From a virus: a stretch of DNA of 25,424 nt. The notes under the pieces are model-generated. The model was not told the origin of the DNA. It searched no databases and worked only from the letters and a program-made list of their open reading frames with translations. Below, one piece after another: positions 1 through 25,424 of the stretch. The translations under genes were made by a program, and so were the position numbers. The stretch's first letter is position 1; every line of letters starts with the position of its first letter. The stretch lies in IMG/VR virus record IMGVR_UViG_3300025698_000545, positions 1 to 25,424 of that record. One strand, given 5' to 3'.

Positions 1-665
1 ATCCGCTTGGCCTTATTCTTTAATGCTCGCTGGATTTGCTGGTCGGATGCTTTCTTCGGCAATCCCAATTCTTTTGCTACTTTCATCCGTCCAGTAGGTA
101 GCAGCTTCCTAAGTCCAGCGCCAAACGCATCCACACCAAGACTAAGTGCTGCACCGAAGAGCATGTTCTTGGCAGCTTCAGGAGAGCCGCCGATTTCTTC
201 TTTGCCCGATATAGCTTCCGCCGCCTGCTTGCCAACATTAACGGTTCCAAACGTCACAGCCGATTTAGCCGCTCTCGCAAGAGGCCCGACTACAGTAGGT
301 AATGCACCGGCGACAGTTGTAAGGGCCGCTATGTCCACCATTGCGGGTAGCATGTAGTTTTCTGTGAAACGCCCACCAGGAGAGGCCCAGTGTTTTTCTT
401 TTTCCGGGCCAAACAGTACATCCCCCGGCCCCATAGGCCCCAAGCCTTCGTGCTGGGACGGCATTGTATTTCGTTCCCAGAAACTCTTCTTGGGCTCCGT
501 GGACAGAATCTTACTCACGGTATCTCTGGGCTGAGTAGCCAAGATATCATCCACGACACTCTTCGCCTTTACCTGGTTGGGTACGGATACATCATTCGGA
601 TCATCAGGTCTGAATGTGTAGCTTCTCGGTTTAGTTGCTAATATATCGTCAACGACACTTGCCAT
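1..665 (-). CDS. Internal virion/ejection-type protein, N-terminal part, runs off window
   Basis: An open frame of 221 codons starts with ATG at 665-663 and has no stop before the window edge, so the 3' end is missing. The ATG overlaps the TAA of the upstream gene by one base (TAATG), which suggests coupled translation. The N-terminus carries three related short motifs: SVVDDILATKPR (residues 3-14), SVVDDILATQPR (36-47) and DTVSKILSTEPK (48-59). Residues about 105-130 are hydrophobic and alanine-rich, followed by an Ala/Gly/Lys-rich helical stretch. The last residues (about 196-221, around LGLPKKASDQQIQRALKNKAKR positions 200-221) resemble helices I and II of a J-domain; the HPD motif would fall just past the window edge. 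Its place as the last of a run of internal virion genes suggests an ejected protein, comparable in position to T7 gp15/gp16 or P22 gp16/gp20. No enzymatic domain is visible in this part. The function is inferred from position. Confidence 0.75.
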   Translation of the reverse strand, partial: MASVVDDILATKPRSYTFRPDDPNDVSVPNQVKAKSVVDDILATQPRDTVSKILSTEPKKSFWERNTMPSQHEGLGPMGPGDVLFGPEKEKHWASPGGRFTENYMLPAMVDIAALTTVAGALPTVVGPLARAAKSAVTFGTVNVGKQAAEAISGKEEIGGSPEAAKNMLFGAALSLGVDAFGAGLRKLLPTGRMKVAKELGLPKKASDQQIQRALKNKAKR

Positions 666-2044
666 TAGTAGCCTCTCATGGGATTGCCAAATGGAAGGTT
701 AGGCTTTGTTGTAAGTGGCTTCGTTGCTTTTCGCTGCTGTGGCTTTGAGAAATTAGACTCATTATCTTCTATCCATGTAAGTATCTTGGCGCTTATCAAT
801 GGGTCGTTCTTGCCTTTTTCATACGCCTCCCAGATTACATTGGACACGTACTCACCCGTGTCTTTTATGGTGGCATTCTTAACACCGAGCCAGATGTCGG
901 CTCCTATAAGTGGCGGCTTTTCTGTTCGGTGCTTCTTGTCCTTTGCAACGGGCTGTTTCATTTCTATCCCTGGCGGTGGCGGGGCAAGTTCAGGGGCCGC
1001 TGGCGGTAGTTCGGGAGCCATCCTTGGCCCCATGTTGTCCATCGCCGCTGGCGGTAGTTCAGGAGCCCTCATTGGCCCCATTATGTTGTCCAGCGCCGCT
1101 CCGCCTGTAGGGACAAAAACATTCCCCTGCATGGGCATAGACCTCGTGCCTGGGTTGGTGCTTATCCTTGGGTCATTTTCGTCCCAGGGGAACTGTTCCG
1201 CTCCAAAGCCCATGAGGCTCTTGCCGCCCTTAGTTTGCTGCTCTACACCCATGCGGGCATTCCACGTTTCGCGGAAATACGCCTGCTCCTCTTCTGTCTT
1301 TGCTCCAGCAGCAGCCTCAGCAGCTTTGTAATGAGCTATTAGTTTTTCTCTGGGGTACTGCGATTTAAAACCAAACCAAGCATCTTGGGGGGACTCTTCT
1401 ATTTTAGCAAGCTCACTATCGATAGTCTTATTGATACGGTCTATGCTCGCCTTCGGCAAGGTGTCTTCTAACCCCTCTCTTAGCCTGGCGTCATTCAATG
1501 CATCCGGGTCCCCCTGTGTGTTCCACGGGGTGGAGCCGAAGTTTATCTCAGTTCCCCCCTGCTTACCCAGTCTCATTAACTGCAACCATTCCGGTGAGCC
1601 TACAGGTATGTCGGGATTGTTATGAGCGTAACCTGCTACCTGGTCGCTAACAGATGGCGGTCTTTGAAATGCACTCGGAGACATTTCGCCAGTCATAGAG
1701 GATAACGCACCAGCCTGTTCTGAATTTGTAGTCTGGGCTGTATTTAATCGTAGATTCGCATTCATCCAACTCGACTCTGCATTCATCGCACCCGCTTGCT
1801 CGGTTGGACTCTGACCAGCACCACCACCAAGCAGAGAGGGTACGTCAATGCCAAGCTGCTTTGCACCCTGCTGGACAAAAGCTATTCTTTCGTTTTTGTC
1901 TGTGAACCTTTGGGATTCCTGCAACAACTTGCTCAGTGTAGCCATCTGCATCTGGGCAGTCTGTGATTTTATATTCTCAGTCCGCGCCCTGTATCCAGAA
2001 CCACCCTGGGTCAACCATTGTCCTATACCACTTAAAGCTCCCAT
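665..2044 (-). CDS. Putative internal virion protein (459 aa)
   Basis: The 459-aa protein starts at an ATG preceded by AAAGGA at good spacing (AAAGGATAAATCATG), 16 bases after the upstream gene. The first 60 residues are Gln/Ser-rich and probably helical. The middle is Gly/Ala/Gln-rich and of low complexity. Residues about 315-355 form a proline-rich segment with repeated APELPPAA units, encoded by a tandem DNA repeat at 996-1094. The C-terminal 100 residues are more ordered and end in a basic tail. I see no catalytic motif or membrane segment. Low complexity, alpha-helical content and a position between other putative ejection proteins fit the internal or ejected proteins of podoviruses such as T7 gp14/gp15 or P22 gp7/gp20. 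I do not recognise a named family, so the role rests on context. Confidence 0.7.
   Translation of the reverse strand: MGALSGIGQWLTQGGSGYRARTENIKSQTAQMQMATLSKLLQESQRFTDKNERIAFVQQGAKQLGIDVPSLLGGGAGQSPTEQAGAMNAESSWMNANLRLNTAQTTNSEQAGALSSMTGEMSPSAFQRPPSVSDQVAGYAHNNPDIPVGSPEWLQLMRLGKQGGTEINFGSTPWNTQGDPDALNDARLREGLEDTLPKASIDRINKTIDSELAKIEESPQDAWFGFKSQYPREKLIAHYKAAEAAAGAKTEEEQAYFRETWNARMGVEQQTKGGKSLMGFGAEQFPWDENDPRISTNPGTRSMPMQGNVFVPTGGAALDNIMGPMRAPELPPAAMDNMGPRMAPELPPAAPELAPPPPGIEMKQPVAKDKKHRTEKPPLIGADIWLGVKNATIKDTGEYVSNVIWEAYEKGKNDPLISAKILTWIEDNESNFSKPQQRKATKPLTTKPNLPFGNPMRGY
996..1094 (-). repeat. Tandem repeat encoding a Pro-rich linker
   Basis: Two adjacent units, 996-1043 (48 bp) and 1044-1094 (51 bp), are nearly identical and differ by a one-codon insertion and a few substitutions. 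On the minus strand they encode repeated MGP..APELPPAA blocks. A degenerate third copy follows on the low-coordinate side. The units keep the reading frame, so the array probably works as a flexible, length-variable linker. Confidence 0.75.
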
Positions 2045-2060
2045 GATTTATCCTTTACAA

Positions 2061-2942
2061 TTATGACCCAAGTTTGGTCCCGTAAGCATTCCCAAATCCA
2101 CCAGCAAAACTATTAAGCAGTGAATAGCCCAGTCCAGCACCAGAAACATTGCCCGAAGATGAAGACGAGCCGTAAGGCTGACCGACAAGAGCCATTAGTA
2201 TCTCAAGGTCTTGTGGATTAGTTAGATTGTACTGCTCGGCAAACTGTTGGATCGCCAGATTCAGTTCCGCCTGTCGCTGCTGTTGTTCAGCCGAACCCAG
2301 ACCGTAGACCTGCCCCAAAGCACCGAGCTTGGCCGACGCCTCCTGTGTGGGTTGGGAACCGTAAGCCATTGCAGGTGATACAGCCGATAACGCCCGGCCA
2401 GCCTTCGCTTCCTCTATCGTCCTATTGGCCTCACTGGCATTCCACGCCAGTTCACTTCTCTTTGTGCCCAGCCAGTCGCCCAGGTCCTGTGCGGCCTCAG
2501 ACTCTTCGTTAGCGCGGGCGGAAGACCAGTAACCAGGACCAGCGTATGCCTCCTGAACAGCGGGCCTTACGTCCGTTGCAAACGTCTTACGGGCGGGATT
2601 CTCTATTACGTTCCTGTAATAATCGCCTACCTGCTGGTCGGTTATAGGTGAAGCACCCGTATCGCCGGACAGTAGCCCCTGTAGCGCCTGGCCGGTTTCG
2701 CCGTACATGGGTATGTCCTTATACGCCGATAGCGAATCGAGAAACCCCTCAGCCCCAGACCATACGCCTGTCTGTGCGGCATTAGGGTCTGCAAGCCTCT
2801 CTCCTGTATAATCAGTCATCCAGTCGCCAGCACCGATAGATGGGGTATAGGCGTCGTAGAGTTTCTTTTTTGTCTCTCTGTCTTCCGGTGTGTACTGTGT
2901 AGTGGAAGACTGTTGACTTGAACTGGCTGGCTTTGTACTCAT
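2061..2942 (-). CDS. Putative internal virion/DNA-ejection protein (293 aa)
   Basis: The 293-aa protein begins at an ATG that overlaps the stop of the upstream gene in an ATGA. Its N-terminus (about 20 residues) is Ser/Gln/Thr-rich and probably disordered. Residues about 25-230 look alpha-helical, with many Ala, Gln and Glu. The C-terminus is Gly/Ser/Asn-rich, with a SSSSSGN run and a GGFGNAYG stretch that could interact with membrane. No signal peptide, Walker motif or lytic domain is visible. Size, composition and place right after the GNAT-fold gene match ejection proteins such as T7 gp14 or P22 gp7, but I cannot assign a family from sequence alone. Its mRNA is tightly coupled to the genes on both sides. 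Confidence 0.7.
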   Translation of the reverse strand: MSTKPASSSQQSSTTQYTPEDRETKKKLYDAYTPSIGAGDWMTDYTGERLADPNAAQTGVWSGAEGFLDSLSAYKDIPMYGETGQALQGLLSGDTGASPITDQQVGDYYRNVIENPARKTFATDVRPAVQEAYAGPGYWSSARANEESEAAQDLGDWLGTKRSELAWNASEANRTIEEAKAGRALSAVSPAMAYGSQPTQEASAKLGALGQVYGLGSAEQQQRQAELNLAIQQFAEQYNLTNPQDLEILMALVGQPYGSSSSSGNVSGAGLGYSLLNSFAGGFGNAYGTKLGS

Positions 2943-3352
2943 TTTACGTTCCTCGTAAACCTGTAAAGACCGTCTTTAACGTCTTCTGTCTCAAACTTGT
3001 ATCTTTTTGTCAATAAAACTGCTACGCGGGGATTCAATGTGCCGCACTTCACAACCTCACAGCCGCGACTTGCCGCCCAACTCAATAGCCCCTCGAACAT
3101 AAACCGGGAATACCGAAAGCCCCTGCGGGCCTGAGCTTGGGCAACCCAGACATGAGAGCCCTCGTCGTAAGCTACCAATATCGCTTGTATAAATCCATTC
3201 TCTGACGCTACAGCACAAAAAGTCTTATCTGGCCGGTCCCTCATGCCTTTAATAAGAGTAAGGTAGACATCATCAAGCGGCTCGTCAGCCATAATAAACC
3301 ACGGCACAAACCACTTGGCCATATCAGGATTGTCTTCTCTTGTGATTCTCAT
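2939..3352 (-). CDS. GNAT-fold protein, T7 gp13-like internal virion protein
   Basis: The 137-aa protein shows a compact GNAT-like layout: an N-terminal helix pair, a central strand around FCAVASENGFIQAILVAY (residues about 45-62), the segment RGFRYSRFMFEGLLSWAASRGC (about 77-98) in the place of the acetyl-CoA-binding loop and helix, and a C-terminal KRYKFETE strand. The Q/RxxGxG/A loop is not canonical, so catalysis is uncertain. T7 gp13 is 138 aa, belongs to a family related to acetyltransferases and sits just before the internal core genes gp14-16. The length, the fold-like pattern and the position here all agree with that. The start overlaps the tailspike stop (ATGA). The alternative is an active acetyltransferase that modifies a tail or host component. 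Confidence 0.6.
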   Translation of the reverse strand: MRITREDNPDMAKWFVPWFIMADEPLDDVYLTLIKGMRDRPDKTFCAVASENGFIQAILVAYDEGSHVWVAQAQARRGFRYSRFMFEGLLSWAASRGCEVVKCGTLNPRVAVLLTKRYKFETEDVKDGLYRFTRNVK

Positions 3353-5682
3353 TTGACTTTCTTTTCAAGCGGTTCAATCCTCTTTTCGAGATTCTCGATC
3401 TGAGCCGCCTGCTCCTTAATCGCACCGAGCATTATTGATATCAACGCTGTAGTCTCCGCACCATCGGCGGCGATATGTTTTACATCATTCACATCGCACC
3501 AGTAAGGAACATCATTACCGTCCCTCGGAAGCACTATCGACTCCCATTTCTCTTTTGTTTCATTGTACTTGTCTTTCGTCGCTGGTTTGTATACCGCCTT
3601 CGGCATCGTCGCATAATCCAGCATTGGAACGCCGTATACAGTTTTTTTGGATTTGTGAGGCTTGATCGCTTTTAGTGCCTCCACGTCAGACACCTTACTT
3701 CCGTCCTGAAGCTCAACTCCTTCATCGAACCAGCCCAGGCATCCCCTGTCTGTCAGCGTCTTATATGATATATCACCCCAATACGTACTCGCATTTCCGA
3801 AGTTCTGACTTCCAGCAGTTCCCGGCATTACATGCCCAGTTGATCCAAGTTTCATCACCCCCACTCGTGCACCACTGCTCCATGTATCGAACTGGAATCC
3901 GAAATTACTAGCGGCAGACGACAAATTCCTAATCTTACCCACCATATTCCCGCCATCAGAGTCGGTAAAGCCTATCCACACGCCCTCGCCCACTGTCCCA
4001 TTTTGCCCAGTGCAAACCAACTGAAGTGATTGGGCTCCACCAGCATTTCCTCCACCAGCAGCAGTGACGACTACATCACCTGCAACCGTAGTTACCCCAG
4101 TCACGTTCACGTCCTGCGTGAAAGTAACATCGCCACCATCTTCTATCTGAATCGCATCAGGGTCGCCTGTAGAGCCAAGATACTTATTGTTGCCGATTCG
4201 GATACTGCCATCGTAATAAAGTATATTGTCTTTCGCAGTCGAGTTGTCGGTAAAGACCGTACCTCTGGCTGCATTACTAAACCTGCCTATCGTAAAATAG
4301 TTTTCATAGGCGTTGGTATCGCAAATGATACCATTCACGTCCGCCCCCCCAACACCAATATCGACATAATATATATCGTTGGATGCGTCTGTTCTAAGCG
4401 CCGTTCCATCGTTTGGCTCGCCGATAGTCAAATGCCACTCATTGCCGTATGTATAATTCCCTCCCCTTATCTCGAAAAGGGGATTGGCCGTAGTCGTTAA
4501 GCTGTGATTGTTCTTTGATGTTATTATGTTCTGAGCGAATGTCTTACCTGCCGACGCATTTACATAGAAGTAATAGCCATCGGCTATAGACCCATTGATC
4601 TCCATGAAAGTCAATATATTCGCGCCGAAGCCACCTGACGTATCGTCGAACTCAACAAGTATATCTCCACCGCCTACAACGACATTGAAAAACATATTAC
4701 ATTGACTTATCGACGGGCCTGATGGGTCTGTATACAATTCACTTGACGGTGCAAATTTTAACGCAGTCCCAGTGCCATAGTAGACAAGTTCGCCATTGAA
4801 CTCCCACGTCGTTAGCATCTGGCTGTCTATTACAAGTCCATCACTGGCCGCAATATCCGCCAAGTTCCATAGAATTCTAACGCCATCAAAGCGAACCACT
4901 GCACCCTCAAGGGGAGGGACAGTAACAGTTGTAGTGCAAAGTATTGTTGCGTAATCGTCAGTTGCCCCAGTGCCCTTACCGCCGCCTATCACCCAAAGAT
5001 TCGCTCTCTTGGATACCATTGTGGCAAACGCTTCATCAAGTCCATCTGTCGTACTTGACGAAATGTCTACCGATGCTCCATTTGGCTCATAGACCTGCCA
5101 TGTACCATTACCTGTATTCACCATGAGAACAGATCGCCACAGATTGTTGGCGGTGTAGCTCAAGACACTTTTCCCATCCGACGAAATACCTAATCTGTCG
5201 GTGTTGTAGGTGCGAAGCACAAAATCCTGCTCAGTGATAGTCCCGACGCCGCCATACGAATCCCTGTTAGCGAAGAGATACGCATCACCACTCCCTGCGT
5301 ACAATCCAAGCCACGCATCACCACTGATGGTTGCGTTAGCATCAATCATCTTACCGCCGGTGGGAACAGCTATATTCAGAGCGCCAGTCATCGTAGTTAC
5401 CCCAGTCACGTTCACGTCCTGCGTGAAAGCAACATCGCCACCATCTTCTATCTGAATCGCATCAGGGTCGCCTGTAGAGCCAAGATACTTATTGTTGCCG
5501 ATTCGGATACTGCCACTGAATATGCCGTCTACGCTATAAAGAGTTTTCCATTGATACGCAGCCAGACCAAGATAGAGCGTACCGTCAGTACCCGGCTTCA
5601 TATCGGTATAAGTGATTGTGCCATAAGCACAAGGGCACAACAATAATACTAAGATGGCTCCACAACAAATTTGTCTACCCAT
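3349..5682 (-). CDS. Tailspike/tail fibre with beta-helix-like body and C-terminal coiled coil
   Basis: I chose the ATG at 5682-5680 (777 aa) because AAGGGA lies 9 bases upstream; an in-frame upstream extension has no such site. Residues 1-21 look like a signal peptide (MGRQICCGAILVLLLCPCAYG), which is odd for a virion protein. Residues about 50-100 contain an IRIGNNKYLGSTGDPDAIQI / GGDV.FTQDVNVTGVTT module. It recurs around residue 490, encoded by a 124-bp repeat. Residues about 200-480 are rich in Gly, Asn, Asp and short beta strands and resemble a right-handed beta-helix tailspike, possibly a depolymerase, though I see no clear catalytic triad. The C-terminus (about 650-777) resembles the chaperone/trimerisation end of S74-type fibres and finishes in a coiled coil (IKEQAAQIENLEKRIEPLEK), but the usual SDxRLK autocleavage motif is not evident. 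It overlaps the 88-aa gene by 34 bases. Confidence 0.8.
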   Translation of the reverse strand: MGRQICCGAILVLLLCPCAYGTITYTDMKPGTDGTLYLGLAAYQWKTLYSVDGIFSGSIRIGNNKYLGSTGDPDAIQIEDGGDVAFTQDVNVTGVTTMTGALNIAVPTGGKMIDANATISGDAWLGLYAGSGDAYLFANRDSYGGVGTITEQDFVLRTYNTDRLGISSDGKSVLSYTANNLWRSVLMVNTGNGTWQVYEPNGASVDISSSTTDGLDEAFATMVSKRANLWVIGGGKGTGATDDYATILCTTTVTVPPLEGAVVRFDGVRILWNLADIAASDGLVIDSQMLTTWEFNGELVYYGTGTALKFAPSSELYTDPSGPSISQCNMFFNVVVGGGDILVEFDDTSGGFGANILTFMEINGSIADGYYFYVNASAGKTFAQNIITSKNNHSLTTTANPLFEIRGGNYTYGNEWHLTIGEPNDGTALRTDASNDIYYVDIGVGGADVNGIICDTNAYENYFTIGRFSNAARGTVFTDNSTAKDNILYYDGSIRIGNNKYLGSTGDPDAIQIEDGGDVTFTQDVNVTGVTTVAGDVVVTAAGGGNAGGAQSLQLVCTGQNGTVGEGVWIGFTDSDGGNMVGKIRNLSSAASNFGFQFDTWSSGARVGVMKLGSTGHVMPGTAGSQNFGNASTYWGDISYKTLTDRGCLGWFDEGVELQDGSKVSDVEALKAIKPHKSKKTVYGVPMLDYATMPKAVYKPATKDKYNETKEKWESIVLPRDGNDVPYWCDVNDVKHIAADGAETTALISIMLGAIKEQAAQIENLEKRIEPLEKKVK
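4087..4210 (-). repeat. Direct repeat copy A inside tailspike gene
   Basis: The 124 bases match 5392-5515 with one difference by my alignment (T at 4125 against C at 5430). The offset is 1305 bases, a multiple of three, so both copies are read in the same frame. It encodes the second IRIGNNKYLGSTGDPDAIQI module. Confidence 0.93.
5392..5515 (-). repeat. Direct repeat copy B inside tailspike gene
   Basis: This is the partner of 4087-4210 and encodes the N-terminal module of the tailspike. The single mismatch changes one amino acid (Ala here, Thr in the other copy). Confidence 0.93.
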
Positions 5683-5915
5683 ACATCTGATTCCCTTCTT
5701 TGGACTCGCACGTAAGTGCCATCCATATAAAATCGCCAACTACCGTTCGTCAACTCGTCACCCATTGGTATAATAGTCCCACCCGTCGGTATCTCGTTCG
5801 ATTGAGTAAGATTTACAATGTCCCTCTGGAGTAGCTTTAGGTATTGTTCAAGGTATAGCCTTAAATCGTTCAACTCTGTAGGGCAGGGAGGTATTTCGCC
5901 AGTTAAAAGGCTCAT
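5649..5915 (-). CDS. Small virion-associated protein, unknown (88 aa)
   Basis: The 88-aa protein starts at an ATG overlapping the stop of the hub gene (ATGA), with GGAGG seven bases upstream. Residues about 12-40 form a likely amphipathic helix or short coiled coil (LNDLRLYLEQYLKLLQRDIV). Residues about 55-85 look like beta strands (GSWRFYMDGTYVRVQRRESD). A short helix followed by a small beta domain is typical of trimeric tail adaptors or short fibre connectors. Position between the hub and the tailspike fits a connector that joins the two, or a P22 gp26-like closure role. I do not recognise the family. Confidence 0.65.
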   Translation of the reverse strand: MSLLTGEIPPCPTELNDLRLYLEQYLKLLQRDIVNLTQSNEIPTGGTIIPMGDELTNGSWRFYMDGTYVRVQRRESDVWVDKFVVEPS

Positions 5916-7996
5916 CTGTTTTCCTCCACGTAAGGCTCAAGCAGTCCATACCGGCGTATATGAAAGTCGTTGCCGCTGTCATTGGTAAAACGCGCCTGTA
6001 TTCTTTTGGAACTCCTTTCAATATATATAACATATTGCTCGAAGCTGCTTGTCAGTGTGGTTGCTGAATTGCTTGTCCAACTCCCATTGTCGAGCTTCCA
6101 GTCTATTACTACGCTTGTGCCTTTAGCCTCAAATAGAATCCCCGGCCACCGCTTATATTTATCGGGTAGTTCGAGGTCTACCACTGGAGTGTAGTGAGCA
6201 GAAGAAAAAGCTGTGCCACCGTAAGAAGTGATATCGGAAGCAAACTTGTAAATGTACCCATCGGAATCACCGATGTATAGGGCGTCTTTTGAAGATACTT
6301 GCTGGACGGATTGATTGTATGTGGAGCCAGTAGCATCGAATATAACCGCACCTGTCGTTCCGTCGAGAGCCGGTGTGTCGGTGGATAAATCAGAATAGCC
6401 CGTTCCCGTACTCTCCGACGGCTGTAGATAGCACTTACAGCATACTCCCGCCGCATCGGCTACTATACTCACATCTGTTACTGTGAAGTAATGCGTTCCA
6501 CTGGGAAAATTACCAGACAGCGAACCATCTACGAACCGTATTATCTTATTGGAGTAATCGGTGTCGTCCCCAACCAACTGCGTACAGTCTCCCGTCTTCG
6601 TTGTGAAACACATAAATAAGCCGCCCGCACTAAACTCGCAATCGGTAAAGTCAAGCGTACTGTCTATCGTTGTGAAGTCCAACTCGTTAGAGGTTAGATC
6701 GCCCTTGAGGGTGTCGCCATACCTCAGCGTAACATCGCCCGCAGCGTTCGTATCGTCGGCAGCCGAGTATAACGAAACTATATTCAGAGCGGCCTGATAA
6801 GAGTCACCGGTTATAAGTGTGCTTGCCGTTATGAGTGAAGCTGCTGTTATCCCGCCGCTTGTATACTTATCGGTAAAATCATGGGATGTCCACGTATCCT
6901 GCTGGGTATCGTAACCGTATGCCTTTGTGATATACTCACTACCATCCGGTACAAAGAATATCCAGAGCATCTTGCCTTCGGGTCCGAAAGCCATCCACGC
7001 CCTATTGATATAATCTGTTTCAAAGTCAGAGAGGAGGTTGTCGTGTATCTTATCACCTATCCTCTTCTTTACACTACCGCCATAATAGGTATAGACGTTA
7101 TAATCGTTGCCAATGAAGTAGTGTATGTTCTCCCTTGAAACCAACAGGTGGGAGCTTAACAGTCCAAGGGACTGTATCATTGGGCGGGGTTCGAAGACTG
7201 TAGTACCGCCAACATAATTCATCGACCAGATGGAGTTGGTCTGATAAATGATGTAGTCAAGACCGAGAGGGGCCGACCAGACATTGTAGCCGCCTGTGTC
7301 CAGTAGATCAACGAAACCCGAACCCGTCCCCGTCCACGTCTGTATCTTGCCGGCAGTCGGCCATTGTATTCTCTGTCTGGACTGTATCCACGACTTGCCG
7401 GAAGAACTGTAATTGTACGGGCTGATATGCAATAGCCGCGTTCTTGTCGTTCCGACCTGAAGCGCCCTGTGCTGTGTGCCGTCGTGATAGCCGCCTGCGC
7501 CAACGAGGTCGGCAAAGTCGACTTCCTGTTGCCCCGCCCATCTTTGGATATTAGACAGCCCCCCATCGCACAGAATAAGATGGTGATACGCCACGGCCCT
7601 GTTGGGATTATCGTCTAAATATATGGCCGTATCGTTGTGGCCAACCTCAACCCAACTTACAGGATTGCTTATCGCAGACGACATCGTAAGACCAGACTGG
7701 GTAATATCGTTCCATGCACTGGTTACATTGTTGTGCTTGTATATTTTTGACGCCGTACATGCTATCGTATGAGACGCACCGTTTATCTCTGTGAACTTCA
7801 GGACTGCAAGAACTACTTCGCCGCTATTAAGGCCTGAAGACAAGTCCACTGCCGCAAAACCTTGTGCCGTCTTGACCAGACCGCGGGCGTACAGGATGTT
7901 CTTACTGCCAGGCGCAGCCTCCCTTAGGTCGAGCATATTGTCCGGCAATAGAGAATTAAGTCCTCTGTCCGGTGCATTTGTTAGTATCTGCGGCAT
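5912..7996 (-). CDS. Tail hub/nozzle or stabilisation protein (P22 gp10 / T7 gp12-like)
   Basis: I chose ATG 7996-7994 (694 aa): it lies one base after the TAA of the upstream gene and has GGGGA seven bases before it. The protein is beta-rich, with recurrent blade-like patterns such as WVEVGHNDTAIYLDD, LLVSRENIHYFIGN, KMLWIFFV and TKAYGYDTQQDTWTS, the kind of repeats seen in beta-propeller tail tube proteins. The N-terminus (MPQILTNAPDRGLN, residues 1-14, then a LLPDNMLDLREAAPGSKN-type region) resembles the opening of P22 gp10-like tail stabilisation proteins, which also describe loaded parameters of a hub. It should form the lower tail, below the adaptor encoded at 15874-16557. In related phages the two genes are normally near each other; here the sugar cassette and a fibre gene lie between them. 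The exact family is inferred. Confidence 0.75.
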   Translation of the reverse strand: MPQILTNAPDRGLNSLLPDNMLDLREAAPGSKNILYARGLVKTAQGFAAVDLSSGLNSGEVVLAVLKFTEINGASHTIACTASKIYKHNNVTSAWNDITQSGLTMSSAISNPVSWVEVGHNDTAIYLDDNPNRAVAYHHLILCDGGLSNIQRWAGQQEVDFADLVGAGGYHDGTQHRALQVGTTRTRLLHISPYNYSSSGKSWIQSRQRIQWPTAGKIQTWTGTGSGFVDLLDTGGYNVWSAPLGLDYIIYQTNSIWSMNYVGGTTVFEPRPMIQSLGLLSSHLLVSRENIHYFIGNDYNVYTYYGGSVKKRIGDKIHDNLLSDFETDYINRAWMAFGPEGKMLWIFFVPDGSEYITKAYGYDTQQDTWTSHDFTDKYTSGGITAASLITASTLITGDSYQAALNIVSLYSAADDTNAAGDVTLRYGDTLKGDLTSNELDFTTIDSTLDFTDCEFSAGGLFMCFTTKTGDCTQLVGDDTDYSNKIIRFVDGSLSGNFPSGTHYFTVTDVSIVADAAGVCCKCYLQPSESTGTGYSDLSTDTPALDGTTGAVIFDATGSTYNQSVQQVSSKDALYIGDSDGYIYKFASDITSYGGTAFSSAHYTPVVDLELPDKYKRWPGILFEAKGTSVVIDWKLDNGSWTSNSATTLTSSFEQYVIYIERSSKRIQARFTNDSGNDFHIRRYGLLEPYVEENR

Positions 7997-7997
7997 A

Positions 7998-8933
7998 TTA
8001 GTATCCCCATGCCTGCCAGTAATATGCATGAGGAGCAGAACATTTATTTTTTATTTGCCCAATAGATAACAAAGCGCCTGTTTTTTGCCCCACCATCCAA
8101 GCTTCATTCATATGACCAGCATCCAAAACTGGTGTAGCACTCATCGAAATTATAGCATTTGGAAATGCAGTTCCATAAGTAACATCTAAAGTAGCATAAG
8201 CAGCGATAGAAGATGTCTTGCCATGTTTAAAAATTAAACCATTTGGAAATGTTATACTTTCTTCCGCGGCCTGTACAGTCGGATCGTAGAATAATCCTAT
8301 TCCCGCCGTGCCTCCGAACTGGGGGGCAGTGTTGTCTATCTTCACTACGCCATCAATGGAAACCTCAGCCCCGAAAGCCACGCCATCACCAAAGTCCACT
8401 GTTCCATCGAAAGATGCGTCGGCGAGAAATGCAACGTCACCGTTGAAATTCACCGTGCCGTCAGTTTCAATCTTACCAGCAATAGTCAGATCGCCTGTTA
8501 TGGCAACGTCCGAAAAATCCACACTAAAGTCGAACAGGTGCGCCCCGTCCCAAGTGAAATCAGCACCCTTACAGATACTCAATGGCCCGATCCTGACTAC
8601 AGTGATATCGGGAGAACCAGCCGATGCAGTTCCGGTCATGCAGTATAAGCTGGCATGACTGATACAATACATCATCGCACCCAAAGGCGCAGTAGTAGCA
8701 TCCACGTAAGCGGTAAAGTCCGCTGTATCGTCACAGACAAGCATTACCCCACACTTACCTGGGATATGCTCACCGCCTGCTGTGGTGTCGCCAAAAGCGA
8801 CGTGTTCTTTCTCAATTCGTTTTCGTACTGCTATCGCAAGATGATTAACATAGCGATAATCCAACCCATGAGGCTGGTCAATGTCAACATCTTCAGTCCA
8901 GCCTGTGCCGGTCCCATTGGGATGAACGCTCAC
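7998..8933 (-). CDS. Tail fibre protein with gp53-like C-terminus
   Basis: This 311-aa protein starts with GTG in a GTGA overlap with the cytidylyltransferase stop. Residues 1-100 are a globular N-terminal part that probably attaches to the tail. Residues about 130-200 contain short beta repeats of the VDFSDVAITGDLTIAGK / VNFNGDVAF / VDFGDGVAF / VSIDGVVKID kind, typical of trimeric fibre shafts. The last 90 residues end in YYWQAWGY and match the general shape of phage fibre gp53-like C-terminal domains, which fold as receptor-binding heads. DNA for this head (about 8001-8265) is clearly more AT-rich than the shaft (see findings), suggesting exchange of the tip. It directly follows the sugar cassette and could be a target of the modification. 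Confidence 0.8.
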   Translation of the reverse strand: MSVHPNGTGTGWTEDVDIDQPHGLDYRYVNHLAIAVRKRIEKEHVAFGDTTAGGEHIPGKCGVMLVCDDTADFTAYVDATTAPLGAMMYCISHASLYCMTGTASAGSPDITVVRIGPLSICKGADFTWDGAHLFDFSVDFSDVAITGDLTIAGKIETDGTVNFNGDVAFLADASFDGTVDFGDGVAFGAEVSIDGVVKIDNTAPQFGGTAGIGLFYDPTVQAAEESITFPNGLIFKHGKTSSIAAYATLDVTYGTAFPNAIISMSATPVLDAGHMNEAWMVGQKTGALLSIGQIKNKCSAPHAYYWQAWGY

Positions 8934-9559
8934 GCTTCATCTCTCTTTCCCCTTCTCATTATATCCGATATCTTTTTGAAGTCATCCATCGTATTGAGTG
9001 ATAAAGACTCTTCGTTCGGAGCCTTTGTCTTCATTGTCCTGCTGTGCCGTCGTATCCACGGCGTTACATGCTCCCTGTCGTACGCTGTGTAGGCTGATAT
9101 ATGCGCCTTATGCAAAACAGAGAGAGTAAACACTTCTACATCGAGACCGTCGCCCCTACCCATATCGCTGTCGTGATGGTTGTATGCGTAATCCACCATG
9201 CCGTTAGTAAAGAACTCTTCGAGAACGCCATCGACAATATCTGTTCGCATTAACGGACAGTCGGCGGTAATCCTTACTATCACATCCAGCTTATGCCTCT
9301 TGGCTGCGTGCCACAACTCCCCCAAAGGGTCGCGGGCTCCTTGCCAGCGATAAGACTGGTATCCCTTGACTTTACAAAACCTTACCAATTCATAGTCGGG
9401 CGTAGTTACAATGACAGCACCCAGTATCTCGGAGGCCATTAACGGCTTAACCACCCGCTCCAGAACGGTAACACCACTACCCTCCGGTATTTCAAGGAGC
9501 TGCTTGCGGGGTAGTCTTGTACTACCCAGTCTTGCCTGTACTATCGCTCCTGTTTTCAT
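8930..9559 (-). CDS. spsF: SpsF/NeuA-like CMP-sugar cytidylyltransferase
   Basis: This 209-aa protein is a clear member of the SpsF-type cytidylyltransferases, which load a keto-sugar acid onto CMP. The nucleotide-binding signature IVQARLGSTRLPRK is at residues 6-19. RITADCPLM (97-104) contains the metal-binding aspartate. GDGLDVEVF (137-145), DREHVTPWI (161-169) and the terminal LNTMDDFKKI (189-198) are all family landmarks. Typical members are 200-250 aa, so it is full length. Start ATG overlaps the previous stop in an ATGA. As the likely last biosynthetic step of the cassette it would make CMP-nonulosonate in the cytoplasm. Bacterial homologues occur in the B. subtilis sps operon and in flagellin glycosylation islands. 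The exact sugar acid cannot be read from the sequence. Confidence 0.9.
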   Translation of the reverse strand: MKTGAIVQARLGSTRLPRKQLLEIPEGSGVTVLERVVKPLMASEILGAVIVTTPDYELVRFCKVKGYQSYRWQGARDPLGELWHAAKRHKLDVIVRITADCPLMRTDIVDGVLEEFFTNGMVDYAYNHHDSDMGRGDGLDVEVFTLSVLHKAHISAYTAYDREHVTPWIRRHSRTMKTKAPNEESLSLNTMDDFKKISDIMRRGKRDEA

Positions 9560-10872
9560 TTGTTCCGCCTAAACCATCTCGCACCACACCACGGGCAGCA
9601 TGTATCATATTTAGGTATAACAGGTTTCGGTAAACCCATAAAATGACCCAACTGAGTCAACCATGAGTCGTTGACAATATAGAACGTTTCGTCGCAAACG
9701 GAACATTTCAACGGTGTTACTATCCTGTCATTGTCCCTTAGTATCGTAATCTGGGAGTAGTCCTTATAGCTTATTGGCCATGTTATCTTGAACTTGCCTT
9801 CTAGATTGTTTATCAGTTCAGCCGCCCGTTCGGTAGCCTTGCCGTCCATCAAACCGTATCGACCACATTCAAGATCGTGTATCGCATCAGGTGAAGCGTT
9901 CGTCCCGACATCACATCCCTTTATCATCTCAGCCAGTTTCTCAGGACTATCCGCCGAAGGTGAAACCTTTGATATGGGCGAATCCGACTTAGCCCACCAG
10001 TTGCCGAAAGCGTTCTGGTCACCATACTGGAGTGCAGGCTTGCCCAGGAAATGCGCCTCTATCGCTACAGTAGAGCCAGCGTGAACGATAATATCGCCAG
10101 CCACTATCAAATCAATGGCTCTGCAATCAGTATCTACTGGAATACCCTGTGGGACAAGAACTTGTTTGTATGGTTCCGGTGCTACGTTTGGATGCAGACT
10201 GACCAGTATATTGTATTCAGGTAGAGACTTCTTTAGAACGCTAATCATTTGAAGCCACTTGCCCCGGCCCTCGGCATCGCTGTTACACGAACCGTTTTCA
10301 TCTATCTGGAGGTCAGGGGCGCTATCCATAAAGCCCCACGCCGACATAACTACTACTGTTTTCTTGTCCTTGTCCAACCCAAACTTGTCATACGTAGCAG
10401 CTTTAGACGTCAGCGTATCAAGAATATCGGGCCGCTTGTATGCGTCGGCAACAAACGCACCAACAGACACAGTCTTGAATGTTACCTTGCGCTTATTGAG
10501 AATATCCGCCTCATCAGGACCCCACACCAACTCAACGTCCACATTGTATCCGTATCGGCCTGTAATTTCATACTGCTTGTTGGGGTCCATAGCCTTGAAG
10601 TCAGACCAGTCGCAACTTGGCTCAGTGTGCCTTGTAGCCACTCCGCAACCCCACGCCTTCAACTGTTCAGCGAAGTCGCGGGAGTATACGTTCCGCACAG
10701 GGGGAAGAACTACTACATCAGGCTCAAGTTCCAACACCTTCTGCCTTCCCTCTCTGAGACATGGTGCAACCCATGTTTCGTTGCCCATAGCCTTGAGTTT
10801 ATCGGCCAGCATTTCGTCAATAAGTTTGTCTCTTTGTGGTGACGCTGTCAGAATTAGGATTTTTTTAGCCAT
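9556..10872 (-). CDS. GT-B-type surface carbohydrate protein with C-terminal zinc ribbon
   Basis: This 438-aa protein starts MAKKILILTASPQRDK, a Rossmann-like beginning, and has a second half with LVSLHPNVAPEP, DLIVAGDIIVHAGSTVAIEAHFLGKPAL (about 255-283) and a later Glu/Lys region, the pattern seen in GT-B fold surface-carbohydrate and CDP-glycerol transferase-type proteins. The last 50 residues add four cysteines as CSVC (390-393) and CCPWC (425-429), a probable zinc ribbon that such enzymes do not normally carry. Roles to consider are a transferase that uses the CMP-nonulosonate made by the neighbours, or a PseG-like UDP-sugar hydrolase that frees the sugar before condensation; the sequence does not decide. 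Start has AAAGGA five bases upstream and overlaps the FemAB-like gene by 8 bases; its stop overlaps the SpsF start (ATGA). Confidence 0.75.
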   Translation of the reverse strand: MAKKILILTASPQRDKLIDEMLADKLKAMGNETWVAPCLREGRQKVLELEPDVVVLPPVRNVYSRDFAEQLKAWGCGVATRHTEPSCDWSDFKAMDPNKQYEITGRYGYNVDVELVWGPDEADILNKRKVTFKTVSVGAFVADAYKRPDILDTLTSKAATYDKFGLDKDKKTVVVMSAWGFMDSAPDLQIDENGSCNSDAEGRGKWLQMISVLKKSLPEYNILVSLHPNVAPEPYKQVLVPQGIPVDTDCRAIDLIVAGDIIVHAGSTVAIEAHFLGKPALQYGDQNAFGNWWAKSDSPISKVSPSADSPEKLAEMIKGCDVGTNASPDAIHDLECGRYGLMDGKATERAAELINNLEGKFKITWPISYKDYSQITILRDNDRIVTPLKCSVCDETFYIVNDSWLTQLGHFMGLPKPVIPKYDTCCPWCGARWFRRNK

Positions 10873-11656
10873 TCGTTTCCTTTGTGAGTATTAGTCTTGC
10901 GTGCGTGGAGCCACCAAAGCCCCTCTTAAAGTACGATATACTGTCATCGTATTTCTGTTCGCCCATCTCAAACATTCGGCAGCCAAGCCTTTTAGCTTCA
11001 AGGATCGCCGCCCATATCAGATGATGGGTGTTTGCGTTGTCTCTCGATACGGCACTGGCGTAGTACGCCGAATACTTATTGTGATATACCATAACAGCCA
11101 TATCGTCATCGTAGACAACAAAACCCTGTCCTTGCCGACACATCTTGTTTTGTATCTTCCAGCTTTCTACTGGACGGGAACGGGTATCCTTCACCCTGTT
11201 CCTCATCTCGTAAACGTGATAGGCATTATGCGTAAACCTTGGGTTACCCTTTGTCACAAGCGACTTATAGCTCTTTCTTAACCCGCCCTTCAATGCTTCA
11301 ATACTCTGCGTCAGGTCTATTATCTGTGTTAAATACGGGGTAGCTTTATACCCAAGTTTCAATAGGACCAAACTGGCATCACTCAGTTCTCCCCCTTCAA
11401 GAAAGTCCATATACGTCACATCGCCTCTGGATGCAAGAGCTATCATCTTAGCCCTAACAAGAATTGGATTGCCAGCACTTACTACTGGCCGCCAGAAGCC
11501 GGTTATCTCGCCGCCTTTTAGCCCGGCAACCACTTCGCAGTCATGCGAACGTACACTCAAGTCCCTATATGGACCACTCATGCTTTGTGCATACTCAACG
11601 TCAAGTGGGCTATAAAGAGCTGTATACTTTTCTATCAAATGAGAAGTAGAGTCCAT
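10865..11656 (-). CDS. FemAB-like / GNAT-superfamily transferase
   Basis: From ATG 11656-11654 the protein is 263 aa; longer versions have no better start, and a later ATG at 11578 has no ribosome binding site. The C-terminal half carries the FemAB pattern: LKGGLRKSYKSLVTKG (122-137), HHLIWAAILEAKRLGCRMFEMG (211-232) and ISYFKRGFGGS (240-250), the last being the typical FK.GFG end of FemAB/lipid II glycyltransferase-like proteins. Known relatives move aminoacyl or acyl groups onto peptidoglycan or polysaccharide precursors. Here it probably adds an acyl or aminoacyl group to an amino sugar made by the aminotransferase next door, or to a protein acceptor; both are inference. It overlaps the GNAT gene by 47 bases, so the two differ in reading frame but share DNA. 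Confidence 0.75.
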   Translation of the reverse strand: MDSTSHLIEKYTALYSPLDVEYAQSMSGPYRDLSVRSHDCEVVAGLKGGEITGFWRPVVSAGNPILVRAKMIALASRGDVTYMDFLEGGELSDASLVLLKLGYKATPYLTQIIDLTQSIEALKGGLRKSYKSLVTKGNPRFTHNAYHVYEMRNRVKDTRSRPVESWKIQNKMCRQGQGFVVYDDDMAVMVYHNKYSAYYASAVSRDNANTHHLIWAAILEAKRLGCRMFEMGEQKYDDSISYFKRGFGGSTHARLILTKETNG

Positions 11657-12116
11657 CGTAGTATTGCCCGTCCCAGAATTTTCGTTTCGGCAGATTAACC
11701 ATATATCCATTAAACCGCTCAACCATAGTCCGCCAGAACCCGACCGCCGGATTACACATGTAACACTCGCCACACACCGTCTGGAGATTCAACCGGCCAA
11801 ACCCTTCCCGCAACAGCAACCGAATAGCCCGTTCACCAATGCCGTTGCCCTCTTCCTTGGGGGCTACTCTCAAACTGATCTCTGCTATCCGGTTTTCCCA
11901 CTGGATGTATGTCAGTCCACAAGTAGCTACGTGCCTACTGCCGTCATACACTGCGTAGTAACGATGCTGAGAGTTTCTGTTATTGATAACGTCCCGAAGG
12001 AACTCTTCCTGCATATCCTCGGTCAGCATATAGGGCGTGCGTAGAGACGGCATGGAGCTATTGCGCCATAGTCGCGTTCGCATACAATCGTTATGGTTTA
12101 CTTCCTGTAACTTCAT
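11610..12116 (-). CDS. GNAT N-acetyltransferase, PseH/SpsD-like
   Basis: The 168-aa protein is a full-length GNAT. Strand IAEISLRVAPKEEGNGIGERAIRLLL (78-102) contains the acetyl-CoA pyrophosphate-binding loop (EEGNGIGE), and LNLQTVCGECYMCNPAVGFWRTM (109-131) is the usual beta5-alpha4 end with the N..A..FW pattern. PseH and SpsD are GNATs of about this length that acetylate a 4-amino group of the sugar nucleotide. Position directly after the aminotransferase (ATGA overlap) makes the transaminated sugar the likely substrate. Acetylation of a protein is possible but less likely in this context. Confidence 0.85.
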   Translation of the reverse strand: MKLQEVNHNDCMRTRLWRNSSMPSLRTPYMLTEDMQEEFLRDVINNRNSQHRYYAVYDGSRHVATCGLTYIQWENRIAEISLRVAPKEEGNGIGERAIRLLLREGFGRLNLQTVCGECYMCNPAVGFWRTMVERFNGYMVNLPKRKFWDGQYYDGLYFSFDRKVYSSL

Positions 12117-13360
12117 TTTACAGAAATCATCCTGTGTGTAGCCTGCGCCACCTCGCCCTGAAGTCCCTTCTCAGGATCGTCCCAATACTTCCTTACTATA
12201 TATATGCCCTTCTTTATCGCCTCGAACGCCTGGTCCATTTCTATCTGGCCGTGAGAGTAATTGGTGAACTGGGCATATCCGAAAAACACTTTTGTTCTTA
12301 ACGCTGCCTGCCAGAACAGTGACTTATGAGCCTCGGTCGGGAAGTTGAAGAACGTCCGACACGGCAATCCTATACACTCGACGCCGTCAAGGCCATCAGC
12401 CGCCGACCGGAACACCTCCGTTAGCCGAGTACCCGCATTCCAAATGTTCTTTACTACCGGCTCAGTCGTTAGTACCTCTAACACGGCTAACGCAGCAGCT
12501 ATCCCCAATAATTCCCCGCCAAACGTGGAAGATACAAAGCAATCATCCTTCAGGACACTCATTATGTCTTTGCGTCCGCAAACAGCACCTACCGCTATAC
12601 CATTGCCCAGCGCCTTGCCGATAGTACACATGTCAGGCGTAATACCATAATGCTTCTGTGCCGAGAGGCCGGGAGTCCTGAATCCCGTTATCACCTCGTC
12701 AAAGATGAGTAATGTGTTGTACCTGTCGCATAGAGTCTTTACCTTCTCAAGAAAATTGTCCTCCGGCTCAGCCAGAATATACGGCTCCATTATCACGGCG
12801 GCACAGGTTTTCCTGTTGGCTATCAGTAACTTCTTGAACGCTTCGTAGTCGTTGTACTTGAATTGTATCACGGACGGCATCATCCCCTTAGTCGGTAGAA
12901 CACCAGCGTGCCTCGGCGTAGTCAGATTGTACCAGTCGTGCCAGCCATGATAGCCGCAACACAGAATAGTGTTTCTCTTCGTATATGCCCTTGCTATCCT
13001 CACCGCCGCCGTATCGGCCTCACTGCCTGTTTTAACGAACCTCGTCATCTCAGCACAAGGGATTAAGTCCCTCAGCTTTTGTGCCAGTAGTGTCTCAGAT
13101 GGGTGCGGCAGGCTAAACAGTGTTCCCTGTAACAACTGATCCTTAACGGCCTGCACCACAGATGGGTAGGCATGGCCAAGAAGGTTAGCGCCAAGCGAGC
13201 ATGGGAAATCAACGTATTCCTCCCCGTTCTCGTCCGTCACCCACGCGCCATGACCACTTACAATGTATTTCGGATAAACCCCTTCAACATGTCTGTTGGG
13301 CATCTTGCTTTCAGTTTGTACGCCATTAGGGATTACTTCTAATGTGTCATTCCATTCCAT
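12113..13360 (-). CDS. Class-III PLP aminotransferase (glutamate-1-semialdehyde aminomutase-like)
   Basis: This 415-aa protein has the full class-III fold. TGSEA (111-115) binds the PLP phosphate, YHGWHDW (137-143) stacks on the ring, IFDEVITGFR (219-228) carries the aspartate for the pyridine nitrogen, and IGKALGNG (247-254) has the Schiff-base lysine K249. The nearest known family is glutamate-1-semialdehyde aminomutase-like proteins found in surface-sugar clusters together with SpsF and NeuB homologues. PseC and LegC belong to another aminotransferase class, so either this enzyme replaces them or it aminates a different position. The ATG has AAGGA eight bases upstream and overlaps the reductase gene by 14 bases. 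Haem biosynthesis is unlikely given the neighbours. Confidence 0.88.
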   Translation of the reverse strand: MEWNDTLEVIPNGVQTESKMPNRHVEGVYPKYIVSGHGAWVTDENGEEYVDFPCSLGANLLGHAYPSVVQAVKDQLLQGTLFSLPHPSETLLAQKLRDLIPCAEMTRFVKTGSEADTAAVRIARAYTKRNTILCCGYHGWHDWYNLTTPRHAGVLPTKGMMPSVIQFKYNDYEAFKKLLIANRKTCAAVIMEPYILAEPEDNFLEKVKTLCDRYNTLLIFDEVITGFRTPGLSAQKHYGITPDMCTIGKALGNGIAVGAVCGRKDIMSVLKDDCFVSSTFGGELLGIAAALAVLEVLTTEPVVKNIWNAGTRLTEVFRSAADGLDGVECIGLPCRTFFNFPTEAHKSLFWQAALRTKVFFGYAQFTNYSHGQIEMDQAFEAIKKGIYIVRKYWDDPEKGLQGEVAQATHRMISVK

Positions 13361-13970
13361 TTTTTGCGTCCTTCCATTTGCGAGGGTCTAAAAGGTTTAT
13401 GTCGTCCTTGCCAGCCTTTTCCATTGCAACGAACGGGGCAAGGGTAAATGCAAGCATATCTTGTGATTCAGTACCAACCACTGCTATATCCACGTTCGGG
13501 TTCATCAACACGAAACTCAGACAGGCAAAGGCGTTCCAGTCTTCAATTATCCTGCCCTTCAGAAAGATAGACCTGGCCATGATAGTATCGCCGTGCAACA
13601 TCGTTTTCTCGAACCGCCTGTCCCACAAACTGTACGGCACTTGAAGAACCCCATAATGAGTTTTTACTTCTGGTTCGTACAGAGATACCCCCACATGTTC
13701 GGCCCCAGTCGACTTGGCAGTCCCTATCTCACCATCATGGGCAAGCACCGCCCATACGCCCGGCCTGGGTTTCTGGCCCGGATATACTTTGGTAATTACC
13801 TTGAAGTCTTTAACGTAGGGCGAGTAATCCCATTCATACGATTCCGCCGTGTCAATATACTGAACACCTACATACTTGGCGTACTCCAGTATCTTTTCCG
13901 GGTCATCGACCTTAACGCCGTTGTACTTCTTGCCGAAGTTGGCGGTTCCTATGGCTATTCGTTCAAGCAT
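13347..13970 (-). CDS. Compact aldo/keto reductase
   Basis: I chose ATG 13970-13968 (207 aa) because GAAGGAAG lies just before it; a longer frame has no such site. The aldo/keto reductase tetrad is visible: D40 and Y45 in IDTAESY, K61 in ITKV, H78 in LAHDG. GVSLYEP (94-100), VLQVPYSLWDRRF (108-120), ARSIFLKGR (132-140) and LSFVLMNPNVDIAVVGTES (151-169) follow in family order. Family members are usually 280-330 aa; this one is about a quarter shorter, with loops reduced between H78 and GVSLY. All catalytic residues remain, so it may be active. Similar reductases accompany SpsF and NeuB in bacterial surface-sugar clusters. It probably reduces a keto intermediate of the sugar; the step is not known. 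It overlaps both neighbours (16 and 14 bases). Confidence 0.83.
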   Translation of the reverse strand: MLERIAIGTANFGKKYNGVKVDDPEKILEYAKYVGVQYIDTAESYEWDYSPYVKDFKVITKVYPGQKPRPGVWAVLAHDGEIGTAKSTGAEHVGVSLYEPEVKTHYGVLQVPYSLWDRRFEKTMLHGDTIMARSIFLKGRIIEDWNAFACLSFVLMNPNVDIAVVGTESQDMLAFTLAPFVAMEKAGKDDINLLDPRKWKDAKNGME

Positions 13971-14806
13971 AGCTTCCTTCTCAATTCTTCTTTTGTCATC
14001 CACCATTCGTTCGTGTTACTGTCGTATCCATCAGATAAGGATTCGTGCAGCTTCTCTCCTGGCCGGATACCTGTTATCTTAAATGTGCAGTTCGGGCTAA
14101 TAGTCCTTGCCACATCAGTTATTTTCATCGACGGAATATCGGGGATGTGCACCTGTGGTTTGTCACTCTCAATCGCCGTTAGGACAAGGTTACATGCCTC
14201 TTCCAGTGTTATCCAGAACCGCGTCATTCGCTCGTCGGTAATAGGGAACTCTGTAACACCTTCGTCTTTCAGTTTAATGAATGTTTCAATCACAGAACCA
14301 CGAGAAGCCAGAACATTGCCATACCGAACAACAGAAAAAATAGTCTCATTATAAGCGTTGGCCGCAAGAAACAACTTCTCGCCGGATAGCTTGGTTGAAC
14401 CGTAAAGATTCACAGGCGCAACGGCCTTGTCAGTAGATATTAAGACCGCCTTTTTCACACTACTGGCAAGACAAGCCTCGACAACATTCATAGTGCCGAT
14501 AACATTGGTCTTTATCGCTTCCGTAGGATTGTACTCTACTTTCGGAATATGCTTTAACGCAGCAGCATGAATAACAACGTCAACTCCACTGAATACTTGC
14601 TTGATCCTATCGGTATCACGGACATCGCCTAATATAAACCGAAGACAGTCTATACCGGAAAACTTCGCCGCCATGTGGTGTTGTTTGTTTTCGTCCCGAC
14701 TCACTATGATAATCTTTTTCGGCTTGACGGCGGCCAGTACAGGGACAAGAGCATTCCCCAGCGATCCAGTACCCCCGGTTATACATATTACACTATCTTT
14801 GAGCAT
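13955..14806 (-). CDS. pseB: PseB-like UDP-N-acetylglucosamine 4,6-dehydratase (extended SDR)
   Basis: The protein is 283 aa from ATG 14806-14804, which has AAGGA six bases upstream; an ATG two codons earlier is too close to that site. GGTGSLG (11-17) binds the nucleotide. VSRDENKQHHM (35-45) and FILGDVRD (57-64) match PseB/FlaA1. STDKAVAPVNLYGSTK (124-139) holds the catalytic residues D126, K127 and Y135, with the same D-K-x8-Y spacing as in PseB. FSVVRYGNVLASRGSV (157-172), PITDERMTRFWIT (188-200) and RPGEKLHE (248-255) complete the match. PseB converts UDP-GlcNAc to the 4-keto-6-deoxy-L-arabino sugar, the first step of the pseudaminic acid pathway. At 283 aa it is shorter than typical PseB (about 330). 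A CapD/FnlA-like dehydratase acting in a related pathway is possible. Confidence 0.9.
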   Translation of the reverse strand: MLKDSVICITGGTGSLGNALVPVLAAVKPKKIIIVSRDENKQHHMAAKFSGIDCLRFILGDVRDTDRIKQVFSGVDVVIHAAALKHIPKVEYNPTEAIKTNVIGTMNVVEACLASSVKKAVLISTDKAVAPVNLYGSTKLSGEKLFLAANAYNETIFSVVRYGNVLASRGSVIETFIKLKDEGVTEFPITDERMTRFWITLEEACNLVLTAIESDKPQVHIPDIPSMKITDVARTISPNCTFKITGIRPGEKLHESLSDGYDSNTNEWWMTKEELRRKLCLNE

Positions 14807-14857
14807 TGTCATTCCTTTTCGTAACCATCTAATTCAACCCACTTACCAACCCATCGC

Positions 14858-15067
14858 TTAATAACAATAAATGTATGCTGTCGGCAGTCGTACTCTTATG
14901 CACTCTTTTGGCATCTGGTCCCTTGTTAAGTCACATCCAGTCTTCGTCCAGTGACTCGTTCCGTCGCCGTGCGATTCAGCACAATCCCGGCAGCAGACGG
15001 GAACTTCCGTTTTAACAGGACAGTCAAGATCGCACTTGTAGTCAGACACTCCTGAGCCACCTCCCAT
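14858..15067 (-). CDS. Small Cys-rich, probably zinc-binding protein
   Basis: The 69-aa protein starts at an ATG with AGGAAG seven bases upstream and overlaps the synthase end by 26 bases. Its N-terminal half has six cysteines as C..DC..VCC.DC (about residues 12-30), a histidine near 33, and further cysteines at about 45, 55 and 68. This is a metal-binding, zinc-finger-like arrangement rather than an enzyme. The stop is followed by a 51-base gap, the largest in the cassette. I do not recognise the family; small proteins with a DCP...CC..C pattern occur in phages but are not characterised. A regulator, a metallochaperone or a partner of the truncated synthase are possible. Confidence 0.6.
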   Translation of the reverse strand: MGGGSGVSDYKCDLDCPVKTEVPVCCRDCAESHGDGTSHWTKTGCDLTRDQMPKECIRVRLPTAYIYCY

Positions 15068-15887
15068 TCACTTGCTTCCTGCGATACTGAGAAGGACCAC
15101 CGTAAGTCGTGGAGCCAAGGGAAATTTGAGTCGCCCTTATCGTCCTCACCATTGTATCGAACCTATCGGGAGTAATGGAGAACCCGGCGTCAACGCCCTG
15201 TTCGCTATCGAGGGTAATATGCTTTTCAATAACTCTCGCACCTAATACGCAGGCGGCTACCGGGGCAACACAACCAAGAGAATGATCACTTAACCCTATC
15301 GGACACCTGAACCTTTTACGCATATCAAGAATGGTGTGCAGGTTCATACTCTCCAGGGATGCGGGATAACTCGACGTGCATTTGAGTAAGGCCACCTTGT
15401 CGTGCTTGTTCCGCACTAATTGCAGCGCGTGCTCAACTTCGTCAAGTGCCCCGCCCCCTGTAGAGATTATTACGGGCTTACCTGTATTAGCTACAGTCTC
15501 GATTAACTTGTCAAAGAGCAATTCATAGGACGCTATCTTGTACGTCCTGATTCCTATCTGCTCGGCGAACTCAACCATTTCAGGATAGTATACACTGGCG
15601 ATAAAGCCAAGGCCAAGGCCGTCGGCAATGTTCTTCAGTTTAACCACCCAGTCGAGCGGCATAGCAGCTTTTTCGTACAATTCATGTAAAGTTTGGCCCT
15701 TCCAAGGACCATCTTGTATTTGTCCGTCGTTATTATCTGCCATGCCGTCCGGTTCATACATCTGAACCTTCACCGAATCGGCTCCGACCTTATGAGCGAC
15801 ATACACTAACGCAGCCGCCCGCTGGTACGATTGCAAATGGTTGGCCCCAATCTCTGCTACGATATGGCAGCCTTTATTCCACGGCAT
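15042..15887 (-). CDS. neuB: NeuB/PseI-type nonulosonic acid synthase lacking SAF domain
   Basis: From ATG 15887-15885 (281 aa, GGCGG-type site upstream) the protein has the NeuB TIM barrel. HIVAEIGANH (8-17), SVKVQMYEPD (38-47), the TLHELYEKAAMPLDW segment (67-81) and YKIASYELLFDKLIE (115-129) come first, then GKPVIISTGG (134-143), LLKCTSSYPAS (164-174), IGLSDHSLG (195-203) and VIEKHITLD (215-223). The KIASxE and LLKCTSxYPA forms are closest to PseI. The family condenses PEP with a 6-carbon amino sugar to give a 9-carbon nonulosonate. It ends just after YRRK, where full-length synthases (about 340-350 aa) begin the C-terminal SAF/antifreeze-like domain, which is absent. It overlaps the adaptor gene by 14 bases and so is translated with virion genes. 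Sialic, legionaminic and pseudaminic products cannot be told apart with certainty. Confidence 0.9.
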   Translation of the reverse strand: MPWNKGCHIVAEIGANHLQSYQRAAALVYVAHKVGADSVKVQMYEPDGMADNNDGQIQDGPWKGQTLHELYEKAAMPLDWVVKLKNIADGLGLGFIASVYYPEMVEFAEQIGIRTYKIASYELLFDKLIETVANTGKPVIISTGGGALDEVEHALQLVRNKHDKVALLKCTSSYPASLESMNLHTILDMRKRFRCPIGLSDHSLGCVAPVAACVLGARVIEKHITLDSEQGVDAGFSITPDRFDTMVRTIRATQISLGSTTYGGPSQYRRKQVNGRWLRSV

Positions 15888-16557
15888 CCTCGTACATACC
15901 GCCGCCCCATGCGTCGATACGGTCGTTCGCGCCCCTAAATTCGTCGAGCCAGTCATTATACTTACCTTCCCATATTTTTGCTTTTACTTCATCGCCGATA
16001 GCACCCCACGCCTGTGCAACTGCATAGAGTATCAACCCCTGATCCGCCCCCGATATGTCCGACGGAGATGTGGTATTCGTCGTTAAATCTTCAGCGTAGA
16101 AATCTCCGTCAAGTCGAATATCTGCGTCACAATACGCCGTCGCACACAATGGGATCATCTCAATGGCATTACCCCGCCGCGTCCACCGCTGGGGGATACC
16201 TACCGGAACATCAGAATGAGTCGGGTCCGGGAACTCCTCGTCCCACACATCAATATGTGTATACTTCAATGGGACAGATTCGTTGCCGTCGAGGTATGTC
16301 ACATTAAATATGTGGCATGGTGATTGCGTAGTCGCGTCCCCGACAGTCCAATCGGTAAGAGCATACGACAGCACTACGGTAGTATCCACACTGGTAGTAT
16401 TTTTGAATACCATGTTATGAATACCGGGCACTTTCTCAACTACCTCTTTCTGCGCCTCGTTAAGCCATCGCGTACATCTCGTATCGTCGCACAAAGCCGT
16501 ATCGCCCGTTCGACCTACAAGAGCCTGCACTTCATCAACTAATTCTGCACCTGTCAT
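15874..16557 (-). CDS. Head-tail adaptor (P22 gp4 / tail tubular A-like)
   Basis: The 227-aa protein starts with ATG after AAAGGATAAAAAT. Its N-terminus MTGAELVDEVQALVGRTGD and RCTRWLNEAQKEVVEKVPG (27-45) is the usual opening of podoviral adaptors that bind the portal. A beta-rich middle follows (VLSYALTDWTVGD, VPLKYTHIDVWDEEFPD) with the WTRRGNAIEMIP strand pair (124-135), then a C-terminal helix (DQGLILYAVAQAWGAIGDEVKAKIWE and on) that should pack against the portal. It seals the head and begins the tail. It lies just upstream of the sugar cassette and overlaps the synthase by 14 bases. Confidence 0.8.
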   Translation of the reverse strand: MTGAELVDEVQALVGRTGDTALCDDTRCTRWLNEAQKEVVEKVPGIHNMVFKNTTSVDTTVVLSYALTDWTVGDATTQSPCHIFNVTYLDGNESVPLKYTHIDVWDEEFPDPTHSDVPVGIPQRWTRRGNAIEMIPLCATAYCDADIRLDGDFYAEDLTTNTTSPSDISGADQGLILYAVAQAWGAIGDEVKAKIWEGKYNDWLDEFRGANDRIDAWGGGMYEDAVE

Positions 16558-16570
16558 ATTTTTATCCTTT

Positions 16571-16618
16571 AGTCCGAGGAGGGGACTTTCGCCCCCACCC
16601 CCAGACCTGAGAAGGACT
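16571..16618 (-). promoter_or_regulatory. Compound hairpin in the mRNA leader of the adaptor gene
   Basis: On the minus strand GGGGGC GAAA GTCCCC (16596-16581) is a 6-bp stem (one G-U pair) with a GAAA tetraloop. An outer stem pairs AGTCC (16618-16614) with GGACT (16575-16571). No U-tract follows, so it is not a standard terminator; it may slow transcription, act as a processing site or stabilise the mRNA. The RBS of the adaptor gene lies just downstream. Confidence 0.5.
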
Positions 16619-16620
16619 TG

Positions 16621-16890
16621 TTACCATCCAGCTATAATATAGACACCCGGCCCTGTAGTGGAATCACCCAAGGTGAAGTCCACTGTGCCATTGGTATTGG
16701 TATTACCGACAACTGGCCTGCCCGCGGCGTTATCGTGCCCGAATATCAGGCCGCCTACAACATAAGACAAAGTCGTTGGAATAGCCTGACTCAGAGCCGC
16801 TGTGCCGCTCCAGCAGCCAGCCTCCAATCGCAAGCCGGGAATACTACCAGACATTTGCCGGATATCATTTGTCACATCTGCAAATCCCAT
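16621..16890 (-). CDS. Small virion-type protein, paralogue C
   Basis: I chose ATG 16890-16888 (89 aa) because GGGAG lies seven bases upstream; an earlier TTG would overlap the neighbouring gene without a good site. It shares a core with the two genes upstream: AIPTTLSYVVGG in the middle and a TVDFTLG...YIIAGW end, which align with SIPTTLKHVAAGW / IDFTMDATCAG...LVFGW and GIPTNLTSIVGGF / IDFTMDVTCAG...LVFGY. It is beta-rich with no membrane segment. Position after the major capsid protein suggests a head decoration or minor capsid protein. I do not recognise the family. Confidence 0.65.
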   Translation of the reverse strand: MGFADVTNDIRQMSGSIPGLRLEAGCWSGTAALSQAIPTTLSYVVGGLIFGHDNAAGRPVVGNTNTNGTVDFTLGDSTTGPGVYIIAGW

Positions 16891-16900
16891 AGTCAACTCC

Positions 16901-17227
16901 CTAATATCCAAAAACTAACCAGTTGTTCACACCGGCACAGGTTACATCCATTGTGAAATCAATGTACCCGCGTCCGAACGTATGGTCGGCCAGTTCTTGC
17001 GTAGTTATACAACCCATGTTTATCGGGTCCCCACCGACCGCACCAGCCGTAGATATGCACATACAAAAGCCACCTACAATGCTTGTCAGGTTAGTGGGTA
17101 TCCCATGGGAAGCTGAACAGCCCGCCGTCTCATCGGTAAGATAAGATGCGTCAGCCACGCCAACTTCAATACGCATACCATGAGCGGATGCCGACTGCTG
17201 TTTGTTTATGTCCCAGCCACTTGCCAT
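16901..17227 (-). CDS. Small virion-type protein, paralogue B
   Basis: This 108-aa beta-rich protein has AAAGGAGTGGATT before its ATG. HGIPTNLTSIVGG (about 41-53) and YIDFTMDVTCAGVNNWLVFGY (last 21 residues) match paralogue A closely, and the N-terminal HGMRIEVGVADASYLTDE matches GHLKMEVGYIGPDDVTTV of paralogue A. The three genes are in a row with short gaps (10 and 11 bases), so they look like tandem duplications that have diverged. A decoration role is inferred from position. Confidence 0.68.
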   Translation of the reverse strand: MASGWDINKQQSASAHGMRIEVGVADASYLTDETAGCSASHGIPTNLTSIVGGFCMCISTAGAVGGDPINMGCITTQELADHTFGRGYIDFTMDVTCAGVNNWLVFGY

Positions 17228-17238
17228 AATCCACTCCT

Positions 17239-17586
17239 TTACCAGCCAAATACCAAATAGAAATTACCACCGCCAGTCCCGGCACAAGTCGCATCCATCG
17301 TAAAGTCGATGTGCGGCTGAAGACCGAGTAAGGCGTCACGAGTAGTATCACCAGTCGAAATCTCGACCGGACCAGCAGCAGTTATGCAACCTACAGTGCC
17401 GCCACTTGTACTTGAGCAGACCATCCAGCCAGCGGCAACGTGCTTGAGTGTAGTGGGTATCGAATGCGATTCGCTCGCATCATCACCATACACAGTCGTA
17501 ACGTCGTCCGGCCCTATATAGCCTACCTCCATCTTGAGGTGTCCTACATAGCCGGTATATTGGGTATCAATGTTAATACCAGCCAT
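17239..17586 (-). CDS. Small virion-type protein, paralogue A
   Basis: This 115-aa protein starts MAGINID after AGAAAGGA. HSIPTTLKHVAAG (about 41-53) and HIDFTMDATCAG...FYLVFGW (end) define the paralogue family shared with 16901-17227 and 16621-16890. It contains several Cys residues and Gly/Ser/Thr-rich loops (VCSSTSGGTVGC), compatible with a small beta-sandwich exposed on the capsid. It may be a decoration protein; no family is recognised. Confidence 0.68.
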   Translation of the reverse strand: MAGINIDTQYTGYVGHLKMEVGYIGPDDVTTVYGDDASESHSIPTTLKHVAAGWMVCSSTSGGTVGCITAAGPVEISTGDTTRDALLGLQPHIDFTMDATCAGTGGGNFYLVFGW

Positions 17587-17604
17587 AATCAGCCATCCTT
17601 TCTG

Positions 17605-18285
17605 TTAATCAGCTTCGAGGGCATAACCTATCGCTACAGGAACAGCGCCTACAGCACCAGTGGCATCGGAAATCTGCGAGATGTCAATGGCAGTCAAAAC
17701 ACCAGAGGCCGCCGTGTACTCAAGGAACACCGCACCAGCCCTGACATCGTCGGTAGTTACGCACGCCCCGCCAGCCGAACCGGCAGTGCCCTGAAGAAGT
17801 GTTGCATCCAAACACGGACACACTCCACCAACCCAGAACCAGCCATACTGATAACCTGCGAGCGTAGCACAAGGAACTGCGATAGGAAAGCCTTTCGTGC
17901 CATCCCAGCCTAATGTGGTATAACACGTCGCCAGTACGTATGCAGGTTGAGACGAGCCATCGTTATTGGCTATCTCGTAAGTCGCATCAGCCACATCAGC
18001 GGTAAGACACGTATGAGCACACCAGAACTTGCCGTCACTGAAATCAGCACTGACATCTGCTGCTGAACTATAACACGCCAGGTTGCCGTAGTACATTGTG
18101 TAATAGCCCGGTTGTCTCGTATTGTCCGTATAAGCCATTACCTTTGTGCCGACAGGAAAAGCAGGCGTAGTCACACAACTGTGGCTTGTGCCGTCCCAAC
18201 CGTCTACAGGTATGCTCATGTTCGGATTGACAGGACCCGGAAACCCGTCATTGAGAATAAGTTTTGTTAATGGCAATCCCGCCAT
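17605..18285 (-). CDS. Putative capsid decoration/minor head protein (226 aa)
   Basis: This 226-aa protein follows the capsid gene by 14 bases and starts MAGLPLT after AGAAAGGGG. It is rich in Gly, Ala, Ser, Thr and aromatic residues, with 10 or more cysteines and repeated short beta patterns (KVMAYTDNTRQPGYYTMYYGN, GKFWCAHTC, GWFWVGGVCPCLDATLL). The C-terminal AGAVFLEYTA...AVPVAIGYALEAD resembles the ends of decoration proteins. It does not contain the IPTTL core of the next three genes but has the same MAG start and neighbourhood. Likely a head decoration protein by position; the family is unknown. Confidence 0.65.
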   Translation of the reverse strand: MAGLPLTKLILNDGFPGPVNPNMSIPVDGWDGTSHSCVTTPAFPVGTKVMAYTDNTRQPGYYTMYYGNLACYSSAADVSADFSDGKFWCAHTCLTADVADATYEIANNDGSSQPAYVLATCYTTLGWDGTKGFPIAVPCATLAGYQYGWFWVGGVCPCLDATLLQGTAGSAGGACVTTDDVRAGAVFLEYTAASGVLTAIDISQISDATGAVGAVPVAIGYALEAD

Positions 18286-18299
18286 AGTATTACCCCTTT

Positions 18300-19337
18300 C
18301 TAACTTACGTTACTTAGCCACATAGACGAGTTCGGCTTCCAGCATACAAGATTGCCAGCCCACATAATTCGGGACAGCCACATGTCGTAGCCGTTGGAAT
18401 TCTCGGCCTGCCACTTGAACGGAGTCATATTAAAGTTTCTTGCTGTGTGGATTCTCATTTCCCAATACCTCATATTGAGAATGAATACCCACGTCTTCAT
18501 TGTTGACGTTGTTTGCAGGTACGGAACGCTCGTAATAGTATGGCCGTCGAGAACCATCTTTGTGAGCTTCTGACTGGCTGTACCATTAACCGGGGCCGGA
18601 TAACCTACAGTTCTGGCCTCCATCTGAGCCCTTAGCTTGTTGTATAGCGTGGGGCACATGCAAATGTACAGATCGTTGGCAGTCTTCATGTTGTGAGCAA
18701 TAGAAGACTCTGAAATCCACTTCCGCAAATTCGCAACGGTAAGGTTAGTAGCCGTTCCCTGCGAACTCGATGTAACAGACTCGTTCAGACCAGCCGGGTC
18801 TGCACCCTGCCACGAGTCGTTCGTACCGCCGCTAAACGACCTCGTTCGCGTACCATAGGTAACATCATGGTCGAGTGCGGACACAAGAGACTGAAAACCA
18901 GTTGCACCATCAGCAACGCCAGTGGTGCTACCGGAATTAAATATCTTCTTGCAAAGATACCTGCGGACACCATCGTGACCCTTTTCAGTCAGGTGTGAAA
19001 CGAGATCGAGAAGTTGCTCTTCGTCGCCCGCTGTAGCATTTTGCAGATATTCGTCCACGTCATACCGCAGTGGCATAGTCGCCATCTTCCATGTAAACCG
19101 TGGCTTTTGGAGCGATGTGGACTTCTGATCCACCAGCGGCATACCAACCACGTACTCCTGAACCAAATCCTCAGTAGTGCCATTGTCCGTTAGTCGTTCA
19201 ATGTACGTTCCGCCCTTATACGATACCTGCCTTCGTCTTTGCAACTCTTCAACTACAGGAGTCGCCATGTATACTTCGTCCACCAGTGAACGTATGAATA
19301 GTTCACGAGTGGCTTTCGTTAAATCAGATGTACTCAT
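18300..19337 (-). CDS. Major capsid protein (HK97-fold type)
   Basis: The 345-aa protein starts MSTSDLTKATRELFIRSLVDEVYMATPVVEELQ (residues 1-33) after an AAAGGAG site. The order scaffold, this gene, decoration genes is the standard head order. An N-terminal helix is followed by a central LVDQKSTSLQKPRFTWKMATMPLRYDVDEYLQN region (68-100) and a C-terminal part with repeated strands (KTWVFILNMRYWEMRIHTAR, MWLSRIMWAGNLVCWKPN), consistent with the E-loop, P-domain and A-domain of HK97-fold coat proteins. About 345 aa fits. It has no N-terminal delta domain, because a separate scaffold gene is present. Confidence 0.85.
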   Translation of the reverse strand: MSTSDLTKATRELFIRSLVDEVYMATPVVEELQRRRQVSYKGGTYIERLTDNGTTEDLVQEYVVGMPLVDQKSTSLQKPRFTWKMATMPLRYDVDEYLQNATAGDEEQLLDLVSHLTEKGHDGVRRYLCKKIFNSGSTTGVADGATGFQSLVSALDHDVTYGTRTRSFSGGTNDSWQGADPAGLNESVTSSSQGTATNLTVANLRKWISESSIAHNMKTANDLYICMCPTLYNKLRAQMEARTVGYPAPVNGTASQKLTKMVLDGHTITSVPYLQTTSTMKTWVFILNMRYWEMRIHTARNFNMTPFKWQAENSNGYDMWLSRIMWAGNLVCWKPNSSMWLSNVS

Positions 19338-19351
19338 TTAGAAATACTCCT

Positions 19352-20116
19352 TTAACGATGCTTCCAGCCATCGTCTTTTTTCATGTCAGCGAGCACCTCC
19401 GACATTGAACCGGTCTTTACCGTATCAATGTTAGCTGGAGATAATCCGCCCAGACCGCTATCGGACGTAGGGGGCTTGGGTTTTTCCTTCGGCACATGTT
19501 TCTTGACTACCTCGGCATAGCACTTCTTCATAAGTCTATACCCGGCAAACTGTGACGTAGGCTGTCTTTCCTTGCCACTATCAACAAGACTGTCAGCCAG
19601 GACCTTCGCTTCATTGCGATACTTCGCCCCGAACTCATCGTCACACGCACCGAGAACTTCTTCCACAGCCTGAGTATGCACCCGCACCTGTTCCTGTTGG
19701 GCCTCTTTCTGTTCATAGACCCTAACCTTGTCCTTGTGCGTGGCTACCTCTGCACGAACTTCCTGAAGTTGCCGATTGAGTGTTTCGATATTACGAATCA
19801 CACTCTTGTCGACAAGGTCGGGATCGAGATTGTCCAACCTATTCTTTTCGTCGGTTATGGTTTTCTCTTTGTCGGCCAGTTTAGTCTCGATACTCTCCAG
19901 CTTCTCGCGGATATTATTCGTTTCCGTGCGAGCAGCCAAAGCCTCATTGCGAGCCTTTTCAGCATTTGCCCGCTCCTGGTCAAGCTGTTGCCTCTGCTTG
20001 TCCCATTCGGCTTCTTTGGCTTCCTTGGCTTCTGTGGTTTTCTCTTCGACTACTGGTTCTACTGTGGTCTCTTGTTCTTTTTCAAGTGTGAACGGTATGT
20101 CTTTTGCCTCGTCCAT
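19352..20116 (-). CDS. Scaffolding protein
   Basis: The 254-aa protein is highly charged, with a long predicted coiled coil from about residue 30 to 155 (Glu/Lys/Gln/Arg-rich, few hydrophobics), a Pro/Lys/Ser linker (KEKPKPPTSDSGLGGLSP, about 211-228) and a short basic C-terminus (KKDDGWKHR) suited to bind the coat protein. Start ATG has AAGGAG nine bases upstream. It precedes the capsid gene by 14 bases, as scaffold genes do. It would be absent from the finished virion. Confidence 0.85.
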   Translation of the reverse strand: MDEAKDIPFTLEKEQETTVEPVVEEKTTEAKEAKEAEWDKQRQQLDQERANAEKARNEALAARTETNNIREKLESIETKLADKEKTITDEKNRLDNLDPDLVDKSVIRNIETLNRQLQEVRAEVATHKDKVRVYEQKEAQQEQVRVHTQAVEEVLGACDDEFGAKYRNEAKVLADSLVDSGKERQPTSQFAGYRLMKKCYAEVVKKHVPKEKPKPPTSDSGLGGLSPANIDTVKTGSMSEVLADMKKDDGWKHR

Positions 20117-20122
20117 TTAGCG

Positions 20123-20227
20123 TTACTCCTTGGTTTTGAGCTTGTATCTCTTACCTATAGTTAGTGACATGGTTCTCTGATTGGGACGTGCCCCTTTAGC
20201 TATCCATGTCAAACAGGTACTTATCAT
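20123..20227 (-). CDS. 34-aa ORF at portal stop, possible -1 frameshift extension
   Basis: ATG 20227-20225 overlaps the portal stop in an ATGA, with AAGGA five bases before it. The ORF (MISTCLTWIAKGARPNQRTM..., 34 aa, basic C-terminus) ends at TAA inside the ribosome binding site of the scaffold gene. The same frame is the -1 frame of the portal, entered through A AAA AAA (20233-20227) directly before the portal stop, so the sequence may be a small protein or a C-terminal portal extension. The gap of about 107 bases between portal and scaffold is otherwise empty, while other gaps here are 20 bases or less. I do not recognise the sequence. Confidence 0.45.
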   Translation of the reverse strand: MISTCLTWIAKGARPNQRTMSLTIGKRYKLKTKE

Positions 20228-22377
20228 TTTTTTCCTTCTTCATTCGACTCTTCCTCTTTACGAACCTGATCTCTTACTTTCTGACGGTCCTGCTCGAATA
20301 TCCGCCCTATCTGGCGGCCTTCATCCAATATCTTTTCCCGCTCCTTGTCCAGCTTCTCCTTCTCTATGTTCTTAGCGGCCACGCCGCCCATCGTCTGTTC
20401 GGCCTGACCGAACTCCTGCTTCGCACGCTCAACAAGCATCTGAACCGCCTGCTCAGGTGTCACTTCGCCCTTAGTCACAGACTCGTATAGTTGCAGGAAC
20501 TCCATATACTGCTGCCATGCAGCATACTTGCCAAGCAACTTGCGGTAGTTGGGTATATTGAGAATCCTGAGCATTTCAGGGAGCATCGGATTAGCAACAG
20601 GATTCGCCATAAGCTCGTAAGCCTTGGCATACTGCATCATCCGCTTTTCGTCGTCGAACGGAAGGGCAGTGCCAGCCTCCACCGAAACGTCGAACTTAAA
20701 GTCCTTCAGCTTTTGAGTTATCTCTATAATGCCCTGCTTGCGATCCTCGCCGAGAATCCGCACTATCCGGCCTTCGTCGTAATACAACTGGTCCATCTCT
20801 GCGGTGAGTTGGGCAACTTGACAGACCCAGTTCTTCTGGTATATGCTCTGTAGGTAAACCCTATCAAAACTGGACATCGTAAGATGCTGAGACTGAGTAG
20901 CTGACATTTCGCCCGGCTCTTTTTCACCGCGAGCCGTAGACTGAAGACCCTGTAAGTTCTTGTACTCCTGAGAGAATAAATGGTATAACTGCGTTGCACC
21001 CGAACTTGGCTGAGGAGGATCAATTATCTTGATCCTATTACCAGATATAGCACCCTTAACAACCCTGATAATCGCACCGGCTCCAGCCGCTATGCGGAAA
21101 TGCTTCTTAGTACGGCCAGGTGGTGCGGAAATTGCACCATCTTCGAGAATTATCTTCGGGTCTCCGAACTGCTTTAGATTGTTCACGAGATGAGAGACGG
21201 TAACATTTATCATGTCCTGAGCGCTCTTGTACATCTGAACGCCGTCGACGCCCTGCCACATATGAGGAAGAAGGTAGTGGGGAACTACAATGAACGGCCA
21301 GCGGGAGAACTGCCATACCTGATTGTCCTCGTTAAGAATCGTCTCACAGGCGCGAATAACATATCTGCCTTTGGGATACTTCGGCTCTTTCCACTGCCTT
21401 ACCGTCTCCGTAGGCCAGCTTGCAGCGTTCATTGGCGCGTATGAATCGGTGTCTATGAAGTTGCCGTTCATATCCCTCAAAATCCGACCCTCTTGCTCCA
21501 GCCGTTCCGCGGGGATGTTTTGCTCCTCTTTCTCGTTAGTTGTCTCATCGTCGAAGAAATATGTTTCAGATACCTTAACGAACTCCGTCTCATCGTTGGC
21601 GTCTACGCTCATTCTGGCGCTGTTGAGTATCTTATCGAGTAAAGGTGAAATCTGCTGGACGCCCATTCCCTTGTCCATTCCGCCCGTATTCGTGCCGGTA
21701 GACGTTATCGTCCCGGCGTTAATCGCACCGCGTATGCTATTGAGACCACTACCAGCGTTCTCGTCACGGTACTTCGTAGCTTCGTCCTTCAACTGTCTGG
21801 CAAAGTCCGGCCAGCGGTGAAGGGCATAGTCGAGAGTTGAATACCTGACCGTGCCACACGGCCCCTCGTCTATGCACTCGGCCTCAGATGCCCAGAACTC
21901 CGCCGGATGCCAAAGAGTATGCCTGACATCCCCTATCCATTCCTTCTTCTTCGAATCCCAACTCCTCCTCGGTTTCGAGTCCCAGTGTATCTTGCTGATC
22001 CAATAGCCGAAAAGATTGCCGTCCAGAAGAGCGCGTATCTGTTCGAGCCGCATACCGTGAGGAGCGAGAGAGTTTTCCCACTGGAACTGCAATAGCCCCT
22101 GCCATGTGTCGGCAGCGTCAACGTCACTACTCTCCTGTGGATTACAGGTTATCTCAGCATCTATCTTGGCCAACTTCGATATTTCCTGCATCATCGCGGG
22201 CCAGATGTAGTTTATGATAATCCATTCCCAGTCCTTGTGATGCTTCTTGTCCTGTAACTGGTCCCCGAAAGTATAGCGCATGGAGTTCTGGAAGATGGAT
22301 ACCCACTCCTTCGTGCGGGCCATGCCCGCCGCTTCCATCTTGTCCAGTCTTTCTATGAGTTTCGTGTCCTTAGCCAC
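20224..22377 (-). CDS. Portal protein, P22 gp1-like
   Basis: This 717-aa protein matches the size of the P22 portal (725 aa). I chose GTG 22377-22375, which overlaps the upstream TAG by one base and has GGGGTG before it; TTG at 22389 would add four residues. The N-terminus (KEWVSIFQNSMRYTFGDQLQ, WPAMMQEISKLAKIDAEITCNP, DTWQGLLQFQWEN) follows the crown/wing pattern of P22-like portals. QGVDGVQMYKSAQDMINVTVSHLVNNL (about 366-392) is the conserved stem region. The C-terminal 120 residues are a highly charged helix (QAVQMLVERAKQEFGQAEQT, EKEKLDKEREKILDEGRQIGR), comparable to the P22 barrel. It forms the dodecameric vertex through which DNA is packed and ejected. Confidence 0.88.
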   Translation of the reverse strand: MAKDTKLIERLDKMEAAGMARTKEWVSIFQNSMRYTFGDQLQDKKHHKDWEWIIINYIWPAMMQEISKLAKIDAEITCNPQESSDVDAADTWQGLLQFQWENSLAPHGMRLEQIRALLDGNLFGYWISKIHWDSKPRRSWDSKKKEWIGDVRHTLWHPAEFWASEAECIDEGPCGTVRYSTLDYALHRWPDFARQLKDEATKYRDENAGSGLNSIRGAINAGTITSTGTNTGGMDKGMGVQQISPLLDKILNSARMSVDANDETEFVKVSETYFFDDETTNEKEEQNIPAERLEQEGRILRDMNGNFIDTDSYAPMNAASWPTETVRQWKEPKYPKGRYVIRACETILNEDNQVWQFSRWPFIVVPHYLLPHMWQGVDGVQMYKSAQDMINVTVSHLVNNLKQFGDPKIILEDGAISAPPGRTKKHFRIAAGAGAIIRVVKGAISGNRIKIIDPPQPSSGATQLYHLFSQEYKNLQGLQSTARGEKEPGEMSATQSQHLTMSSFDRVYLQSIYQKNWVCQVAQLTAEMDQLYYDEGRIVRILGEDRKQGIIEITQKLKDFKFDVSVEAGTALPFDDEKRMMQYAKAYELMANPVANPMLPEMLRILNIPNYRKLLGKYAAWQQYMEFLQLYESVTKGEVTPEQAVQMLVERAKQEFGQAEQTMGGVAAKNIEKEKLDKEREKILDEGRQIGRIFEQDRQKVRDQVRKEEESNEEGKK

Positions 22378-22742
22378 TATACACCCCAATAACCTTTAAT
22401 CATACCAGCGATCTGTCCGGTGGCAGCGCCGCTTACACACATACTGCCCGTACTGTCCTTGAGCGTGGAGATAGGATCGTCTGTGAAGTTCCAAAAAACA
22501 GTGGATACCGTCTGTGAAGCACATACAAGATGTGGGGTAAGAGCAGTACCGGCGGAACCATCGTAAATCACTCCCGAAGTCCCACTACCGCAAACCAACT
22601 GAACAGACTCAACGAAAAATGCCGCGACAGAGTCGTCGCCAGCCTTCAGGAAAATAGGTTCAGTCCCATTTACCGCCGTCTGATCGAAAGTGTAAACATA
22701 TTTACCGCTCAATGTGCGGTGTGAAGTTACGTCGAAAGACAT
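22377..22742 (-). CDS. Unknown small protein between terminase and portal (121 aa)
   Basis: The 121-aa protein has ATG after GGGGGC, 9 bases after the upstream gene, and ends one base into the portal start. It is beta-rich and Gly/Ser/Thr/Val-rich: SGKYVYTFDQTAVNGTEPIFLKAGDD (12-37), FFVESVQLVCGSGTSGVIYDGSAG (42-65). The composition is like the small decoration-type proteins at 16621-17586, although I do not see the IPTTL core. It could be a virion structural protein. I do not recognise the family. Confidence 0.6.
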   Translation of the reverse strand: MSFDVTSHRTLSGKYVYTFDQTAVNGTEPIFLKAGDDSVAAFFVESVQLVCGSGTSGVIYDGSAGTALTPHLVCASQTVSTVFWNFTDDPISTLKDSTGSMCVSGAATGQIAGMIKGYWGV

Positions 22743-22751
22743 AAATGCCCC

Positions 22752-22928
22752 CTATTCTGTGTAATCCTGGTCAGTCTGGTCAGGTTTGCTGAAAATACCA
22801 TCAAAAACCGTTTCGTTGTCAAGTGTCCTAAATGAAATACGCATACCGAGTCTCAGTCCGTACCAGGTAAGACCAGCCCCTAGGAAAATCCCAACCACCA
22901 AAGTTATCAACGGTAGAAAACTAGTCAT
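22752..22928 (-). CDS. Small single-pass membrane protein (58 aa)
   Basis: I chose ATG 22928-22926, because the AGGAGG run (22937-22932) stands in front of it; the longer frame starts from TTG inside that run. Residues about 4-28 (LPLITLVVGIFLGAGLTWYGLRLG) are a clear transmembrane helix with short N-terminus, followed by an acidic C-terminal tail (KPDQTDQDYTE). It overlaps terminase by 8 bases. Size, one membrane helix and a charged tail are compatible with a pinholin, holin accessory or lysis-linked protein, or a membrane anchor for packaging, but none is supported by sequence identity. No lysin is visible nearby. Confidence 0.6.
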   Translation of the reverse strand: MTSFLPLITLVVGIFLGAGLTWYGLRLGMRISFRTLDNETVFDGIFSKPDQTDQDYTE

Positions 22929-24606
22929 CTTCCTCCTCAATCCCGTAATCTATAGCGCCAACAACAGCTAAATCGCTAAGAACACCGTCTTGTGACGCAG
23001 CCTCCGAGCCAGTATGCTCGTAAGGATAAACGCCCCGCGGGGCATCGCTGCGAATGTGAACCTGAAGAGCTATCATGGCCGCAAAAAGAAGATCGTCGTG
23101 CTTGCCGGGCCGGTGAATGGGCTTGCCCGTTTTGTCGTATGCAAATGTCTCGCTCTCGTCAACTATATCGCTGAAGGTAAGATGAATACTACGCTCCTTC
23201 ATCGCCGTTTTCAGGCTCTCAACAAGCCATCGACGGGTAATCATAGTAGTACGCCAGCCCAAATTACTGCTGTCTGCAACAGTATCCTGCTCATCGTGGA
23301 CCTGACGAGCGTAAAGCTCAGGATAACCAGCATCTCGAAATATCTTCAATACCTCCATGCCCGTAGGTATCTCAGGGGCAACCAAAGCCTTATTGTAAAA
23401 CTCCGCCATCTTCAAACATTGATAACCTAAATCACTCTGGTTGCCCTGACCGTGGTAAATGGCGTCAACGCGGCCCTCAACACGATCAAATATAGCCACC
23501 CCATGCCTGTCAAGAGAACTCTTAATGTTGGCCGGATCGCTCAATCTGGCCTCCATCGTGTCTATTCCCATAGTATAGGCATGGCCAGGCTGGGGAAGTC
23601 TCGCTATCTGCCAGCAGTTAAAATGTCTGTCAACATCAATAACATCAAAATTATCCCGACCTTCAAGAACGCAATAACGCGGCTCCTTAGTGCATAAATT
23701 ACGCTGATAAGAAATATCGTCAGAACTAAATACAGGATTGCCCGCGACTTGAAACGCCTCCAACGCCGTTGATGGATATTCCTGCTTGAAGAAACTTTCA
23801 TCGCCGCCAAGCTCCCGTATCTTTATCCGACGCCAATATAACTGCCCGTTATTCAACTTGAACCGCTTGGCTAACTCTCGCTCCTTCTCGTCCTTGTAAA
23901 ACTCAGGAGGTGGAGACTCAATGTATTCAGGAAACTCAAACCAAGGGAAAAAAACAGGTATGTAACCAGCAAAATTCTTCTCAACCTTCCACCTGTCAAC
24001 CGACTGCCAGAATAAATCATAAAAAGCACCGCCAACGCCATTCGCCGTACTCTCCAAAATCACCGTAGTCTCAGCAACATTAGGAACCATCTGGAATAAC
24101 GCACCCAAACCACTCACCGCACGCGGCCAAAACGCACACTCAGACGCGTGGAGAAAGTGGGTAGTGCCACCTCTACCCAAAACGTCCTTGCCAGCCGTCT
24201 GTGTCAAAAACCGACTCCAATGAGGCGGTGAATAAATGATCTCCTTGCGGTTACTCGACTTCGTCTTGCGACTAACCGGTAACTGCTCGTGGAATATACG
24301 CGTCATGTTGAATATGAAGTCCGTCGAGTCCGTGTCAGCACTTACAGCTAAAGCCGTCCGTAAAGCCGTGTTGTATATGTACTCAAAGCCACGAGCCTCA
24401 CTCCAGGTGCTCCAACCTACCTGACGTGGCTTCAATAAGACTATCCGGACAGGGTTGCCGCTCTTACGCTGACGCTCAATTACAGAATCTAACTGTAACT
24501 GACCTATGTTAGCCTCCAAAGGAACCAAAGAACCAGCCTTGTTGATAATCTTTAAATTATCGTTTATCCACATCCGTGACGAAGGTATAGTGGCTGTAAA
24601 CCTCAT
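22921..24606 (-). CDS. Terminase large subunit
   Basis: This 561-aa protein contains the terminase ATPase and nuclease. KPRQVGWST (59-67) is the phage Walker A, FLHASECAFW (151-160) the Walker B region with its acidic residues, and ILESTANG (183-190) the coupling motif. The C-terminal nuclease has acidic clusters at HAYTMGIDTMEA (strand with aspartate), VAPEI and GKHDDLLFAAMIAL near the end. It pumps DNA through the portal and cuts it. Start ATG overlaps the small-subunit stop (ATGA). Typical length is 450-600 aa. Confidence 0.92.
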   Translation of the reverse strand: MRFTATIPSSRMWINDNLKIINKAGSLVPLEANIGQLQLDSVIERQRKSGNPVRIVLLKPRQVGWSTWSEARGFEYIYNTALRTALAVSADTDSTDFIFNMTRIFHEQLPVSRKTKSSNRKEIIYSPPHWSRFLTQTAGKDVLGRGGTTHFLHASECAFWPRAVSGLGALFQMVPNVAETTVILESTANGVGGAFYDLFWQSVDRWKVEKNFAGYIPVFFPWFEFPEYIESPPPEFYKDEKERELAKRFKLNNGQLYWRRIKIRELGGDESFFKQEYPSTALEAFQVAGNPVFSSDDISYQRNLCTKEPRYCVLEGRDNFDVIDVDRHFNCWQIARLPQPGHAYTMGIDTMEARLSDPANIKSSLDRHGVAIFDRVEGRVDAIYHGQGNQSDLGYQCLKMAEFYNKALVAPEIPTGMEVLKIFRDAGYPELYARQVHDEQDTVADSSNLGWRTTMITRRWLVESLKTAMKERSIHLTFSDIVDESETFAYDKTGKPIHRPGKHDDLLFAAMIALQVHIRSDAPRGVYPYEHTGSEAASQDGVLSDLAVVGAIDYGIEEEDD

Positions 24607-25127
24607 GATGCTATTACATTCTCCACCTTAACTAACTTAGCCCGCTTAACTATCCGACGACGACGCTTCTGAATGTCCTCCCACTCCTTCGCACTGTACT
24701 TCGCAACCTCGTCAACCCCGTCATTAGAAACCTTCTCCGTCGCAAACCAATGTAACCGTGTCAACATCCTGTCCGCAAAATTCCCGCTCTTGCTTACCTG
24801 ACCCAACTCCTCGTAATACTCCATTATCCGTAAACGACTCGAATCTATCAAATCCGCGTACTCAACACCACGCTTAACTAACCCTAAATATGCCCCTATG
24901 TTACTAAAACCTAAAAACCTCGCCAAGCCACTCGCCGTCTTTATCCCACTCCCCTTGAAATACTTGTCTATCCGAGACTCCAACTCAACAACAGTCTTGT
25001 ACTTGCTGAATAAACGCTTCGGGGGACGACGCTGAGAAACTAGAGGAGCCTCATCACCATCGCGTAAACGTATTACGCCCGCAAGCTCCTCATCCAACTC
25101 AATAGACTTGTCCAGCTCTGTGTCCAT
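24603..25127 (-). CDS. Terminase small subunit
   Basis: I chose ATG 25127-25125 (174 aa); a longer frame would extend over the promoter and adds a hydrophobic, non-terminase N-terminus. VELESRIDKYFKGSG (47-61), ASGLARFLGFSNIGAYLGL (65-83) is the gp3-type DNA-binding helix-turn-helix seen in phage packaging proteins, followed by helices (IMEYYEELGQ, FADRMLTRLHWFA) and a very basic tail (KRRRRIVKRAKLVK, 154-167). It recognises the phage DNA and hands it to the large subunit, to which it is coupled by an ATGA overlap. No good ribosome binding site is seen before the ATG, only GGTGT; the promoter's leader is short. Confidence 0.82.
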   Translation of the reverse strand: MDTELDKSIELDEELAGVIRLRDGDEAPLVSQRRPPKRLFSKYKTVVELESRIDKYFKGSGIKTASGLARFLGFSNIGAYLGLVKRGVEYADLIDSSRLRIMEYYEELGQVSKSGNFADRMLTRLHWFATEKVSNDGVDEVAKYSAKEWEDIQKRRRRIVKRAKLVKVENVIAS

Positions 25128-25152
25128 AGTACACCATATATAGTATGAAAAA

Positions 25153-25181
25153 AGAATAACAACACTACATGTAGTAGTCAA
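25153..25181 (-). promoter_or_regulatory. Sigma70-like promoter driving the late operon
   Basis: TTGACT (25181-25176), 17 bases, then TATTCT (25158-25153) on the minus strand. Start of transcription would be near 25146, about 19 bases before the small-terminase ATG. The -35 matches 5 of 6 consensus bases and the -10 matches 4 of 6 (TATTCT versus TATAAT), and the spacing is ideal. It is the only promoter-like site I found, and it precedes the first gene of the run. Confidence 0.6.
25164..25175. promoter_or_regulatory. Perfect 12-bp palindrome inside promoter spacer, candidate operator
   Basis: ACTACATGTAGT is an exact inverted repeat lying in the 17-base spacer between -35 and -10. A dimeric repressor bound there would block RNA polymerase. 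Confidence 0.5.
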
Positions 25182-25424
25182 GTGTGAAAATAACAAATTC
25201 TACGGGAAGGGTAAGTATATACCATACCTCCCCCCCCCTTCCCCCCCCAGGCCCCTTCTACGTGGTTTTTTTCTCCCATATACACAGACATGCCTCTCGG
25301 CGCCCTCTGGCTTGCTGCCTGCTGGCCTGAACACCCGTAGTTGACATCAACCCACCGAAGCCTGCGTTCGGGCCTTGTGGGGTGGCTCTCGCGCACCTAA
25401 TTGCATGGCCTGCTACCCGGGGCA
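25182..25424. other. Leader region without a convincing gene
   Basis: Apart from the G-tracts (25230-25255), this stretch holds a possible weak hairpin (CCACC at 25352-25356 with GGTGG at 25381-25385, inner AAG/CTT pairing) and an imperfect inverted repeat GTTGACATCAAC at 25340-25351. A 72-codon frame here (25178-25396, minus) lacks a family match and is full of G/C runs, so I do not call it a gene. No tRNA is recognisable. Confidence 0.5.
25230..25255 (-). other. G-tracts with quadruplex potential
   Basis: The minus strand reads G4 CCT G8 AA G9, enough for an intramolecular G-quadruplex. It lies about 50 bases upstream of the late promoter. The long runs also make this spot prone to sequencing error. 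Confidence 0.6.

Follow-up and report, generated by a model that had tools for sequence, protein, structure and literature searches.

A conserved nonulosonate-type gene cassette in the structural operon of a phage lineage, with a proposed role in virion decoration

What does a phage do with a run of sugar-biosynthesis genes set between its head and tail genes? The question is raised by a phage contig of 25,424 bases, a whole IMG/VR virus record (hereafter the window), which apparently is a fragment of a larger phage genome because relatives reach 45-52 kb. Its evident genes follow one another on the minus strand: terminase large subunit; portal; major head protein; small virion-region proteins; a connector-like protein; the cassette; a tail-fibre-like protein; a large virion protein; and internal virion proteins. 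The cassette comprises nine co-directional genes (8930-15887, minus strand, as are all features below), adjoining genes mostly overlapping or abutting. A sequence-only reading had described a phage-encoded run of nine genes for nonulosonate-type enzymes, embedded in a late structural operon, and this description holds. All nine genes are present; profile matches identify the dehydratase, synthase, cytidylyltransferase, aminotransferase and GNAT acetyltransferase; and the flanks match phage structural profiles (terminase large subunit, portal, major head protein, virion structural protein, and tail fibre protein).

The upstream border is a head-tail connector/adaptor-like structural protein (15874-16557) with a weak PHROG head match; the downstream border is a tail-fibre-like protein identified by profile match (7998-8933). 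Both borders recur in relatives. The major capsid protein, also identified by profile match, lies at 18300-19337, and the interval between capsid and connector encodes three small repeated virion-region proteins of 96-115 residues (16621-17586). Neither these nor the small Cys-rich protein of the cassette gave matches in a Pfam search, and a promoter scan found sites no more numerous than in shuffled sequence. Three other contigs match the window at 99.96-100% identity, which rules out a single chimeric assembly. A decayed prophage in a chromosome is ruled out as well: the window in its entirety is a viral record that carries terminase, portal, capsid, and tail genes, and the module is under purifying selection.

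Read along the minus strand, the cassette begins with a PseI/NeuB-type nonulosonate synthase (15042-15887; frame open from 15956, likely ATG at 15887), which matches Pfam NeuB (E 3e-70) and the PseI model TIGR03586 (E 2e-81, 274 bits; below the cut-off of 340). A small Cys-rich protein follows (14858-15067; start at ATG 15067 or GTG 15049), and then a PseB-type UDP-GlcNAc 4,6-dehydratase of the SDR type (13955-14812) with the motifs STDK and YGSTK. The dehydratase scores 358 bits (E 3e-107) against PseB model TIGR03589, below the 407.75 cut-off, and its catalytic motif is kept in nine of nine members. Next come a short aldo/keto-reductase-like protein (13347-14006; Aldo_ket_red, E 2e-7) and a class-III PLP aminotransferase resembling glutamate-1-semialdehyde aminomutase (12113-13360; Aminotran_3, E 1e-55), with the PLP-lysine motif TIGKALGNG. 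The GNAT acetyltransferase (11610-12116; E 9e-10) shows weak similarity to PseH. Beside it lies a FemAB-like acyl/aminoacyl transferase (10865-11656; E 7e-7), whose frame is open from 11773 but whose relatives align from Met 11656; a PDB sequence search with its profile returned nothing. The last two genes encode a GT-B-fold protein of the BFO_1060/TagB-like type, the proposed nonulosonate transferase, with a C-terminal four-Cys ribbon (9556-10872); and an SpsF-type cytidylyltransferase (8930-9559), which matches CTP_transf_3 (E 2e-18) but reaches only 15 bits against the PseF model (cut-off 205.7). All family scores in the window fall below the curated equivalog cut-offs.

How complete is this pathway? 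The synthase residues K63, K140, H225, E244, H246, and D256, a set that includes metal-site motifs, are conserved in nine of nine members, and the predicted structure matches Campylobacter jejuni PseI (8h2c; TM 0.81 over the query). The protein is a TIM barrel only, ending directly after the barrel; two members retain just a 54-residue tail. In NeuB, Arg314 of the SAF domain probably contributes to substrate binding, and R314 mutants are present in the PDB. No SAF domain (PF08666) was recognised in any of the 16 contigs searched, even as a separate gene, with positive controls. The 12 lineage contigs, together with an unrelated phage contig (L104) that carries similar enzymes, yielded no DegT-type aminotransferase (PF01041; controls positive) and, fragments as they are, no real match to the PseG hydrolase (TIGR03590); UDP-GlcNAc 2-epimerases were not found in the 12 lineage contigs (controls positive). 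The sequence-only reading had seen a nearly complete Pse or Sps pathway with intact motifs in each enzyme. The first of these claims is an overstatement, given the class-III aminotransferase in place of a DegT enzyme, the lack of an identifiable hydrolase, and the SAF-less synthase. The second survives for the synthase barrel, but not for the SAF domain, found in no relative, nor for the Cys-rich gene, which is frameshifted with respect to its relatives; at least eight other members have such a relative beside the synthase, and the longer C-terminal half of these relatives lies here in the +1 frame. The cassette resembles the pseudaminic acid (Pse) pathway without belonging to it, and is neither a standard Pse nor a standard Sps pathway.

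The cassette is far from unique to the window. Scanning IMG/VR with the aminotransferase profile retrieved further phages at 45-58% identity. By ORF and profile searches, 12 distinct phages share the core order NeuB, PseB, aldo/keto reductase, aminotransferase, GNAT, FemAB, GT-B, and SpsF, with the reductase missing from two (3300037245_000544 and 3300022539_000112); parts of the same array occur in further fragments. Recurrence of this order in 12 distinct phages excludes chance. The slot is always after the connector, and before the tail gene where the contig extends that far; in a capsid-profile scan, every lineage contig that extends well beyond the connector also had the synthase. Module proteins are about 35-65% identical among the 12 phages, and mean pairwise identities were calculated for structural proteins (capsid, 62%; portal, 52%) and module proteins (synthase, 48%; dehydratase, 58%; aminotransferase, 56%; GT-B, 50%).

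The module also shares its history with the structural genes. When a tree built from seven module proteins is set against one built from capsid, portal, and connector, six of eight splits agree; 5000 label shuffles gave a mean of 0.34 shared splits, never more than four. No conflict with good support appears among the trees of single genes. One limit to this agreement is that distances in the aldo/keto reductase and GT-B genes have a rank correlation near zero with those in the structural genes, against high values for most of the module. Finite dN/dS values for module genes between close pairs (0.04-0.20) are like those of portal and capsid; the tail-fibre-like gene evolves faster. Phage sequences cluster apart from the sampled bacterial ones in both the aminotransferase and the synthase tree, with at most one stray long branch. 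That the set travels together in phages, for which the earlier reading had proposed trees, is borne out. Purifying selection and a phylogeny shared with capsid and portal mark an old core locus; recent pick-up of host genes is ruled out by the 12 divergent phages, their shared order, and the congruent trees. The observations establish nine linked genes in the structural operon that keep their order and place, evolve under purifying selection, and descend together with the capsid genes.

This suggests a model, in which a shortened nonulosonate pathway and its transferase act late in infection to decorate the virion. We infer the enzymology, and especially the target, and regard the chances for the model as evenly balanced; the missing hydrolase and SAF domain, family scores beneath the curated cut-offs, the structural likeness of the GT-B protein to 2-epimerases, and the near-zero distance correlations of the reductase and GT-B genes all weigh against it. 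Judging by enzyme families, the PseB-type dehydratase would convert UDP-GlcNAc to a UDP-4-keto-6-deoxy-HexNAc, which the class-III aminotransferase and GNAT, perhaps with the FemAB-like protein, would aminate and acylate. UDP would have to be removed before the synthase step, whether through a host enzyme, the GT-B protein, or an unnamed route. The PEP-dependent PseI/NeuB-type synthase would then extend the sugar to a nine-carbon nonulosonate, and the SpsF-type enzyme would form the CMP-sugar. Genomic context suggests that the GT-B protein transfers the nonulosonate to a virion protein encoded nearby, and that newly made particles would thus already bear the sugar on release. Co-direction and overlap of the genes suggest that the enzymes act alongside structural gene expression. 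The small proteins at 16621-17586 are attractive candidate acceptors, at a guess, since proteins of this kind occur in the capsid-connector interval both in cassette phages and in sister phages.

The sister phages, relatives in portal and capsid, bear directly on the target. In ten distinct contigs (L153, L156, L158, L160, L176, L182, L199, L200, L204, and L209) a related GT-B gene lies in the interval that separates capsid from connector genes, and NeuB, PseB, aminotransferase, and SpsF are absent; two others (L179 and L202) have no such GT-B gene. The sister proteins are 27-29% identical to the window's where aligned. The GT-B gene is the sole inserted gene in some sister contigs, and is accompanied by a methyltransferase-type and a radical-SAM-type protein in L153, L154, L160, and L196.

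Might the sugar instead go onto the host cell surface late in infection, for superinfection exclusion or receptor masking? The usual destinations of nonulosonates in bacteria are flagellin, S-layer, capsule, or LPS. In Bacillus subtilis, legionaminic acid (Leg) is placed on the spore crust (PMC7439481), and Tannerella forsythia carries nonulosonates on its S-layer glycans (PMC6388019). Against such a destination, the cassette of every member has head genes on one side and tail genes on the other, none of 16 contigs has an integrase, and a non-exhaustive look at the module ORFs recognised no flippase, polymerase, or Gtr-type gene. Moreover, what sister phages retain amid the genes for capsid, small virion proteins, and connector is GT-B on its own. 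This comparison favours the virion over the host surface as target, and we judge the host-surface explanation unlikely.

A different doubt concerns the product. SpsF, the oxidoreductase, the class-III aminotransferase, and the short NeuB-like synthase might make another keto-deoxy acid, in which case the canonical assignment of steps would be wrong. The replacement of DegT by a class-III aminotransferase is consistent with this, as are several relatives of the gene set. In Bacteroidota and Ignavibacteria, members of this aminotransferase family are clustered with SpsF, genes of transketolase type, and a short NeuB (about 295 residues), but not with PseB; two bacterial clusters (L078 and L059) have the class-III family in addition to a DegT aminotransferase; and in another viral clade (L108) SpsF and aminotransferase form one fused protein. 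Judging by these bacterial and viral occurrences, the pairing of aminotransferase and SpsF is a feature of several nonulosonate-like pathways about which little is known. The phage synthase, however, agrees best with PseI by score and by structure, and the PseB-type dehydratase is always present. Bacterial synthase relatives in clusters with PseB keep an SAF-length C-terminus. The unrelated phage L104 (3300029597_000002), with a PF04860 portal and an S78 protease, encodes aldo/keto reductase, SpsF, aminotransferase, GNAT, NeuB, and PseB between terminase and portal, its NeuB with an SAF-length tail. The same six enzyme types in the packaging/structural operon of a second, unrelated phage are independent support for the pathway as a unit. 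We consider a non-standard product improbable.

The remaining issue is the GT-B protein, which the sequence-only reading had called PseG-like. The protein matches the BFO_1060 glycosyltransferase model (E 6e-22, 78 bits; below the cut-off of 200), and this model and TIGR04396 are matched by 10 of 10 lineage GT-B proteins. The predicted structure (mean pLDDT 80) has a GT-B fold. Its nearest PDB structures by Foldseek are UDP-GlcNAc 2-epimerases (NeuC 5xvs among the best) and, equally good, the teichoic acid polymerase TagF, so the fold alone leaves function undecided. A PDB sequence search with the GT-B profile returned nothing. That the protein is the missing UDP-sugar hydrolase (PseG or NeuC function), with the phage making CMP-nonulosonate only for host transferases, is quite improbable: the 2-epimerase matches and the want of another hydrolase candidate speak for it, but the protein has no PseG, NeuC, or Epimerase_2 profile match, the glycosyltransferase models match in all members, and in sister phages that have none of the nonulosonate pathway a hydrolase would have no substrate. 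A hydrolase being senseless there, the protein is better read as a sugar transferase, which in the sisters could act on a neighbouring virion protein with a different sugar, than as PseG. (DNA hypermodification by the GT-B protein was considered as an alternative; there is no evidence in its favour.)

Together, these observations lead to a tentative proposal, to which we give slightly less than even confidence: the particles carry a phage-made nonulosonate, produced by a shortened pathway (class-III aminotransferase, SAF-less synthase, no PseG) and attached by the phages' own ancestral virion-operon transferase, and related phages keep the transferase but swap or drop the sugar-making part. 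The cassette phages form a family of bacterial viruses for which metagenomes are the only source. Among INPHARED isolates there is no relative of the capsid or GT-B protein; three distant synthase matches are all that were found, and the terminase reaches at best 31%. Phages are known to decorate their particles with glycans, and an archaeal virus is known to bear legionaminic acid made by its host; no account of a conserved nonulosonate pathway that a phage encodes in its own virion operon was found in the open literature searched. If the proposal is true, sialylation of the particle is an ancient feature handed down through an entire phage lineage, and the role of phage surface sugars becomes testable: in adsorption; in escape from host or protist defences; and in particle stability. 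Minimal SAF-less synthases and a compact transferase are possible tools for sialic-acid analogues. Moreover, since the class-III aminotransferase/SpsF pair turns up in viruses and bacteria that are unrelated, it suggests a branch of nonulosonate chemistry that has yet to be characterised.

Among known systems, the pseudaminic acid pathway of Helicobacter and Campylobacter (PseB-C-H-G-I-F) provides the nearest relatives of the phage dehydratase (PseB, 2gn4) and synthase (PseI, 8h2c), and likewise includes a GNAT and a cytidylyltransferase. The phage cassette differs in lacking a DegT-type PseC, PseG, and the SAF domain; in using an SpsF-type enzyme instead of PseF; in its extra aldo/keto reductase, FemAB-like, GT-B, and Cys-rich proteins; and in its virion-operon location. 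With the B. subtilis sps pathway for CMP-legionaminic acid it shares an SpsF-type cytidylyltransferase, a NeuB/SpsE-type synthase, and a GNAT, but the phages lack the DegT protein SpsC and the hydrolase SpsG, and have the class-III aminotransferase in place. The sps operon also encodes a TagB-like GT-B protein, SpsB (PMC7439481).

In T. forsythia, as in the phages, a TagB-like glycosyltransferase of about 440 residues (GtfS type) lies beside a CMP-nonulosonate cluster. The NCBIfam model BFO_1060 is named for a T. forsythia locus tag, which may correspond to GtfS. The phage GT-B proteins score below the cut-off of that family's model and carry a C-terminal four-Cys ribbon. GtfS is a shown transferase of a Pse derivative and is described as a hybrid of glycosyltransferase and sialyltransferase motifs (PMC6388019, PMC6120980); both T. 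forsythia transferases have a TagB domain (PMC7439481). This precedent of TagB-like nonulosonate transferases favours the same role for the phage GT-B protein.

Virion glycosylation of mycobacteriophages is the subject of Freeman et al. 2023, as cited in a passage of PMC12619734. In that system hosts and phages are unrelated to those considered here, where the sugar is proposed to be phage-made and a nonulosonate. As in phage-encoded virion glycosylation, the glycosyltransferase gene of the cassette phages lies within or beside the structural genes and is conserved in the lineage. HRPV-1, an archaeal pleomorphic virus, reportedly bears an N-glycan with legionaminic acid on its virion, and this glycan is made by the host. 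It is a prokaryotic virus particle with a nonulosonate, as proposed here for the cassette phages; legionaminic acid on an archaeal virus is the subject of Kandiba et al. 2012, cited in PMC10866085.

The Cys-rich gene of the cassette (window 14858-15067) is frameshifted relative to its relatives: the C-terminal half that those relatives conserve is present in the window, in the +1 frame. The identical frameshift is found in two compared contigs, L002 and L003, and may reflect decay, a programmed shift, or a variant. Between the capsid and connector genes, three small, similar-looking proteins are encoded in tandem (window 16621-17586); small proteins like these recur among relatives and in the sister phages, which keep the GT-B gene without the sugar pathway.

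One phage cassette carries an insertion between the GNAT and FemAB genes, encoding a PIG-L type de-N-acetylase (L090:12398-12967). PIG-L-type genes also lie close to the synthase gene in two bacterial clusters, L048 and L078.

The GT-B protein, the proposed sugar transferase, also follows a capsid-like gene in phages of another capsid type (L152:9995-11375; L155:9541-12650). In the latter contig, the next gene after GT-B encodes a protein with a resemblance, judged by eye, to N-acetyl-sugar amidotransferases (Pfam gave no match), and then comes the start only of a radical-SAM-like protein.

In the phage contig L005, genes assigned by eye as PEP mutase-, phosphonopyruvate decarboxylase-, and alcohol dehydrogenase-like (L005:15786-17727) adjoin those for the PseB dehydratase, SpsF cytidylyltransferase, and aminotransferase. 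Possibly, this gene set enables the phage to make a phosphonate glycan.

In a third viral clade (L105-L113), the SpsF-type cytidylyltransferase and class-III aminotransferase form a single fused ORF (for example, L108:9197-11194). In most of these contigs, PseB and the NeuB-type synthase, with a SAF-length tail, are encoded close by.

Finally, the phage contig L104 (3300029597_000002), unrelated to the window lineage, carries Terminase_6, a PF04860 portal, and an S78 protease. Between its terminase and portal genes lies an array encoding, in order, aldo/keto reductase, SpsF, aminotransferase, GNAT, NeuB, and PseB (L104:1751-7046). This second phage type thus has the same six enzyme types as the window lineage.
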